64,000 nucleotides of DNA. Source: Streptomyces sp. NBC_00285 (GTDB lineage Bacteria > Actinomycetota > Actinomycetes > Streptomycetales > Streptomycetaceae). Position numbers and translations under genes: made by a program. Position 1 is the first letter of the stretch; each line of letters opens with the position of its first letter. The stretch is taken from contig NZ_CP108055.1 of assembly GCF_036174265.1 (NCBI RefSeq), positions 248,001-312,000 of the forward strand, in the 5' to 3' direction. A model generated the notes under the pieces. That model was not told the origin of the DNA, ran no database searches, and saw only the letters and a list, made by a program, of their open reading frames with translations. Positions 1-64,000 of the stretch are shown here, piece by piece.

Positions 1-1011
1 GAGATTCCGGGCACGGGCGAAGCGCCGGACGGTGGAGTGGTCCAGCCGTAGCTGGCGGCTGATCGCGGTCAGGGACTTGCCCTCGGACATCAGATGCTGC
101 ACCGCTGTGTACCGCTCGGTGGTGCGGGCCACCAGCCGCCTCGGGCGCCCGAGGACGTCCCGGGTGCCGTCCGGCGGGACGAACGGCATCCCTTCCGGCG
201 GTGGCTCCGCCGTCCCTTTGAAAGCCGTGGCGGACTCCGTGACGGCCGGGGGTGTCGTGAACGCCGTACGGATGCACTGGTGATGGGCACCGACCGTCTT
301 CTCCACCGCTTCGGCGAGGTTGCGCAGCAGGTGCCAGGCGTCCGCCACCTGCCGGGCCTGCGGAGCCCCGCTCCGGGAACCTTCGGCGTAGGCGCCGGCC
401 CGGTCACGGCAGATCACCTCGACTTCCGGATGGCCGCGCAGCCAGTCGGCGAGCGGCTCGGCGTCCCGGCCCGGCAGCACATCGACCGGACGCCGTTCTT
501 CCAGGTCCACCAGGATTGTGGCGTACGAGTCGCCCTTGCATAGCGCGAAGTCGTCGACCCCGCGGACGCGCACGCTGACGAGCGGTAACTTCGGTAACCC
601 GCGGAGGAGTTCCAGGAGCTTGTCCTTGGCGACGCGGATGCTCAGCGCGGCCGCGAGCCGTGCCCCGGGCCGGCCCGCCAGTGACGCGGCGATCGACGTG
701 AGCAGCGTGCGCAGCAGCGGCGTGTACCGGGCATGCGGGCTGGTCAGACCCTCGATCTGCTCGGCGAACGTCACCGCCGGGCACTGCGGATTGAGGCACT
801 TGAACCGTCGCACCACGAGTTCGACCATGGCCGAGGCTCCGCCGATGGGCGCGTCAGCAAGCCGGCGCGCGTACCGGCCGTGCACACGCCACGACACCAC
901 CCCGCACCTTGCCGTGGCCACGCCCGCCACCGTGATCCGTGCCGCCCCCACCACGAAGCCGACCACCGTGAAAACGACCGAGGAAGTTCTTACGAGAAGC
1001 TGACGCGCCAC
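1..1011 (-). CDS. ISL3-family transposase, 3' end outside the window
   Basis: The minus-strand frame is open to base 1, so the C-terminus lies outside the window. The protein aligns by eye with the complete ISL3 transposase at 8553-10127: the [12 protein letters not shown] segment of the N-terminal domain, the [12 protein letters not shown] cysteine motif, then [16 protein letters not shown] and [14 protein letters not shown] of the DDE region, followed by a helix-turn-helix. The usual first CPxC pair seems shortened to a single RCG. The start is chosen at GTG 1011 because the N-terminal domain is recognisable upstream of the first ATG (828). It is a different ISL3 lineage from the 8.5 kb copy. 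Confident as a transposase; functionality unknown. Confidence 0.75.
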
Positions 1012-1100
1012 CGAAACACCACCGGACCACCCGTCCCACGGTCAACTCTGGCTCTGCACGTCACCGACCTGTGGTGGCGGCCAGGCATGAGGAGTCCGAC

Positions 1101-2327
1101 GTGAGCAGGCATTCCAGGCGCAGGTCGACGTCGCAGGTCCGTATGACCATCGCCGGAGCGGGCATCCTGGCCACGGCGGCCGTCGCCACCACGGTGGCCA
1201 TCGCCTCGGCGGGAGAAGCGCCCCGCGCACGCGATAGCGTGACGACGAAGAGCGCCAAGGCGGGAGCTGATCACGCCGTCTTCGTACAGGGCAACGAGCT
1301 CGCCGGAAACACCATCCACGTCTTCAAGCGCGGTGACGACGGCAAACTGACCCCCGGTGGCACCTACGCGACCGGCGGCAAGGGCGGGGACCAAGTCGAC
1401 GCCCCCACCGACTCCCTCGCCTCCCAGGGTTCACTCGTCTACGACCGGCGCTCGCATCTGCTGCTGGCGGTCAACGCGGGCAGTGGCACCGTGACCTCGT
1501 TCCGGGTCGAGGGGCAGAAACTGACGGACCGGCGGGTGGTGCGCTCGGGCGGGGACTTCCCCTCGTCCATCGCGGTGTCCGGCAACCTCGCCTACGTCAT
1601 GAACGCGGGCGGCGAGGGCAGCGTCCAGGGCTTTAAGATCACGGCCAACGGGATCGAACCGCTGGGCGGTTCGTATCGCTCCCTGGGGCTGAAGAACGAC
1701 AAGGTGCCCTTGTTCAGCAGCTCACCCGGCCAGGTCGTCTTCACTCCCCGGGGCCGTGAACTGGTCGTCACCACGAAGTCGGCCAACACCATCGAGGTGT
1801 TCCCGATGCGCGGTGACGGACGCCCCGCGCACCGGGCGAGGATCAACGCCTCGGCCGGCGGCGTGCCGTTCGCGATCACCTTCGACAAGGCGGGCCGGAT
1901 GCTGGTGGCCGAAGCGGAGAAATCGACGGTCAGTACGTACAAGGTGCTCGCCGACGGCCGCCTCAAGGTCGTCCAGAAGCCGCTGGCCAACGGGCAGAAC
2001 ACGCTGTGCTGGCTGGAACGCGCCGGTGACTTCTTCTACGGCGGCAACACCGGCAACTCGACCGTCACCGGCTACCGCACCAACCAGCACGGCAGGCTCG
2101 CGCTCACCAACGAGGTCGGTATCGCCACCCCGCCGTCAGCGATGTCCCAGGGCGTCATCGACCTGGCGGTGACGCAGGACGAGAAGTTCCTGTACGTACA
2201 GAACGGGACCTCCGGCACCATCGACGGCTTCCGTATCGGCAGGAACGGCTCCCTCACCAAGGTCACCACGGCCACCGGACTGCCCCCCTTCGCCGAGTCC
2301 GGCATGGAAGGAATAACCGCGGTCTAG
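1101..2327 (+). CDS. Secreted lactonase-family beta-propeller protein
   Basis: About 408 residues. An Arg-rich N-terminus and a hydrophobic stretch (TIAGAGILATAAVATTVAI) form a probable signal peptide. The rest consists of repeated segments such as FVQGNELAGNTIHVFKR, VYDRRSHLLLAVNAGSGTVTSF and IPFAITFDKAGRMLVAEA, as expected for the seven-bladed 6-phosphogluconolactonase-like (lactonase) fold. Members bind or hydrolyse lactones, but the substrate of exported forms is generally unknown. The start is GTG 1101, preceded by GGAG at a good distance; GTG 1071 in frame is possible but lacks a binding site. It stands alone between an ISL3 transposase and gene debris. Confidence 0.8.
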   Translation: MSRHSRRRSTSQVRMTIAGAGILATAAVATTVAIASAGEAPRARDSVTTKSAKAGADHAVFVQGNELAGNTIHVFKRGDDGKLTPGGTYATGGKGGDQVDAPTDSLASQGSLVYDRRSHLLLAVNAGSGTVTSFRVEGQKLTDRRVVRSGGDFPSSIAVSGNLAYVMNAGGEGSVQGFKITANGIEPLGGSYRSLGLKNDKVPLFSSSPGQVVFTPRGRELVVTTKSANTIEVFPMRGDGRPAHRARINASAGGVPFAITFDKAGRMLVAEAEKSTVSTYKVLADGRLKVVQKPLANGQNTLCWLERAGDFFYGGNTGNSTVTGYRTNQHGRLALTNEVGIATPPSAMSQGVIDLAVTQDEKFLYVQNGTSGTIDGFRIGRNGSLTKVTTATGLPPFAESGMEGITAV

Positions 2328-2796
2328 ACACGCCGCACCCCGGCCCAGCGCCCTGGACCCCCCTCCCGGGACATCCAATCCATTCGGTCGCAGCAGGAGT
2401 CATCGACGACGGTCACCGTGCGCCGATCCGCCGCTGAGGCGTGCAGGCCGAACGTTCCCTGCCCAATGAGATATCAACGGGGACTGGCGGGTGAACCCCG
2501 CCCGGACAATTCTGCGAACTAGGACGTGTCTCTCAACTTCGTTGAGGAATCAGGGGCTTCGCGGATGCTCGAAGACTCATGACGTGGCATTCATGAGCAC
2601 CCCGCACTGCTGCTTCCTGTGATCGGAAGACATTGAGGGCGATGCCGGACGGCGTCGCCCTCCTCGGTGTGCCTGCTGCATGAACCGCGCGCCCGACGCT
2701 GCCCGTTCCTTCCGGAGGCCGTGAGGCTCCGAGCACGCGCAGGCACGGTCTCTTCCCTTCACCGTTGCCAGGAGTGCCTCGTGCCCGTATCGCTTC
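2328..2796. other. Non-coding stretch with small hairpins
   Basis: No supported gene. Two short inverted repeats are visible: CTCAAC/GTTGAG around 2532-2546 and a perfect 7-bp pair CTCATGA/TCATGAG at 2576-2597 with an 8-base loop. They may be IS ends or a weak terminator, but nothing here decides between these. Confidence 0.4.
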
Positions 2797-3093
2797 CCCC
2801 TGCCCTCGCGACCGAGCGGCACCTGGCCGCGGCTGCGTGACCGGCTGCCTGCGATGGTCACGATCGACCCGGCCAAGGAACAGCGCCTGCACCGGGCACT
2901 GGACCCATTCTTCGAGGGCACCGTCACCGAACAAGTGGAGTACACCGCACCCTTGACCAGGCTGGATGCCCTGGATCTGGTGACGATGACACCGAGCGCA
3001 CGCCACGTGAGCCGTGCAGACCTGAACGATGACGGCCTCCTGCCCGATGAGGTCACCGTCTCCGTGCTGGTCACCGCCTACCAGCCGCGGTGA
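2797..3093 (+). pseudogene. C-terminal remnant of a putative RNA methyltransferase
   Basis: The reading frame gives RLRDRLPAMVTIDPAKEQRL, then LDPFFEG and MTPSARHVSRADL, ending VTVSVLVTAYQPR. This is the pattern seen at the C-terminus of actinobacterial 'putative RNA methyltransferase' (23S rRNA guanine methyltransferase-like) proteins, where V-DP-KE-RL and M-PSARH are conserved. The SAM-binding N-terminal two thirds are absent and no start with a binding site precedes the match, so I call it a deletion remnant. An ATG at 2854 could in theory start a 79-residue peptide. Confidence 0.5.
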
Positions 3094-3352
3094 CCACGAG
3101 CGGGCGCATACGCCTGCTGACCGACGAGCAGTAGGCGCGCCTGGCGCCCCGCCTTCCCCGCAACGCAGGGAAGGCAGGGCGCCCGTTCGCCGATCACCGC
3201 CGCATCATCGAAGGGATCATCTACCGGCACTGCACCGGAATCCCCTGGAGAGACCTACCGGCGAAGCGTCCGGGCCCTGGCAGACGGTGTGGAAGCGTCA
3301 TCGCCGGTGGGCAGCTGACGGACCTGGGACACGGTTCTGGCGCAGCTGAGGT
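3090..3352 (+). pseudogene. IS5-family transposase N-terminal remnant
   Basis: The translation contains LLTDEQ-stop-ARLAPRLP, GRPFADHRRIIEGIIYRHCT and GIPWRDLP, the N-terminal helix-turn-helix region of IS5-family transposases. An in-frame TAG replaces the usual Trp after DEQ. Two later frameshifts are needed to continue into PWQTVWKRHRRWAADG and TWDTVLAQLR. The catalytic DDE part is missing. GTG 3090 overlaps the stop of the preceding remnant. Confidence 0.75.
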
Positions 3353-3379
3353 CGGCCGAGTCGCATTGTCGGGCCCGTC

Positions 3380-4057
3380 CTATCCGTGTGTGGCGGTCCT
3401 TCCGAGCCATGGTCTCAGGCTCCCTTGCGCGACCCGCAATACCTGATCCGGGGGCAGCTCGTCAGCTTGTTCGATCACAATGAGACCCCAGTCCTTCCGC
3501 CGGACAGCGCCAAGTGTCACTGCACGCTCATGCCGCAGGTACGCCACCGCCGAAACGGCGTCGGCCACGGGAGGACTTACCTCGTAGCTGGCGAGTTTCC
3601 CGACGTACCAGTCCAGCCACTGCTCGCCTTCCCGCGTCGCCGCTCGAGACAATGCGGACTCGGCATTCCCGTCGAGAAAGACCATGACCGGCCCGACCCG
3701 TGCGAGAACCTCGGTGAGGCCGGTCATGAAGGCGTCGATCGTCTCTTCGCCGTGCCCCATGGCCAGCAGCGTCGGCACGAACGGCATCAGCGCGTCCGCG
3801 ATCACCACGTCATCGCCGCTCGCCACAACCGCATCGACGAACCTCGCCGTCGCCGCGATCAGTGTCCCCGGCTCCACTGTGCCTGTCGCCTTGAACTCCT
3901 CGGCCACCCCGGCGAACTGCGGCCGGGTCAAGATCTCCTCCTCGCGGAAGTGGTCCACCCGCAGTCCCATATCAGCCAGCCACTGAGACAGCCCGGCACA
4001 CAACGTCGACTTGCCCACACCGGGAGATGCCCCCCACACCGTGATCAGAACTGTCAT
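3380..4057 (-). CDS. P-loop NTPase/kinase-like protein
   Basis: About 225 residues starting at ATG 4057. The longer upstream reading frame has no family resemblance before MTVLITVW. A Walker A motif, GASPGVGKST, follows within the first 20 residues. Further hydrophobic strands VVIADALMP (Walker B-like, ending in Asp) and VMVFLDGN are present. The overall layout resembles small cytosolic nucleoside/phosphotransfer kinases, but the substrate cannot be assigned. It lies 38 bases downstream of an acetyltransferase gene on the same strand, so the two are probably co-transcribed. No membrane segments are visible. Confidence 0.7.
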   Translation of the reverse strand: MTVLITVWGASPGVGKSTLCAGLSQWLADMGLRVDHFREEEILTRPQFAGVAEEFKATGTVEPGTLIAATARFVDAVVASGDDVVIADALMPFVPTLLAMGHGEETIDAFMTGLTEVLARVGPVMVFLDGNAESALSRAATREGEQWLDWYVGKLASYEVSPPVADAVSAVAYLRHERAVTLGAVRRKDWGLIVIEQADELPPDQVLRVAQGSLRPWLGRTATHG

Positions 4058-4095
4058 GGGTGCCGAGCCTAGCCAGGGCGCCCGTTCGGGAGGTG

Positions 4096-4578
4096 TCAGA
4101 GCTGACGGAAGTAGACCGTGAGCGGGAGAGGAGTGCATCCGAGGGCCTCGTAGAGGGCTCGGGCCGGTGCGTGGAACTGGTCTCCCCCGGTGCCGATCTC
4201 GACGACCTCGGCGTCCAGGACCCGCATCTGGTCGAAGGCGTCCTCACACAGTGCGGTAGCCACGTGGTGGCGTCGATGCTCGGCCGAGACGGCGAGGATG
4301 GTGACCTCACCCTTCTTGCGGGCATGGTCGACGTTCCACGCCACGTAGCCCGCGATGGTGCCTTCGACTTCGGCGACGGCGATGTATGCGTGCCGATCGG
4401 GCGCGTGGAGTTCGGCAATCTGTTTGCGGTAGTCGTCGCGCCAGTTGCCGTGCTGAACAGTGAAAACGTCCTCGCCCATCAAGGGGCGGAAGGACTCCTC
4501 GTAGAACGGCCGGAAGGTGGCGATAGTGAGTTCGGTGAGTGGTGTCAGGTCCTGCTGGGTGAACGCGCGGATGAGCAT
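4096..4578 (-). CDS. GNAT-family N-acetyltransferase
   Basis: About 160 residues. The GNAT acetyl-CoA binding core is visible as VTILAVSAEHRRHHVATAL, a variant of the V-x(3)-RxxGxG/A motif, followed by VEIGTGGDQFHAPARALYEALG, the usual C-terminal strand-helix. The start ATG 4578 is preceded by GAGAGG about ten bases upstream; the longer frame to 4650 has no family similarity. It probably forms a two-gene unit with the ATPase gene at 3380-4057. Family members acetylate small amines or protein N-termini; the substrate here is not predictable. Confidence 0.75.
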   Translation of the reverse strand: MLIRAFTQQDLTPLTELTIATFRPFYEESFRPLMGEDVFTVQHGNWRDDYRKQIAELHAPDRHAYIAVAEVEGTIAGYVAWNVDHARKKGEVTILAVSAEHRRHHVATALCEDAFDQMRVLDAEVVEIGTGGDQFHAPARALYEALGCTPLPLTVYFRQL

Positions 4579-4744
4579 GGAAGTGGTGCCTCTCAGGCTG
4601 AGAGCTTGATACCCACGGAACAGGGCATCGGTCGGCCCGCGCCCGGCCACAGGATCGGCCGTGAGCCGGGCCCCTCAGTGACGTGTACGCCAAGCGTCAA
4701 AACACTCCATGCTCCGCATCGTAGCGCCCGGCCCGCATGTCGAA

Positions 4745-5000
4745 TGCTTCGATCACAGCCACTCGTTGACGGCTGCGATAAGGACGGTCACCTCGTAGCG
4801 CACTGCCCACCTGTCGTATCTCGTGGCCACGGCACGGTGCCTCGTGAACCGATATTCCGCACTCGACCGCGTGGCGCTCGCGGTAGTCGCCCGGGTCGAA
4901 CCGGCACCGGACCTGGTCGCGGACGGTGGAGCAGTGGCCGAGAAAGCCATGGTCGGTGATCCCGCGGCCCCGCCGTCCGTACGCGCGGCAACGATTGCGA
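4745..5000 (-). pseudogene. IS5-family transposase C-terminal remnant
   Basis: Two overlapping minus frames together give RFDPGDYRERHAVE and then FTRHRAVATRYDRWAVRYEV with TVLIAAVNEWL at the end. This matches the typical IS5 C-terminus (FDxxxYRxRNxVER, RAVATRYDK, then LASLLIWL). At least one frameshift separates the two parts and the upstream catalytic region is missing. Confidence 0.55.
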
Positions 5001-5146
5001 CGCCGCGCAACGACGAGAACAACACCTTCCGAAGCCGGGACAACTCCTCGTTCACGGCCACCGAATGTCAGAGGTGTTGCCAGGCCCACCCCCACCGGGG
5101 TGCTGGGCCGCTGGTGAGCTCAGCGGGCCGCTCATAGCGTCGGAGC

Positions 5147-6127
5147 ATGACGGATGCCACGAACGACCAACGAACGGGTACCACCAGGCGGACGGCGCTG
5201 CGCGGGCTGGGGCTCGCGGCGGGGGGCATGGCCCTGGCCGGCGGGCTCGGAGCCTCACCAGCGGTGGCGCAGCCACGTCGCGGGCCCACCACCTACGTCC
5301 TGGTGCACGGTACGCACAGCGCCGGCGCGTTCTGGATGCCGATCGCGCGGGAGCTGACGCTGCGCGGTCACCGCGTCGTCACGGTGGACCAGCCGCGCCA
5401 TGGTGCGCAGGCTTTCGTCCCGGAGTCGTATCAGCGCCAGGACCTGACAGCGATGGCGGTCGAGCCATCCCCACTGAAGGACCTCGGGCTGGACGACTAC
5501 GAGGCACGCGTCACGGACATCGTGCAGCGCGCGGCCCGTAACGGCCCGGTGGTGCTGGTCGGGCACAGCCTGGGGGGCGTATCGGTCAGCCGGGTCGCCA
5601 ACGCCGTCCCGCACCTGCTTCACCACATCTGCTACATGGCGGCCTTCTGCCCCAGCCGTGCCCTTCCCACAGCGGACGCCTGCACGGCGGCACCTGAGAA
5701 CGCAGCCGCCGTCAGCCCCGTCGAGCTGACGGTGGGTGACCCGGTCCGGCTGGGAGTGCTGCGGCTGAACTTCCGCACAGGCGACAGCCATGCACTGGCC
5801 CTCCTGAAAGAGATGATCTGCGCGGACTACCCCGACGCCGACTTCCGCCGGATCCTGGCCGGCATGCAGAGCGACGAGCCCATCGCCGCCTACGCGGGCC
5901 GAGCGGCCGGCCGGGCTGAGAGCTGGGGACGCATTCCCCGCACCTACCTGCGTTTCGGCAAAGACCGGACGATCGCCACCGCACTCCAGGACAGGATGAT
6001 CGCGGAGGCCGACACCTACACACCCGGCAACCCCTTCCGCGTACACAACTTTCCCCAGGCATCCCACATAGGCCCCCTCGACCCCACCACCATCACACAA
6101 GCCCTGCACACCCTCGCGGCGGCGTAG
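5147..6127 (+). CDS. Tat-exported alpha/beta hydrolase
   Basis: 326 residues. The N-terminus carries TRRTALRGLGLAAGG followed by a hydrophobic stretch and ASPAVAQ, a Tat-type signal peptide with a likely signal peptidase I site. The mature part starts with the YVLVHGTHSAGAFW oxyanion-hole region and contains GHSLGG, the nucleophile elbow (Ser at about residue 144); the late catalytic His is probably in QASHIGPL. It resembles secreted esterase/salicylate-esterase-like hydrolases of actinomycetes. The substrate is unknown. No obvious operon partners: an IS5 remnant lies upstream and IS debris downstream. Confidence 0.85.
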   Translation: MTDATNDQRTGTTRRTALRGLGLAAGGMALAGGLGASPAVAQPRRGPTTYVLVHGTHSAGAFWMPIARELTLRGHRVVTVDQPRHGAQAFVPESYQRQDLTAMAVEPSPLKDLGLDDYEARVTDIVQRAARNGPVVLVGHSLGGVSVSRVANAVPHLLHHICYMAAFCPSRALPTADACTAAPENAAAVSPVELTVGDPVRLGVLRLNFRTGDSHALALLKEMICADYPDADFRRILAGMQSDEPIAAYAGRAAGRAESWGRIPRTYLRFGKDRTIATALQDRMIAEADTYTPGNPFRVHNFPQASHIGPLDPTTITQALHTLAAA

Positions 6128-6391
6128 GCACAGCCCGTCCGACCCGGTCGCGCGGCGCAGGCGACCGCCTCGACCCGGTCTCCTGCCCGGCCTGCCACCG
6201 GGCAAGAAGCGGTTCCACAGCCACGCCCGTACCGCCCGGACACGACCAACAATTCCAAGGAGTGAGCAGCTCACGGAACCTGTACCAGACCCAAAGAGCT
6301 CGTAACACGATCTTGTTGAAGTGCCCTGGCCGGGCGTGACCGATGTGACGATTCCGCCGTTCGACATGATGTAAGCATTCAGCCGTGGATC

Positions 6392-6910
6392 GTGGACGAC
6401 GACTTGTGGGCGCTGATCCAGCCGCTGCTCCCGCCCTGGCCGCAGAAGTCGCCGGGGCCGGGGCCGCGGCCGGTGGCAGACCGGCTGTGTCTGCAGGGCA
6501 TCCTGTACGTCCTCTACAACGACATAGCCTCGCAACTTCTGCCGCTGGAGCTGGGGTTCGGCTCGGGCCAGACCTGCTGGCGGCGCCTGGAGCGGTGGCA
6601 GCAGGCCGGGGTCTTCGACCGACTGCACCGCAGTCTGCTCGCGGAGCTGAACGCCGCCGGCGAACTCGACTGGTCCCGCGCGCGTGTGGACGGCTCCCAC
6701 ATCCGCGCCAAACAAGGGGAGCCGACACCGGTCCGTCGCCGATCGGCCGGCGGAAGACAGGGAGCAAGCACCACCTGATCTGCGACGGACGCGGCACCCC
6801 ACTCAAGGCCATCACTACCGCGGCCAACGTCAACGACGTCACCCAGACCCTCGCCCTCGTCGACGGCATCCCGCCCGTCGCCGGACGGCCCGGCCGCCCG
6901 CACAGACGTT
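6392..6910 (+). pseudogene. IS5-family transposase, N-terminal part with frameshift
   Basis: The first frame reads DDDLWALIQPLLPPWP to WSRARVDGSHIRAKQG, the N-terminal half and first catalytic Asp (VDGSH) of an IS5-family transposase. A frameshift near 6720 moves the match into another frame: GPSPIGRRKTGSKHHLICDG with GTPLKAITTAANVNDV and LVDGIPPVAGRPGRP. The match stops at about 6910, where the sequence changes abruptly into an istB-like frame. The bases before it (6128-6391) hold no gene but may contain the element's left end near 6297. Confidence 0.8.
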
Positions 6911-7215
6911 TCCCCAAGCCCCGGCCCTGCCCGAGGAGCTCGACGAACTCATGCGCCGCATGCGCCTGCCCGACATGCCCAAAGCGGCCCCGGACGTCCT
7001 GGCCCCCGCCCGAGCCCAACGCTGGGACCCCGCCGAGGTGTTGCAGCTGCCGATATCCGAGGAGGTCACCGGCCGCGACGCCGCCACCCGGCGTCTTCGC
7101 CGCCACTCGGCGAACTTCCCCACCGGCAAGACCCTGGGCTCCTGGCGGGCCGAGGACTCCACCATCCCCGAACCCACCCAAGATTCCCTGATCACCCTGG
7201 AGTGGATCGGCCGCG
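6911..7215 (+). pseudogene. IS21 helper (IstB-like) internal remnant
   Basis: The frame reads ELDELMRRMRLPDMPKAAPD, VLAPARAQRWDPAEVL, EEVTGRDAATRRLRRHSANF and PTGKTLGSWRAED up to LEWIGRA. This is the N-terminal region of one IstB/ATP-binding protein lineage, ending before the Walker A motif. It is fused directly to IS5 sequence upstream and to an unrelated tail downstream. Confidence 0.65.
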
Positions 7216-7371
7216 CCAGCCCGCCTCAAGAAGCAGCACCAAGACGAAGTAGAGGCACTGCGGGAGGCCCTTGAGCAGGCGCACGGCGAGAATCTCGACC
7301 TCCGCCGCGAACTCGCCCGCCGCGGCGGAGACGCCCCACCGCCACAAGCCCGAGTCACCGGGCCCTGCTGA
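7216..7371 (+). pseudogene. C-terminal tail of a DUF6262-like transposon helper
   Basis: A different frame gives RLKKQHQDEVEALREALEQA and HGENLDLRRELARRG, ending at a TGA at 7369-7371. This coiled-coil tail is typical of the small helper protein (DUF6262/TnpC-like) encoded with Tn554-type integrases in actinomycetes. Assignment is from pattern memory only. Confidence 0.45.
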
Positions 7372-7395
7372 TGCCCTGCCAAGCACAATACGGCG

Positions 7396-8016
7396 TCATC
7401 CCTGGGCAGTCTCCGGATGGCCGTGGTGACGCTCCCATTCGGGAGCGAGGATCGACATCACGATGTCATCCACCCACACATCCTCATACAGCAGTGCGTC
7501 GCGTCGGACACCCTCCACGACGAACCCCGCCTTCTCATAGGCGCGTCGGGCACGCGGATTGAAGGCGAACACCCCAAGCGAGATCCGGTGCAGCCCGAGG
7601 CCCGCGAAGCCATAACCGACGATCAACCGCGCCGCTTCGCTCCCGAACCCCTGGCCTTGCCCGGCCTCAGCCAATGCGATCCGGAAGTTGCAGCTGTGAT
7701 TGCCGCTGTCCCACTCGTTGAGCACCGCCTCGCCCACGCAGGCGCCGGTCGCCCGCTCGACGACGGCCAGGTCCAGCCGGTCCGCTTGCTCGTGGCGGGT
7801 GCCATACCACGCACGCATCCGTTCCTCAGCGGCCTCGTCCCAAGGCTCGCGATCTGCCGGCCCATGGCTGCTGCCGGTCAGGCGGCCCACCTCCGGATCC
7901 TGGAGCAACGAGCGAAGCACGGGAGCGTCCTGGTCGAGGAGGAACGGGCGCAGGAGCACCCTCTCCCCGACGAGCGTAGGTTTGACGGAAAAGTCCGCCT
8001 GCAAATGATCACTCAC
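7396..8016 (-). CDS. RimJ/RimL-type GNAT acetyltransferase
   Basis: About 206 residues from GTG 8016; the frame extends to GTG 8070, but family members normally begin just before the LVGERVLLRPF segment. Motifs seen are LAEAGQGQGFGSEAARLIVG (acetyl-CoA binding) and LGLHRISLGVFAFNPRARRA followed by YEKAGFVVEGVRRDALL, the RimJ/RimL signature. It likely acetylates a protein N-terminus or a small amine such as an antibiotic. It is convergent with IS debris and has no obvious operon partner. Confidence 0.8.
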   Translation of the reverse strand: MSDHLQADFSVKPTLVGERVLLRPFLLDQDAPVLRSLLQDPEVGRLTGSSHGPADREPWDEAAEERMRAWYGTRHEQADRLDLAVVERATGACVGEAVLNEWDSGNHSCNFRIALAEAGQGQGFGSEAARLIVGYGFAGLGLHRISLGVFAFNPRARRAYEKAGFVVEGVRRDALLYEDVWVDDIVMSILAPEWERHHGHPETAQG

Positions 8017-8129
8017 GAAGCAATTCTCAACGCTGCTGGATGTCTCAGCAATCGAGTTCCTCCGTACCACCTCACATCGATCGAAAGAACGTCATGGCCA
8101 GTCACATCGAGCGGTATCAGCAACAAACC

Positions 8130-8494
8130 CAGCGATAACACCCGGGCCCAGAAGAGCCGCGTTGACCTTCGCGTCGACGAACGAGAGGGTGGCCAGGTCT
8201 TTGACCTTGCGCGGGTCGGGTTCGGGCTGGAAGGAAGAAGTCGTAGTCGTCCACCGTCTTGTGGTGTGGCAGCTTCGACAGCCGCAGGCCCTGCCGGAAA
8301 CGCCGGTCATCGCGGACCGCAAGGTCTTCGGCCAGGGCCAGGTCAAGGAAGTCGAGGTGGCCGAGCTTGCCCTCCTCGGCCCGCTCGGCGTACTGGTTCA
8401 GGCTCTCGGCCAGGTGGGGCAGGCCGAGCTTGGCGGCCGTGCTGCGGATACGGGCGGTGACCAGCTGACTCAACGGGCTCCCCTCGTCGTCCAC
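8130..8494 (-). pseudogene. IS21 helper IstB, truncated and frameshifted
   Basis: The minus frame from GTG 8494 gives TARIRSTAAKLGLPHLAESL and LDFLDLALAEDLAVRDDRRF, then RQGLRLSKLPHHKTVDDYDF, the classic IstB N-terminus. A frameshift follows, and the second frame continues FQPEPDPRKVKDLATLSFVD to NAALLGPG. The match ends inside the Walker A motif (GPG without VGKT). It is about 20 bases from the left end of the ISL3 element. Confidence 0.8.
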
Positions 8495-8515
8495 TTCGCA
8501 GTGGTGTTACTTCTC

Positions 8516-8553
8516 GGCTCTGGCAGCGATCACGGGGAGCCCTCACGGTCGGT
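8516..8553 (+). repeat. Left terminal inverted repeat of the ISL3 element
   Basis: Begins GGCTCTGGCAGCGATCACGG and matches the reverse complement of 10252-10289 at 37 of 38 positions. Confidence 0.9.
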
Positions 8554-10127
8554 TACTGAAGCAGGATCAGCTTGCGGAGCAGTTCGAATTCGGCACGACC
8601 GTATAGCTGCCTTTTGACTTTTTTGATGCGATTGACGGCACCCTCCGTGCCGCCGGAGCTCCAGGACAGGGTGAGGCCGGCGGTGACAGCGTCGAAGTCG
8701 CTGTTCATGCTGCGGGCGTAGCCGGTCAGTCCGGGCAGGCCGTCCCGGACGACGGCGTCGATCCAGTCGGGGAGCAGGGCTCCGAGGCGGCAGGTGAGGA
8801 TCTCGCCGAAGTCGCGGATGTGCTGGTGAGCGGCCTCCAGTTCGGGGCATCGGGCCAGGATCGACTTGAGGTACTGATGTTCTTCTTCGCTGAGCGTGGT
8901 GGGGTGGCGGGTGAGCCAGCCGGTGACCCGACGGACGCTGGGTGGCGCGGGCGCCGGGGTGCCGGCCTTGCGCCGGAAGGCCGCGAGGTAGTCGCGGACG
9001 GAGGCGTATCCGTCGGGATAGCCCTGTCCGGTGATCTCGCGGTGCAAGGCGATGGCGTTCGTGCACCCTTGTGACCAGCGGCGTTGCAAGTAGGGCTTGT
9101 AGGGATCGAGTTTGCTCGGCCGCAGCGGCATCCCGACGATCATGTCCTGCCAGCGGGCGGCGTGCGCGTACCTCATCACCGTTTTCCGGCCCCACCCAAG
9201 ATGTCGGGCGATCGCTCGGAGGCTGTGTCCCTGCGCGATCAGCTCGTGGACCTGGGCGTGAGCGGCCCGCTTGCGTTCCGCTCGCGGGCCGGTCGGATCC
9301 GCCGCCACCGCAGGCTCGGTGCCGTCTGCCGGTATCGGGGCCGGGGCCGGTTCTTGCAGGCAGGAGCGGTGGGCGCCGACGGTCTTCTCCACGGCCCGAC
9401 CGAGGCCCTGCCAGAGGTGGAAACGGTCGGCGACCTGGACCGCTTCCGGGGCGCCGAGCCGGGAGCCCTCCGCGTAAGCCCCGGCCCTGTCCCGGCAGAT
9501 GACCTCCACGCCCGGGTGCGCGGTGAGCCAGTCGGCCAGCGGTCCTGCCTCGCGGCCCGGGAGCACGTCGATGACCTGGTGCGTCTCACCATCGGTAATC
9601 ACCGTCGCGTACCGGACACCGCGGCGGGTGGCGAAATCATCGACACCGAGGACCCGCGGGGTGTCGTAGAGCGGGTCAGGCATCGCCCGGACGCGGTTCA
9701 GCAGCCCCATCCGCCCCGCGGTCAGCCCCAGGGCAGTAGCCATCCGGGACCCGGCGCGGCCCGCCAAGGCGAGCGCGACTCGGTCCAGCAGCTCGCCGAG
9801 CCGGTCAGTGCACCGCGCGTACGGGCTGGGCAGCCCCGATATCTGCTCAGCGAATGTGCGCTGGGAGCAAGCCGGACCGGCGCACACGAAGCGTCGCACG
9901 GACAGCAGGATCCGTACGGCGTGCCCGGCCAGCGGAAGATCCTGCAGATGTCGCTCATAGCGGTCGTGCACCCGTGCCGACGCCCGGCCGCAGGACGGAC
10001 ATACGCCTTCACCACTCCGCCCGGCCAGCCGCACCATCAGCCCGCTCACCCCGTGCGCTGCGGCAGTGATCAGCACCTCGACGCCCTCGAACAGCACGTC
10101 CTGCCAGGAGATCTCGTCGTGGTCCAT
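8553..10127 (-). CDS. ISL3-family transposase
   Basis: 524 residues, full length for the family. The N-terminus has a zinc-binding CPSCGRASARVHDRYERHL motif and a second pair in RRFVCAGPACSQRTF. A DDE-type catalytic core follows, with GVDDFATRRGVRYATVITDG (first Asp) and [20 protein letters not shown] (second Asp), the [15 protein letters not shown] region, and a C-terminal GTEGAVNRIKKVKRQLYGRA motif carrying the catalytic Glu. It catalyses transposition of its own element. Start is ATG 10127. Remnants of a relative lie at 44632-44895. Confidence 0.93.
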   Translation of the reverse strand: MDHDEISWQDVLFEGVEVLITAAAHGVSGLMVRLAGRSGEGVCPSCGRASARVHDRYERHLQDLPLAGHAVRILLSVRRFVCAGPACSQRTFAEQISGLPSPYARCTDRLGELLDRVALALAGRAGSRMATALGLTAGRMGLLNRVRAMPDPLYDTPRVLGVDDFATRRGVRYATVITDGETHQVIDVLPGREAGPLADWLTAHPGVEVICRDRAGAYAEGSRLGAPEAVQVADRFHLWQGLGRAVEKTVGAHRSCLQEPAPAPIPADGTEPAVAADPTGPRAERKRAAHAQVHELIAQGHSLRAIARHLGWGRKTVMRYAHAARWQDMIVGMPLRPSKLDPYKPYLQRRWSQGCTNAIALHREITGQGYPDGYASVRDYLAAFRRKAGTPAPAPPSVRRVTGWLTRHPTTLSEEEHQYLKSILARCPELEAAHQHIRDFGEILTCRLGALLPDWIDAVVRDGLPGLTGYARSMNSDFDAVTAGLTLSWSSGGTEGAVNRIKKVKRQLYGRAEFELLRKLILLQ

Positions 10128-10251
10128 GTCCTGGGCATCGACCCGGACGGTACGAAACAGCCCGCACCCACCAAACTTGATGGAGCGTCACATGCGGCGA
10201 TCCGGACTGAGGCGCACCCCGGCGTGCAGTCCGGAATCGAACAGCCCCTTC

Positions 10252-10289
10252 ACCGACCGTGACGGCTCCCCGTGATCGCTGCCAGAGCC
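10252..10289 (-). repeat. Right terminal inverted repeat of the ISL3 element
   Basis: Reverse complement of the left repeat with a single mismatch. Confidence 0.9.
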
Positions 10290-10737
10290 CGTTTTCACCT
10301 ACAAAGCCACTCAGTGGCCTGCCGCGATCTCCCGACTCACCGCCGACCACATCGAGGAGACGGACAGAGCTGTCCGCATCCATCTCGGCGCCGTCCCGGT
10401 CGAACTTCCGGCACCCGTCGCCGAACTCGCCCTCCAGCGAGTCGCAGTCCGCCCTGTCCTCGACCGGACAGACTCACCGTGGCTGTGCCCCGGAGGCCAG
10501 CTCGGCCGCGCGATCAGCGCCTGGGCCATGGGCGAACGACTTCGCAAACTCGGCATCTGCCTCGCGGAAGCCCGCTCAACCGTGCTCTTCCAACTCGCCA
10601 CGGAGCTGCCCGCAGCCGTCCTCGCACGAACCCTCGGCATCGACGTCACCGTCGCCGTCAAATGGCAGCGGGCCGCTGCCGACGACTGGGCCGCCTACGC
10701 CGCCGAGGTCAGCCACCGAACCAGCACCCAGGAGTGA
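10290..10737 (+). pseudogene. C-terminal part of a tyrosine-recombinase-like protein
   Basis: The frame is open from the ISL3 right end and reads FTYKATQWPAAISRLTADHI, then VRIHLGAVPVELPAPVAELA, WLCPGGQLGRAI and LGICLAEARSTVLFQLATEL, ending GIDVTVAVKWQRAAADDWAA before a TGA. This resembles the C-terminal half of integrase-like proteins common in Streptomyces, in which RLxxLGI-ARSTALFQLATE is conserved. The N-terminal half and start codon are missing, apparently removed at the ISL3 junction. Its stop lies one base before the HAD gene start, so the two were probably coupled. Confidence 0.65.
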
Positions 10738-10738
10738 C

Positions 10739-11359
10739 ATGCCTCTTCAGCCCTACGACGCCGTGCTCTGCGACATCGACGGCGTGATCCGCCATTGGCC
10801 GGCCGCCGACGAGCTGGAGCAAGAGCACGGACTTCCCATCGGCGCGCTCGCAGCCGCAGCGTTCGCACCCGCCCGCCTGCACCCGGCCATCACCGGGCAG
10901 ATCACCGACGAACAGTGGCGATCGGAGGTCGCCGCCGACCTCGCCACCCGCCACGGGTCAAGGCAACGAGCGGATGCGTCGGTGCGGGCCTGGTCCGCCC
11001 TCCTGCCCATCGTCGATCAAGAAGTCGTCGCGCTGCTCGAGAAGGTACGCAAGGTCGCGCCCGTCGCCTTGGTGTCCAACGCAACCACCCGGTTGGAGTG
11101 GGACCTGGAACGCCAAGGGCTCGCCGACCTCGCCGATGCCGTCGTGAACACCGCGCGCATCGGCGTCGCGAAACCCGATCTTCGTGTCTACCGCACCGCT
11201 GCCGAGCGTCTCGACGCGGCGATCGACCGCTGCTTGTTTATCGACGACACCGAAGCCAATGGCACTGCGGCCCGCGAAGCCGGGATGACCGCCCTCCACT
11301 ACCGCCAGCTCGAAGATCTACACGAGGCTCTGTCGCCGCTTCTCAACGGATCGAGCTGA
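10739..11359 (+). CDS. HAD-superfamily hydrolase
   Basis: 206 residues from ATG 10739, whose binding site (AGGAG) overlaps the end of the preceding truncated gene. Motif I is DAVLCDIDGVIRHW (two catalytic Asp). Motif II is ALVSNATTRL. Motif III/IV is RIGVAKPDLRVYR with the conserved Lys, followed by CLFIDDTEANGTAAREAGM. It is a class I HAD phosphatase-like enzyme with a small cap. The substrate is unknown. Cytosolic. Confidence 0.88.
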   Translation: MPLQPYDAVLCDIDGVIRHWPAADELEQEHGLPIGALAAAAFAPARLHPAITGQITDEQWRSEVAADLATRHGSRQRADASVRAWSALLPIVDQEVVALLEKVRKVAPVALVSNATTRLEWDLERQGLADLADAVVNTARIGVAKPDLRVYRTAAERLDAAIDRCLFIDDTEANGTAAREAGMTALHYRQLEDLHEALSPLLNGSS

Positions 11360-11417
11360 AGGCATTCCAGTTAAATCAGTGGCATCCCCGTCGACGAGCC
11401 TCATAGCTTGTGCGCTC

Positions 11418-12245
11418 GTGACAGATGATCCGAAGACGCGCCCGAACCGACACGACCTCGGCCGGGTGTTCAACGAGGTGCCGGAGCTCTACGACCGGGT
11501 CCGGCCGGGATACCCCGACGAGCTGTTCGCGGACCTTGGCGCCATCACCGGCATGGACGAACGGTCGTCGGTGCTGGAGGTGGGCTGCGGCACCGGTCAG
11601 GCGACGCGCTCGCTGGCAGCGCTCGGATACTCAGTGACCGCCGTCGAGCCGGGCGCAGACATGGCCGCACTCGCTCGCCAGAGGATCGCCTCCTTTCGCA
11701 ACGTCGACGTCGAGACGTCGACCTTTGAGGAGTGGGACGACCGCGGGCGACGCTTCGATGTTCTCGTGGCCGCGTCGTCGTGGCACTGGGTCGACCCGTC
11801 GATCGGCTGGCAGCGGGCGCACACCGTGCTCTCTCCCGGGGGTTGGATGGCACTGCTCGGCCACGTCGTTGTCCGCCGGCCGGGAGAGCCGGAGGTGTAC
11901 GCCGAGACCGCCGATCTGCACGAGCGGTTCTGCCCCGGGAACCCCGACTGGGGTCATCCTCCCCTGGAGGACGACGTGCGCACCACCGACAAGGGCTGGG
12001 GCCTGGTCGACGATCCCGGAGGATTGTTCGGCCCACCGATCGTGCGCTGGTACCCAACCGTCCAGTGGTTCAACGGGGACGGCTTTGCCGATCACCTTCG
12101 CTCGTTGTCGATATACCGCAGACTCGACCGCGACGTCCGCGAGCCCCTGCTCAACGCCATCGCCGAGCGCATCCGCACGCGGATGGGCGAACGGGCACCA
12201 CGCCGTTACCTGAGCGTCCTCCGTGTCGGGCAGCGCGCCGAGTGA
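11418..12245 (+). CDS. Class I SAM-dependent methyltransferase
   Basis: About 275 residues. The segment FNEVPELYDRVRPGYPDELF is typical of UbiE/Trm9-like small-molecule methyltransferases. Motif I is VLEVGCGTGQATR, followed by the acidic VTAVEPGADM strand end and FDVLVAASSWHWVDP (post-II motif). GTG 11418 is chosen over GTG 11379 because the upstream part has no family match. Substrate unknown; it probably follows the HAD gene in one transcript (58-base gap). Confidence 0.85.
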   Translation: MTDDPKTRPNRHDLGRVFNEVPELYDRVRPGYPDELFADLGAITGMDERSSVLEVGCGTGQATRSLAALGYSVTAVEPGADMAALARQRIASFRNVDVETSTFEEWDDRGRRFDVLVAASSWHWVDPSIGWQRAHTVLSPGGWMALLGHVVVRRPGEPEVYAETADLHERFCPGNPDWGHPPLEDDVRTTDKGWGLVDDPGGLFGPPIVRWYPTVQWFNGDGFADHLRSLSIYRRLDRDVREPLLNAIAERIRTRMGERAPRRYLSVLRVGQRAE

Positions 12246-12247
12246 GC

Positions 12248-12576
12248 CCAGCGGATCAGTACACCGTCGGGGCGGCCCAGGTGTCCGGCGACGTAGGTCT
12301 GCAGGTCGTCGCGGATGTCGTCGGGGTTCCAGCGGGCTCGGGAGAGCAGGTGCTGCAGTCCATCGGGGGTGGAGTGGCCGACGTGTTCGGCAAGTTGCCA
12401 GCTATTTTGCGGGCTACCGGGGCGAGTAGTGCGCGCACGTAGTCGCGCATCCGGCGGCGGAGCTCAACTCGGCCGAAGCCATGCCCGATAGTCAGGAAGA
12501 GGTCATCCAGTTCGAGGTCCCATTGCGCGGCGGCAGATTCGGTGATCACCCTCGGAGGCTGCCCCGCCGCTGTCAC
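12248..12576 (-). pseudogene. IS701-family transposase N-terminal remnant
   Basis: The minus frame reads AQWDLELDDLFLTIGHGFGR, then RRRMRDYVRALLAPVARK. A one-base deletion where AAGAATAGC would be expected (RKNSW) shifts the frame. The next frame continues SWQLAEHVGHSTPDGLQHLL and WNPDDIRDDLQTYVAGHLG up to PDGVL, where the similarity ends. It is the first ~110 residues of an IS701-type DDE transposase. Confidence 0.8.
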
Positions 12577-12719
12577 TACCTTCGGCGTTGTCGCACGATC
12601 GAAGGGCGGTCTCCGTGAGACCGCCCCCGCACGGCCGAAGTCCCGCTACACTCCCGCCACCCGGCGAAAGACCAGGTCAGACAGCGAAATCCTGCTGGAG
12701 TACTAGTCGGGAGATCCGT

Positions 12720-13193
12720 TCAGCCGATGGTGAAGCGCTGGTTCTGGGCGCCTCGGTCGCAGCGGGCAGTGCGGTAGTAGCCGTCGTCCTGCTGGTAGAG
12801 GCAGCGGCCCGTGCCGACGCTTTGGAGCATGATGGCGCTGCGGGCGGCGGGCTGGACGGTGCGCCACTTCTGGTATGAGCCGCCGTTACAGGTCAGGGGG
12901 TAGACGTCGCCCCGGTCGTTGCTGTCGAGGCAGCGGCCCCAGAAGTTGTTCTTAAGAGTGGTGTTGGTGTTGAGGCGGCCGTTCCACTGCCACAGGAGGC
13001 TGCCGCGTCCGGTGCTGCAGCGGTCGCCCTTGAGGCCGGTTTCGGAGGTCTCGCGCAGGCAGTCACCGTAGCGGTAGTTCGCGAAGCGGCTGGTGGCGGT
13101 GGCAGCCGAGGCGGGTGTGGGGGTGAGGAGGGGGAGGGCGAGGCCGGCTGCGGCGACGAGGGCGGCGAAGGCTTTCCGGGTCGGGCGACGCAC
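12720..13193 (-). CDS. Secreted ricin-B-type (beta-trefoil) lectin-like protein
   Basis: 157 residues from GTG 13193, which has an excellent AAGGAGA ribosome binding site. A signal peptide (KAFAALVAAAGLALPLL, then PASAATA) precedes a domain with the repeated beta-trefoil motifs YGDCLRET, NFWGRCLDSNDRGDVYPLTC with QKWRTV, and GTGRCLYQQDDGYYRTARC ending NQRFTIG. Three repeats of C-L plus QxW-like strands suggest one ricin-B-type carbohydrate-binding domain, with paired cysteines. It may bind cell-surface or environmental glycans; no catalytic domain is attached. Confidence 0.8.
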   Translation of the reverse strand: MRRPTRKAFAALVAAAGLALPLLTPTPASAATATSRFANYRYGDCLRETSETGLKGDRCSTGRGSLLWQWNGRLNTNTTLKNNFWGRCLDSNDRGDVYPLTCNGGSYQKWRTVQPAARSAIMLQSVGTGRCLYQQDDGYYRTARCDRGAQNQRFTIG

Positions 13194-13640
13194 TGGGGGT
13201 CTCCTTACAGTGGTTTTCACACGTACCTCAACAGGATCCCCGAACACCACCGCCGACGCCTCAAAATGGGGAAAACCCGCCGACAACTCCTGAAGGTCCG
13301 AGAGGAGGCGGTTCCCGGCGGGACGGAGGACCTTCCGTGGCGCGGGGGCCGAGGGGGAGCGTAGCAGTGCCACTGACACTGCCTCTGACGCGTAAATAGG
13401 TGCAGGTCAGGGCGGTGGGGGCGGAACAGGGGCCCTGTCGCGCGGCGTTCGGCAGCAAAGGCCGCGCCGAGCAGATGTGCCGCCGCGCGCCTTGGAGTCG
13501 TTCGGAAGTTCGGGCGGCCCTGGAAGGACGGTCGGGGTTCGAACCTCGTTCAGGAGTTGGCCGAGACTCCTGGCGCAGCAGGTCGGGGCGGGCTTCAGCA
13601 AGGTCGAAGGCCCGCTTGAGGCCTTCCAGGAGGGCGGGCT
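13194..13640. other. Intergenic stretch without a supported gene
   Basis: No convincing coding frame. It contains a GGGGTTCGAACCTC string near 13535 that resembles a tRNA T-arm, but the flanking stems do not pair, so no tRNA is called. Confidence 0.35.
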
Positions 13641-14029
13641 CCACCACCCGCGTGGTCAACCTCGCCATCGGCTACGACGGCCACCGCGAAATCCTCCACG
13701 CCACACGCCACGACATCGCCGCCCTCGGACCGGAAGGCGGCGCCGACCCCCACCACGTCGCCCGGTACCTCTACAACGGCGCACTGCCCAACCCCGACCT
13801 CATCGTGCGAACCTCCGGAGAACGCAGACTCTCCGGGTTCATGCTCTGGCAGTCTTTCGACGCCAGCCTCCACTTCTGCGACACCCTGTGGCCCGACTTC
13901 CAGCGCACCGACCTCCTCGACGCGGTCAAACACCACCAGGCACAACACCGCACCCACGGAACCTGTCCGAACGGCCCTGCTCGCCACCTGCCGACGGATC
14001 CGTCACCCGGCATGCGTGGTGCAAGGTGA
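13641..14029 (+). pseudogene. Undecaprenyl diphosphate synthase-like C-terminal remnant
   Basis: The frame gives RVVNLAIGYDGHREILHATR, then HHVARYLYNGALPNPDLIVR and TSGERRLSGFMLWQSFDASL, ending at the family's F-Y/LWP-F strand (CDTLWPDFQRTDLLDAV). These are the conserved NLA-YGGR, PDPDLxIRTSGExRLSNFLLWQ and WPxF motifs of cis-prenyltransferases. The first half, with the substrate-binding DGN motif, is missing. Confidence 0.75.
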
Positions 14030-14212
14030 AAGTGATCAGGTACGACGTGGACTCTGCCGGAGCCGATGCTGGCCACGCCCGTACCCAGCCCTGATCTGCG
14101 ACCGGGCTGGACGGGTGAGCCCACGTTGTGGACAGGGTTTGATGCTGTCCGCTGTCCACCGAGCGCATGGTCAGGACCCTTTGGCGCGAAGAGTCCTGAG
14201 TCAGCGGTGGCG

Positions 14213-14580
14213 TCAGCTCTGGCAACCACATCCCGACGCGGTCTCGGTCACGGTGAGGTTGGGGTCGACGGAGGTCTCGGCAGCCGTACAGCAGGCGTCG
14301 ACGCCGCAGCAGGGATCACTCGACTCGGCAGCCGGCTGGGCGCTTTCGGCGGTCACCGGCTTCCTGGCGCGGACGATCGCGGAGTCCATGCCGTCGGCGA
14401 CCGCGTGGGTCGGGGTGATCTCGACGTCGGTGAACCCGGCGGCTTCGAGTCCGGCGCGGCACCGCAGAAGGAGAGGGCACCGGCGATGCAGCCCACGTAG
14501 TCGCCGCGTTCGGCGCGCTGGTCGGGCGTGAGGGTGTCGTCGGCGACGTCGTCGCAGACGCCGAGACTCAGCTGGCGCAC
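14213..14580 (-). pseudogene. Arsenite methyltransferase (ArsM-like) C-terminal remnant
   Basis: Two minus frames combine to DDVADDTLTPDQRAERGDYV and GCIAGALSFC, then AGLEAAGFTDVEITPTHAVA and DGMDSAIVRARKP, ending in a Cys-rich tail (DPCCGVDACC). This matches the C-terminal end of arsenite SAM-methyltransferases (CIAGAL Cys, G-F-EI-T-VADGM-AIVRARKP). A frameshift separates the pieces and the SAM-binding part is missing. Confidence 0.7.
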
Positions 14581-14868
14581 CATCTTGGCCAAACGCGAGA
14601 GGTTCCGGATCGCCTTCGCCGGGTTCGAATTCCACACGATCGCCGACTTCACCGACGACGTACAGTGCCTGCTCGGCGATGCCGGCATCGTCCGACACCG
14701 GGGCACGATCGAAACCGTCATCAACAAGGCCCGACGAGCCGCGGAACTCGAACGAGAAGCCGGTTCCCTGGCAGCGTACTTCCGGCGCTTCGAACCAGCT
14801 CCGAACGAAGTTGATCCGCCCCAGACCGTATCGACGTCACCGGCTTCGGTCGCGCTGTCAAAGGACCT
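14581..14868 (+). pseudogene. DNA-3-methyladenine glycosylase I (Tag-like) fragment
   Basis: The frame reads LAKRERFRIAFAGFEFHTIA, DDVQCLLGDAGIVRHRGTIE and INKARRAAELEREAGSLAAY, then FRRFEP and PASVALSKDL. This matches the middle of Tag-type glycosylases, where KRE-FR-AFAGFD and DAGIVRNR-KI are hallmarks and SKDLKKRGWRF would follow. Both ends are missing; the catalytic-site start and the zinc-binding C-terminus are lost. Confidence 0.7.
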
Positions 14869-15298
14869 GATGGCCGGAGTCGGCGTCGTACCCCACAGCC
14901 GTGACGTGCCCCGAGAGTTCGGGGGCGATGGCCGCCCACCCCTGGCGCAGCGGGGCGCCGGCGGCTGGGAGCTTGCATGCCCGTTCGGTGACCAGCGCGC
15001 CGGTGGCCACTCCGAGTTTCATCGGTTCGCGACCGTCCCGGCGCACCGCACCGAGCACGCGCGGCTGCTGCTTCGTCTTCTGGCCGCAGCCGTTCTTCCG
15101 GGCCTGCTCCATCGCTGCCCGCAGCGCGACCCGGGCCAGGTCGACCCCGGACAGCTCGCCGGCGCTCAGGCCTGCCCCCGGGTGGTGTAGCCGAGGTCCG
15201 CCCTTGAATCCCGCTCGGGAGGGGCGCATGGACCCCTGGAAGCGGACGTAGGGGACCATATTTGATGCGTTGTGACACGTTCCCGGGGTGTGTGACAA
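14868..15298 (-). pseudogene. DciA-like (DUF721) N-terminal fragment
   Basis: The minus frame contains ELSGVDLARVALRAAMEQAR, then RRDGREPMKLGVATGALVTE. It follows the pattern of the actinobacterial DUF721/DciA protein normally found between recF and gyrB (SGVDLARVALRAA, RxDGRDPMxLGxAI). The match ends after AVGYDADSGHQVL, about where the tail-to-tail Tag fragment starts. The C-terminal half is missing. A truncated, divergent accessory copy is the best explanation. Confidence 0.6.
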
Positions 15299-15301
15299 GC
15301 A

Positions 15302-15332
15302 GCGTCACGCTCACGTTCTGTGAGTGTGACGC
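15302..15332. terminator. 13-bp hairpin, terminator or operator
   Basis: GCGTCACGCTCAC and GTGAGTGTGACGC pair over 13 positions (one G-T) around a 5-base loop. It lies just after the stop side of the 99-aa gene at 15372-15671 (minus strand), so a terminator is likely. Confidence 0.5.
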
Positions 15333-15371
15333 CTTGCCGGATGAGAGGGTCCCTTGTGAAGCGGATCTGCT

Positions 15372-15671
15372 TCACAGGCCCCGGACCGAGATCATCTGGT
15401 CCACGGCTTTCTGAACCTTCGGCAGGAACGCCGTGATGGACTCGCTACTGGGTTCCTCGCCGAGCTGGTCCAGAGCACTCGCGTGGGTGAGGACGATGTC
15501 GGGCTGGTGGACCAGGCCTGCGGCCCACACGTCCAGCTCCGCTTCGGTGCCTCCGTCGTCGCCGGGACCGTAGTTGATGTACAGAACGGGGAGCTCAGCG
15601 GAAGAGTCCAACAGGGTACGGATGTCTGCGACGGTAACCTGCGGCGCTGGCCTGTCGACGGTCGGTTCCAT
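15372..15671 (-). CDS. Small hypothetical protein
   Basis: 99 residues from ATG 15671 with a strong GGAGGAG site nine to ten bases upstream. Acidic and soluble, no signal peptide or membrane segment. Segments VTVADIRTLLDSSAELPVLY and DIVLTHASALDQLGEE are visible but belong to no family I recognise. It stands alone; a hairpin follows it at 15302-15332. Confidence 0.65.
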   Translation of the reverse strand: MEPTVDRPAPQVTVADIRTLLDSSAELPVLYINYGPGDDGGTEAELDVWAAGLVHQPDIVLTHASALDQLGEEPSSESITAFLPKVQKAVDQMISVRGL

Positions 15672-15816
15672 GGTGTGAGGCTCCTCCGGCTGATAGTTGA
15701 GTCAGCCTATGTCCGCTGAGGCGAATGCACCTCAATACCGATCACCGAACTTTGGCCGGGTCCGCAACTGCCAGGGCCCTGGGCCGGCAAGCGGTTCGTC
15801 GCGAAGGATGTGCGCC

Positions 15817-16259
15817 ATGTACGACACCTTCCAATACCGCTACCTCCACGCCGGCATGGGCCTGGCCGCAGATCTGCGCGCCGACGCGTACGAGACGGAC
15901 GACGCCCCGCCCCCGACCGGCCGCCTCATCAACGCTCCCTGTACCTGCGGCTTCCTGCGGACCGGGCCCCGTACTGGCTGGACGCGGCGTGGTTTGCTTT
16001 CGGTGCTTCCCTCCACGCCGAGCAGTTGACCGGCGGCCGGGCCCTGATCCTCGACGTCGACGCGTTCACGTACCCCCGCGCCGACTACCGTTCAGAGGTT
16101 GCTGCCCTCGCCCTCGACGGCTGGATCCACCGCCGCTTCAAGCTCGAACCCTGCGGTGCCACAGTGGCGTACGACCGGCCCTCCCACCGTTTCGCCTTCA
16201 CCTGGCCGGGCCCGGTCGCCCCCTTCGCCGACGAGTTGCTGCCACCGCGCTCCGCGTGA
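15817..16259 (+). pseudogene. Hypothetical protein gene with a single frameshift
   Basis: From ATG 15817 (GAAGGA upstream) the frame reads MYDTFQYRYLHAGMGLAADL and INAPCTCGFLRTGP. Near 15964-15970 (a GGGCCCC run) it must shift by one base to continue PYWLDAAWFAFGASLHAEQL, then RALILDVDAFTYPRADYRSE, ending FADELLPPRSA at 16259. Both halves have Streptomyces-like codon use, so this is a recent frameshift or a base-calling error. Function unknown. Confidence 0.55.
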
Positions 16260-16489
16260 TTGGCCAGCCAGACACACGCGTTCCCCGGTGTTCGGCGCAG
16301 GCGGCGGTGCTGGGTCCAGGCGGGGGCGGCGAGCTCCAGGACTGGCGGCCGGACCGTCCCCGTCTGCGCCGCCTCCTCCGCCGAGCAGGTGGCGGGTCCC
16401 GGGCGTGCGCTGAAGGCGGGGGTGGTGGCCGACCTGGCACCGGCCGCCCGGTCATCCGCCCCGTGGTCCTCAGTCCTCGCGGGCAGCCC

Positions 16490-17227
16490 TCAGTCGGTCG
16501 ATGGGTCCAGGGAAAGGGGGGCGTCCTCACGGAAAGGCACCTCATACGCCACCGATACGGTGCAGCAGTACTCCGCCGCCGTATCGACGTAGCGCACGAT
16601 GTGCTCCGCCGAACCGTCCCGCGGGCGGGAACACCGTCCCCGGGCCACCCCATCGTGGTACGCGGCGAGCCGGGCTGGGCTGCGGCCCCGCAGCCAGGCC
16701 TCGCGGTCGGGTCCGTCGGTCACGGCGAGCCCGAGCCCGACGGGGAAGCGACTGACCGCGTACACGACGAGATCCCCTCGCCCGGCAGAGGCGAAGTGCA
16801 GTCGACGGCCGGCCGGTGAGGACGCACTGCGGCCATGGAGGCGACCGCAGTGCGGGCAGGGGCCGTCGTCCATGACGACGGCCCCTGGGTCGGCGTCCAG
16901 CAGTTGCCCGAGGAGTAGCCGCAGCCCCGCGCGGACCGTGAGGAGGCGCTCTCCTTCCGGGCCCGCCGTCTCCGGGGTGAGGTGGGCCCGGTCGTCGGGG
17001 GCAAGCCCTTCGCGCAGGGCTCGACGTTCCTCGGGCGCCAGCGTGGACATCTCGAACGTGCGTAGTGCGACGTAGCCGAAGGCTCCGTCGCTCTGCGTGG
17101 GGTCGAGATCGAGGGGTGGCGCGGGCAGCGGAGTCCGCTGCCTACCCCAGCCGCCGTCGGGATTCGTCGCGGGCACGATGGGAAATACCGCAGACGCGGG
17201 AGAGGGATCCGGCTCCAAGGGGTTCAT
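16490..17227 (-). CDS. Degenerate 4'-phosphopantetheinyl-transferase-like protein
   Basis: 245 residues from ATG 17227. The middle of the protein (VRAGLRLLLGQLLDADPGAV, CPHCGRLHGR, then HFASAGRGDLVVYAVSRFPV and GLGLAV) follows the layout of Sfp-type phosphopantetheinyl transferases: R-LR--LG, CP-CG--HG, HFSLSHS, VGVDVE. However, the conserved Ser/His positions and the metal-binding DVE are replaced by SAG and GLA, and the C-terminal helix with WxxKEA is absent. It may be a decayed or repurposed homologue. It stands alone. Confidence 0.5.
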   Translation of the reverse strand: MNPLEPDPSPASAVFPIVPATNPDGGWGRQRTPLPAPPLDLDPTQSDGAFGYVALRTFEMSTLAPEERRALREGLAPDDRAHLTPETAGPEGERLLTVRAGLRLLLGQLLDADPGAVVMDDGPCPHCGRLHGRSASSPAGRRLHFASAGRGDLVVYAVSRFPVGLGLAVTDGPDREAWLRGRSPARLAAYHDGVARGRCSRPRDGSAEHIVRYVDTAAEYCCTVSVAYEVPFREDAPLSLDPSTD

Positions 17228-17383
17228 ACGCTCTGTCGCTCCCTCTGCCGGCGCTGCGTCCAGGCTACGGGCTGTCCGGTAACTGTCGGCCACGGATGAG
17301 ATGTTGTTTATGTGGCAGGTGTGGTCACGGTGTCGCAGCCGTCTGGGAGAGCCTTGTTCGCCGGGCTGAGTCCTCGTCTGTTC

Positions 17384-17500
17384 GGCACGCTGGTGACCTG
17401 GGCCAAGACCTGCCTCTACATCACCGTCAAGACCGTCCGCCGCCCGCCGGATGCGAAGGGCTTCGTCGTCCCCTCGCGCAGGCGGGTGGTCGAGATCTGT
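17384..17500 (+). pseudogene. IS5-family transposase C-terminal scrap
   Basis: A short stretch reads TCLYITVKTVRRPPDAKGFV and VPSRRRVVEI, close to the IS5-family segment ITVKTV-RP-DAKGFVVLPRRWVVERS before the catalytic Glu. Nothing else of the transposase is recognisable nearby. Confidence 0.5.
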
Positions 17501-17549
17501 CAGGCACAGTCCATTGGTGGCGTCTGCTGCTCGGCGGTCTCGGCGGGTC

Positions 17550-18539
17550 ATGCCGGACGGTCACAATGCCGTCGGAGCCCACGCAGCAGCCGTCTACGCT
17601 CTCGGCATGCAGCGCACCGATGTCACGCGGGACGACGGCACGTGGGTGGGCCTGTCCCTGGACGTACAGGGACGCCACCAGCCGGGGCTGTGCGTGTTCA
17701 CCGCCGGTGCGCACGTGCTGGTCTCCCAGATGTCGCAGCCTGTGCTGCTCGCCGTCGTCGATGAGCAGCACGGGGGCGTCGACTTCTGCCGCACCGCCGG
17801 GTACCGCTTCTTCATCCCGCCCCTGCGTGCCGATGCGGGCCGCGCCCTGGCGGGCAGCCCACAACGGTGGGCCCACCGCTTCGCGCAGTACCTTGCCGAC
17901 TCGCCGGGCAGCCCGATGCACGAGGGCCGGTGGCTGCTCTCGTGCGAGAGCCCGCTCCGGCACTGGCGCCACGCCGACACCTCGCACGCCGAATACTGGA
18001 ACTCGATGCTCGTCGACGGCCATCCACGCGGCTACCTCGACTGGTTCCTCCATGCCCACTCGTGGGAGATTCTCCCGCTGCGGCCGATGCCCGATGCCGA
18101 CGACAGTCGGGTCAAGGCCTACCGCAAGCAAGCTCGTGAAGGGACACTCCCACCCGTCCTGTTGTGGTGGGTCAGCGGCCTGGACTGCCATCTGATCCTG
18201 GACGGCCACGCACGGTTCGCCGCGGCAGTCGCCGAATCCGTCGAGCCACCGTTGTTGCAGCTGCACCGCACGCTCCCCCGCGATGACCTGGCCACGCGCA
18301 CCGAGGAAGCCGCGGGCTTCTACGAGGACGAACTGGCACGCTTCGCCAAACTCCGCACCGTCCACGGCCCCGCCGTCCCGGACGGCACTGCCACCGCCGG
18401 CCCCCAACTCGTCCGCCTCCTTCACGACCTGAACACCGCGCAACAGCCGACCTGGGCCTGGCCCCTGCCCGGCGGAGAAAAGCAATGGCATCGCATCGCG
18501 CACGAGGTCACAGGCAGCCAGAACTGGCCCCGTACCTGA
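17550..18539 (+). CDS. Hypothetical protein with a ParB-like DGHxR motif
   Basis: 329 residues, start ATG 17550 (ATG 17607 is an alternative). Good actinobacterial codon use over the whole length. No signal peptide. The only recognisable element is PPVLLWWVSGLDCHLILDGH followed by ARFAAAVAE near residue 220, which looks like the ParB/Srx (DGHHRLAAA) nucleotide-binding motif. The remainder (WEILPLRPMPDADDSRVKAY) is consistent with a nuclease- or kinase-like ParB superfamily member, but this is not established. Confidence 0.6.
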   Translation: MPDGHNAVGAHAAAVYALGMQRTDVTRDDGTWVGLSLDVQGRHQPGLCVFTAGAHVLVSQMSQPVLLAVVDEQHGGVDFCRTAGYRFFIPPLRADAGRALAGSPQRWAHRFAQYLADSPGSPMHEGRWLLSCESPLRHWRHADTSHAEYWNSMLVDGHPRGYLDWFLHAHSWEILPLRPMPDADDSRVKAYRKQAREGTLPPVLLWWVSGLDCHLILDGHARFAAAVAESVEPPLLQLHRTLPRDDLATRTEEAAGFYEDELARFAKLRTVHGPAVPDGTATAGPQLVRLLHDLNTAQQPTWAWPLPGGEKQWHRIAHEVTGSQNWPRT

Positions 18540-18989
18540 CCCCTGCGAGCACCTCCGCCAACAACGTCTCCCCGACAGCCCCCGCCTCCGCACCCACCCG
18601 GGCACCCCAAAACCCGCCCCACCCCCCGAGACCACACACCCCGCGACGTCCACAGTCTTGTCATCGACGCCTTCCTCACCGCTGCAGCCCCTCCCGAAGG
18701 CCCCCCTCAGCCCCTGAACTGCCGCCGCCCCGTTATGTTTTCCGCGGTCCTGCAAGAGGGCCGCTGGCCTCCGGGCCCGGCATGGCTGTTGCCCCCTGTC
18801 GAATGCATGACCTGGGGGGTGGTGTCACCGGGCCCGGGAGGTGCCGTCGGAGACGCTGATCAGAGGTCCGGCCACCACCCGGTCCGGCGCAACGCCGGAC
18901 AGTTCGCGGGCGGCAGGTCTGCATAACGTGGATGCGCGCGTACGACACCACTGCCGAGGCCGGCACGATCAACTCCCTGGAAGGGCGCG
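18540..18989. other. Non-coding leader and left end of the outer IS110 element
   Basis: No gene. The last 200-250 bases before the outer IS110 transposase carry a perfect 7-bp hairpin (GTCCGGC/GCCGGAC, 18882-18900) and other GC-rich structure, as expected for the left non-coding end of an IS110 element that encodes a bridge RNA. I could not locate the outer element's exact left end or its guide sequences. Confidence 0.4.
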
Positions 18990-19814
18990 ATGTTCGATAC
19001 CGAAGACGTGGGCGTGTTCCTCGGCCTAGACGTCGGCAAGAGTGCTCACCACGGGCACGGGCTCACCCCGGCCGGGAAGAAAGTCTTCGACAAGCAGCTG
19101 CCCAACAGCGAGCCGAAACTGCGGGCCGTGTTCGACAAACTGGCCGCGAAGTTCGGCACCGTCCTGGTGATCGTGGACCAGCCCGCCTCCATCGGAGCCC
19201 TCCCGCTCACGGTCGCCCGGGACACCGGCTGCAAGGTCGCCTACCTGCCCGGACTCGCGATGCGGCGGATCGCCGACCTCTATCCGGGCGAGGCCAAGAC
19301 CGATGCGAAGGACGCTGCGGTCATCGCGGACGCGGCCCGCACCATGCCGCACACCCTGCGCTCGCTGGAACTCACCGACGAGATCACCGCCGAACTCACG
19401 GTCCTCGTCGGCTTCGACCAGGACCTGGCGGCCGAGGCCACCCGCACTTCCAACCGGATACGCGGCCTGCTCACCCAGTTCCACCCGTCGCTGGAGCGCG
19501 TTCTGGGCCCCCGTCTCGACCACCAGGCCGTCACCTGGCTGCTGGAGCGCTACGGCTCCCCCGCCACACTGCGCAAAGCCGGCCGCCGCAGGCTCGTCGA
19601 GCTCATCCGGCCCAAGGCCCCGCGCATGGCCCAGCGGTTGATCGGCGATGTCTTCGAGGCACTGGACGAGCAGACCGTCGTGGTCCCGGGGACCGGCACC
19701 CTCGACATCGTCGTGCCCTCCCTGGCCCGCTCGCTCACCGCTGTCCACGAACAGCGCCGGGCCCTGGAGACACAGATCAACGCCCTGCTGGAGGCCCACC
19801 CTAATGGGCAGTGA
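18990..19814 (+). pseudogene. Outer IS110-family transposase, N-terminal part
   Basis: 271 native residues up to 19802, then a few foreign codons to a TGA at 19812-19814. The RuvC-like DEDD domain is visible: VGVFLGLDVGKSAHHGHGL (first Asp) and GEAKTDAKDAAVIADAAR (last two acidic residues). The coding sequence stops at LLEAHP where the second IS110 element is inserted; the remaining 3' part is at 21501-21899. Joining 19802 to 21501 restores an uninterrupted frame. Confidence 0.9.
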
Positions 19815-20181
19815 TGCGGGGCACCGCCAGGCCCACCCCGGCCCGTCGAGGCCCTGAAAGAGACTGCGGGCCTCGCATCACTCTCCTCGTGGCGGTGGTC
19901 GGTTCCGGAGAAGCCGCACACACCCCCTGGGACATGGATCCCTTGGTCAAGAGTCGGCCTCCGGGCCCGTCCAGCGCCACGAGGCCGAGCGTCCACCACA
20001 TCCAGTCCGATGATCGGATCGTTGATGTTTGTGGTCTGAGCCGTCCACAGGGATCACCTCTCACCACGCCTGGAGCCGTCGAGTTCTGGAGCAGACCGAG
20101 GGCCCTGAGGACCGCTGGGGTCACGAACGGCTAATCGGATGCAGGGCCATCGAGCCCTTCCATTAGGGAGACGCGTGCCCC
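19811..20181 (+). ncRNA. Bridge RNA of the inner IS110 element
   Basis: Target loop: a 12-bp stem (19811-19822 with 19870-19881, one G-T), extended by CCGC/GCGG, encloses AGGCCCACCC (19829-19838), identical to target bases 19792-19801, and GAAAGAG (19856-19862), the reverse complement of right target CT-CTTTC. A GGCC hairpin lies between them. Donor loop: GGGG-T-CACG (20117-20125) pairs with CGTGCCCC (20174-20181). It encloses ATCGGATG (20134-20141), identical to the right end at 21490-21497, and CCATTAG (20160-20166), the reverse complement of CT-AATGG at the left end. An AGGGC/GCCCT hairpin lies between. This is the known IS110 bridge RNA layout; 5' and 3' ends are inferred. Confidence 0.85.
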
Positions 20182-20235
20182 CGCACGGCTGCGACCAGCA
20201 GCCAAGCTCCCGAGTGAGAGGACGAACACGACGCC

Positions 20236-21477
20236 ATGACCATCACCTGCGGAGTCGACTGGGCCAGCGACCATCACGACGTCGCTCTGGTCGACCAGGA
20301 AGGCACCTTGTTAGCCAGGGCTCGGATCGCCGACGACCTGGACGGCCTGCACCAGCTACTCGAGCTCCTCACCACCCACGGCGACGCCGTGAACGCCCCG
20401 GTCCCTATCGCGATCGAGACCTCCCGCGGACTTCTCGTCGCATGCCTCCGCGCAACCGGCCGGCCTATTTACGCCATCAACCCGATGGCCGCCGCCCGTT
20501 ACCGTGACCGCCACACGGTCACCCGCAAGAAGTCCGACCACCTCGACGCCATGGTGCTCGCGAACATCCTGCGCACGGACAGGGCCGCACACCGGCCGCT
20601 GCCTGACGACAGCGAGCTCGCCCGAGCGGTCGCCGTCCTCGCCCGCGCCCAGCAGGATGCCGTATGGGACCGAACCCAAGCCGGCAATAAACTCCGCTCT
20701 CACCTGCGCGAATACTTCCCCGGTTTCCTCGCTGCCTTTCAGCACAAGCGCGAAGGGATCAGCGGCAGCGTCGCCCGCGCCGTGTTGGCAGCGGCCCCCA
20801 CCCCCGAACAGGCCGCCAAGCTCACCCGCCCCCAGCTGCGCACGCTGCTGAAGAAGAGCGGCCGTGAGCGCGGCATCGAAACGGAAGCCGAACGGCTCCG
20901 CGCCGCTTTGCGCGTCCCACAAATGCGCCAGCCCAATCAGGTCGAGCAGGCCATGGGATGCCAGACCGTCGCTCTGCTCAGACAGCTCAACGCCGCCTGC
21001 ACCAGCGTCGAAGACCTCACCGAAGCCACAGCGGAGTCATTTGATACGCACCCGGACGCCGAGATCATCACCAGCTTTCCGGGACTCGGCTCTGTCACCG
21101 GCGCCCGGGTGCTCGCCGAGATCGGCGACGACCGATCCCGCTTCACCGACGCGAAAGGCCTCAAAGCCTTCGCCGGGGCCGCACCGATCACCAGGGCATC
21201 TGGCAGAAGCCTCGCCGTCATGGCCCGCAGGGTCAAGAACCAGCGCCTGGCCTCGGTCGGCTACGTCTGGGCCTTCGCCAGCCTGACCGCCTCACCCGGC
21301 GCCCGAGCCCACTACGACCGGCGACGAGCCGACGGAGACCGCCACACAGCCGCCCAGCGGAACCTCTTCAACCGCATGCTCGGCTGCCTCCACTACTGCC
21401 TCACCAAGCGCAGCCCATACGACGAACAAGCCGCATTCCCGACCCTACCGGCCCCACAACTCACCATCGCCGCTTGA
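20236..21477 (+). CDS. IS110-family transposase (bridge-RNA-guided recombinase)
   Basis: 413 residues, full length. The N-terminal RuvC-like DEDD domain shows TCGVDWASDHHDVALVDQEG (Asp), PIAIETSRGLL (Glu) and RKKSDHLDAMVLANI (two Asp). After a coiled-coil linker the C-terminal domain has TSFPGLGSVTGARVLAEIGD and ITRASGRSLAV with the likely catalytic Ser, then the conserved tail GARAHYDRRRADGDRH and NRMLGCLHYCL. It catalyses insertion and excision as a circle through the CT core, guided by the element's RNA. Start is ATG 20236. The gene appears intact. Confidence 0.93.
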   Translation: MTITCGVDWASDHHDVALVDQEGTLLARARIADDLDGLHQLLELLTTHGDAVNAPVPIAIETSRGLLVACLRATGRPIYAINPMAAARYRDRHTVTRKKSDHLDAMVLANILRTDRAAHRPLPDDSELARAVAVLARAQQDAVWDRTQAGNKLRSHLREYFPGFLAAFQHKREGISGSVARAVLAAAPTPEQAAKLTRPQLRTLLKKSGRERGIETEAERLRAALRVPQMRQPNQVEQAMGCQTVALLRQLNAACTSVEDLTEATAESFDTHPDAEIITSFPGLGSVTGARVLAEIGDDRSRFTDAKGLKAFAGAAPITRASGRSLAVMARRVKNQRLASVGYVWAFASLTASPGARAHYDRRRADGDRHTAAQRNLFNRMLGCLHYCLTKRSPYDEQAAFPTLPAPQLTIAA

Positions 21478-21479
21478 CA
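21474..21479 (+). promoter_or_regulatory. -35 half of the circle-junction promoter
   Basis: TTGACA overlaps the transposase stop codon. If right and left ends are joined through the CT core, it is followed after 18 bases by TCTAAT (TCT from 21498-21500, AAT from 19803-19805), five of six to the -10 consensus. The predicted start would fall at about 19811-19813, the first bases of the bridge RNA stem. In the integrated form the -10 is lost on this side. Confidence 0.75.
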
Positions 21480-21500
21480 GATCAACTGCATCGGATGTCT

Positions 21501-21899
21501 CTTTCCCCGGTCCTGACGTCGATGCCCGGCGTCGGCGTCAGGACCGCCGCCGTCCTGCTGGTCACCGTCGGCGACGGCACCAGCTTCCCCAACGCCGCCC
21601 ACCTGGCCTCCTACGCCGGACTCGCCCCGGCAACCAAGTCGTCCGGGACCTCGATCCACGGCGAACACGCGCCCCGAGGCGGCAACCGGCAGCTCAAACG
21701 CGCCATGTTCCTCTCCGCCTTCGCCTGCATGAACGCCGATCCCGCCTCCCGCGCCTACTACGACAGACAACGCGCCCGCGGCAAAACCCACACCCAAGCC
21801 CTCCTCCGCCTCGCCCGCCAACGCATCAGCGTCCTGTTCGCCATGCTCCGAGACAGCACCTTCTACGAACCCCGCACCCCCGAAACCGCCCCTGCCTGA
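21501..21899 (+). pseudogene. Outer IS110-family transposase, C-terminal part
   Basis: Continues the frame of 18990-19802: LSPVLTSMPGVGVRTAAVLL, SYAGLAPATKSSGTSIHG with the probable catalytic Ser region, then GGNRQLKRAMFLSAFACMNA and YYDRQRARGKTHTQALLRLA. It encodes the C-terminal catalytic domain separated from its RuvC domain by the inner element. A TTGACG at 21911-21916 after the stop could be the -35 of this element's own junction promoter. Confidence 0.9.
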
Positions 21900-22508
21900 G
21901 CCCTTCAACCTTGACGAAGGACATAGAGGCACCCCCCCCTGGCCGGCGACCAGCCCTGCCAGCCCCGGAAGCCGGTCCGGGGCCACACCGCCAGCCCACC
22001 CCGAACACGACGCCAGGCACACCGTCCTTCACGGGCAGCAGGGCACGGTGACCGTCGTACCGCGACCGCTACGCCCGCCCACCGCGGCCCGGGACAGAAG
22101 GATGCTGCTTTCGCCCGGGCAAAGGGAAGCTGTTTTCGCCCGGGGAGATGTAGGCGCGCAGCGTGCAGGACGTGACGGCGGTCGGCCCTGCCAGCTCCGG
22201 GATGCCGACCAGCTGGCCGCCGGTGAACTCCGTGGCCGTGAGGGGGACCACGCACTCCTGCAGAGGAAGGCCTCCGCCGCACCCGGCACGCGCCACGGCC
22301 CACTTCGCCACTTGACCGGGCCACCCCTGTACAGCCGGGGGCTCGCGGCGCCGGACCTGCACCGGACTCGGTGGCTGTGCCGTCGTGCACCCCGCTCAAG
22401 GCCGGCGCACGCTGCGGAACATGAGCGGAAACGGCCCCGTAGGCCCGCCGGCGGGACCGACATCGGATCACACGTCATCCCCTGCCGGCCGCGCCCATCC
22501 GGCCGCCC
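21900..22508. other. Right end of the outer IS110 and unassigned sequence
   Basis: No supported gene. A minus-strand frame at about 22130-22300 (PLTATEFTGGQLVGIPELAG then VTSCTLRAYISPGE) has protein-like composition but I do not recognise a family and it has no convincing start, so it may be a gene fragment. Confidence 0.35.
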
Positions 22509-22509
22509 A

Positions 22510-22990
22510 TGGTTCACTCACACTGCGGTCGCTCCCGGTGGATTGCCGGTGGGAGTCCTGATCGGCATCGTTGCGGCGGGAGTGGCCAAGGACTCCCCCG
22601 CCGCAACGGCGACAGCAACCGCCGCCGCAACAGGGGCAGACAGACAGTGGACGCTGCCTCCTCCGCTGCCACCGCCGGATCCCAGCAGGAGGTCGCGCCT
22701 TCGGGAGGGATGCCGGGCGATGGAACCTTCCTGGTGGGCAAGGACATCCAGGCCGGCACGTACGGCAGTAAGGGCAAGAACGCGTACGGCTGCTGCTCGG
22801 CACTTGAGCGACACGACCAGCGGGAGGGACGCCATCATCGCCGACGGCGGTGCCCAGGGCCCGGCCATCGTCAAAATCGCCGCAGGCGACAAGGCGTTCC
22901 AGAGCACCGACTGCAAACCCTGGAAGAAGACCGGCCAGCCATCGGCCAGCCGAGCTCCGGCACCGGCCGCCGCGGTCAGCGGCGGCCGGT
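22510..22990 (+). pseudogene. Exported Streptomyces lipoprotein-like gene with two frameshifts
   Basis: A hydrophobic N-terminal part (VGVLIGIVAAGVAKDSPA) leads into a Thr/Ala-rich linker. Near 22645 the match moves to another frame (PSGGMPGDGTFLVGKDIQAG then TYGSKGKNAYG). Near 22805 it returns to the first frame (SGRDAIIADGGAQGPAIVKI then AGDKAFQSTDCKPWKK). The mature part follows the pattern DGTYxVGKDIxPGTYK ... AFxTxGCxxW of small secreted actinobacterial proteins. Two compensating indels suggest decay or base errors. Function unknown. Confidence 0.6.
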
Positions 22991-23416
22991 GGCCAGGATG
23001 ACGAGGAACTGGCCGCCGCCCGCCTCGATGTCAGCGGTCACCGCCAGCCCCGGCACCAGCCGGGAGAACCGGTCCACCAGCCAATCCGCCGCCTCCTGGG
23101 CGTCCCGCCTGGTCGGACAACGGCCCACCATCTCGCGGCCCCCCTTGCGCTCCAGCCTCCCGGCAACGGTGATCAGCGGCGCGGGCTCGACCACATACAG
23201 ACGATCCGGCCAGGCGATGACCACCTTGACCGCGCCCTTACGGGTGTTGCACCCACGGTGCGCGAGCCGCTCGGCGACCTTGGCCTTCCGGTCGGCAGTC
23301 CGGCTGTCGACACTGGGCCCCCGCGGATCGTTCACCGACTCGTCAGGGTCCACCGGTTCGTCACACACCCAGCAACGCCAGCCGTCACGCTCAGCCACAT
23401 CATCAAGGAGACTCAT
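22976..23416 (-). CDS. HNH-endonuclease-like hypothetical protein
   Basis: 146 residues from GTG or ATG at 23416. The N-terminal half has CWVCD and a later HRGCNTRKG, spaced like the zinc-binding and His/Asn parts of HNH nucleases, with RGPSVDSRTADRKAKVAERL between them. The C-terminal half (MVGRCPTRRDAQEAADWLVD) is unassigned. It is a conserved-looking Streptomyces protein of unknown biological role. The gene is divergent from the histidine kinase at 23702. Confidence 0.65.
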   Translation of the reverse strand: MSLLDDVAERDGWRCWVCDEPVDPDESVNDPRGPSVDSRTADRKAKVAERLAHRGCNTRKGAVKVVIAWPDRLYVVEPAPLITVAGRLERKGGREMVGRCPTRRDAQEAADWLVDRFSRLVPGLAVTADIEAGGGQFLVILATGRR

Positions 23417-23701
23417 CGGAGCAAGCTAGCCTGCCCCGCCGCCACCCTGCACACCAGGGCCTCGGCAACCGGGCGAACTTACTGCTGGACCGCGACGCGA
23501 GGCGGCGGCGATGGCCTGTCGTGGCGCGAGCCGGCAGCTCGGCTTCGGCGTCCGGCTCGGCGCCGTGCGGTCTTGGGAACATGCGACCGGGGTCGGTTTG
23601 CCGCGGTCCTCGGTGAGTTGAAGTCCTGGCCCGGCGACCGCCTGGACCCGCGCCCGTGCTCACCGACCCGCGCGGGCGGTGGGCGGCGATCGCCACCGTA
23701 G

Positions 23702-25027
23702 GTGCGTAGGGTGGCGCGGGTGCGAATAGCTGTGTCCTCCGGCCGGCGTGCCGGTTACCGAAGTTGGCCGGGGCGGATCCTGATCTCGGCGCTGGCGCTG
23801 TTGTTCCTTTTCTTCGTCTATGGGGACGTGCGGGAACGGATCGTCTTCGACCCTGCCTTCGACAGGGAGGCCTTGGTCGGGGACTGGGTGCCGGTCTGCT
23901 CCGGGGCCCTGGTGGGGGCGATGGCCGTGCTGGCCGTGGTGCGCGATTCCCGATGGGTCACGCGGGCCGCGCTGGTGGCTTGCGCCGGCACCTTGGTGGC
24001 CACGGTGGCGTACCACCTGCTGCCGGTGAACATGGTGACCAGCGAGAGCAGCGGCAGCGAACTCATGGGCCTGCTGGTCCTCCTCACGGTGGCGGTGCGC
24101 CGCTGCACGCTCCGGTGGGCCCCGGTGGTCGTGGCGGCCTTGGCCATCAGTGTGTTCTCCGTCCCGGTGCTGCGGGACTCGGATCCCGGCGATTTCTCCG
24201 GCAGCACCATGCTGGCCCTGGCGCTGGCCCTGGCTCTGGCCTTCGTCTGCGGCCTGGTGCTGCGCCTCTACGACGGCCAACAGGAACGCACCGGACAACT
24301 GGTCCGGCAGGAGGAACGGCTCGCGCTCGCCCGCGACCTGCACGACACCGTGGCCCATCAGGTGACCGCGATCGTGGTGCAGGTGCAGGCCCTGCGCCAT
24401 GTCACCGGCCGGGGCACCCCCGACCCGCGGATGCTGAACGAGATGCTCGAGGCCGTCGAGCACGCGGGCGGCGAGGCCCTGACGTCGATGCGGCGTCTGG
24501 TCGGTTCGATGCGCGGTGACGAGAGCCCGCGGCATCCGGAGAACCTGGGCGAGGTGCTGACCCGCATCGTGCACGAGGTACGGGCGACGGGACTGCCGGT
24601 CCGCCTCGACCTCGGGCAGGAGCTGCCGCAGGACGTCCCCACGGAGGTCACCGGCGGGCTGGGCCGCGTCCTGCAGGAAGCCCTGACCAACGCCCAGCGC
24701 CATGCGCGCGGTGCGCGGTCGGTGGACGTGTCCGCCCGGCTCGCGGCAGGCCACGCCGAACTGGTTGTCGAGGACGACGGACAAGGCTCTGCGTCCGGGC
24801 ACCGCGGCAGCCTCGGGCGGCTCGGCGGCGGCTTCGGCATCATGGGCATGCGGGAGCGGATCGAGCTGCTCGGCGGTGCCTTCGAGGCGGGGCACCGGCC
24901 CGAAGGCGGGTGGCGTGTCCACGCCTCCGTACCGCTGCACCCTGACGGGGCTTCACGGAACGCCCGGGCACGCGGGCGGCACGCCGTGCGATCCGGGTTG
25001 CGGTTACGGGAGGGCAGGACGGCATGA
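23702..25027 (+). CDS. Two-component sensor histidine kinase (NarL/DesK type)
   Basis: 441 residues. About six hydrophobic segments fill the first 190 residues (for example LISALALLFLFFVYG and MLALALALALAFVCGLVL), so it is a membrane sensor with little extracytoplasmic sequence. The HisKA_3 dimerisation motif ERLALARDLHDTVAHQVTAI contains the phosphorylated His. The ATPase domain has LQEALTNAQRHA (N box), VEDDGQG (G1) and GGFGIMGMRERI (G2). The stop overlaps the regulator start (ATGA at 25024). The signal is unknown; the ABC transporter genes immediately downstream are likely targets. Confidence 0.93.
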   Translation: MRRVARVRIAVSSGRRAGYRSWPGRILISALALLFLFFVYGDVRERIVFDPAFDREALVGDWVPVCSGALVGAMAVLAVVRDSRWVTRAALVACAGTLVATVAYHLLPVNMVTSESSGSELMGLLVLLTVAVRRCTLRWAPVVVAALAISVFSVPVLRDSDPGDFSGSTMLALALALALAFVCGLVLRLYDGQQERTGQLVRQEERLALARDLHDTVAHQVTAIVVQVQALRHVTGRGTPDPRMLNEMLEAVEHAGGEALTSMRRLVGSMRGDESPRHPENLGEVLTRIVHEVRATGLPVRLDLGQELPQDVPTEVTGGLGRVLQEALTNAQRHARGARSVDVSARLAAGHAELVVEDDGQGSASGHRGSLGRLGGGFGIMGMRERIELLGGAFEAGHRPEGGWRVHASVPLHPDGASRNARARGRHAVRSGLRLREGRTA

Positions 25028-25674
25028 CCATACGCATCCTGGTCGCGGACGATCAGTATCTGGTGCGGGCCGGGTTCCGCATGGTGCTGTCGGCCGAGTC
25101 CGACATGGAGGTGGTGGCCGAGGCCGCCGACGGGGCCTCGGCCCTGTCGCTGGCCCGCGAGTTGAGGCCGGACGTGTGTCTCGTGGACATCCGGATGCCT
25201 CCGCCCGACGGTCTGGAGGTCACCCGCCGACTGGTCGGCGGCGGTCATCCCGGAGCGCCGAAGGTGGTCGTGGTCACCACCTTCGACCTCGACGAATATG
25301 TGTATACGGCGCTGTCCAACGGAGCGTCGGGCTTCCTCCTCAAGGACGCCGGTCCGGCGCTGCTGACCGAGGCCGTGCGGGCGGCCTTCCGCGGGGACGC
25401 CATGGTCGCCCCGCAGATCACCCTCCGTCTGCTGCAGCACTTCACCAAGGCGCGGCGACGCGGCGCGTCCGAGCCGGCCGAACCGCTGACCGGTCGCGAG
25501 GAGGAAGTCGTCCAGGGCATCGCCCGCGGACTGACCAACCCGGAGATCGCCGCCGAGCTGTACATCGCACCCAGCACCGTCAAGACCCATCTGGGGTCGG
25601 TCCAGGCGAAGCTGGGCCTGCGCAACAGGGTCGAGGTCGCGGCCTGGGCCTTCCGCTCGGGGCGTGCCGAATAG
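25024..25674 (+). CDS. LuxR/NarL-family response regulator
   Basis: 216 residues. The receiver domain has ILVADDQYLVRAGF (acidic pocket), VCLVDIRMPPPDG with the phosphorylated Asp at about residue 54, and VVVTTFDLDEY (switch Thr). The C-terminal LuxR helix-turn-helix is LTGREEEVVQGIARGLTNPE then IAAELYIAPSTVKTHLGSVQ. Translationally coupled to the kinase gene. It probably controls the ABC transporter genes that follow; a 16-bp palindrome between them (25764-25779) could be its operator. Confidence 0.95.
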   Translation: MTIRILVADDQYLVRAGFRMVLSAESDMEVVAEAADGASALSLARELRPDVCLVDIRMPPPDGLEVTRRLVGGGHPGAPKVVVVTTFDLDEYVYTALSNGASGFLLKDAGPALLTEAVRAAFRGDAMVAPQITLRLLQHFTKARRRGASEPAEPLTGREEEVVQGIARGLTNPEIAAELYIAPSTVKTHLGSVQAKLGLRNRVEVAAWAFRSGRAE

Positions 25675-25763
25675 CGATCGCGCCGTAAGAGCGGTCCGGC
25701 CGCACCAGCGGTCCGGTCCCGCGGCCCTTGTGGTCGGGACGGCACAGCGGTCCCCCGTCGATC

Positions 25764-25779
25764 TCCCCCGATCGGGGGA
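25764..25779. promoter_or_regulatory. 16-bp perfect palindrome upstream of the ABC genes
   Basis: TCCCCCGATCGGGGGA is its own reverse complement. It lies 125 bases before the ABC ATPase start and 90 bases after the response regulator. A binding site for the upstream regulator or for RNA polymerase-associated control is an inference from position. Confidence 0.5.
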
Positions 25780-25903
25780 TGCGGTGCCGGATGTATGGGG
25801 GATCCGCCGACGGGTGGCCGGGCGGGAGGCTCATGGAGTCGCCATCAGCGGCGACACCCTCTGCCACGAGGGGCAATCCATCGAGCGTCCACCGAGGATC
25901 GGC

Positions 25904-26671
25904 ATGCACGTAAACCTGCCCCCTTCCGCCCCCGGGAGCTACGCGGCCCACGCCACCGACCTGACGAAGGTCTACGGCACGGGGGACACCCGTGTGGTGG
26001 CCCTCGACGCGGTCACGGTCGGCTTCGTCCGGAGCCAGTTCACCGCGATCATGGGTCCCTCCGGATCGGGGAAGTCCACCCTGATGCACTGCATGGCCGG
26101 TCTCGACTCGCTGTCCTTCGGGTCGGTCCGCCTCGGCGACACGGAGATCGGTTCCCTGAACGACCGTCAGCTCACCCGGCTGCGCCGCGACCGACTCGGC
26201 TTCGTCTTCCAGGCGTTCAACCTGCTGCCCACCCTGAGTGCCGTGGAGAACATCACCCTCCCCATGGACATCGCGGGCCGCAAGCCGGAGCGGGAATGGC
26301 TGGAGAGCATCATCCAGATCGTCGGCCTGGCCGACCGGCTCGACCACCGGCCCGGCCAGCTCTCCGGCGGCCAGCAGCAGCGCGTCGCCGTCGCCCGCGC
26401 GCTGGCCGGGCGGCCCGACATCGTCTTCGCCGACGAGCCCACCGGCAACCTGGACTCCCGCAGCGGGGCCGAGATCCTCGAGTTCCTGCGCGGCTCCACG
26501 AGCGCGCTGGGCCAGACCGTCGTCATGGTCACCCACGACCCCGTCGCCGCCTCGTACGCGGACCGCGTCGTCTTCCTCGCCGACGGGCGCGTCGTCGACG
26601 AACTCCACGCGCCCACCGCCGAGGCCGTCCTGGAGCGCATGGGACGCCTGGCACCCGCGCACCAGGTCTGA
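25904..26671 (+). CDS. ABC transporter ATP-binding protein (MacB/LolD type)
   Basis: About 255 residues from ATG 25904 (GAGGA upstream). Walker A is IMGPSGSGKSTLMH, the Q-loop FVFQAFNLLPTLSAVENI, the signature LSGGQQQRVAVARAL, Walker B DIVFADEPTGNLDSRS and the switch VMVTHDPVAA. The VENITLP and EPTGNLDSR forms are typical of ATPases partnered with FtsX/MacB-type permeases, such as the gene that follows. Together they would form a mechanotransmitting or export complex, often for peptide antibiotics or lipids in actinomycetes. Confidence 0.95.
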   Translation: MHVNLPPSAPGSYAAHATDLTKVYGTGDTRVVALDAVTVGFVRSQFTAIMGPSGSGKSTLMHCMAGLDSLSFGSVRLGDTEIGSLNDRQLTRLRRDRLGFVFQAFNLLPTLSAVENITLPMDIAGRKPEREWLESIIQIVGLADRLDHRPGQLSGGQQQRVAVARALAGRPDIVFADEPTGNLDSRSGAEILEFLRGSTSALGQTVVMVTHDPVAASYADRVVFLADGRVVDELHAPTAEAVLERMGRLAPAHQV

Positions 26672-26783
26672 TTCTTACGCCACGCCTGACGTTCGCTCAC
26701 CGCGCTCGACGCGTGCACGCCCCGCGCCTGACGCGCGTCCCGCTCTCCGAGCACCCCTCCCCCGGCACCCCGGAAGGCCGCCC

Positions 26784-29315
26784 GTGTTCCGCACCGCCTT
26801 GCGCAATGTCCTCGCGCACAAAGCCCGCCTGCTGATGACCATGCTCGCCGTTCTGCTCGGCGTCGCCTTCGTCGTGGGCACCCTCGTCTTCACCGACACC
26901 GTCGCCAACGCCTACAAGGAGCGGTACCTCACCACCCTGCGCGATGTCTCAGTTCAGGTCACACCGCCGTTCGACGAGGAATCCGGCGAGCCCGCAACCA
27001 TGGGTGAGGACACGCTCCGGCGCCTGCAACGGCTGCCCGGCGTGGCGTCCGTGACCGGCTCCGTCGAAGGATTCGCCGCCGTGGCCGCGAAGGACGGCCA
27101 CCCCCTCGGCGAGGGCAAGGTGGCCATGGCGGGCAACTACTTCCCCCAGGCCGACGGCAAGGACGAACGCCATCCGCTGACCACCGGACGCGCCCCCACC
27201 GGGCCCGACGAGGTGCTGGTGGACACCAGCACCGCCGACCAGGGCGGCTACAAGGTGGGCGACACCGTCCGGCTGGCCATCGACGGACCGGTGCTGCACA
27301 AGAAGCTCGTCGGCATCGTCCGCACCGACGACACCTCCGGCTCCGGCGGCACCTCGGTGTTCTTCGACAACGCCACCGCGCAGAAACTGCTTCTGAAGCC
27401 GGGTCAGTACGACGGCTTCTCCCTCAAGGCCGAGCGCGGCGCCTCCGAGCAGCGCCTCGCGGCCGAGGCGCGCGACCTGCTGCCCAAGGACTCCGACATC
27501 AGCACGGGGGCGCAGATGCGCGAGCAGCAGCGGGCCGAGGCCGCCGAGGGGGCGGACGGGCTCAGCCAGGTACTGCTCGTCTTCGCGGCCATCGCCCTGT
27601 TCGTCGGCATCTTCGTCATCGGCAACACCTTCACCATGCTGGTCACCCAGCGTTCGCAGGAGATGGCCCTGATGCGGGCCGTCGGCGCCGAACGCCGCCA
27701 GGTGACCCGTTCCGTCCTCATCGAGGCCGCCCTGCTGGGGCTGTGCGCAGGGGCCGCAGGGTTCCTCCTCGGTATCGGCGTGGCCATGAGCATGCGGCAA
27801 CTGTTCGCGTCCACCGGATCCGGCGTCCCCGACGGGCCGTTGGTCGTCGCTCCGGGCACCGTGCTGGTCTCATTCCTGGTGGGCGTCGTCGTCACCACGC
27901 TCGCCGCCTATCTGCCGGCCCGCCGCGCCGCCGCCGTGCCTCCCGTGGCCGCCATGTCCGCGCTCCACACACCCCCGCCGGTCCGCAGCCTCCGCAGGCG
28001 CAACACCATCGGTGTCGCCCTGATCGTGCTCGGTGTGCTCGGCGTGGTCGCCGCGGCGTCCAGCGGCGACCAGGGCCGCACCATCGTCCTCTTCCCGTCC
28101 GCCCTGCTGCTCATCGGCCTCATCGTGGTGACCCCGGCGCTCTCCGGCCCGGCCATCGCCCTGGCCGGGCCCCTCCTGCGCCGCTTCGGTGTCCCGGGCA
28201 CGCTGGCCCCCCGCAACGCCCGGCGCAATCCCCGGCGCACCGCCTCCACCGCCTCGGCCCTGATGATCGGGCTGTCCATGGTCACCGGCCTCACGGTGGT
28301 CGCGGTGTCCGCCACGGCATCACTGCGCCAGCGGGCCGAGAGCACCGTCACGGCCGACTTCGAGATCTCGTCGAGGAGAGGCGGCTCCCTGCCGGCGTCG
28401 GTCCATGACACCTTGGCGAAGTCCACGGCCGTGACCTCCTCGAGCCCGCAGCGCCTGAGCACCGTCCGGATCGGCGGCGACGAGGTGAACCTGACCGGTG
28501 TGGACACCCGGAGCATCGGCGACCTTCTCGACCCGAGCTTCGCATCGGGTTCGCTCGCGGCACTGGGCGCCGGAGGCGGCAAGAACCTGCTGATCGACAC
28601 CTCGACGGCCGACGTCTACGGATGGACCATGGGCCGGCGCGTTGCGGTGGTCTACGGCGACGGCAGCCGGGGCACCCTGCGGATCGGAGGCATCTACCGC
28701 AACGACGAATTCCTCCCGGCCACCATGATGCCGCTCGCCACCCTCCAGCCCCATCTGAAGGAGGTCGAGGACACCTCGGTCCTGGTGCACACCAAGGACG
28801 GCGACGGCGAGACGGTACGGCGGTCCCTGCAGCGCGCCCTCGACCAGAACCCCCTCATCCGGCTTCGGAACACCGATGACCTGGCCGATTCCGCCGGCGG
28901 CGGGGACATCACCCTGCTCCTCAACATGCTGTACGGGCTGCTGGCCATGGCCGTGGTGATCGCCGTCCTGGGAGTCGTCAACACCCTCGCGATGTCCGTG
29001 TTCGAACGCACCCGTGAGATCGGGATGCTGCGCGCGGTGGGGCTCCAGCCCGAGCAGACCAAACGGATGATCCACCTGGAGTCCGTCCTCATCTCGCTGT
29101 TCGGGGCCCTTCTGGGCATCGGCGCGGGCATCTTCCTCGGCTGGGCCGCGGGCAGGATCGCCTCCGACGGCATCCAGGGGTACGAGATGGTCGTCCCCTG
29201 GGGCCGCATCGCCGTGGCCCTCGTGGGCGCCGCACTCGTCGGCGTGGTGGCGGGACTCTGGCCCGCCCGCCGGGCGGCCCGGCTGAACGTCCTCACCGCC
29301 CTCAAGGCGGACTGA
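26784..29315 (+). CDS. FtsX-family ABC transporter permease
   Basis: 843 residues from GTG 26784 (GGAAGG upstream). It begins with the RTALRNVLAHKARLLMTMLA type N-terminus and a membrane segment, then a large extracytoplasmic domain, then three segments (for example QVLLVFAAIALFVGIFVIGN). The second half repeats the arrangement, with TLAPRNARRNPRRTASTASA, a second extracytoplasmic domain and four C-terminal membrane segments (LAMAVVIAVLGVVNTLAMSV). This two-FtsX-domain layout is usual for the family in Streptomyces. It lies downstream of its ATPase. Confidence 0.93.
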   Translation: MFRTALRNVLAHKARLLMTMLAVLLGVAFVVGTLVFTDTVANAYKERYLTTLRDVSVQVTPPFDEESGEPATMGEDTLRRLQRLPGVASVTGSVEGFAAVAAKDGHPLGEGKVAMAGNYFPQADGKDERHPLTTGRAPTGPDEVLVDTSTADQGGYKVGDTVRLAIDGPVLHKKLVGIVRTDDTSGSGGTSVFFDNATAQKLLLKPGQYDGFSLKAERGASEQRLAAEARDLLPKDSDISTGAQMREQQRAEAAEGADGLSQVLLVFAAIALFVGIFVIGNTFTMLVTQRSQEMALMRAVGAERRQVTRSVLIEAALLGLCAGAAGFLLGIGVAMSMRQLFASTGSGVPDGPLVVAPGTVLVSFLVGVVVTTLAAYLPARRAAAVPPVAAMSALHTPPPVRSLRRRNTIGVALIVLGVLGVVAAASSGDQGRTIVLFPSALLLIGLIVVTPALSGPAIALAGPLLRRFGVPGTLAPRNARRNPRRTASTASALMIGLSMVTGLTVVAVSATASLRQRAESTVTADFEISSRRGGSLPASVHDTLAKSTAVTSSSPQRLSTVRIGGDEVNLTGVDTRSIGDLLDPSFASGSLAALGAGGGKNLLIDTSTADVYGWTMGRRVAVVYGDGSRGTLRIGGIYRNDEFLPATMMPLATLQPHLKEVEDTSVLVHTKDGDGETVRRSLQRALDQNPLIRLRNTDDLADSAGGGDITLLLNMLYGLLAMAVVIAVLGVVNTLAMSVFERTREIGMLRAVGLQPEQTKRMIHLESVLISLFGALLGIGAGIFLGWAAGRIASDGIQGYEMVVPWGRIAVALVGAALVGVVAGLWPARRAARLNVLTALKAD

Positions 29316-29399
29316 AGCACACGCGGCACGACCTGGAACCCGGACGGCGGTCGGACGCAGTGCGGATGCCGTTGCTGGGAGCCTCAACACCCCTCAGCA

Positions 29400-29421
29400 A
29401 TCCGGGCATTTCGGCCCGGAT
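29400..29421 (-). ncRNA. Hairpin at the 3' end of a decayed TnpB element, possible omega-RNA part
   Basis: ATCCGGGC and GCCCGGAT pair perfectly over 8 bp around a 6-base loop, 12 bases beyond the TnpB stop. IS200/IS605 TnpB genes encode the omega-RNA scaffold from their 3' end into the right end of the element, so this hairpin is a plausible part of it. The full RNA and its guide border were not resolved. Confidence 0.45.
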
Positions 29422-29432
29422 GGTCCCTCTCG

Positions 29433-30280
29433 TCACCAGAGCGTGAGGGCTTCGGCTTGAGTACGGTCTCCCGCTTCTGTCTGCCGCTGGTGCGGCAGGG
29501 TTGCGCCACCTGCCCGCCCCGTCCCCGTCTTGCGGCGGGGTCGGGTGGCGCGGGTCTTGTGGCCGGCTCCACGAGGCTTCGACACCTTGGCGGTGTCCTG
29601 GTCTCCGGCCACTCCGGTACCAGTCGTTATGGCTGCCGAGAGTGCGGCGAGGTTGACGGCGTTGCCGTCCCGGTCGATGACCAGGTGACAGGCATCGCAT
29701 GCGTAGGTCCGGACGTGCAGCGGCAGTTCGGCTATCACCGCGCCGCATCCGGAACAGGTCTTCGAGGAGGGGTACCAGCGGTCGGCGGCCACGATGCGGC
29801 AGCCGTTGCGGCGGGTCTTGCACGTGAGCTGGCGGCGGATCTCCCCGAATCCGGCGTCGGCGATCCTTCGGGCCAGGCGCCGGTTGCGGAGCATTCCGGC
29901 GACGTTGAGGTCTTCGACCACGACCGTGCCGTACTCGGCCGTCACGGCGGTGGTCAGCTTGTGCAGGGCGTCGGCACGGAGGTTCGCGACCCGATGGTGG
30001 ACCTTGTTGCAGGCGGCGTTGGCCTTTCCCCAGCGCTTCGACGCTTTCTGTCAGGTCCTGCGGTCGGGGCCCTGGCGGCGGGACACGGCACGGGAGGCCC
30101 GGCTTTGATCCCGAGGTCGACGCCGACCACGACACCGGGGCGGGCGACGCGGTGGGCGTCGGCTCTGCCGGTCGCGGTGAAGATCGGGTCGATGCGCAGC
30201 GTGTAGGCGAAGGACCGGATGCAGCGGTCCGGGTAGTTGTGGGAGCGGAACGACGACCAGGACGGGGCTGCCATTACTCA
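29433..30280 (-). pseudogene. IS200/IS605-family TnpB, broken
   Basis: Pieces in more than one frame: ARPGVVVGVDLGIKAG (RuvC-I Asp) near 30120, a shifted linker, then EYGTVVVEDLNVAGMLRNRR (RuvC-II Glu), RWYPSSKTCSGCGAVIAELP with YACDACHLVIDRDGNAVNLA (zinc ribbon and RuvC-III Asp). The C-terminal half is well conserved, but the N-terminal domain is missing and frameshifts lie between the first two catalytic motifs, so it should not make an active nuclease. Confidence 0.85.
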
Positions 30281-31093
30281 AGGACGCGATCCAGTATCCC
30301 TAGTCCTTCCCCACGTCTGCCGCTCGCCGTAGGAGAGAAGCCCGGGGGACTCCAGATCGAGTCTCCCGGAACGCTTCACCAGGACTTCTTGATGCCCATT
30401 CAATTCCCCTGTCACCAGATCCGGAAGCAAAGTAAACTGAGCCCCCTGGCTATCTACTGGCGCAGAAATGCCGAAAACCGCACGTCCGGATCCATCTGAT
30501 GTCCTTCCCATAAGGATTAGGCCATCCACCCCTGCCAGCACACGCAAAATAGCGGTACGGAGCGACGCCCCCACAATCCCCAGATCATAATAGATATCTT
30601 TCACGGCCATGAGCTGCCTCTGCGCGCTTCCATCAGTCACGGAAATCAGCTGCCGAGAAAGGATTTCGGGATCGTCAGATAACGGCATGACGCCTTCCCA
30701 AACGTCCTGGAGCGTGCTGAACTCTCCAGCATGAACCCGTCGATCAACGATCTGCACATCGTGTTCCGCGCCTGCTTCCCACGGCCGGGGTGCACCAGCT
30801 GAGACAAACCCGGGAGGGTAATTTCTTCGCAGAATACGCCCCGATCCGTCCGATCTACGCCAACGCTCTATCTGAGTGGGGTGCCAGGCACTTTCAACCC
30901 TTCCACCGATCACTTGAGTCGTCAAATTTAATCCAATATCCCTAGTGTATACATACGGGCCATCGACGGTTGAAGCATGAAGCCCCGGGACAGCCTCAGC
31001 AACACCCGTCAAAAATTCAACTATGCTGATTTTGATTTGCTCAAACAACAACATCAACTCACCATCCCATTCCGAATACCGATATTCTTTCAC
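30278..31093 (-). CDS. Hypothetical protein in a lower-GC segment
   Basis: About 271 residues from GTG 31093 (AGGAAA upstream); ATG 31054 is another possible start. Base composition is clearly lower in GC than its neighbours and codon choice is less biased. No signal peptide or membrane segment. Segments such as LHASTVDGPYVYTRDIGLNL and MAVKDIYYDLGIVGASLRTA do not suggest a family. The C-terminus abuts the broken TnpB, so the last few residues may be junction-derived. Likely recent acquisition from a lower-GC donor. Confidence 0.6.
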   Translation of the reverse strand: MKEYRYSEWDGELMLLFEQIKISIVEFLTGVAEAVPGLHASTVDGPYVYTRDIGLNLTTQVIGGRVESAWHPTQIERWRRSDGSGRILRRNYPPGFVSAGAPRPWEAGAEHDVQIVDRRVHAGEFSTLQDVWEGVMPLSDDPEILSRQLISVTDGSAQRQLMAVKDIYYDLGIVGASLRTAILRVLAGVDGLILMGRTSDGSGRAVFGISAPVDSQGAQFTLLPDLVTGELNGHQEVLVKRSGRLDLESPGLLSYGERQTWGRTRDTGSRP

Positions 31094-31335
31094 AGAATGT
31101 TTTTCCTGCCAGCTCCTCAAGCAGAGTTGCTGCGGGACGGTGCCGAGTGCCTCCGCCGGCTGCAGGAGCCGTGGTCCTCCGCCTTGCTATGCACCGCACG
31201 GGCCGCCGGCCGGGCGGCCTCCTTACGGTTGGTGACCTTCGCGCCCCGGTCATGGCTCACACTCGCCGCCCCTCCCCCTCAGGCGAAGAAGACGGAGCAG
31301 GCGTTTAATCGGATGTGCGTGCGGCGCGGGGTTGC

Positions 31336-31341
31336 TAGGTT
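31336..31341 (+). promoter_or_regulatory. Possible -10 element for a leaderless start
   Basis: TAGGTT fits the TANNNT pattern and ends six bases before GTG 31348; no ribosome binding site precedes that start. This spacing is typical of leaderless actinobacterial mRNAs. Confidence 0.45.
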
Positions 31342-31347
31342 CGCCGT

Positions 31348-32079
31348 GTGGCGAAGCTGAATCAGATCATCGCAGTCGAAAAGGGCGTCAAGTCCAAGGC
31401 CCTCCAGGAGCTCACCCAGGCTCACCAGGACGTGCAGAAGCCCGCCCTGCTGGCCGGCATCTCCCGGACCTACCAGCCCAAGGACGAGGAGGGCGAGCAG
31501 TTGCCGCCCGAGTCCACGCGGGTGCAGATCAAGGCCGAGGATGCTCTGCGGGCGACCGCCGGGACGCTGACGCGGCTCTTCGACGTGACCGCGACGAAGG
31601 ACTGGGCGAACCGGTCTGCGGTCGCGGACGTGGTGGTCGACGGTACGGTGCTGTTGCCCCAGGTGCCCGTCCCCTACCTGTTGTTCCTGGAGAAGCAACT
31701 CACCGACCTGCACACCTTCGTGCGCAAGTTGCCAGTGCTCGACGCCTCCGAGTCTTGGAACCTGGACCCCTCGACGGACTCGTGGAAGACGGACCCGGTG
31801 CGGACCATCCGCACAAAGAAGGTTCCGCGCAACCACGTGAAGGCCGAGGCCACGGAGAAGCACCCGGCGCAGGTCGAGGTGTACTACGAGGACGTCCCGG
31901 TCGGTTACTGGACCACGGTGAAGTTCTCCGGCGCGCTGCCCGCCCGGCGGGTCAACGAGCTCCTCGACCGCGTTGAGAAGCTCCAGCAGTCCGTCAAGTT
32001 CGCCCGCGAGGAGGCGAACAACACCGAGGTCACCGACCAGCGGGTCGGCGACGCGGTATTCGGCTACCTGTTCCGGTAG
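31348..32079 (+). CDS. Uncharacterised actinobacterial protein (DUF7873-like)
   Basis: 243 residues, soluble, charged, no signal peptide. It starts MAKLNQIIAVEKGVKSKALQ and contains VPVPYLLFLEKQLTDLHTFV and VPVGYWTTVKFSGALPARRV, ending GDAVFGYLFR. I recall this as a conserved Streptomyces family without known function (named DUF7873 in recent annotation; from memory). Its context is notable: broken tRNA-like sequences follow directly. No ribosome binding site is seen at GTG 31348, so leaderless translation is possible. Confidence 0.75.
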   Translation: MAKLNQIIAVEKGVKSKALQELTQAHQDVQKPALLAGISRTYQPKDEEGEQLPPESTRVQIKAEDALRATAGTLTRLFDVTATKDWANRSAVADVVVDGTVLLPQVPVPYLLFLEKQLTDLHTFVRKLPVLDASESWNLDPSTDSWKTDPVRTIRTKKVPRNHVKAEATEKHPAQVEVYYEDVPVGYWTTVKFSGALPARRVNELLDRVEKLQQSVKFAREEANNTEVTDQRVGDAVFGYLFR

Positions 32080-32091
32080 CCTCCACACACG

Positions 32092-32112
32092 CCCTCCGTC
32101 GCGAGCGGAGGG
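32092..32112 (+). terminator. Hairpin after the DUF7873-like gene
   Basis: CCCTCCG and CGGAGGG pair over 7 bp around a 7-base loop, 13 bases after the stop codon. No U-run, as is usual in Streptomyces. Confidence 0.5.
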
Positions 32113-32139
32113 TGCGCGATGAGCGCAAGCTGAAACTGA

Positions 32140-32195
32140 TGTTGAAGCTGATGAAGGGGTGTCAGTTGGGGGTTCGAATCCCTCTCCCCGCACCA
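32140..32195 (+). pseudogene. tRNA-like 3' half with encoded CCA
   Basis: T-arm GGGGG-TTCGAAT-CCCTC at 32168-32184, then the acceptor 3' strand TCCCCGC, discriminator A and CCA at 32193-32195. No matching GCGGGGA acceptor 5' strand is found upstream, so only the 3' half is preserved. Confidence 0.55.
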
Positions 32196-32198
32196 CGT

Positions 32199-32338
32199 GC
32201 GGGGGTGGCCCAAGCCTGGCAGAGGCGGCCCCATGAAACTCAGATTCTCGCTCCAGTCTCAGTATTCGCCGCCGAACACCGGATCGACCGAGCGTGGGCG
32301 AACATCGACGGATAGGGGTTCAAGTCCCCTCGGCGCCT
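32199..32338 (+). pseudogene. tRNA-like sequence, interrupted
   Basis: Begins GCGGGGGTGGCCCAAGCCTG with a D-arm-like GCCC...GGC part and ends with a perfect T-arm AGGGG-TTCAAGT-CCCCT (32314-32330). The region between is far too long for a tRNA and the two acceptor strands do not pair. It looks like the 5' half of one tRNA and the 3' half of another. Confidence 0.5.
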
Positions 32339-32344
32339 CTCTCG

Positions 32345-32398
32345 TGGCGCTGTAGTTCAAAGGCAGAACACGTCGATCTCAACATGACCCGCGGTTCT
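32345..32398 (+). pseudogene. tRNA-like 5' half
   Basis: TGGCGCTGTAGTTCAAAGGC followed by AGAACA resembles acceptor plus D-arm of a tRNA. The anticodon arm is unclear and the 3' half is absent. Confidence 0.4.
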
Positions 32399-32434
32399 TA
32401 AACGCCGTCGGTGTGCGCAAATGGGTGGCAAGCT

Positions 32435-32467
32435 GGAGCCCGGGAGCTGGACATGCTCCCGGGCTCC
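32435..32467. terminator. Strong 13-bp hairpin
   Basis: GGAGCCCGGGAGC and GCTCCCGGGCTCC pair perfectly over 13 bp around a 7-base loop. It follows the tRNA-like cluster and could terminate transcription from either side. Confidence 0.7.
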
Positions 32468-32525
32468 GTCACGTTCCGGCCCGCAGCTTGGTCCTGTGAG
32501 CGGGAAGGTTCACCGGGTTTAGTGG

Positions 32526-32700
32526 TCAGGCCGCGGTGGACAGGGGTCTGCCGCCCCAGCGGATGCCTCTTTCGCTGCGGATGCGGGCGCGTTCGCGTCG
32601 TTGGGCCGCGAGGACGTCGGAGTGACGGGCGTTCTTGCTGCTCCAGCGCAGGTAGGCATGCAGGACCCGTGTCTGGACGGTGTGGTTGGGACTGACCGGG
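32526..32700 (-). pseudogene. IS630-family transposase C-terminal remnant
   Basis: The minus frame reads TVQTRVLHAYLRWSSKNARH then VLAAQRRERARIRSERGIRW and GGRPLSTAA-stop. This is the C-terminal end of an actinobacterial IS630-type transposase. The rest is missing; the neighbouring plus-strand sequence is RHS-like. Confidence 0.6.
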
Positions 32701-32975
32701 CTGGGCATCAGCAACCTCGCCTCGGCCGAGCGGGCCCAACTGCTGTCCACCGCCGGCATCTACAACGACACCGGCACCCGCGAGTCGGTCACCGACTCGG
32801 TCGCCGGCACCTTCACCGCCCGCTACGACGCCGACGGTGGCCTGGCCACCCAGACCCTGCCCGGCGGCTACACCCAAAGCGACGAACAGGACACCACCGG
32901 CTCAGCCACCGCCCGCACCGACACCCGCATCATGGACGGCACCGTCCTCGCGGCCGACTCCGTCAGCGAGAACCC
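32680..32975 (+). pseudogene. RHS/YD-repeat protein fragment
   Basis: The frame gives LTGLGISNLASAERAQLLST and TFTARYDADGGLATQTLPGG then YTQSDEQD. RYDADGGLATQTLPGG is a YD-repeat as found in RHS/wall-associated toxins. It has no start codon of its own and breaks into recombinase sequence at about 32975. Confidence 0.55.
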
Positions 32976-33196
32976 TGGACGGGTTGGAGACCGTCACTGC
33001 CAAGGGCCGGTTCGGCGGGCGCCCCCGCGACGTCGACGATGATGTCCTGGCCGTCGCGCAGTCCCACCTGCGCCGTACCGAGCCCCAGTCCGTCGCGGCC
33101 ATCGCCCGCGATCTCGGAGTGGGCCGCTCGACGCTGTACCGGGCACTGGCCCACACCGAGGCCGAGGCGGCCCAGAGGCAGGAGGGAACACAGTGA
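32976..33196 (+). pseudogene. Serine recombinase (resolvase) C-terminal fragment
   Basis: The frame reads GLETVTAKGRFGGRPRDVDD then DVLAVAQSHLRRTEPQSVAA and IARDLGVGRSTLYRALAH. This is the C-terminal DNA-binding helix-turn-helix of resolvase/invertase recombinases (GRxGGRP-VDDD, IA-LGVSRSTLYR). The catalytic N-terminal domain is missing. Its stop overlaps the start of the next frame (GTGA at 33193). Confidence 0.75.
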
Positions 33197-33479
33197 TCAC
33201 CCCCGGCGACATCAACGAGGACGTCGGCGCTTCAACGTCGTCCCAACGCGACGTCGAGCAGAGCGCCGACCAGCTCTCCCGGACGTATGACTTCCTGTCC
33301 CTGCCGGAGCTCGCGGCCGCCGACACGGACCGGGCCCAGACCTTTGGGACGCCGCTCACGACCTGCGCAGATGGCTGCTGCACCTTCCGGGGGAGGAGGA
33401 GACAGTGGCGTTCCAGCGGGGTTGGGACCAGAGCATGCGCCGTGCAAAGAGACGGATCACCGACCTTGGAGCCTCCTGA
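33193..33479 (+). pseudogene. Small hypothetical gene with a frameshift
   Basis: From GTG 33193 the frame reads MITPGDINEDVGASTSSQRD and LSRTYDFLSLPELAAADTDR. Near 33340-33350 it shifts to give AAHDLRRWLLHLPGEEETVA then FQRGWDQSMRRAKRRITDLG and a TGA at 33479. Coupled to the upstream recombinase fragment. No family recognised. Confidence 0.4.
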
Positions 33480-33645
33480 CCAGCCGGCGGCACGACGACG
33501 ATCCGATGGCTCCCGGAACCGCGGACTCTGCATCTACAGACCGAGCCGAGCGCCGGCCTCGTGCTCGCTCGGCAGGCACCTGCTGATCAACCGTCAGCCG
33601 ACCCGCCCGACCAGCATGCCGAGCCCTCCATCTCGGACCGAGTCA

Positions 33646-34764
33646 TCACCGCAATGAAGTGGGCTGCGGTGGCTCAGCGACGCCGTCACGCATGATCTTG
33701 TCCACCACCGCCTTCTCGGGCCGGCGAAGCTCGTCGGCGATACGGGTCAAGCCGGGCTCATCGAGAGTGATCGCCTCCTGGCACCTTGGCGCGGCGCTCA
33801 ACCTGGCCACCCGCGAAGCATTGAGAGAATCTTGGGTGGCATCACCGCCCCGTTGTTCACGCAGACGTGCCGCTTGACGGGCGAGTTTCTCCCAGAAGTC
33901 CTGCTGGGGGGATCGGGCGGATCGCCTCGGGGCGAGTGTCTTCGTCTCGATTACCATGCGATGCGCTTCCACACAGACCGGGCGAGCAAGGTCCTGGTCG
34001 TTCAGCGCGGCGACGGCGGCCTCGCTGGACGCCGTACGGGCTGCAGCGTCGTCCGCCTCCAACAGCGCGCACCAAATGGCCGGGAGCGTGAGCCAGAGCA
34101 GCAGACGCGCTGTCGCGGACATGGCAGCCCTCGGGATTACCAGCACCCACTCGCTGAACTTGCCCCGGATGTTGAAGTTCCGTGCTCCGGTCGCCACATG
34201 GTCCGCACCGAAGGCGAGAGGATTGGCATTCCAGGAGATGTACGCGGTGTCGTTGGTTCGCATGGTCCCCGACCCGGCAGCCAGTGACTCGAGGGCCATG
34301 GCGACGAACGCACCGGAACGGGCGTTGCGAGGAGCCGCATAGGCCAGCGCATGGGCTACGGCGGCAACGCGCTGCTGGGGCGGGTAGGCGGCCCACAGCG
34401 GGAGACCGACAACTAGGCACCGCTTCCGGGAGAACCCGTAGTGGGTGACGGTGACCGAGAACTCCGCAGCGAGCTGGACCGTCTCGGGAGGCCGCACTCC
34501 ACACGTGTCGGCTATGCCGGCCAACAAGTCGAACAATGCCGGGGCGTCTGCCTCTCGCAGCGTCGGCAGGTCGGGATTCAGCCGCCCGATCCGCGGACGC
34601 AGAGCAAGAGCCAGGCCCACAAGCGCCAGGCCCATCATGGGCTGAACAACCATGCTCCACCCGAAAACAATCAGCAACACCCCGCCGATGAACAGCGCGG
34701 CCGTCATGAGATGGACCATGCCGGCGACGACGTACGCGGCTGCCGTCCTGACTCTCACGTGCAT
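33646..34764 (-). CDS. M48-like membrane protein lacking the zinc motif
   Basis: 372 residues from ATG 34764. Two N-terminal membrane segments (AAYVVAGMVHLMTAALFIGG and LLIVFGWSMVVQPMMGLAL) precede a cytosolic domain laid out like M48 peptidases (ADAPALFDLLAGIADTCGVR, then VVGLPLWAAYPPQQRVAAVA). The metal-binding HExxH is replaced by AHALAY, and a third hydrophobic segment (ATARLLLWLTLPAIWCALL) follows. It is therefore probably an inactive peptidase homologue with a structural or binding role. The long upstream frame to 35526 has no family similarity. Confidence 0.65.
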   Translation of the reverse strand: MHVRVRTAAAYVVAGMVHLMTAALFIGGVLLIVFGWSMVVQPMMGLALVGLALALRPRIGRLNPDLPTLREADAPALFDLLAGIADTCGVRPPETVQLAAEFSVTVTHYGFSRKRCLVVGLPLWAAYPPQQRVAAVAHALAYAAPRNARSGAFVAMALESLAAGSGTMRTNDTAYISWNANPLAFGADHVATGARNFNIRGKFSEWVLVIPRAAMSATARLLLWLTLPAIWCALLEADDAAARTASSEAAVAALNDQDLARPVCVEAHRMVIETKTLAPRRSARSPQQDFWEKLARQAARLREQRGGDATQDSLNASRVARLSAAPRCQEAITLDEPGLTRIADELRRPEKAVVDKIMRDGVAEPPQPTSLR

Positions 34765-35565
34765 AGCGCTCACTGGCAGACCTCGGCGGTCACGTTCCAC
34801 GAGTCCCCCTTGCGGTGAGCAGCCGGTGCCGCTCGAACACGTGGTGATCCGACCATCGCGGCAGAGACCCCAGCAAGCGGTCTGAGCAACATCTGAGCCT
34901 CCCCAGCCAATTGAGCGCAGGGCCAAGCCCGGGAAGGGTGGGACAGAGGCGGGTCTCCTCGCCCACCGCGTTGTGACGATGGCTGATGCCCGCACGCACC
35001 GAGGCGGTCTTCCCGGGACGGGATGGAGTGAGGCTTCCGGCTGGTCCGGGCTCGCAGCCTGTACGGGGCGCGTTGCTACAGGTCCAACTCGAGGTGCTCG
35101 ATGTCGGTGAAGCAGACCTCGTCCAGGCTTCCAGGACGGCGGCGGCCGCCGCCGTCCTGGAAGTACACCTCCCTGAGCGCTTCGGCGGCGAACTCCTGGT
35201 CGCTGGCGCCGGCTTCCTGTGCGTCGAAGTGACGGGCGGCAGGGCGACGGCCAGGTGGCGGATCCGGTCCTGGTCCGCCTTCGGTGCTGGCTCTCCCCTG
35301 CGCCGGCGGTGATGCTGCCATCAGCCGGGCAGAGGTGACCTGGGCCGTCGCCGACGCGCTGCAACGTGAGGCCTTCAGAGAGACGCTGGTCGCGACCTAT
35401 GTGTGAGGCAAAGGCAAGCGCGCCATCCCCGGTGGCAGCGGACCGGCCACCCTGTACAAGATCCTCACCGCCGGTGGCCTGGACGTGACACCGGCCACCG
35501 CGGTCACCACGACAAGGTCTTGTCATGCCGCTGGCGCTGCTGGGGCGCTCACCGGCGCCGGGTCT
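34765..35565. other. 800-base stretch without a supported gene
   Basis: Several short frames but none with a recognisable family or convincing start. A minus-strand piece at about 35080-35230 (SDQEFAAEALREVYFQDGGG then LDEVCFTDIEHLELDL-stop) has protein-like composition and could be the C-terminus of a lost gene. Confidence 0.35.
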
Positions 35566-35913
35566 TCATGACACTCCCCCATCGGCTATCGGGCGTGCGG
35601 CAGCCCATCCCGGAAGAGGCTGATTGCGGGCGCGGTAGGCATGCGCGAGGGCACTGCGCGCCTGTTCAGCGCCGTCTTTTGTGATCCGGTAGAAGCGGCG
35701 GCGCGGACGGCCGGCTTCCTCGTGTACGGCGGGATCTTCCCAGGTACTGTCCACCCAGCCGACGTGTTCCAGGCGCGCCAGGATCGGATAGATCGTGCCC
35801 GACGGCAGCCCCGCCAGCTCGCACAGCTCCAGGCCGTAGCGCTGTTTGGCGGGGTCTTCCAGCAAAGCCCGCAGCACCAGTTGGGTCTGCAGGGTCATAC
35901 GCAACTTCCCCAT
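35566..35913 (-). CDS. PadR-family transcriptional regulator
   Basis: 115 residues. The winged helix is visible as MTLQTQLVLRALLEDPAKQR, YGLELCELAGLPSGTIYPIL and ARLEHVGWVDSTWEDP with the wing RPRRRFYRITKDGAEQARSA. No long C-terminal dimerisation helix beyond residue 100, so it is a short PadR. ATG 35913 or ATG 35898 could be the start. It probably represses itself through the AT-rich dyad at 35923-35950; the target gene is not identifiable because the upstream side holds only a small fragment. Confidence 0.88.
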   Translation of the reverse strand: MGKLRMTLQTQLVLRALLEDPAKQRYGLELCELAGLPSGTIYPILARLEHVGWVDSTWEDPAVHEEAGRPRRRFYRITKDGAEQARSALAHAYRARNQPLPGWAAARPIADGGVS

Positions 35914-35922
35914 ACCCTTATT

Positions 35923-35950
35923 CTACATAGCCCATATACAGCCTATATAG
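35923..35950. promoter_or_regulatory. AT-rich dyad upstream of padR
   Basis: CTACATAG and CTATATAG flank a 12-base CCCATATACAGC centre, a strikingly AT-rich stretch in this genome with approximate two-fold symmetry, ten bases upstream of the padR start. A PadR operator and core promoter is the likely role. Confidence 0.6.
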
Positions 35951-36161
35951 AGGAAATGATGCCACGTTGGTGCACCAGCGCCACCATGCTTACGGGTCAC
36001 GGCGCCCGCCTGCATCACGCGACCACCGGGCGCGCCGCGCCGGATTCGAGCCATCAGCGGCGGTCCGCGCCTGCACCAAAGGCAGCGGGCTCCTGGGAGT
36101 CCTGCTGATCTAACGGGCCCCGCACGAGCCCCAGATCCTGCGCACACTGCTATCCGACGAG

Positions 36162-36410
36162 ATGTGGGACCAGCGGGTCCGTGTCGGAGGCTTCGTACCG
36201 GTCCTCGGGATGGACGCCGAGGCCGCGATCGCCATCAACGTCGTCCAGCACCTCCTCACCCCCGGACGGGCCGAGAGCCTGGCGCACTACCAAACCCTCA
36301 TGGAGACGCTGCTGGCCGAGCCCGCGGATCGGCAGTCTCACGCAGGAGCCCGAGGACGGTGGGCCCAGTGGAAGCAGGTCGCCACGAACTTCCTGCGGGT
36401 GCGAACCTGA
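36162..36410 (+). pseudogene. Small hypothetical fragment
   Basis: 82 residues from ATG 36162, but the frame and its protein-like composition continue upstream (PHEPQILRTLLSDE) to a stop at 36111 without any start codon, so the 5' part seems lost. VGGFVPVLGMDAEAAIAINV and VQHLLTPGRAES give no family. Confidence 0.35.
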
Positions 36411-36464
36411 CGGCAACGCCCGGTCAACACTGCCAAGCAAGCGCCTCACCCGCGGCTTCATCGG

Positions 36465-36899
36465 TCAGCGCCGGAACTCAGGCCGAGCTACGAAGCGGGC
36501 GAGCTCCTCGGCGGCGCCGCCGGGCAGGCTGGCGACTACTGTCTCCGACAAAGCCGTGATTACAGTGCGCAACCGCGCGCCGAGATCCGGGAACAGGAAC
36601 CAGGCCGAAGCGGGGACTCTCACAGTGGCCAGCAGCAGGTCGCCCTCGTAGAAGCAGGCGTCAAGCAGCGGCTTTTCAAGCAGCAAGTGCACTGCGAGCG
36701 GAAGGACGTACTCCATCGCCACCTGCTGGGAGATAAGGGTGCGCAGATCCGCCGGACCGAGTTCGCCCAGGGGAACACGCCGCAACTCATGCACCTTGCG
36801 GACCAAATGAGTCGCGTCAGAGACAGGAGGCGCCCACCGGGGCGGGTCCAGCTCATCGAGGGTGTGATAAAGGTGCAGCCGGTGGTCCACAGGATTCAT
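36465..36899 (-). CDS. CDI-type immunity protein
   Basis: 144 residues from ATG 36899. The segment VHELRRVPLGELGPADLRTL then ISQQVAMEYVLPLAVHLLLE and PLLDACFYEGDLLLATVRVP follows the pattern of the CdiI immunity family (DLR-LI-Q-VGL-Y-LPLA---L--NPL----Y-GDLL). Such proteins neutralise a cognate toxin from contact-dependent inhibition or related polymorphic toxins. No toxin gene is adjacent; an RHS fragment lies 3.5 kb away, so it is an orphan immunity gene here. Confidence 0.7.
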   Translation of the reverse strand: MNPVDHRLHLYHTLDELDPPRWAPPVSDATHLVRKVHELRRVPLGELGPADLRTLISQQVAMEYVLPLAVHLLLEKPLLDACFYEGDLLLATVRVPASAWFLFPDLGARLRTVITALSETVVASLPGGAAEELARFVARPEFRR

Positions 36900-37064
36900 T
36901 GTCGGAATTTCTGACTAAGGTCGCCAGGGCGCGTCTCAGAAGTGGATCAAGGTGTTGAGTGATGGCCGGCCACGGTCCAGAGCTGCGATCACTGGCCTGA
37001 CGCCGAGCTGAGGAGGCGGGCGAATTGGCCGCCGTGGTGCTCGTTCACGGCCTGTATCACCGGC

Positions 37065-37081
37065 CCAGGGACACGGCAAAG
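37065..37081 (+). repeat. Solo copy of an ISAs1-type end
   Basis: CCAGGGACACGGCAAAG, identical over 17 bp to 38062-38078 in the same orientation, and similar for a few bases beyond. The second copy lies just outside the 3' end of an ISAs1 transposase fragment, so this is probably a lone element end. Confidence 0.5.
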
Positions 37082-37099
37082 TCGTTAATTCCGGAGCAG

Positions 37100-37561
37100 T
37101 TACGTCGCCGATGCGGGCGGTTCGGTCAATGAGGCGATGCACGTAGTGAGCAGGCGCCGCATCTGATCTTGTCCGTTGGCATCCAGATTGGCCAGCATGT
37201 CTTGCTCGACGCGGCGAACCGCGGCGCTGGCCATCTCTAGCTGGCGGCGCCCGCGGGCAGTCAGCTCGGTGGGCAGGGCCCTGCCCACGGGCGCCCGCGC
37301 TGGGCGGATGACGAGTCCCTGGCGCTCGAGGGCCTGCAGGAGCACATTCATCGACTGCCGGGTGACGAAGGCGCCGCGGGCAAGCTCGGAGTTCGACAGA
37401 CCCGGTCGCTGGGCGAGCAGCTCCAGGCAGGAGTAGTGGGTGATCGTCATGCCAAGCGGACTCAGCACGGCCTCCAGGGCGGAGTGCAGAGCGCTCGCGG
37501 CCGCCTTCAGCATGTACCCCAGCGATGTGTCCAGCTCGATTCCGGGCTCGCCTTGACTCAT
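37100..37561 (-). CDS. MarR-family transcriptional regulator
   Basis: 153 residues from ATG 37561; the longer frame to 37651 would run through both operators and is not used. The winged helix reads ITHYSCLELLAQRPGLSNSE with LARGAFVTRQSMNVLLQALE, then RQGLVIRPARAPVGRALPTE (wing) and a long C-terminal helix. It is divergent from a VOC-family gene and two perfect palindromes lie in the 64-base gap, one of them covering its own start codon. It therefore probably represses both genes. Confidence 0.93.
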   Translation of the reverse strand: MSQGEPGIELDTSLGYMLKAAASALHSALEAVLSPLGMTITHYSCLELLAQRPGLSNSELARGAFVTRQSMNVLLQALERQGLVIRPARAPVGRALPTELTARGRRQLEMASAAVRRVEQDMLANLDANGQDQMRRLLTTCIASLTEPPASAT

Positions 37562-37577
37562 GTCAGCAGTCTGACAT
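37560..37577. promoter_or_regulatory. MarR operator 1, covering the marR start codon
   Basis: ATGTCAG-CAGT-CTGACAT, a perfect 7+7 bp inverted repeat. Its first bases contain the marR start codon on the minus strand, so binding would block translation initiation or leaderless transcription of marR. Confidence 0.85.
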
Positions 37578-37587
37578 AAATTCCGGC

Positions 37588-37605
37588 ATGTCAGAAGACT
37601 GACAT
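37588..37605. promoter_or_regulatory. MarR operator 2
   Basis: ATGTCAG-AAGA-CTGACAT, the same arms as operator 1 and 28 bp away centre to centre, just before the VOC gene ribosome binding site. Confidence 0.85.
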
Positions 37606-37625
37606 ACCATGAGGAGGTAAGAATC

Positions 37626-37994
37626 GTGGCCGTTACCGGACCCGACTTCATTTCACTGCAGGTGCGCGACCTGGAGCGCTCTGCCGTTTTCTACGAGCAG
37701 TACCTGGGACTGAAGCGCTCTGACGCAGGACCGCCGCACGCTGTCGTGTTCGACACCAAGCCGATCGCGTTCGCTGTCCGCGACGTCGTCGCGGACGTCG
37801 ACCTGGACGCGATCACGCAGCCGGGCCAGGGGATGGCGCTGTGGCTGCACGCCCCCGACGCGCAGGACATCCACGACGCCCTCGCCGCCGCCGGCACGAC
37901 GATCGTCTCAGCGCCCGTCGATGGGCCGTTCGGCCGCACCTTCACGTTCGCGGACCCCGACGGCTACCAGGTGACCCTCCACGACCGCGGCTGA
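37626..37994 (+). CDS. VOC-family (glyoxalase/dioxygenase-like) protein
   Basis: 122 residues from GTG 37626, preceded by GAGGAGG. Two betaalphabetabetabeta modules are visible: GPDFISLQVRDLERSAVFYE with YLGLKRSD, then WLHAPDAQDIHDALAAAGT ending FGRTFTFADPDGYQVTLHD. The C-terminal Glu of metal-binding members (GxxxE/D) appears as GYQVTLHD, so metal binding is uncertain. Family members include glyoxalases and antibiotic-binding resistance proteins; regulation by a divergent MarR suggests response to a small toxic ligand. Confidence 0.9.
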   Translation: MAVTGPDFISLQVRDLERSAVFYEQYLGLKRSDAGPPHAVVFDTKPIAFAVRDVVADVDLDAITQPGQGMALWLHAPDAQDIHDALAAAGTTIVSAPVDGPFGRTFTFADPDGYQVTLHDRG

Positions 37995-38061
37995 GCAGGG
38001 CGGCCTGGTCTCCGGCGCGGCAGGCGCCCTGAGCGGGCTTCTCACAACGGCAGGCCAGCCG

Positions 38062-38078
38062 CCAGGGACACGGCAAAG
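38062..38078 (+). repeat. ISAs1-type element end
   Basis: Second copy of the 17-bp sequence at 37065-37081, five bases before the transposase stop codon on the minus strand. Confidence 0.5.
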
Positions 38079-38082
38079 CCGC

Positions 38083-38400
38083 TCATGCAGTTTGAAGCAG
38101 CTTTAGCGTTCGCTGCGGGTCGCGGGCGTGGTGGCGGTTAGCGGCGGCGATGTTGGCCTCGCCGTCCAAGCGCAGCAGGCTGATGACCAGGCTCCGCAGC
38201 GAGGCCATTACACGGGGCGCGTTTCCTGTCCTGACCAGCGATTTACCCTCCTGATAAGTCACGTCGCGGACCCAGTGAAGCCGGTTTTCTATCTCCCAGT
38301 GGCCGCGGACCCAGGCCGCCAGGGTGGCGGGATCGGCGCTGCGGTCGCTGGTAATGAGGCAGTTATGACACCGCAGGTCACGGCCTAACTTCATGACTTT
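38083..38400 (-). pseudogene. ISAs1-family transposase C-terminal remnant
   Basis: The minus frame reads LAAWVRGHWEIENRLHWVRD then VTYQEGKSLVRTGNAPRVMA and SLRSLVISLLRLDG. This is the ISAs1 signature around the catalytic Glu (GHW-IEN-LHWVLDV-F-ED). It is joined to unrelated sequence at about 38400; the N-terminal two thirds are missing. Confidence 0.8.
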
Positions 38401-38413
38401 GCCGGGCCCCTGA

Positions 38414-38650
38414 TCACCGACCCGAGCACTTTGCCCTGGTGGCAGATCGCTCGTCGGCAGCTGGGCGGACCAGCTGCTGTTCCACACGATCGCCTTCGCT
38501 GGTGCCCGGAGCCCGGGCTGCCAACGGGCCTGCCTCCCGAACGACTTCCCGCCGCACCAAGGTGTCTTCGGCTATCTCGCCAGGCGGCGGAAGGACGATG
38601 TCCTCCCCCGGTTCAACGGGACGATCACCCACTCTCAGCCCCAGGAACAC
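38414..38650 (-). CDS. Small ORF downstream of the KAS III-like gene
   Basis: 78 residues from GTG 38650, seven bases downstream of the KAS III-like stop. It begins VFLGLRVGDRPVEPGEDIVL then PPPGEIAEDTLVRREVVREA. Codon use is plausible and the position fits an operon, but no family is recognised and the 3' end may be cut by the ISAs1 remnant. Speculative. Confidence 0.3.
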   Translation of the reverse strand: MFLGLRVGDRPVEPGEDIVLPPPGEIAEDTLVRREVVREAGPLAARAPGTSEGDRVEQQLVRPAADERSATRAKCSGR

Positions 38651-38657
38651 GGCCAGT

Positions 38658-39776
38658 TCAGCCTGATACAGGGTGGGGGCCGAGGGCGACGTCCTCACCC
38701 CACACCAGGACGGCCGCTCCGGCCGTGGACACCGAGCCGATCCCGAACAGGACGACGACATCGCCCGCCTTGATCCTGCCCGTGCTGGCCGCTTCGAACA
38801 GGTTGGCGGTCGTCAGGACCGGGCCGACGTTCGCATAGGTGCCGAAGGTGCTGACGGTCTTCGCCGGATCGACACCCAATGCCCTGGCGCAGAACGCGGC
38901 GAACCAGGCGACCGGCGTGTTGACGACGAGGAAGTCGACGTCGTCGATCGTGTACCCGGCCTTGTCGAGCGCGCCGCGCACGCAGGTCGTGAGCTGTTGC
39001 TCGGCGCTGTCCCGCATGATCCTGCCCGCGGCGGTGTTCTCCATCCGCATCCTGATCCTCGGCGTCCGAATGGTGTCGTCGGCCTCCACCTCGTCGACCT
39101 CCATCAGGAATTCCGCAACGCCGCATGTCTCCTGCGTGCCGATCACCTTCGACGAGATGATCCCCCGACCGGTCGGACAGCGCTCGATGAGCAGCGCGCC
39201 GCACCCGTCGCCCAGGAACCATGACAGGGTGCTGCTCGGGTCGACGTTTCTGGACGACGTGATCGACGTGATGAGGGCGATCCGCTCATAGTCGCCGGCC
39301 CGCACCAGCGCCGCGGCGGTCTGCAGGCCGACCAGCACGGAGTTGCACGCGGACTCGAAGTTCCACGCGGGCACGCGGAGTCCAAGCCGCGCGGTCAGGT
39401 GGGCGGCGTTCTGCGGTCCGAGGGTGTCGGGCAGCCACGAGTTGACCATGACCGCGTCCAGTTCGCCGGGGTCGATACCCCGGGCGCGGCAGAGCCCCAG
39501 CAGTGCCCTCTGCTCCAGATCGATGGCTGTCTCTTCCGCCGCGATCACCCGCCGTTCCCGTGCGCCGCGGAACGTATCGGACAGGTACGGCCTGCGCTCG
39601 ATGTCAAAAGCGTTGTCCGTCTCGGTCCCGTCACTGGAGGCGACCACACGGAGATAGGTCCCGTCGTCCTTGTTGGCCACCAGTTCGGGGTGGTTCCGCT
39701 CCCAGAATTCGTTGCGTCGAACGTGGGTCGGAAACTCCAGGGCGATCGCCGATATACCGGCTCCGATGCTGGTCAA
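38658..39776 (-). CDS. KAS III-like (3-oxoacyl-ACP synthase III family) protein
   Basis: 372 residues from TTG 39776, which has a strong AAGGAG site seven bases upstream. The thiolase fold is clear. The nucleophile is in WNFESACNSVLVG (Cys about residue 144), with SWFLGDGCGALLIER (oxyanion and GDG loop). The usual HQAN His motif reads NTPVAW and the usual GNTSA Asn region reads GTYANVGPV, so the decarboxylation His is lost. That pattern fits acyl-transferring or hydrolysing KAS III relatives more than fatty-acid initiation. The gene lies 67 bases downstream of a ThDP-enzyme gene. Confidence 0.85.
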   Translation of the reverse strand: MTSIGAGISAIALEFPTHVRRNEFWERNHPELVANKDDGTYLRVVASSDGTETDNAFDIERRPYLSDTFRGARERRVIAAEETAIDLEQRALLGLCRARGIDPGELDAVMVNSWLPDTLGPQNAAHLTARLGLRVPAWNFESACNSVLVGLQTAAALVRAGDYERIALITSITSSRNVDPSSTLSWFLGDGCGALLIERCPTGRGIISSKVIGTQETCGVAEFLMEVDEVEADDTIRTPRIRMRMENTAAGRIMRDSAEQQLTTCVRGALDKAGYTIDDVDFLVVNTPVAWFAAFCARALGVDPAKTVSTFGTYANVGPVLTTANLFEAASTGRIKAGDVVVLFGIGSVSTAGAAVLVWGEDVALGPHPVSG

Positions 39777-39843
39777 GGACGTACTCCTTACTCAGTGCAG
39801 ACTGGGGCGGATGGGCGGGGCGTATCGATGGCTCAGTTCGTGG

Positions 39844-41640
39844 TCAGCGAGGCGCTCGGAAGGAAAGACCGACTGATTCGTTGCGGTCCCGGAAGGGGCC
39901 CGGCTCGTCGCGATCGATGCTCACGCAGATCACCTGCGGGCCCGGATCCTGCTCAGCGGCGCGTCTCGCCTGGTCAAGCGCGATCGGGATCTGGTCGGGG
40001 ACGCCGACGCGCCAGGCTCGCGCACCTAGGCTCTCGGCCAGCCCGACCAGGTTCGGGCCGCCCAGCCCGAAGTCCTCGTCGGTGGTGCGCATCGTGTCGG
40101 GGAACGAATGGTCCATGCCTTGTCGCACCATGTTGAAGGCGTTGTCGTCGAGCACCACCCAGATCGCCCCGACCCTCAGCCGGGCCGCGGTGGCGATCTC
40201 CGTGGCGTTCATCAGGAACCCGCCGTCACCGGTGATCGTGACACAGGTCGCCTCCGGCCGGGCGAGCTTGGCGCCGATCACAGCGGCGCTGGCCCAGCCC
40301 ATGCTCGCCATCCCCAGCGGGCAGTGCACCTGCGACGGCGGATCGACCGCCACCCGCTGCGTGAACCACCCGGTGCTGTTCCCTATGTCGACGAACACCA
40401 GCGCCTCCGGGATACCCGCCGTCCACCGCTGGAGGTGGTGCATCAGGGCCTGCGGTGTGACCGGCACACCACCGAGTTCGGCGACCGATGCCTCGGCGAC
40501 GACATCCGGCAGGTCCTCGAGCGCATCACGTCGACGGCGCAACGGCTCCTGGTGGGGCCGGTGGGCGGCTGACTCGTCCGCCTCCGCCAGCATGGCACGC
40601 AGGAACTCCCCCGCGTCGGCATGCACTGCATGGTCCACCGGATAGGCACGGCCGATCTTCGCCGGGTCTACGTCGACCTGCACCAGCGCCCGTGTTCCCC
40701 GCAGCGCGGGAGACCAATTGGCGCTCGCCCATTCCCCGAGGCCACTGCCGACCACTACGACCACGTCAGGAGGGTTCCGTGTCAGGTAGACGTGTGCTCG
40801 GCGGGAACCACCGACCCCCATCACACCCAGGGCCTGCGGATGAGTCTCGGGAAAAAGTCCTTTGCCCTTCATCGTGGTCGCGGTCGGAACGGCGAACCGC
40901 TCAGCGAACCCAGCGAGCGCCTTGCCCAGGCCCGGATCGGATCTGAGGGCTTCGCGTGCCCCGTTTCCCAGCACCAGCATGGGGCGTTCGGCGGCCAGCA
41001 GCGCCCGCACGATCTCGACGACTCCGCCGAGGAGGATCGTTTCGGACGGCAACAACGGTTTCCCACCGAACTCCCCGGAATCGACATCCTCGGTGAACAG
41101 GTCGACGGGAACGCTCAGGTGCGCGGCTCCGCGAGGGGCGGTCAACGCGTGACGCACAGCGTTGTCGACCAGTTGCGGGGCGGAGTGGGAATTGCCGATC
41201 TCTCTGCTGTACTTGACGCACCGCCCCAACGCACCGACCACGTCCACCCCGTCCTCGGCCCCCTCCTGGAAGCCTCCGCGCCCGTGATGACTTCGGGCCA
41301 CCGCGCCGCTGATCAGGAGTACCGGTGAACCGTCTGCCTGGGCAACCGCCAGGTGGGGTAGGGCGTTCAACGCTCCGGGCCCGCTGGTCACCATGGCGAC
41401 ACCCAGCCTGCCGGTCGCGCGCGCGTAGCCGTCCGCCATGGCCACTGCACCCGACTCGTGCCGCGCTACAACGAGCCGCAGGTCCACGTCGGTGAGGGTT
41501 CGATCCAGCAATGGGCCAATGGCACTTCCGGGGACACAGAACAACGTGTCAACGCTGCTCTGTTTCAACACCCGGAGCAAGTAGTCGGAAAACAACCTTT
41601 TGCCGCTTCCGGCCAGATGGAAGCCAACCTCGGAAAGCAT
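39844..41640 (-). CDS. Thiamine-diphosphate-dependent acetolactate synthase-like enzyme
   Basis: 598 residues. The N-terminal PYR domain has FCVPGSAIGPLLDRTL and VVARHESGAVAMADGYARAT with the cofactor-activating Glu at about residue 62. The central domain is VDVDPAKIGRAYPVDHAVHA. The C-terminal PP domain has the ThDP-binding ITGDGGFLMNATEIATAARL followed by VVLDDNAFN. It probably performs decarboxylation and carboligation of 2-oxoacids, giving an acyloin-type product. Paired with the KAS III-like gene it suggests a small acyl-modified metabolite pathway. It does not look like the housekeeping IlvB; no small subunit is adjacent. Confidence 0.88.
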   Translation of the reverse strand: MLSEVGFHLAGSGKRLFSDYLLRVLKQSSVDTLFCVPGSAIGPLLDRTLTDVDLRLVVARHESGAVAMADGYARATGRLGVAMVTSGPGALNALPHLAVAQADGSPVLLISGAVARSHHGRGGFQEGAEDGVDVVGALGRCVKYSREIGNSHSAPQLVDNAVRHALTAPRGAAHLSVPVDLFTEDVDSGEFGGKPLLPSETILLGGVVEIVRALLAAERPMLVLGNGAREALRSDPGLGKALAGFAERFAVPTATTMKGKGLFPETHPQALGVMGVGGSRRAHVYLTRNPPDVVVVVGSGLGEWASANWSPALRGTRALVQVDVDPAKIGRAYPVDHAVHADAGEFLRAMLAEADESAAHRPHQEPLRRRRDALEDLPDVVAEASVAELGGVPVTPQALMHHLQRWTAGIPEALVFVDIGNSTGWFTQRVAVDPPSQVHCPLGMASMGWASAAVIGAKLARPEATCVTITGDGGFLMNATEIATAARLRVGAIWVVLDDNAFNMVRQGMDHSFPDTMRTTDEDFGLGGPNLVGLAESLGARAWRVGVPDQIPIALDQARRAAEQDPGPQVICVSIDRDEPGPFRDRNESVGLSFRAPR

Positions 41641-41705
41641 GGCGTAACACCAACTCTTCCATTCGGACAGCCCGGATCAGCACTGTTCCACAGGGGCACC
41701 GCCGT

Positions 41706-41719
41706 TTCAAGATCTTGAA
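41706..41719. promoter_or_regulatory. 14-bp perfect palindrome upstream of the ThDP gene
   Basis: TTCAAGATCTTGAA is its own reverse complement and lies 66 bases upstream of the ThDP-enzyme start. Possible operator for the two-gene unit; no regulator is adjacent. Confidence 0.4.
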
Positions 41720-41868
41720 GTGGCTGTGATCCCCTTGGCTTGACGTGGTCTCTCTCCACTTCGGAGGCAGGAAGTGCCCGGGGTGGTGCGGCGCCCGGCC
41801 CCGCAAGGCCGGGCGGGACGGGTCAGGCCGGCAGAGCGGGGAGCTCATCATCACGGGAGGGGGCGGTT

Positions 41869-42003
41869 GTGGGGCTGACTGTCGACACCGAGACGGACAC
41901 CTACGAGCAGGCGATCGCCGCTGTCCAAGCCGCCTACGGGCTGCGCCCGGACGTCCCGGTCGCCTGGCCGGACACACCGGCCCCGGACCCGCGCCCCGGT
42001 TCG
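41869..42003 (+). pseudogene. Truncated small hypothetical gene
   Basis: From GTG 41869 the frame reads VGLTVDTETDTYEQAIAAVQ then AAYGLRPDVPVAWPD and PDPRPG. DTYEQAIAAVQAAYGLRP is a segment I recall from small Streptomyces hypothetical proteins. The expected acidic continuation (such as DLWDGWT) is absent and the frame runs into antisense of the MurJ-like gene, so it is probably truncated. Confidence 0.4.
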
Positions 42004-42008
42004 GACGC

Positions 42009-43697
42009 TCACCCCAGGCCCGGCAGGCTCCGCAGCTCGCTGATCTTCAGGATTCGTGCGAGCAGCACGAACACCAGGAGCATCGTGAGGCCTCCTGCGG
42101 CGAGGCCCAGAGCGGGTGCCCAGGTGGTCGAGGTGACGGTGCTGGAGCATGAGCGGGCCACGGACCAACCCAGCGTTCCCGCCGCGAGAGCAGAGGCCGT
42201 CAGCTTGCCGTAGGTGCGGCACAGTCGCTTGCCGTCCAGCCGGCCTTCGAGGCGTCGTCGCAACAGCATCGCGGTGATGAGCAGGCCGATGGCGTACGAG
42301 GCGGCGTAGGCGCCGGCCAGGCCAGTGACGGCCCAGCGCGGAGGCATCAGCAGATGGCAGACCGTGGCCAGGGCGATGTTTGCCGTACTGATCCACACGG
42401 CCATCCAGAACGGGGTGCGGGTGTCCTCGAAGGCGTAGAAGCCGCGCAGCAGCATGTACTGCGCCGAGAAGGGGATCAGCCCGAGTCCGAAAGCCTGGAG
42501 CATCTGGCCCAGCGGCACGATGGATGCCGGATGGGCTGCTCCGTGAGCGAAGACCACCTGCGCCATTTGCGGGCCGAGGGCGACGAAGAAGAAAGCGGCG
42601 GGAACGATGACGACGCCGCTGATCCGCAGGGCTCGGGAGAGGTCACCGCGCATGTCGTCGAGGCGGTGTTCGGCAACGGCCCGGCTCATTCGCGGCAGCA
42701 GGGCGGTGACCAGCGAGACGGTGATGACGGACTGCGGCAGCGACCAGATGGTCTGCGCGTAGGTGTAGGCGGAAAAGCCCACGCCGCCATTGGGCAGTGC
42801 CGTGTCTGCGGCGGAGGCATAGCGGGTCACCACCGTGCTGGCTACGAGGTTGGTGAGGACGAACAGCAGGGTCCAACGGGCCGCGCTGATGCTCTTGCCG
42901 AGCCCGGTGCCGCGCCAGTCGAAACGTGGGCGGAAGCGGAAGCCGGCAGCCCTGGCGAAGGGAATCAGGGCGAGCGCCTGGATCGCCAGGGCGAGTGTGG
43001 TGCCCGCGCCGAGCAGCGTGACCTGGGCCTGGGAGATGTCCTGGACGGAGTCCGGAACGGTCATCATGCCGAGGTACACACCGAACATGGAGATCAGGAC
43101 GACGTTGTTGAGGACAGGGGTCCACATCATCGCGCCGAACTTGTTGCGGGCGTTGAGCACTTGGCCCAGGATGCTGAACAGTCCGTAGAAGAAGATCTGC
43201 GGGAGCAGGAACCGCGCGAAGACCACCGTCAGCTGAAACGCTTCGTGGTTGGCCGGTGAGTCGCTCTGATAGAGGCTGATGATCTGCGGCGCCGCCCAGA
43301 CAGCCAGCAGCGTGCCGATTCCCAGCACCGACATCGTGAGGGTGACCAGACGCTGCTCGAAGGCCCGTCCGCCATCGGGCTGCTCCATCCTGGCCCTCAC
43401 CAGCTGCGGAACCAGTACGGAGTTCAGCGCACCGCCGATGAGCAGGAAGTACAGGCTCGCCGGCACCACGTTGGCCTGGTTGTACGTCGTAGCGAGCAGT
43501 CCCGTCCCGAGTGCCCCGGCCTGTAGGACTGTTCTCAGCAGGCCCGTTGCCCGGGACACCACCGTCCCCGCTGCCATCAGCATGGACGAGCGCATCAGCC
43601 CGCCCTTTGCCGCGCCGGACTTCGCGGCGGCATGCCGCCCTCGCTTCTGCTTCCCCGGTAACCGCGTTCTCGCCGCGCCCGGCGTCCCCTCCACCAT
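42009..43697 (-). CDS. MurJ-like lipid II flippase family protein
   Basis: 562 residues from ATG 43697. After a basic cytosolic N-terminus come about 14 hydrophobic segments of the MOP/MviN fold, beginning MRSSMLMAAGTVVSRATGLL with RTVLQAGALG and including ALNSVLVPQLVRARM, FFYGLFSILGQVLNARNKFG and LLRGFYAFEDTRTPFWMAV. These are hallmark MurJ segments. The housekeeping mycobacterial and streptomycete MurJ is longer and carries a pseudokinase; this one does not, so it may be an accessory copy. Integral membrane protein. Confidence 0.9.
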   Translation of the reverse strand: MVEGTPGAARTRLPGKQKRGRHAAAKSGAAKGGLMRSSMLMAAGTVVSRATGLLRTVLQAGALGTGLLATTYNQANVVPASLYFLLIGGALNSVLVPQLVRARMEQPDGGRAFEQRLVTLTMSVLGIGTLLAVWAAPQIISLYQSDSPANHEAFQLTVVFARFLLPQIFFYGLFSILGQVLNARNKFGAMMWTPVLNNVVLISMFGVYLGMMTVPDSVQDISQAQVTLLGAGTTLALAIQALALIPFARAAGFRFRPRFDWRGTGLGKSISAARWTLLFVLTNLVASTVVTRYASAADTALPNGGVGFSAYTYAQTIWSLPQSVITVSLVTALLPRMSRAVAEHRLDDMRGDLSRALRISGVVIVPAAFFFVALGPQMAQVVFAHGAAHPASIVPLGQMLQAFGLGLIPFSAQYMLLRGFYAFEDTRTPFWMAVWISTANIALATVCHLLMPPRWAVTGLAGAYAASYAIGLLITAMLLRRRLEGRLDGKRLCRTYGKLTASALAAGTLGWSVARSCSSTVTSTTWAPALGLAAGGLTMLLVFVLLARILKISELRSLPGLG

Positions 43698-43847
43698 GCG
43701 CCCAATCTACGGCGTACAGATCATCATCATGGGCACTGCCCCGGGTTCTCCGGTCGGCCCGCAGTCCCCAGTCGCCGCACTGCGGCGAACGGACACTCCG
43801 GGCCGTGGGGTCGTGCAGTACGCAGGTGCGTCAGGCCGGGACGGTCC

Positions 43848-44048
43848 TCACTGCTCGCTGGCATCCGGATCGCGTAGAGGTCTCAGTCCGCCGGGCAGGT
43901 CAGGAATCTGGAAGGAGTACCGGCCCAGCACGTTGATTTGCTGCCGTACAAACGGCGATAGGGCCACGTCCTCGTCACGGACGTCGAAGCCGTCCGCGCG
44001 CAGCTGGTTCACCGCGGCAGATCTTGGGGAGTCGTCGCAGAGCATCAC
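43848..44048 (-). pseudogene. Tn3-family transposase C-terminal remnant
   Basis: The minus frame reads VNQLRADGFDVRDEDVALSP then FVRQQINVLGRYSFQIPDLP with GGLRPLRDPDASE. This is the very end of actinobacterial Tn3-family transposases (V-DEDVARLSPF---HIN-LGRY-F). No terminal inverted repeat was recognised nearby. Confidence 0.7.
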
Positions 44049-44102
44049 CTCGATGTTCGATCGTGACGGGCCGGGCCGGGCCGGGTGACGCTGCGGCCGT
44101 CA

Positions 44103-44549
44103 TCACCGTTGATTTCGAACCGTTGAGGCCCGGTCGTCGCTCATTGCGGTGTAGACGGTCAGAATCGATGCGACAGCGTCAACTTCGGCCGGTCCAACGA
44201 TCCGCAGCCATGCGAGCTCGCAGAGTCCGTCGAACCGCCTGACGCGGTCAGCGGCATCCGCAGGCCATGGGTTCGGGAGTGCCGGGAGGTGGATCAAGGA
44301 GATCTCGTCGATGAAGTTGCCGTCGAGCGGCGGGCACTTGTCGACCGAGAGGTGGTGGAGATTGGAGAGGGAGATTACTACGTCCGGCTTGCACGGCCCT
44401 TCCCTGAGAGCAATCTCCAGGGAGTCTTCCTCGGCGAAGACATTGAACGAGATGCGACTGATGGAGTAGCCGACGCATGATACGAGCGTGCGTGCGGCGT
44501 TGGCGCATCGATTCTTGAAGGCGTCTCGCGCCTCAGTCGTATCTGTCAC
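44103..44549 (-). CDS. Hypothetical protein
   Basis: 148 residues from GTG 44549 (GTGACAGATACGACTGAGG). Soluble, no signal peptide, with a central segment HHLSVDKCPPLDGNFIDEIS then LIHLPALPNPWPADAADRVR that is Trp/Pro-rich. Slightly lower GC than its neighbours. No family recognised. It lies between Tn3 and ISL3 remnants. Confidence 0.6.
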   Translation of the reverse strand: MTDTTEARDAFKNRCANAARTLVSCVGYSISRISFNVFAEEDSLEIALREGPCKPDVVISLSNLHHLSVDKCPPLDGNFIDEISLIHLPALPNPWPADAADRVRRFDGLCELAWLRIVGPAEVDAVASILTVYTAMSDDRASTVRNQR

Positions 44550-44631
44550 AGCGAGAGGCTACGAGCCCCGGTGGCCTGCGTCGATCGAGTTCGTTGGACC
44601 AGATCTACTGGTACGGGACGCTGAGGGTCAC

Positions 44632-44895
44632 TGGAGCAGGATCATCTTGCGGAGAAGCTCGAATCGGGCTCGGCCGTAGAGCTGTCCCTTGATCTTCTTG
44701 ATACGGTTCACGGCTCCCATCGACTGCATCGATCCAGGCAGGGAGCGTGGCACCCAGACGGTTGCTGAGTATCTCGCCGAAGTCGCGGACATACCCAGCG
44801 GCCGCGTCCAGTTCGGGACAGCGAGCCAGGACCTGCTTCAGATCGGTCCGGTCCTCCTCGGCCAGGGCCGTGGGGTGACGGGTGAGCCACCCGGC
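44632..44895 (-). pseudogene. ISL3-family transposase remnant with internal deletion
   Basis: The first part gives VNRIKKIKGQLYGRARFELL ending RKMILLQ, almost the same as the end of the 8553-10127 transposase. About 115 bases are then missing, after which AWIDAV-type sequence and the EDRTDLKQVLARCPELDAAA segment follow. It is the decayed C-terminal region of a related ISL3 element. Confidence 0.85.
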
Positions 44896-44957
44896 TTACA
44901 ACCTTGGGAGCGATTGAGTTCGGGGCGTGTTGGCCTGGCGGGTTGGCTGGTGGGTGA

Positions 44958-45505
44958 TCAGCAGGCGGCCTGCCGGGCGAGCACCAGTTCCGTGCTCGAC
45001 TTGCGGCGGGTTGCCCGCCGGGCGGAGCGGTCAGAGACCAGGGCGGCGATCGCGAGGTGGGTCTCGGCGTAGGTCTCGCGGCAGCCGGTGAACCGCTGCA
45101 GGGGCCGCCACTGCTTGTACTCGGCGTTGGTGTGCTCTACGCAGATCCGCGCGGAGGACTGGCGGCGTCGCTGCTCGCGCCAGGCGTGGTGCTCGCCCAG
45201 CGGCGCGTCGTCCTTCAGTTTCTTCGGCGGAGCGCTGACCTGGCCGGGGAACTCGTTGGCCAGGCCCCGGTAGCCCTCGTCGACCTCGGCCTTGACCTTG
45301 GGGTGCCGGTGGAACTGCTCGGCGATGCCCTCGGTGCGCACGGCGGTCCAGTCGTGCATACGTCCCGGCCGGACCACACCGCTGAACAGCGGTGCGACCC
45401 TGCGGGTCACTGAAGGTCGTGGTCTTGACGGTGTTCTGCTTCTTCTTGCCGGAGACGAACGCCTTGCGGCCGGAGCGGTGGGCGCGGGGGCGGCAGACGT
45501 GCCCA
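44958..45505 (-). pseudogene. IS5-family (ISL2 group) transposase, C-terminal two thirds
   Basis: Two minus frames combine: SGRKAFVSGKKKQNTVKTTT then FSDPQGRT (first part), and LFSGVVRPGRMHDWTAVRTE, VKAEVDEGYRGLANEFPGQV, REQRRRQSSARICVEHTNAE, ending ELVLARQAAC-stop. This is the DDE region of a common Streptomyces IS5-type transposase (SGKKKQNT--T-F-D, GR-HDxTA, VEHxNAEYKQWRPLQR). A frameshift at about 45400 and loss of the N-terminus make it non-functional. Confidence 0.85.
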
Positions 45506-46143
45506 TCAACGACATCGCACCCCTGGAGACCCGCCCCGCCGACGCCCAGGTGGCGCTGACCGCGCTCGGCGTGCTGTGCCAGCACCGGGAGCAGTCCTGG
45601 GTCAACCTCAGCATCACCGACTTGCGCCGGGCCGACTGCGACGGACTGTGGTTCCCCGAGGTCAACTTCGACCGCGCCTGCATGGAGGCGGCGGGCCTGT
45701 ACCACGCCAATCTGACCCAGGCGTCCCTGGTCTCGGTCAACCTGCGGCACGCTGACCTCACGACGGCGATTCTCCGCCGGGCTCGCTGCATTCTGGGCGA
45801 CCTACGGGCCGCGAAGCTGGTCGAAACCGACTTGCGTGACGCCGACTTCACCGAGACCGACCTGCGCGAGGCAAACCTGCGCAAGGCCGACGCCCACGGC
45901 GCGGTCTTCCACCGCGCCGACCTCCGCATGGCCGACTTGCGCGGCACCGACCTGCGCACCGCCAACCTTGTCGAAGCACGCCTGACCGGCGCCCTGGCCA
46001 GTGAGCACACCCGCTGGCCCGACGACTTCGACCACACGGCCGCCGGAATCGTCGACACCGATGACCCCGGACCCGAGCCCTCGCCCCTACCCCAGCCGCC
46101 CGGGATGACGTGGCAGGCACCCCCGCTGAGGTCCAATCCCTGA
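45499..46143 (+). CDS. Pentapeptide-repeat protein, probably truncated
   Basis: 214 residues from GTG 45499. From about residue 40 the sequence follows the A(D/N)Lxx pattern: LRRADCDGLWFPEVNFDRAC, AAGLYHANLTQASLVSVNLR, then LREANLRKADAHGAVFHRAD and LRMADLRGTDLRTANLVEAR. This would fold into a right-handed quadrilateral beta-helix with about 15-20 coils. Its start lies on the edge of the IS5 remnant, and relatives have a longer N-terminal region, so the 5' end is probably lost. Function unknown; some members bind DNA gyrase. Confidence 0.7.
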   Translation: MPINDIAPLETRPADAQVALTALGVLCQHREQSWVNLSITDLRRADCDGLWFPEVNFDRACMEAAGLYHANLTQASLVSVNLRHADLTTAILRRARCILGDLRAAKLVETDLRDADFTETDLREANLRKADAHGAVFHRADLRMADLRGTDLRTANLVEARLTGALASEHTRWPDDFDHTAAGIVDTDDPGPEPSPLPQPPGMTWQAPPLRSNP

Positions 46144-46486
46144 CCAGGACGCGCCGGTCAAGACTGCGGCGATCGCGATCCGCCTGACCGGCGTCACTCC
46201 GCCTCAGCGGCGTCCTGATTGCGCAGAGCTCCAGACCGCCAGGCAGATCCGGGAGCTGATATCGCTCCCAAGGTCGTTAGTGGTCGGCTCCGGAAGTCCT
46301 TCGGGGGTTGACTCGAGCACTCGACATGTGGAGTCCAAGTAGCGGAGCGGACGTGCCATCTCGTTGCGCATGACGCCAGCGTGGCCCATCTGAACCCAGC
46401 TGGGAGATCCAGATGTGGAACCGGTCTGTGGCAGCGGGTGTGCCCAGTTTCCGTCCACGGTTCCCGGGCCGGTCGGCCGCTGCGGG
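46144..46486. other. Intergenic stretch between pentapeptide gene and tetR
   Basis: No gene that I can support. A minus-strand frame at about 46204-46380 (RNEMARPLRYLDSTCRVLES) could encode a short peptide but has no recognisable family. Confidence 0.35.
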
Positions 46487-47095
46487 TCAGCCGCGCACCG
46501 CAGCCAGGCACTCGTCGTACAGGTCCATGATTTCGCTCTTGCCGCCGTTGGCGACCCACGTCATCGATGCGGCATCCAGGCATGCGAACGCCGTCGCGAT
46601 CACCGCGCGGGCCCTCGCACCCTCGTTGCCGGCAGCAGCGTCCATGCGGGTCTCGATGAGCGGCAGCAGGTTCTCCTGGAACCGCAGTCGCTTTTCGAGC
46701 CAACCGGCACGCAGCGAGGCGGTGTTGTGCAGGAGGCGGAACCGCTCCAGGGCCTGCTCGCGGCTGTCATGCAAGGCCAGTACGGCAGCCACCCCTGCGC
46801 GCAGGGCCTCCCAGATACCGGCATCGGCGGGCTGTTCGCTGATCGTGTCCATCAGGACCTGCCCGAACTGGTCCTGGCCGCCGCCGAGAAGGTCCTCCTT
46901 GGTGCCGAAGTAGCGGAAGAGAGTGCGCTGGGAAACGCCGGCCTCCCGGGCGATCTGGGCGATGGTCGTCTCGTCGTAGCCCTGCTCGATGAACAGGCGC
47001 AGTGCCGTCTCGAGGATCTCCTGGGAAGCCAGCTGCCGTGTCCGGTCCCACAGCGTGGTCGGTGCGCTCGTCGCTGACTTGGCTTCCTGCTTCAT
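46487..47095 (-). CDS. TetR-family transcriptional regulator
   Basis: 202 residues from ATG 47095. The N-terminal helix-turn-helix reads ILETALRLFIEQGYDETTIA then QIAREAGVSQRTLFRYFGTK, followed by an all-helical ligand-binding domain. It is divergent from a short-chain dehydrogenase gene, with two palindromes in the gap. It probably represses both and responds to a ligand that the dehydrogenase-like protein handles. Confidence 0.95.
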   Translation of the reverse strand: MKQEAKSATSAPTTLWDRTRQLASQEILETALRLFIEQGYDETTIAQIAREAGVSQRTLFRYFGTKEDLLGGGQDQFGQVLMDTISEQPADAGIWEALRAGVAAVLALHDSREQALERFRLLHNTASLRAGWLEKRLRFQENLLPLIETRMDAAAGNEGARARAVIATAFACLDAASMTWVANGGKSEIMDLYDECLAAVRG

Positions 47096-47115
47096 GTCAC
47101 CAGACTAGCCCAGCA

Positions 47116-47130
47116 CTGCCAGTCTGGCAG
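47116..47130. promoter_or_regulatory. TetR operator 1
   Basis: CTGCCAG-T-CTGGCAG, a perfect 7+7 bp palindrome between tetR and the SDR gene. Confidence 0.8.
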
Positions 47131-47141
47131 TCACACGATGC

Positions 47142-47158
47142 TTGGCAGTCGCTGCCAA
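47142..47158. promoter_or_regulatory. TetR operator 2
   Basis: TTGGCAG-TCG-CTGCCAA, a perfect 7+7 bp palindrome with inner GGCAG/CTGCC arms related to operator 1. Confidence 0.8.
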
Positions 47159-47250
47159 CTTGTCGTACGCTGCCAGGGCGGTGCCGCAGCACCGCCAACT
47201 GCCCCACGGACAGAGCCGCCCCCGCCCAGAAGTACGCAAAGGAGCGCATC

Positions 47251-47964
47251 ATGCCTGCACCCACAGCTTTGATCACCGGTGGAACCAGCGGCATCGGCAA
47301 GGCGACCGCCGAACTGCTCCACTCCCGCGGCTACCGCGTCATGGTCACCGGCCTCGGCAATGTCGCCGACGCCGGACTTCCCGAAGACGTCACGGCTGTC
47401 CGGGCCGACGCACGGTCCCTGCCGGACATCGACCAGGCGATCGACCAGGCGCGCCGACAACTCGGCTCCCTCGACCTGCTCTTCCTCAACGCGGGCATCT
47501 CCCGCCCCGGCCCGATCGAATCAACCGACGAAGACGCCTTCGACGCCCTGTTCGACATCAACGTCAAGGGACACTTCTTCACCCTGCAAAAGGCGCTGCC
47601 GCTCCTCAACGAGGGCGCCTCGGTCGTGTTCACCGTGGGCGCCGCCGAAGGGCTCGGGGCCGCGATGACAGCGGCCAAGGGCGCTCTGCTGCCCCTCATG
47701 CGGTCCCTCGCACTCGAACTCGCCCCCCACCGCATCCGCGTCAACGCGGTCAGCCCGGGACTGATCAACACCCCTGCCTACAGCAAGATGGGTGTCTCCC
47801 AGGAAATGATCGGCTCCTGGGCCCGGGACATCCCGCTCGGCCGCGTCGGCGCTCCCGCCGACATCGCCGAAGCCGTGGCCTTCCTCGCCTCGGACGCCGC
47901 CGGCTACATCACCGGCGACAACCTCACCGTCTCCGGCGGCATCGGTGTTCACTCCAACGCCTGA
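47251..47964 (+). CDS. Short-chain dehydrogenase/reductase-fold protein without the catalytic Tyr
   Basis: 237 residues from ATG 47251 (AAAGGAG upstream). The Rossmann motif ITGGTSGIGKATAELL and LLFLNAGISRPGPI (NAG) are intact, and the C-terminal RIRVNAVSPGLINTPAYSKM with ITGDNLTVSGGIGV is canonical. The catalytic region reads VFTVGAAEGLGAAMTAAKGA: the Lys is present, but Met stands where the Tyr of YxxxK should be and no Ser occupies the usual position. It may bind NAD(P) without classical dehydrogenase activity. Controlled with the divergent tetR. Confidence 0.88.
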   Translation: MPAPTALITGGTSGIGKATAELLHSRGYRVMVTGLGNVADAGLPEDVTAVRADARSLPDIDQAIDQARRQLGSLDLLFLNAGISRPGPIESTDEDAFDALFDINVKGHFFTLQKALPLLNEGASVVFTVGAAEGLGAAMTAAKGALLPLMRSLALELAPHRIRVNAVSPGLINTPAYSKMGVSQEMIGSWARDIPLGRVGAPADIAEAVAFLASDAAGYITGDNLTVSGGIGVHSNA

Positions 47965-48015
47965 CAAGTAATTTGGCTCCGACCTGGAAGCTTCACCGGC
48001 TCCAATGCTCAGGCT

Positions 48016-48700
48016 GTGGCCCGGGCGAGCCGACGGCCCGTGCGAGAAGCCGGCCCCGCCACTTCGTTCTCCACCACGGACAGATGGGCCGCCCTCCTTC
48101 CGCCCGTGTGCTCCGCCGCACCCTTGGAACTGACCGCTGGCGAGCGCCACCGGCTCAAGAAAATGGCCTACGCCCACAAGACCCCGCACCAGGCACGCCA
48201 GCGGGCGACGATCGTGCCCCTGGCAGCACGAGGCCGCAGCAACGCCCGGATCGCCGCCGAAACCCACCTGCACGTGGACACCGTGCGCCGCTGGCGCGGC
48301 CGATTCGCGGCCGGCCGGGTGCCCGCCCTGGCCGACCGCAAGCGATCGGGGCGGCCTCCGACATTCACCGCGCTGCAGATCGCCGAAGTCAAGGCACTGG
48401 CCTGCCAGTTGCCCACCGAGTTCGAAGCCCCGCTCTCGTGCTGGTCATGCCCCGAGCTCGCGCGCGAGGCCGTCACCCGGGCAATCACCGAGACGATCTC
48501 CGCCTCCACTGTGCGCCGCCGGCTCAGGGACGACGCACTCAAGCCCTGGCAGCACCGTTCCTGGATCTTCATCCGCGACCCGAACTTCCGCGCCATCGCT
48601 CAACGAGTCCTGGACCTCTACGCGCGCGTCTTCGATGGCACCCTGCTCGGAGAAGACGAGTACGTCGTCTCCGCAGACGAGAAGACCACGCCCACGCGTT
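48016..48700 (+). pseudogene. IS630-family transposase, N-terminal part
   Basis: The frame contains RQRATIVPLAARGRSNARIA then AETHLHVDTVRRWRGRFAAG (helix-turn-helix), RKRSGRPPTFTALQIAEVKA, ISASTVRRRLRDDALKPWQH and DEYVVSADEKT with the first catalytic Asp. The match ends abruptly there and the frame closes at 48714. The catalytic C-terminal half is missing. The start is unclear; the ORF opens at GTG 48016. Confidence 0.8.
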
Positions 48701-48714
48701 TCACATGCAGCTGA

Positions 48715-49020
48715 TCGACCACGACCCTTCAGCTGAAGCCCGCATCGGGGACTGCCGGCGTGCACAAGCCGTCGGTCGCCGCCACACCGACCGCCGCCGC
48801 GCCGGTTGTCTCCGCCTCCGGCACCATCGGCACTCGCGCGCAGGCGGGGACCGGCGCACCCGTCGCCCAGCCGACCCCGAGCAGCACGTCCGGCAGCCTG
48901 GCCTCCACCGGGGTGAGCAGCACGGTCACTTACAGCGCCCTCGGTGGCCTGCTGGCCATCATCGCCGGAAGCGTCCTGGTGCTTCGCGGACATCGCCGCA
49001 GGGCTTTGCACGGGAAGTGA
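48715..49020 (+). pseudogene. C-terminal end of a sortase-anchored (LAxTG) surface protein
   Basis: The frame reads KPSVAATPTAAAPVVSASGT and PTPSSTSGSLASTGVSSTVT then YSALGGLLAIIAGSVLVLRG ending HRRRALHGK. LASTG followed by a hydrophobic helix and a basic tail is the LAxTG sorting signal used by class E sortases in Streptomyces. The extracellular domain upstream is missing because the IS630 remnant abuts it. An internal GTG 48760 could start an 86-residue peptide, but without a signal peptide it would not be exported. Confidence 0.7.
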
Positions 49021-49059
49021 GACCACGTGAAGGAGTGACCGACGGCCGGCAGCGACACC

Positions 49060-49485
49060 GCCCACCCGGGGAGTGCGCCCCGGCCGTCGGTCTCCGCTCC
49101 GGCGGCGGCGGTCCATCGGCCCGCGAAGCCGCCCCAGACCGAGACTGCGCCGCCCGCCTGCCCCTGTGCGTCCACGCGGTAGTTGTCGCCTGCGGCGCTG
49201 CGCGTACCCGTCGCGTGGTTGAACTGGACGGCGAACACGTGCTGGCCGGGCGGCACGGTACGTCCGGCTTTCAGCACCCACCGGTAGACCAGCGAATGTC
49301 CGGTCTGCTGGATGGTAACGCTGAAGTCGTCGCTGGGCAGGGTCCGCCAGCTGCCGGTCTGCTGCACCGAGCCGGTCAGCGCAACGTGCACCTCCACCGT
49401 GAGCGCGGTGAGCGGCCCGGCGTTCCTGAGCGCAAGGTCGTTCTGCTCCCAGTACGCCGTGCTCCGGACCTTCACCGAGCCGCGG
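49060..49485 (-). pseudogene. Fragment of a secreted beta-sandwich domain
   Basis: The minus frame reads VRSTAYWEQNDLALRNAGPL, DDFSVTIQQTGHSLVYRWVL then PPGQHVFAVQFNHATGTRSA and AAGDNYRVDAQGQ. The alternating pattern and Q-FNHA-GTRSA-DNY motif look like a secreted carbohydrate-active accessory domain of Streptomyces. It has no start and is cut on both sides. Confidence 0.4.
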
Positions 49486-49486
49486 C

Positions 49487-49789
49487 AGCGGCAACACCTG
49501 GTCCAACACCACAGGCGACACCGCCACCCTGAGCTTCGAGGGCAGCTACGTGGCACTGAACTCCACGGCCTGCAACGGCCAGGGCATCATGAGCGTCTCC
49601 GTCGACGGCGGCGCGGCCACCTCCGTGGACCTGTACCGCAGCTCCAGCCAGGGGGTGAACGCACCGGTGTTCACCGCCGACGGACTCGACCCGACCGCGA
49701 CCCACATCCTCAAGGTCACCGTCACCGTCACCAAGAACCCGTCATCACAGGGCAATTGGGCCTCGCTGGTCGACGCGATCATCGCCTAG
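49487..49789 (+). pseudogene. C-terminal carbohydrate-binding-like domain fragment
   Basis: The frame reads GNTWSNTTGDTATLSFEGSY then VALNSTACNGQGIMSVSVDG and VDLYRSSSQGVNAPVFTADG ending WASLVDAIIA-stop. W-NTTGDTATVTFTG and GxxSVSVDG are typical of C-terminal beta-sandwich domains on secreted glycoside hydrolases. The catalytic domain is missing. A strong terminator follows. Confidence 0.55.
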
Positions 49790-49802
49790 CAGCCGAGCAG
49801 GA

Positions 49803-49847
49803 ACACCCGCGCGCCGGGCCCGGTCCACGGGGCCGGCGCGCGGGTGT
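49803..49847 (+). terminator. Strong rho-independent-type hairpin
   Basis: ACACCCGCGCGCCGG and CCGGCGCGCGGGTGT pair perfectly over 15 bp, 14 bases after the stop at 49789. It separates the secreted-protein debris from the lacI pair. Confidence 0.85.
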
Positions 49848-50024
49848 GCGCAGCAGGAGGGCGCGCCGGCCCTCGAAGCCTGCCGAAAGGTCCCGCCCAG
49901 GCGAACCAATCCCTGCCCGGTGCTGAAGTGCCACAATGGCCCCGGCAGGCAGGCCGCCCCTCGGCCGGGCCTGTCCGGCAAGGGCGGCGGTCGTGGACGC
50001 ACCGGCGTGAACCAGGAGGCGAAT

Positions 50025-51074
50025 GTGACGGACAAAGGCGAGGGCGAGAACCCGTCCGCTTCGGGCGACACCCGGAGCTCCATCACGATCGCCTGCATGA
50101 CCGATCCCGCCGACCTCCCGGCCCCTGCCCCGCAGCCGCCGACGCCGTCGGACGACCACCACGCCCTGCCGGAGCGCACCCGCGCCTGCGTGGAGGAACT
50201 GCTGCGGCACCACGGCGCCGACCAGCCGGGTGACAACAGCGAGCTCGTCGAGCTGGTTTTCCACGAGCTGACGAACATGTGGAGCGAGGAGATCCTGCAG
50301 GGTATCGAAGCCGTCGCGCGGGAGCAGCGGGTCGGGCTCGTGGTGAGCGGATTCGCGGCCCGTTCCGGTGAGCTGCTGCCCCTGCGCGCCGGAGCCCCCT
50401 GCCTGTCGGTGCGGCCCCTCCCGGCCTCGGCGCTCGAGCGGCTGACGGCGCGGGGCATCCCCTTCGTCGTCTACGACCCGATCACCGAGCTGTCGCAGGG
50501 CACGCCCTATGTCGGCTCCACGAACTTCCGCGGCGGCCAGGCGGCGACGCGGCACCTGCTGGGACTCGGACACCGCCGCATCGCCATGATCAACGGTCCT
50601 GACCACCCCTACTGTGTGGCCCGGCAGGCCGGCCACCTCGCCGCGCTGGCCGAGGCCGGCCTGTCCCCGGAGCCCGGGCTGACGCCCTGGACGCCCATCA
50701 CCTTCGAGGACGGCCATGCGACCGCACGGCAGCTGCTCTCGCTCCCCGACCCGCCGACCGCGATCTTCGCCGCTTCCGACATGCAGGCGCTCGGCGTCTA
50801 CCAGGCCGCCAGGGAGCTGGGGCTGTCCATTCCCGGCGATCTGAGCGTCGTAGGCTTTGACGATCTGCCGGTCGCGGCGCTGCTCGATCCTCCGCTGACC
50901 ACGGTGCACCAGCCGCTGCGGGAGATGGCAGCCACCGCCGCCGGCCTGGCGCTCGCGCTGGGCCGGGGCGGGGAACTACCCCAGACCGGGGTGGAGATCG
51001 CCACCGCACTGGTGGTCCGCCAGAGCACCGCGCCTCCGCGGCAGCACGGCGGCACGACGAACGGGACGGCATGA
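50025..51074 (+). CDS. LacI-family protein without a recognisable helix-turn-helix
   Basis: 349 residues from GTG 50025 with AGGAGG five bases upstream. The periplasmic-binding-like ligand domain is complete: LVELVFHELTNMWSEEILQG, YVGSTNFRGGQAATRHLLGL, GHRRIAMINGPDHPYCVARQ, IFAASDMQALGVYQAARELG and LSVVGFDDLPVAALLDPPLT. Where a LacI helix-turn-helix should lie, the sequence begins SITIACMTDPADLP and turns Pro-rich (APAPQPPTPSDDHHALPER), then rejoins TRACVEELLRHHG of the hinge. It therefore probably cannot bind DNA alone. Its stop overlaps the start of a normal LacI paralogue, suggesting a paired role. Confidence 0.85.
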   Translation: MTDKGEGENPSASGDTRSSITIACMTDPADLPAPAPQPPTPSDDHHALPERTRACVEELLRHHGADQPGDNSELVELVFHELTNMWSEEILQGIEAVAREQRVGLVVSGFAARSGELLPLRAGAPCLSVRPLPASALERLTARGIPFVVYDPITELSQGTPYVGSTNFRGGQAATRHLLGLGHRRIAMINGPDHPYCVARQAGHLAALAEAGLSPEPGLTPWTPITFEDGHATARQLLSLPDPPTAIFAASDMQALGVYQAARELGLSIPGDLSVVGFDDLPVAALLDPPLTTVHQPLREMAATAAGLALALGRGGELPQTGVEIATALVVRQSTAPPRQHGGTTNGTA

Positions 51075-52096
51075 AGGCGACGGACGACCGGGCGGAAGCG
51101 GGCGCGGAAGCGGGCGCCGTCACGATCGCGTACATCGCGGAATCGGCGGGCGTCTCCATTCCGACCGTGTCCAAGGTGCTCAACCGGCGCGGCGGCGTCT
51201 CGGACCAGACCCGCGCGCGCGTCGAGGAACTCATCACCCTCCACGGCTACCGCAAGCCGGTCGGCAACCGCAGCAACGTCGTGGAGCTGGTCTTCCGTGA
51301 GCTCGACAGCCTGTGGGCGGTTGAGGTCATCCGCGGAGTGGAGCGGGCAACGCGCAAGCACCGGGCCGTGGTGATGGTCTCCGAGGTCCGCGGTGACGGC
51401 CCACCGGGGCGCTCGATCGAGGAGACAGCCGGCCGCAGGCCGAACTGCGTCCTGGCGGTGAACCGGCTCTCGCCGGAGGAACGCGAGCAGCTGACCGCGG
51501 CGGGCATTCCCTTCGTCATCATCGATCCGCTCGACGACCTCCCCGACGAGGTGCCGTTCGTGGGTTCCACCGGCTTCCGCGGCGGGCAGGCCGCGATGCG
51601 GCACCTGCTGGACCTGGGGCACCGCCGCATCGCCATGATCAGCGGCACCGGCCAGCCCGTCATCGTGCCCCGGCAGTCGGGCTTCCTCGCGGCGCTCGCC
51701 CAGGACGGACTGACGCCCGATCCCGAGCTGCTGGCCGTTTCCCCCTTCACCCGCGAGGGCGGCCGGGCCGCCGCGCTCGAGCTGCTCGCCCTCCCCGAGC
51801 GGCCCACCGCCTTCGTCACCGTCTCCGACCCGCAGGCGCTCGGCGTCTACCAGGCCGCCGGAGAACTCGGGCTGTCCGTCCCCCGCGACCTGAGCGTGGT
51901 CGGCTTCGACGACCTGCCGATCTCCTCATGGGCCGAGCCGCCGCTGACCACGGTGCACCAGCCCCTCAACGAGATGGCAGCCGCCGCGACCGAACTGGCG
52001 CTCGCCCTCGGCCGTCGCGAGGAGGTCCAGCAGGGCGGCACCGAGATCGCCACGACCCTCACCGTCCGCGGCAGCACGGCCCGGCCGAAGCGCTGA
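51071..52096 (+). CDS. LacI-family transcriptional regulator
   Basis: 341 residues from ATG 51071, overlapping the previous stop (ATGA). The helix-turn-helix is intact: VTIAYIAESAGVSIPTVSKV then LNRRGGVSDQTRARVEELIT. The ligand domain (VELVFRELDSLWAVEVIRGV, GHRRIAMISGTG, LSVVGFDDLPISSWAEPPLT) is closely related to the preceding gene, so the pair arose by duplication. It probably controls the sugar-utilisation genes to its right and senses an oligosaccharide. Cytosolic. Confidence 0.93.
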   Translation: MKATDDRAEAGAEAGAVTIAYIAESAGVSIPTVSKVLNRRGGVSDQTRARVEELITLHGYRKPVGNRSNVVELVFRELDSLWAVEVIRGVERATRKHRAVVMVSEVRGDGPPGRSIEETAGRRPNCVLAVNRLSPEEREQLTAAGIPFVIIDPLDDLPDEVPFVGSTGFRGGQAAMRHLLDLGHRRIAMISGTGQPVIVPRQSGFLAALAQDGLTPDPELLAVSPFTREGGRAAALELLALPERPTAFVTVSDPQALGVYQAAGELGLSVPRDLSVVGFDDLPISSWAEPPLTTVHQPLNEMAAAATELALALGRREEVQQGGTEIATTLTVRGSTARPKR

Positions 52097-52170
52097 GCAT
52101 GTCGTAGTGGTCCTCCCAGCCAAACCTGATGGCCGGTCAGCAGCTCTGTGTCGGGCGGGCGGCTGCCGGG

Positions 52171-53173
52171 TCAGCCGCCGGTCGACTCCCGTACCACCAG
52201 GGAGAAGTGGCTGACGAACTCCTCCCGGTCCTGCGGGAGCTCGGCCTGGCCGATCCTCCGGGCGAGGAGCGCGACCGCCCGCTCGGCCATGGCGCCGTGA
52301 TCCGGATCGATGGTGGACAGCGAGGGGACGAGGAACTCGCTGCTCTCGACGTTGTCGAAGCCGATCACCTTGACCTGCTCGGGGACCCGCACCCCGACGT
52401 CGGCGAGGCCGCGCAGCACGGCCATCGCCAGGGTGTCCGTCACGCAGAACGCACCGTCGAAGCCGAGCCCGCTCTCCACCATCTCCCGGGCGCCCTGTGC
52501 ACCCGCCCGCATCGTGAACGCTTCCATGCTCTGGGTCAGAGCGGGATCCACCCGCAGACCGGCATCCTCCAGTGCCTGCCGGTATCCGGTGTGGCGCAGG
52601 CTGGACACGTCCACCTCTTCACCCACCGGCCCGCACAGGATCGCGATGCGCCGGCAGCCCCGATCGATCAGATGGCGCGTGGCCGCCCTCGACGCGTCGA
52701 CATTGGGCATGGCGACGTGGTCCACCGGCCCCGATGATCAGCTCACCAAGGATGACCACCGGGTAGTCGACGTTGAGCCACTCGGCATCGGCCGAGCCCA
52801 TGCCCACGGGGCTGAGGAGGAGTCCGTCGTACAGCCGGTTGCGTGAGAGGGACAGCGCCGCCAGTTCGTTCTCGCGCAGCGCACCGGTCTGCTCGATGCT
52901 CACCCGCAGGTCGTACCGCGCGGCCGCGGCGACGATGGCGGCAGCCAACTCGCCGTACGCACTGTTGACCCCCGGAATGGCTGGACGGATGGTGCCGGTC
53001 CGGCCCTTGCGCAGGTTGCGGGCTGCCAGATTGACGCGGTAGTCGAGCCGGGCCATCGCCTCGAGGGCCTTCTCCCGCGTCGCCCTGCGCACGTTCGGGT
53101 GATCATTGATGACATTGGAGACGGTCATCGCCGAGACCCCGGCGGCCTTCGTCACGTCCTGGATGGTTGCCAC
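52171..53173 (-). pseudogene. LacI-family regulator with a single frameshift
   Basis: From GTG 53173 the frame reads ATIQDVTKAAGVSAMTVSNV then INDHPNVRRATREKALEAMA (helix-turn-helix and hinge) through VVILGELIIG. Near 52727-52737 one base must be skipped to continue PVDHVAMPNVDASRAATRHL, GCRRIAILCGP and VKVIGFDNVESSEFLVPSLS, ending at 52171. All parts of a ~335-residue LacI protein are present, so it is either a very recent pseudogene or a base error. It is only 11 bases from the TnpB-related gene. Confidence 0.85.
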
Positions 53174-53184
53174 GTTTACCGTTC

Positions 53185-54816
53185 CTAGGGACTGAGCGGG
53201 TGTGAGTCCTGTTGCCAGGTCTCATGCTCGGCCGAACGCCCCGGACGGTGTTGGGCGTTCTGGTTGCCCGCGTTCGCTCCGCGTCCGGCGCTCACGGATC
53301 GTGTCCGTGGTCCGGGGATGCGGGGACGGGTTCCCTCACGCCCGGGGACACGCCGATCAGCCTGGGCGGTCCGATGCCCCACCGCATCACTCCGGTGTGG
53401 TGGGGGCGGTGCCGTCCGTCGCCGGATCGGGTGTCCCTGGGCGCGCCTTCCGATCGCCACGGCAGCAGCATCGTGGCGGGTGGTCTTACGGTTCTTCGTG
53501 GTGAGGGGCTTCTGCCAGTACTGCCCGCCCCACCGGCTGGTGTAGGCCGGGTCGACGGCGATGACCGCGATACCCGTGGCGTCGGCCATCGAGGCCAGCC
53601 GGGCGCGGAGTTTCCCGGTGGGCATGCCGGAGATCAGCTGCCGGAAGCGTTTCCTGCGGCCGTGTTTCTCCCGGGTCTTCTCCGCACCGAAGTCCAGATC
53701 CTCCACCGCAATCGCCTGCACACCACACATGCGGGCCCAGTGCAGCAGGCGGGTCAGGGCGTGTCGGACCTGGGCGTCACGGTGATCGGCGGTGCCGGTC
53801 AGGTCGTAGCAGAAGCGGAGCGGGGCGCCGGTCGGGTTGCCGTGGATGTCCAGGCGCCAGGCGGCCAGGTGGTCGGCGTTCATATCGACGCCGATCACGC
53901 CATGGGTGAGCACGGCGTCGATCGGGAGGGTCGGGGTGGGCGGGATCTGCCAGGACGCGGTCAGATACCAGCGGTTGCGGCCGGCGTCGTAGTGGATGCG
54001 GTAGGCGATCGCCCGGTTGGCTGCGACGCGATCCGCCCACTCGGTGCCCCGGTGCGCGAACGCGACCCGGCAGGCCAGGACATACCGTCCGTGCGGGGCA
54101 TTCGCCAGATGGGCGAGCGGCGCGGGAAGCCTGATACTCACCTCACCGTCGGGGCTGATCCGGATCGTCTCGTTGCCGTACCGCTTGCCGGACTCACCGT
54201 CCGCCTGGCAGAACCAGCGCTCCGCCTCCCACCGCCCACGCCACGCGGACTCCGTGAGCTGGGCCGCCTCCAGGTGGTGCCGGGTACGGGCCAGACGCTT
54301 GCCGCCGCGTACGACGTGCACGATGCCGGCCTCGCGGTCGGCCCGCGCTGCCGTCAGCCGGTCCTCAAGCACCCGCAGCCGCCGGGACTTCGCATGCCAC
54401 TCCCGCGCCGACCGGTACCCCCCGGGCGCCTTCTTCGTCCCCTTCTGCCCGACCGGCAGGGACAGCCGGTCCTCGATGGTGCGGATCCCCGCTTCCAGGT
54501 GCTGCAGGTGCGCCCACTGGCCACGGCGGGCCAGCGCCCACTGGTCGTGCGTGGCCTTGGTGATACTGCCCGCCCACCGCGACGACGACAGAGGCGTCAG
54601 CTCCCGCTTACGCACCGCCCACGCCTGACCGGAATGCGAAAGGCCGTCCCGGCAACGGGCCTTGAGATCCTTCGAGGCCAGCGACCCCAGATGCCTGCCC
54701 ACCAGCCGCAGCATCATCTCGTCGTCGGGTGTCAGCTCCCTGAGGCGGGTCCGCGCGGCCACACCGCTGGGACCGGACGCGACGAACGGCGCGGCGAGAC
54801 TCCTCAGTTCACCCAC
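53185..54816 (-). CDS. TnpB-related RuvC-domain protein (IS200/IS605 accessory type)
   Basis: About 543 residues from GTG 54816; the frame continues to 54963, so the start is uncertain. RuvC-I is THGVIGVDMNADHLAAWRLD (Asp), RuvC-II VQAIAVEDLDFGAEKTREKH (Glu) and RuvC-III TTRHDAAAVAIGRRAQGHPI (Asp). The zinc ribbon between II and III is replaced: DPAYTSRWGGQYWQKPL has no cysteines. The protein is longer than typical TnpB and has a Pro/Arg-rich C-terminal tail. It matches the actinobacterial 'TnpB-related' group. The three acidic residues suggest nuclease competence; any RNA guide is undefined. It sits directly upstream of a lacI gene. Confidence 0.85.
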   Translation of the reverse strand: MGELRSLAAPFVASGPSGVAARTRLRELTPDDEMMLRLVGRHLGSLASKDLKARCRDGLSHSGQAWAVRKRELTPLSSSRWAGSITKATHDQWALARRGQWAHLQHLEAGIRTIEDRLSLPVGQKGTKKAPGGYRSAREWHAKSRRLRVLEDRLTAARADREAGIVHVVRGGKRLARTRHHLEAAQLTESAWRGRWEAERWFCQADGESGKRYGNETIRISPDGEVSIRLPAPLAHLANAPHGRYVLACRVAFAHRGTEWADRVAANRAIAYRIHYDAGRNRWYLTASWQIPPTPTLPIDAVLTHGVIGVDMNADHLAAWRLDIHGNPTGAPLRFCYDLTGTADHRDAQVRHALTRLLHWARMCGVQAIAVEDLDFGAEKTREKHGRRKRFRQLISGMPTGKLRARLASMADATGIAVIAVDPAYTSRWGGQYWQKPLTTKNRKTTRHDAAAVAIGRRAQGHPIRRRTAPPPPHRSDAVGHRTAQADRRVPGREGTRPRIPGPRTRSVSAGRGANAGNQNAQHRPGRSAEHETWQQDSHPLSP

Positions 54817-55062
54817 CCTGTCACCCCCGCCCGGCCCCACCCGAAGATCCCGTCGCCATGGGAAACGAGCGCCTCCCATGAAGGTCACGCATTCGATGCG
54901 AGAACGCCAGTTCCCCACTGAAACCGACACCACCACCGAGGCGCGTGACACAAGACAGACCAACAGCTCTCACTCCCGCTCGCCCAAACCCTCTTGAACG
55001 CACTCCAACGGCAGCAGCTCCAAACCCTCGGTCGATGGTGGGCGCAGACGCCGCGGCAGGCC

Positions 55063-56643
55063 TCAGCGCGGGTGGGCCACGGGTGCCTGGATGGTGAGGA
55101 ACGAGTGCGGGGGAATCGTCAGCACCATTCCCTGGCCGGTTGACTTCACCGCGTCGAACGGGCGCGGGGCCACCGCCTCGGGCGTCTCCGCGGTGTTGTG
55201 GACCTGGAGCCGGTCCGCGGTCAGCAGGCGGCCGGTCGGCTCGCCGACGGAGCCGCCGCGCAGGTCGAGTGTCACCTCGGCGGGCTCCTGGGCGTCCAGG
55301 TTGGTCAGTGAGATCAGCACCGTGCCGTCCTTGATGCTGGCGGAGGCGGAGAGCGTGTCGAGTTCGCTGTCCCCCACCCGGCGCTGGGCGTTCTGGGCCT
55401 GCAGGTGCACGGCGAGCGAGGTGGCGTCCTGATGGCCCTTGTTCATTTCGAAGACGTGGTACGTCGGGGTCAGGACCAGCGCGTCGCCGTCGGTGAGCAG
55501 CATGGCCTGCAGGACGTTGACGGTCTGGGCGATGTTGGCCATGTGCAGGCGTGCCGCGTGCCGGTGGAAGATGTCGAAGTGGGTGCTGGCCACGAGGGCG
55601 TCGCGCAGGGCGTTCTGCTGGAACAGGAAGCCCGGGTTGGTGCCGGGCTCCGTGTCCCACCAGGTGCCCCACTCGTCCAGGACCAGCCCGACCCTGCGGC
55701 CCGGGTCATAGCAGTCCATGACCGTGGAATGGCCGGTGAGGATACGGTCGATCCGCTTGGCCTCCAGCATCGTGCGGTAGTAGTCGTCCGTGTCGAAGTC
55801 GGTGGCGCTGCCCTTCGCTTCCCACGGGCCGATCACCGTGTACTGGTGAACGGACAGGCCCTGGAAGAAGTTGCGGGGCGTTGCCTCGCAGCCGAAGCAG
55901 CTGATCTGCTGCATCAGCGTCTCGGTCCACTTGTAGTCGTCGCCGCTCGCGCCGGAGGCGATGCGGTACAGCGTGTTGCCGCTGTGGTCACGGCAGTACG
56001 TGGCGTACTGGCGGGCCAGATCGGCGGAATACTCCGCGCGCATGTTGCCGCCGCAGCCCCAGGTCTCGTTGCCGATGCCCCAGAACTTCACCCGCCACGG
56101 CTCCTCCCGGCCGTTGGCCTTGCGTAGCCGCACCATCGGGCTGTCGCCGTCACGGGTCAGGTACTCCACCCAATCGCTCATCTCCTGCACCGTGCCGGAG
56201 CCGACGTTGCCGCTGATGTACGGCTCCGCGCCGAGCAGCTCGCACAGGGCCATGAACTCGTGGGTGCCGAAGTGGTTGTTCTCCTCCACGTTGCCCCAGT
56301 GGGTGTTGACCATGCGGGGGCGCTGGTCCCGGGGGCCGATGCCGTCCTTCCAGTGGTACTCGTCGGCGAAACAGCCGCCCGGCCAGCGCAGGTTCGGGAT
56401 GTTCAGCGCGCGCAGAGCCCGCACGACATCCAGGCGGATACCCCCCTCGTTGGGTATCGGCGAGTCCTCCCCGACCCAGAAGCCGCCGTAGATACAGCGG
56501 CCGAGGTGTTCGGCGAAGTGACCGTAGAGGTGGCGGTTGATCGTCGGGCCCTCGATGTCGAGGTTGATGACCGCGGTGGCGGTGGCGGTGGGCACGGGGT
56601 GGCTCCAGGGAGTGGGATTTGTATCGATGGAAGGGGCGGCCAC
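55063..56643 (-). CDS. abfA: GH51 alpha-L-arabinofuranosidase
   Basis: 526 residues from GTG 56643 (GAGGAG upstream). No signal peptide, so cytosolic. Family features include [40 protein letters not shown], the acid/base Glu in [20 protein letters not shown] (about residue 190-200) and the nucleophile Glu in [20 protein letters not shown] (about 310-320), followed by the C-terminal beta-sandwich. It releases arabinose from arabino-oligosaccharides taken up by the cell, fitting the galactosidases in the same gene run. The gene symbol is by family analogy. Confidence 0.93.
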
Positions 56644-56715
56644 GAGGGCTCCTCGGGGCCTGGGGAGCCCCGGCCGTCAGAGGTCTCCGACGGCCGGGGC
56701 GTGGTTGACGGGTGG

Positions 56716-58475
56716 TCAGCCGACGGTGCCGGTCACCGTGCTGCCGTTCTTGGTGACCTGGTAGGTGGCGGTCTGGCCGCTGTAGAAGTGGAAGACCAGC
56801 GTGGCTGTGTCGCCGTCACGCAGCGAGTTGAGGAACAGGGGGGGGGCAGCACGATCGTGCTGTTGGGGTAGTCGGGCGAGAACGTCTCGTTGAACGTCTG
56901 GTAGGGGGTCCAGTCGGTCGGGCCGGCGTTGGTGCCGTCGGCGTAGGTGGAGTGCATGGTCGCCAGGTTGTTGCCCCGGTACTGGGTGGGGATGGTCAGG
57001 CCGTCGGTGGTGCCATTGGCCGCCGCCACTGTCGGGTTGTCGTTGGTGACGATGTCGATGTTCCACGGCACCCCGGTGGAGAACCGGGCCTGGACCGTGG
57101 CGTCGGTACCGTAGGCGCGGTCGCCGACCAGGCGGGTCAGCGCACTGGCGGTGAAGGTCAGCGTGGTTCCGGAGACGGTGTAGTCCCTGCCCGGGCGCAG
57201 CTTGGTGTTGCCCTGCCACACGCCCAGGAAGTGGGTGCCGTTGAGGTTCAGGGTGAGCGACTCGGCGGTGATCGGGGCGGACTTGGAGACGAAGAGCTTG
57301 TCGAAGGAGGCCGTGCCCGAGCGGGTGGTCCAGCTCGACTTGATCATCGCGATGATGTCCGGGTCACGCCACTGGAGCGTTTCACGGTTCAGGTAGTTGA
57401 AGGCGTCCCACAGGGCGGTGGTGACGCCGTACTTGCGCGCCGCGTATCCCAGCTGCTCGTAGTACTTCAGCTGCTCGCCACGCTCGACTGATTCGGGCCA
57501 GAAGTAGTTGGGGCTGGTCAACAGGCCGTACTCGCCGAGGTAGACCGGGATGCCCTTGGCGACGAAGGTGTCGTGCATATCGGCGAAGGAGTCGTCCAGG
57601 TATTTCTGGGCGATGTCGCCGTACAGGGTGCCGCCGGCGATGTTCGCGCTGAACGGGTAGTAGCTGTAGAAGTGCACGGTCGCCACCAGCTGGCTGTCGT
57701 GCAGGGAGTTGATGGTGGTGGACAGGTCGTCCAGGAGGGGCTGGGCGCCATCGCCGCCCACGGTGGGCAGGACGAGCATCCTGGTCGCGTTCGCCCCGCC
57801 CGAGGCGCGGACCACGGTGTGGAAGGAGACGTTCAACTCGTTCAGGTACTGGGTCGCCTGCGCGGTCGTGGCACCGGGGAACCGCGGTTCGTTGATGCTC
57901 TCGAAGAGCAGGGTGCGCGGCTCGGACTTGAAGGCCTCGGAGATCTGCGACCAGGTGGAGGCGAAGCGGGGCATGACATTGTCATGGTCCGTGACGATGT
58001 TGTTGACCCAATTCACCGAGTCGTGGTGGGCGTCGAGCACGACGTACAGGCCGGCGGCCTGCGCCCAGTCCACGACCTGCTTGACCCGGGCCACAAAGGT
58101 GGCATCGATGGTGTACGGCGCGGTGGCGGACTGGTGGGTGCCCCAGGTCACCGGGATGCGGACACTGTGGAAGCCATTCGCGGCGATGGTGTCGAAGATC
58201 GCCTTGGTGGTCAGGGGGTTGCCCCAGGCGGTTTCGCTGGGGGCGTCCAGGGAGTTGCCCAGGTTCCAGCTGGGCTGCATCTGCGCCACGGCGTCGATGG
58301 CCTTGGCCGGGACGCTGACGACCGGGTGCCGCGCCGCGCCGTGGACGTCGGTGGCGCCGAACGCGGCGGTGCCGGACAGGCCCAGCATGACGGCCAGGGC
58401 CGTCAGCAGGGCGGCCAGGCGGCCGAGGCCGCGGCCTCTGGCGCGCCGGTGCGCGGGTGGCTGGATGTCGCTCAT
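56716..58475 (-). CDS. Secreted GH5 endoglycanase with C-terminal X2-type module, frameshifted
   Basis: From ATG 58475: a signal peptide (GRLAALLTALAVMLGLSGTA) and a GH5 catalytic domain with MQPSWNLGNSLDAPSETAWG, LYVVLDAHHD, TLLFESINEPRFPGATTA (acid/base Glu) and GIPVYLGEYGLLTSPNYF (nucleophile Glu). After it, LNLNGTHFLGVWQGNTKLRP resembles a CBM_X2 module. At the G9 run (56838-56846) the frame shifts: the main frame ends at 56733 after a basic scramble, while the neighbouring frame continues LRDGDTATLVFHFYSGQTAT to 56716. Substrate could be beta-glucan, mannan or galactan. Confidence 0.85.
56838..56846. repeat. G9 homopolymer inside the GH5 gene
   Basis: Nine consecutive G (C on the coding strand), the point where the GH5 reading frame changes. 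It may be a slippage-prone or mis-called site. Confidence 0.85.
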
Positions 58476-58521
58476 GCCATGTGCCTTTCTCGAGATGAGT
58501 GGATCTCTGGCGCAGTGCTGG

Positions 58522-60630
58522 TCAGGAAGTCTGCGTGGGGCGGGCCGACTGCCGGAGTCGCAACAGCACGGCGGACGGTGCCGCCGGCAGGGTCACGGTG
58601 AGCTCGGCCGCATCCGGATCCCAGGCGCAGTGCGGTCGCCCGCTGCTGGGGTAGAGCAGGTCGGTGCTGACATCGGCTCCCCGCAGCCGGGGCAGCCGCA
58701 GGACTGCGGTGTCGTCCGCTCCGGGGCGGCGCCAGACCGTGAGGTAGGTGGTGGCCGGGGTGTGCAGGGCCAGGGCGATCCATGGGTCCTCCCAGGCCGG
58801 CAGGCCGAGCGGCCAGGCGGGGACGGCCTGCGGAAGGTCGGCGCGAATGGACTTGTACACCGCCACCCCCTCATGGACCAGCGCTCGTTCCCCGGCCCCG
58901 AGCTCGGTGATCTTCCCCGAGAGGTGGATGCGGCCGAGGAGGGCGTTGGCCATGGTGAAGGCGACCTCGTCGGGGGAGTCCTTGGCCTGCGGGTAGGCCC
59001 AGACCGCACCCTGTTCGGGGGTGACGGCGGTGGGCGCGGAGGCGGCGATCGGCGCATAGAGCAGCAGGTCCTCCTGGTCGCTGGTGGAGTGGAGCTGCAG
59101 CCGCGAGAGCATGGCGTGGTCGGTGCGCATGCCGCCCGAGGCGCAGCTCTCGATCACCAGGTCCGGGTAGCGGTCCAGGACGCCGTCCAGCCAGTCGAGC
59201 AGGGCCCGGTTGTGGCCCAGCAGCCCGTCGGCCGGGGCCTCCCCGGGGTGGCTGCTGGTGCCGCGGGCGAAGTCGGTGTTGTGGTCGAGCTTGAGGTAGC
59301 CGACGCCCCACTCGCCGACCAGGCGGTCCACGACCTGGTCGAGGTGGGCCCGGGCGGCGGGATGGCGCAGGTCGAGGTGGTACCGGTTGCCGCCATCCCC
59401 CTCACGCTGCCCGTCGCGGCAGAAGAACGCCTCCTCCGGCAGGGACTTGGCGACCGGGCTGGACACGCCGACCCCCTCCGGTTCCAGCCAGATGCCGGGC
59501 ACCATCCCCCGCTCCCGGATGCGGTCCAGGACCTCGTGGATCCCGCGCGGCCCGGGGAAGCGGCTGGCGGCCGGTTCCCAGGTGCCGACAGTGCTCCACC
59601 AGTGGCCGTTGTCCTCGTCGTACCAGCCGGCGTCGATGACGAAGTACTCCGACCCCGCCTCGGCCGCAGCATCGACCAGTGGCAGCAGCTTGGCCGTGGT
59701 GGGGTCGCCCATCAGGCAGTTCATGTAGTCGTTGAAGATCACCGGCAGGTGGAGGTGGTCCCGGTGCGGGCGGCGGGTGATCCGGCGGTACCGGGTGAGC
59801 ACGGCGAACGCCTCGTCGGGGCCGCCGTCCGCAGCGAAAGCGAGCGCCACCGGTACCGTGCGGAACTCGGCCCCCGGCTCCAGCAGGTGCCGCCAGCTGT
59901 GATTGGCGTCGGTGGGACCGAACAGCGCCACATAGGCCGTCTCGTCACGGACGCCGCACTCCGAGCGCCAGCCTCCGCCGTTGTGCTCGATCTGCCACAG
60001 CCAGGTGCGACCCGATTCACGGTCGGTCAGGCCGCCCATGGGGAGGAACCGGCTGCTGGACCGGACGCCCCGGCCGGTCATGACCCGGCCGTTGAGGGCG
60101 GGCGAGGAGTCCCGCAGCTGCTCCTGCTTCCAGCGGAGCTCGGTGAACCACTCGTTATCCGCCCACATCAGGTCGGCGGAGTCCAGGCCCGCCGGTCCGT
60201 CCTGGGTGAGGCCGCCGGTCACCAGCGAGCTGACCGACTCCAGTTGCAGCGCACCCGGCCCTTCGTTGCGCAGGAGCACCTCGCTGCGCAGCACCGGCAG
60301 GCCGTCCGGGGAGCGGTAGCGCACCTCGGCGGTGAGCCCGATGCCGGGGTCGTGGAGTTCGACGCTCAGCGTGTGCCAGTCGCCGTCACGGCCCGCGCGG
60401 TGGGAGCGGTGGCGCAGCCGCGAGGCGAGGTCGGTGCCGATGAGGTGCCGGCCCTGGCCCCCCGCCGTCACCTCGACCAGCGGCAGCGGTGCGCCGGGGC
60501 GCCTCGCGCCGTCCGCCTCTTCGGGTGTCCCGAGGTGGACGAGTCGGGCGGCGCCGTCCTCGTCCAGGGCGATCTCCATGGCCAGGGCCGGGTGGCCCCA
60601 GCGGATCGTCTGCGCTGTGCCGTGCGTCAC
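58522..60630 (-). CDS. GH36 alpha-galactosidase
   Basis: 702 residues from GTG 60630, no signal peptide. An N-terminal beta-sandwich is followed by the catalytic domain: VIFNDYMNCLMGDPTTAKLL, YFVIDAGWYDEDNGHWWSTV, GIWLEPEGV, then VGYLKLDHNTDFA (nucleophile Asp), LVIESCASGGMRTDHAMLSR and LQLHSTSDQEDLLL (acid/base Asp). These are the GH36/GH-D clan hallmarks. It removes alpha-1,6-galactose from galacto-oligosaccharides or galactomannan fragments in the cytosol. It lies 109 bases downstream of the GH42 gene. Confidence 0.93.
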   Translation of the reverse strand: MTHGTAQTIRWGHPALAMEIALDEDGAARLVHLGTPEEADGARRPGAPLPLVEVTAGGQGRHLIGTDLASRLRHRSHRAGRDGDWHTLSVELHDPGIGLTAEVRYRSPDGLPVLRSEVLLRNEGPGALQLESVSSLVTGGLTQDGPAGLDSADLMWADNEWFTELRWKQEQLRDSSPALNGRVMTGRGVRSSSRFLPMGGLTDRESGRTWLWQIEHNGGGWRSECGVRDETAYVALFGPTDANHSWRHLLEPGAEFRTVPVALAFAADGGPDEAFAVLTRYRRITRRPHRDHLHLPVIFNDYMNCLMGDPTTAKLLPLVDAAAEAGSEYFVIDAGWYDEDNGHWWSTVGTWEPAASRFPGPRGIHEVLDRIRERGMVPGIWLEPEGVGVSSPVAKSLPEEAFFCRDGQREGDGGNRYHLDLRHPAARAHLDQVVDRLVGEWGVGYLKLDHNTDFARGTSSHPGEAPADGLLGHNRALLDWLDGVLDRYPDLVIESCASGGMRTDHAMLSRLQLHSTSDQEDLLLYAPIAASAPTAVTPEQGAVWAYPQAKDSPDEVAFTMANALLGRIHLSGKITELGAGERALVHEGVAVYKSIRADLPQAVPAWPLGLPAWEDPWIALALHTPATTYLTVWRRPGADDTAVLRLPRLRGADVSTDLLYPSSGRPHCAWDPDAAELTVTLPAAPSAVLLRLRQSARPTQTS

Positions 60631-60739
60631 TGGGGTACGTCCTCTCGGGTGGTGCCGGGCGCCAGCCCGGGGTCAGTCAGGGGCATGTCGTGTTCCTCAC
60701 GTCCTGGATCGGGGGTGGGCCGGTATGAGTCGCCGCGCA

Positions 60740-62725
60740 TCACGGCAGCCGGAGCACCGCAACGCCGCCCGGAGGCAGCGTCACGCCGCCGTCCGCTGAC
60801 TGACGGTCCGACAGGAGCTCCCAGCCGACGACCGGGACGTGCCAGGGCTCACGGCCGTGGTTGAGCAGGAAGAGCCAGGAGCGGCCGTCGTCGGCGCTGC
60901 GGCGGACCGCCTCCACGCCGGGCGGCAGGCCGGGCAGGAAGGGTCGGACCTCGGCTTCGGACAGCAGGCGGCGCAGCAGTGCGGAGTATCCGGCGTCGTC
61001 CAGCCGGGTGGAGAGGTACCAACCGGCGCCCTCGCCGTAGGCGGCGCGGGTCAGTGCGGGGCGTCCGTCGGCGTAGGCGGCGACGGTGTCCGCGCCCTCG
61101 GTGCGGAGGTACTCGCTCCAGGCACCTGCCGCCATGCCGTCGGACAGCCCCAGCACGGCCCCCGCCGCGAGCGGGCGGTGCTCCTCGACCCGGATGCCCA
61201 GCGCCTCGCGCAGCGGCTCGGCCGGGTAACCGCCGGTCCTGGCCCGGTAGTTCTCGTCGACGACGCCGCTGAAGTACTGCACCAGCAGGGTGCCGCCCTG
61301 CTCGACGTAGCCGCGCAGGTTCTCGGCCGCGGCGTCGGAGAGCAGGTGCAGCGCGGGCGCCAGGACCAGCCGGTACGCCGACAGCTCGGTCTCCGGGTGG
61401 GCGAAGTCCGCGGTGACGCCCGCGTCCCACAAGGCACGGTGGGCGCGGCGCAGAGTGCCGGGGTAGTCGAGATCCTTCGACGGCAGCCCCTGGCTCTCGA
61501 GCCCCCACCAGGAGTCGGTGTCGTGCAGCACGGCGGCCTCGGCGACGACCCGTGAACCTGCCACCTCGGCCAGCCGCGCCACCGCCTCCCCGGTTTCGCA
61601 GACCTCGCGGAAGATCCGCGAGTCCGCCCCGGCGTGCGGGACCATCGCCGAGTGCCAGATCTCGGCCCCCGAGCGGGACTGGCGCCACTGGAAGAACAGC
61701 GCGCCGTCGGCGCCGTGGGCCAGGTGCTGCACCGAGTGCCGCAGGATCTCGCCCGGCTCCTTGGGCAGGGTGGCGTTCTCCCCGTACACCGTGGAGGTTC
61801 CCTGCTCCATCAGCAGCCAGGGCTTTCCGCCGCCGAAGGAACGCGCCCGGTCGCCGCCGAAGGCGGTGTCGGCGGCGGCGTCCACGCCCGGCGCGATCGG
61901 GTAGTGGTCGATGCTGACGAAGTCCAGCTCACGGCCGAAGGCCCACAGGTCCAGGTTCTGGTAGCCGGGCAGCATGAGGTTGGTGGTGACCGGCAGGTCG
62001 CTGTGGACGCGAATGGCGTCACGTTGCTCGCGGTAGGCGGCGAGGGCCTCGTCGGACCAGTAGCGGCGGAAGTCGAGCACCTGGGCCGGATTGTGGTGCC
62101 ACTGGGTGGCCCGGGGCGGCAGGATCTCCTCCCAGCTGCCGTAGCGCTGGCTCCAGAAGGCGGTCCCCCAGGCCGCGTTGACCGCCTCCAGGCTGCCGTG
62201 GCGCTCGCGGAGCCAGCGCCGGAAGCCGGCGGCGGCGTGGTCGCAGTAGCAGACCGCGGCGTACTCGTTGTGGACGTGCCACAGGGCGAGCGCCGGGTGC
62301 TCGCCGTAGCGGGCGGCCAGGGCGGTGGCGATCCCGCGCGCGGCCCGCCGGTAGGCGGGAGCGGCCAGGCAGTAGGTGTCCCGGCTGCCGTGGACGAGCC
62401 CGGCTCCCTCGGCGGTGATCGGCATCGCGTCCGGGTGCGCCAGGGTGAACCAGGGCGGCGGGGAGGCGGTGGGGGTGGCCAGGTCCACGGCGACGCCGTA
62501 GCTGTGCAGCCGGTCGAGCTGCTGGTCCAGCCAGGCGAACTCGTACCGGCCCTCCTCGGGTTCCAGTAGCGCCCAGGAGAAGACGCCGAGGGTGGTGAGG
62601 TTGACCCGCGCCCGGCTCATCAGGGCGTCGTCCTCCTTCCAGGTCTCCTGGTCCCACTGCTCCGGGTTGTAGTCGCCGCCGAAGGCGAGGCCGCCCAGCC
62701 GGGCGGTGAGTCTGCTGGTGCTCAC
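60740..62725 (-). CDS. GH42 beta-galactosidase
   Basis: 661 residues from GTG 62725 (AAAGAG upstream). The N-terminus GLAFGGDYNPEQWDQETWKE, the acid/base Glu in ALALWHVHNEYAAVCYCDHA with the zinc-type Cys cluster, and the nucleophile Glu in KPWLLMEQGTSTVYGENATL are all in place; a C-terminal trimerisation and beta domain follows. No signal peptide. It hydrolyses beta-galactosides from galactan or arabinogalactan. In the present sequence its frame is continuous with the end of the upstream lacI because of a 10-bp repeat expansion; originally the lacI stop would overlap this GTG. Confidence 0.93.
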   Translation of the reverse strand: MSTSRLTARLGGLAFGGDYNPEQWDQETWKEDDALMSRARVNLTTLGVFSWALLEPEEGRYEFAWLDQQLDRLHSYGVAVDLATPTASPPPWFTLAHPDAMPITAEGAGLVHGSRDTYCLAAPAYRRAARGIATALAARYGEHPALALWHVHNEYAAVCYCDHAAAGFRRWLRERHGSLEAVNAAWGTAFWSQRYGSWEEILPPRATQWHHNPAQVLDFRRYWSDEALAAYREQRDAIRVHSDLPVTTNLMLPGYQNLDLWAFGRELDFVSIDHYPIAPGVDAAADTAFGGDRARSFGGGKPWLLMEQGTSTVYGENATLPKEPGEILRHSVQHLAHGADGALFFQWRQSRSGAEIWHSAMVPHAGADSRIFREVCETGEAVARLAEVAGSRVVAEAAVLHDTDSWWGLESQGLPSKDLDYPGTLRRAHRALWDAGVTADFAHPETELSAYRLVLAPALHLLSDAAAENLRGYVEQGGTLLVQYFSGVVDENYRARTGGYPAEPLREALGIRVEEHRPLAAGAVLGLSDGMAAGAWSEYLRTEGADTVAAYADGRPALTRAAYGEGAGWYLSTRLDDAGYSALLRRLLSEAEVRPFLPGLPPGVEAVRRSADDGRSWLFLLNHGREPWHVPVVGWELLSDRQSADGGVTLPPGGVAVLRLP

Positions 62726-63666
62726 TTCACACTCTTTCGGGTAGGGGCGAGGCCGGGGACGGGCTGCGTGCGCGGTGCCGGACCGGTGACCGCGGTGAGC
62801 CGCGGTGAGCCGCGGTGAGCACTGCTCGGCCAGGGCCTCGGGGCACAGCGCCACCACCGAGACGTCCTCGGGGACGACCCGCCCGGAGGCCCGCAGCAAC
62901 GAGAGCAGCGGCTGGATCGCGCCCTCGTTGTGGACGACGAATCCGGTGGTGTCGGGACGGTCGGCCAGGATCCGGCTGACCACCCCGGCCACGGACTCGA
63001 AGGTGCCCTCGCAGGGACGGTGCAGCACCCGCAGGCCGAGGGCTGCCGCCGCGTCCTGGAAGCCGGTCAGGGTCCGTTCCGCGTAGCCGGAGTGGCGCTG
63101 GTAGACCGTCGGCGCGTAGCCGATGAACGCGACGTAGTGATGCCCCAGCTCGGCCAGTGCTCGGCGCAGAGCGCCCCGGCGTGGGCGAAGTCGTGGTCCG
63201 CGCAGGCGAGTCCGACGGGGTCGCTGGGCAGGCCGATCAGGGCGGCGGGGATGCCGGTCTCGCGCAGGACGGCGATGCGGGGGTCGTCGAGCTGGACGTC
63301 CATGAGGATGACGCCGTCGACGAGACCGCTGGCGGCGACGCTGCGCACCCCTTCCGATCCCTCGTCATGGGTGAGCAACAGGACGTCGTAGCCGAAGCGG
63401 CGGGCCGCCGTGGTGACCGAGATGGCGATCTCCATCATCACCGGCACGTCGATGTCGGTGCGCAGCGGTACCACCAGCGCGAGGATGTGCGAGCGTCGTC
63501 CGGCCAGCGCCCTGGCACCGGCGTTGGGGTGGTGGTCGAGGCGGGCGATCGCCTCCTCGACCCGCTTCTTGGTGGGGGTGGAGATCGCCCGCTTGCCACT
63601 GAGGATGTAGCTCACGGTGCTCGGGGAGACGCCTGCCGCCTCGGCCACTTCTGCCAGTGTCACCAT
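62722..63666 (-). pseudogene. LacI-family regulator broken by two indels
   Basis: From ATG 63666: VTLAEVAEAAGVSPSTVSYI then LSGKRAISTPTKKRVEEAIA (helix-turn-helix) and HILALVVPLRTDIDVPVMME. Near 63156 one base is missing (CAC-CTG-GCC expected), so the frame leaves the match; the native continuation LAELGHHYVAFIGYA lies in the next frame, as does VLHRPCEGTFESVAGVVSRI. At 62791-62820 a 10-bp unit occurs three times. With two units the gene would read QCSPRLTAVTGP and stop at a TGA overlapping the GH42 start. It belonged to the operon between the ABC permease and GH42. Confidence 0.85.
62791..62820. repeat. Three perfect tandem copies of a 10-bp unit
   Basis: CGCGGTGAGC three times in a row. 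Two copies would encode the expected LacI C-terminal SPRLTAV; the third shifts the frame by one and fuses the lacI tail to GH42. Confidence 0.92.
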
Positions 63667-63671
63667 GCCGG

Positions 63672-64000
63672 TCAGCCCTTGATCGCGCCGGTGAGCATGC
63701 CGGTCTTGAAGTGCTTCTGCATGAAGGGGTAGACCATCAGGATCGGCACCAGGGTCAGCACCACCACCGCCATCTGCAGGGAGAGCGGCGCGGTCTGGGT
63801 GTGCAGGGAGCCGAAGCCGCCGTTGGTGGCGCCCGGCATGGTCATCCCGTTGCTGACGTACTGGAGCAGCACGTACTGCAGTGGCCACTTGGTGCTGTCG
63901 GTCGGCATGTAGAGCATCACGTTGAAGAAGGAGTTCCAGTAGCCCACCGCGTAGAAGAGCGCCACCACCGCGGTGACCGCGCGGGAGGTCGGCAGCACGA
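63672..64000 (-). CDS. Carbohydrate ABC transporter permease, 5' end outside the window
   Basis: The last 108 or so residues of a MalG/LplC-type permease. It contains TAVVALFYAVGYWNSFFNVM and YMPTDSTKWPLQYVLLQYVS, then the membrane segment LQMAVVVLTLVPILMVYPFM and the typical end QKHFKTGMLTGAIKG. This subgroup imports oligosaccharides or polysaccharide fragments in the CUT1 family. Its stop lies five bases before the lacI start, so permease, lacI and GH42 genes form one transcription unit. Confidence 0.9.
   Translation of the reverse strand, partial: VLPTSRAVTAVVALFYAVGYWNSFFNVMLYMPTDSTKWPLQYVLLQYVSNGMTMPGATNGGFGSLHTQTAPLSLQMAVVVLTLVPILMVYPFMQKHFKTGMLTGAIKG

Follow-up and report, generated by a model that had tools for sequence, protein, structure and literature searches.

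The locus studied here raises the question of how an IS110-family element lying inside another transposase gene came to its site, and of what fills the long stretch between two guide-bearing hairpins in its left non-coding end. An earlier note, made from the letters alone, had read these hairpins as a complete two-loop bridge RNA. The window, i.e., the whole stretch of 64,000 nucleotides that was analysed, lies on contig 1, at positions 248001-312000, in a genome of 10.3 Mb. The element and its host gene comprise the following features.

18990..19802, plus strand: host gene, left part (DEDD_Tnp_IS110; IS110 family, other subgroup), PF01548 2.1e-50
19792..19802, plus strand: left target and CT core (AGGCCCACC CT), placed by guide match
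19803..21500, plus strand: IS110-family element, 1698 bp including one CT core, delimited by an identical second copy and by ends set from the donor guides
20236..21477, plus strand: DEDD transposase/recombinase, 413 aa, PF01548 1.3e-37 and PF02371 8e-14
21474..21479, plus strand: TTGACA, overlapping the transposase stop codon, read from the sequence
21490..21500, plus strand: right end, left donor ATCGGATGT and CT core, placed by donor-guide match
21501..21899, plus strand: host gene, right part (Transposase_20), PF02371 1.7e-24

The two halves of the host gene carry PF01548 and PF02371, and its reading frame runs on across the reconstructed empty site, in line with the earlier view that the target lies within another IS110 transposase gene. 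Host and element transposases, which share 26% identity over 147 aa, are both IS110-family by sequence and remote from each other. The element has the traits of the IS110 group: DEDD RuvC-like and Transposase_20 domains occur within one protein, the non-coding end is longer on the left (433 nt, versus 23 nt on the right), and a promoter is predicted at the RE-LE circle junction. Its transposase aligned with the IS621 structure 8wt6 (E 1.1e-10) over segments around the IS621 catalytic residues. Close relatives were found in Streptomyces and allied genera, so that the host is probably a Streptomyces. When the element circularises, 21498-21500 would be joined to 19803-19805, giving TTGACA-N18-TCTAAT. 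Among 113 insertions of relatives, a junction -35 spaced by 17-18 and agreeing in 5 or all 6 of its letters was present in 101, versus 0.2% of control positions, and a TCTAAT -10 in 104, its last letters being partly fixed by the choice of ends. A promoter re-formed in the circle was reported by Durrant et al. (2024; PMC11208160).

Within the left non-coding end, four hairpins were recognised with a covariance model, R1, whose construction is given below.

19815..19876, plus strand: target-binding loop 1 (TBL1), left guide (LTG) 19829-19838, right guide (RTG) 19856-19862, R1 40.0 bits
19904..19965, plus strand: target-binding loop 2 (TBL2), LTG ACACACCCCC at 19918-19927, RTG GGTCAAG at 19945-19951, R1 37.1 bits
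20048..20108, plus strand: "loop 3", a conserved loop-like hairpin just 5' of the donor loop, R1 22.9 bits
20119..20179, plus strand: donor-binding loop (DBL), left guide (LDG) 20134-20141, right guide (RDG) 20160-20166, R1 18.4 bits

In TBL1, the left guide AGGCCCACCC (19829-19838) equals the left target (19792-19801) and the right guide GAAAGAG (19856-19862) is the reverse complement of 21499-21505. In the donor loop, ATCGGATG (20134-20141) equals the right end (21490-21497) and CCATTAG (20160-20166) is the reverse complement of 19801-19807. These are the four guide matches listed in the earlier note, all of which are present, and they support the bridge-RNA logic and the consistent guide geometry proposed there: the target loop pairs with both halves of the site around CT, and the donor loop with the element's own two ends. 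The long separation of these loops is also real, but it is not a plain spacer, as it holds TBL2 (37 bits) and "loop 3". The description as a complete two-loop bridge RNA was thus right as to the presence of a target and a donor loop, but it overlooked the second target loop, by which the element departs from the IS621 form, where each RNA has a single target loop and a single donor loop.

The fold and covariance analysis that had been suggested as a check was applied to these structures. The non-coding end folds better than 100 of 100 shuffles (z -4.0), and R1 recovers both loops named earlier, plus those at 19904-19965 and 20048-20108. Folded alone, TBL1 reached z -2.66 and the donor-loop stretch, cut in two ways, was unremarkable (z -0.46 and -1.94). 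Because the best R1 match elsewhere in the window scored 21.9 bits (E 0.14), "loop 3" and the donor loop are not distinct by this model alone. Rfam at gathering scores yielded no bridge-RNA family. "Loop 3" was considered as a further target loop and rejected: "loop 3" or donor loops reached 12/16 against their own site in just 3 of 149 comparisons. In relatives, strong model matches to "loop 3" end 119-135 nt ahead of the gene.

The sites occupied in the own genome fit TBL1. A second copy (L001; G000:C1:1383181-1384878), 100% identical over 1698 bp, occupies an identical 16-base site in other flanking DNA; its right flank encodes 57 aa of the host gene (93%), and its left flank past the insertion site gave no host-gene match. 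A left-end remnant elsewhere, internally deleted and interrupted, sits after an identical left target, so that both full copies and the remnant are all at TBL1 sites. When left and right guides were scanned jointly for the identical pair L001/L002, the true site scored 16/16 and none of 150 decoy CT sites in the flanks equalled it (decoy maximum 14). Empty TBL1 sites in the own genome were absent at 0 or 1 mismatch, and 4 similar ones occurred at 2 mismatches, versus 7 controls.

Across the genus, the uninterrupted 16-mer AGGCCCACCCTCTTTC was present in 62 of 295 genomes and its reversed control in 0 of 295. Thirty uninterrupted sites were checked by tblastn; host-transposase halves lay on both sides in 29, and LEAHPLS was read across the site in all 30. 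At nine insertions into this site, pieces of the host gene (66-100% identity) flanked the element on both sides in eight, L001 having the right piece only. A perfect empty site was not found in G000, G058, G142, G187 and G244, which carry TBL1; this is unremarkable because 233 of the 295 genomes are without one.

The survey of further copies that the earlier note had called for found L001 at the same site, but also L037, L082, L141 and L142, which share TBL1 and lie at other sites, the very case that the earlier note had named as contrary to its reading. At each of these sites, however, the fit (14-16/16) is to another loop carried by that RNA, and the plain two-loop reading was dropped once L082, L141 and L142 had appeared elsewhere with the same first loop. 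L142, for instance, has the insertion site CGAGTACGC-CT-TGTCC; some 100 nt 3' of its first loop, a hairpin reads AGAGTACGCC...GGACAAG. For the element in the window, the predicted TBL2 target is ACACACCCC-CT-TGACC; the TBL2 guide region is the same at 19 of 19 letters in L141, whose insertion site is CTTCACCCC-CT-TGACC. The assignment of this loop rests on L141 (14/16, with 1 of 110 decoys as high) and on the related L090 (15/16). Empty TBL2 sites with at most 2 mismatches numbered 44 in the own genome, versus 38 with reversed-pattern controls, a count that is therefore uninformative.

The use of further loops was then examined in relatives. A transposase match at E <= 1e-100 was found in 94 of 392 genus genomes; 133 encoding loci were gathered, of which 80 were kept, and plasmids were also searched. 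From 235 loci, 223 had a transposase match and 148 received donor-defined ends (75 did not); 128 passed a filter on AAT, score and length, representing 113 unique insertions, 109 of them with at least one target-loop match and 4 with none. Three things alone fixed the ends: the place of the transposase, the donor loop, and the copies of the donor-loop guides at both ends. Since the target played no part in setting the ends, the target match is an independent test of the loops; the donor-end step gives no such test of the donor loop, because a donor-guide match was required. Independent of that step, 7 relatives were searched for diverged donor guides preceding TCT 3' of the gene; these recurred in 6, at a distance of about 1.9 kb in L067, and were not found in L068.

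The training set of R1 comprised 45 loops picked for matching their targets, including one of the identical copy L001. In these 45 aligned loops, 13 of 13 predicted pairs showed two-sided changes that preserve the pair. Searched over the window and 104 loci, the model gave matches in 104 of 105 sources; at 25 bits or more, 170 matches fell within non-coding ends. The 2 that lay outside them both came from L136, where another relative is found close by. In 104 distinct non-coding ends, target loops of at least 25 bits numbered 0 in 18, 1 in 37, 2 in 40, 3 in 8 and 4 in 1, i.e., two to four strong target loops in 49 of 104. The end with four belongs to L034 (Trebonia kvetii); a fifth "loop" of L034/L035 scored low and was discarded as spurious.

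Insertion sites largely agreed with the loops. Guides were read near fixed model positions, 12/16 served as the threshold, and pairings between similar targets were left out of the non-self set. An own target loop reached the threshold at 103 of 109 unique insertions, compared with 420 of 11,468 non-self pairings (3.7%), and relabelling the loops by their distance to the gene left the count at 103/109. Outside the training set, 58 of 64 insertions matched, many of which share loops with trained ones. Over 60 target clusters, formed irrespective of the match, the own mean was 13.95 versus 8.83 when permuted (maximum of 1000 permutations, 9.34), and 56 of 60 reached 12 versus 3.3%. A first scan of whole ends had already shown the true score to be equalled by at most 1% of decoys in 80 of 128 cases. 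Six insertions stayed below 12/16 (L019, L032, L132, L173, L175 and L210), and some matches are one-sidedly partial, e.g., L089 (6+7). Elements with several loops account for 61 matched insertions, of which 33 used loop 1, 24 loop 2, 3 a third loop and 1 a fourth.

Copies of one element within the same genome provide the strongest sequence evidence for alternative target loops. In five genomes, copies 0-1 base apart lie at different sites, each site fitting a different loop.

L111 and L141, 0 mismatches in 1696: loop 1 (16/16) and loop 2 (14/16)
L113 and L142, 1 mismatch in 1708: loop 1 and loop 2 (both 16/16)
L160 and L161, 0 mismatches in 1727: loop 2 and loop 1 (both 15/16)
L182 and L183, 0 mismatches in 1842: loop 3 (15/16) and loop 1 (14/16)
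L034 and L035, 1 mismatch in 1846: loop 1 (15/16) and loop 4 (16/16)

When the loops of these five pairs were crossed to the other copy's site, the scores were 7-11/16. A standard bridge RNA of two loops set apart by a long inert stretch, in which TBL1 and the donor loop alone account for the window copy and its identical second copy, would agree with the 37 of 104 distinct non-coding ends that have exactly one strong target loop. It is an improbable reading all the same, given a spacer hairpin that fits the loop model at 37 bits and identical-loop copies at sites fitting loop 2, 3 or 4 (14-16/16, against 7-11 crossed). Less probable still is that the second hairpin is structural only and that insertions away from the loop 1 site were directed in trans by the bridge RNAs that relatives in the same genome encode. 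Further relatives are indeed co-resident, e.g., in G244 and G091, with partial 65-68% matches in the record of L034/L035, and IS621 recombination in vitro is supported when its two loops are supplied as separate molecules (PMC11208158); when compared with the element's own loops, by contrast, the sites fit a further one of these, at 16/16 in L142 and L035, 15/16 in L160 and L182, and 14/16 in L141. Guides might also have been copied from the site after insertion, which would make guide and flank identical, as observed, without any guiding. This we regard as the least credible of the explanations, in view of identical elements that carry all loops, of loops unmatched at their own flank that fit the site of the other copy, and of repeated insertion of same-loop copies at one target, the host genes being 66-100% alike.

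Other identical pairs use one and the same loop (L001/L002, L115/L143 and L152/L153). L089/L090 and L173/L203 have a common non-coding end and right flank and differ in length and left flank, which suggests rearrangement. At least two full-length copies were present in the L034 record and at least two in G284, together with more distant relatives; these copy numbers per genome are lower bounds, the best 40 of 727 candidates having been scored in one genome search.

Very probably, then, the element is an IS110-group insertion sequence with a multiplexed bridge RNA, whose tandem target loops are used as alternatives together with one donor loop. The loops, the covariation of their structure, the matches to target and donor and the fit of identical copies' sites to different loops are read directly in the DNA; from these we infer the course of transcription, RNA processing, loading and catalysis. 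From a mechanistic point of view, the left non-coding end would encode two tandem target loops, the conserved third hairpin and one donor loop. Excision would join the ends and create the promoter, allowing transcription of the array, and the recombinase would load the donor loop with one target loop and insert at CT cores fitting that loop. TBL1 would aim at the conserved codon stretch LEAHP/LS in transposase genes of another IS110 subgroup and TBL2 at its own predicted target, and relatives would use one to about four target loops as alternatives. The array may also be a precursor that is cut into seekRNA-like units, i.e., single-target RNAs plus a donor RNA, a variant to which we give slightly less than an even chance. 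In ISEc21, an IS110 member, both target matches lie within a seekRNA of 74 nt, of which a form of 58 nt is already sufficient (PMC11187229), while TIGR stem-loop arrays are processed to single units (PMC12045711); such cutting would nevertheless be a sub-version of the multiplexed bridge RNA and not its opposite.

Known systems offer several points of comparison. IS621 has one target and one donor loop (Durrant 2024, PMC11208160; Hiraizumi 2024, PMC11208158), and resembles the present element in its DEDD recombinase, left-end RNA, CT core and circle-junction promoter (here from sequence only), as well as in internal-loop hairpins in which the left half of target or donor is matched by the 5' side and the right half by the 3' side. 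By contrast, the IS621 RNA measures 177 nt with these two loops, whereas the non-coding end described here measures 433 nt, with a donor loop, a pair of target loops and one more conserved hairpin. Within an IS621 complex, the two loops were inferred to belong to separate RNA molecules, and loops supplied apart from each other are active in vitro (PMC11208158), so that an array is mechanically plausible. ISEc21 aims at codons around the second D of the DDE in IS3-family transposases (Siddiquee et al., 2024, PMC11187229), which gives a precedent for targeting transposase codons. Its seekRNA likewise derives from an upstream non-coding region and fits both target strands at conserved transposase codons; however, one target and a 74-nt RNA are described for it, while the present element directs one loop at IS110-family transposase codons and a second elsewhere. 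IS4321/IS5075 also target another mobile element, but they belong to the IS1111 group and recognise the terminal repeats of the Tn21 family, not a transposase gene (PMC11187229). TIGR-Tas arrays resemble the tandem hairpins in being built of repeated units that each hold a pair of short guides against opposite strands (PMC12045711). The same report links Tas, IS110 and box C/D snoRNPs and describes bridge RNAs of IS110 as a single two-stem unit, as opposed to the TIGR arrays. Tas effectors differ in being Nop-domain proteins, some with an HNH or RuvC nuclease, and the consulted part of that report describes no donor loop; the transposase of our element is a DEDD recombinase by Pfam and not a Nop-domain effector. 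Among the open-licence PMC papers searched, none was found to describe a bridge RNA that has more than one target loop, which does not prove its absence from print.

It is likely, although a little less so than the reading of this single element, that some IS110 elements carry multi-target arrays of 2-4 interchangeable loops plus one donor loop, so that one recombinase selects among pre-programmed addresses, a good share of them conserved codons of rival transposases, that loops are exchanged, and that the array form stands between the bridge RNA and TIGR. If true, tandem target loops would make RNA-guided recombinases naturally multiplexable and offer a template for the design of multi-site insertion. 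They would also account for IS110 elements that retain several landing sites and switch targets, and would make the proposed evolutionary link of IS110 bridge RNAs with guide-RNA arrays testable.

Loops are shared unevenly among relatives. TBL1 is identical in relatives whose transposases are 80-91% identical, and nearly identical in L037 (66% transposase), whose donor guide differs; TBL2 is common to L087, L088 and L111 and not to L082 or L113. This independent sharing makes it appear, from the sequences, that loops are exchanged between elements independently, as modules. The choice of conserved transposase codons as a target suggests elements that live on other elements. Target genes were assigned to Pfam families from single-flank pieces picked by coding score at 40 of 67 sites (for L142, the second-best piece), and a transposase domain of the IS110, DDE_Tnp or Mutator types was present in 14 of the 40, a share that is only rough because frames were guessed and 40 of 67 sites sampled, and from which no preponderance of transposase targets is concluded. 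The other pieces lay near metabolic, regulatory or unknown genes, or had no Pfam family. In the L034/L035 pair, the loop 1 site (L034) falls in DDE_Tnp_4 and the loop 4 site (L035) in a Mutator transposase.

Positions 20048-20108 form a third hairpin, shaped like the other loops, and it is kept in relatives of the element, a short distance upstream of the donor-binding loop. Its guide-side letters were variable, and among the relatives compared they did not match the insertion sites. An Rfam match was also seen within the element's transposase gene:

21075-21156, minus strand: Ms_AS-4, an actinobacterial antisense sRNA (57.6 bits)

In three related loci, about 0.7-1.9 kb separates the transposase gene from the right-end tail downstream, and this extra DNA is perhaps cargo or a nested insertion:

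L013, 4924-4952: right-end tail
L009, 5418-5446: right-end tail
L067, 6142: right-end tail

A DUF5998 gene adjoins the insertions of two other relatives (L158 and L205), and its vicinity is possibly a recurrent chromosomal landing site. The window's own genome also carries a remnant, internally deleted and interrupted:

G000:C1:1363500-1370500, left end at about 1366274: element left-end remnant (L232)

Its left end follows AGGCCCACCCT, the left target, as with the full copies of the element in this genome.
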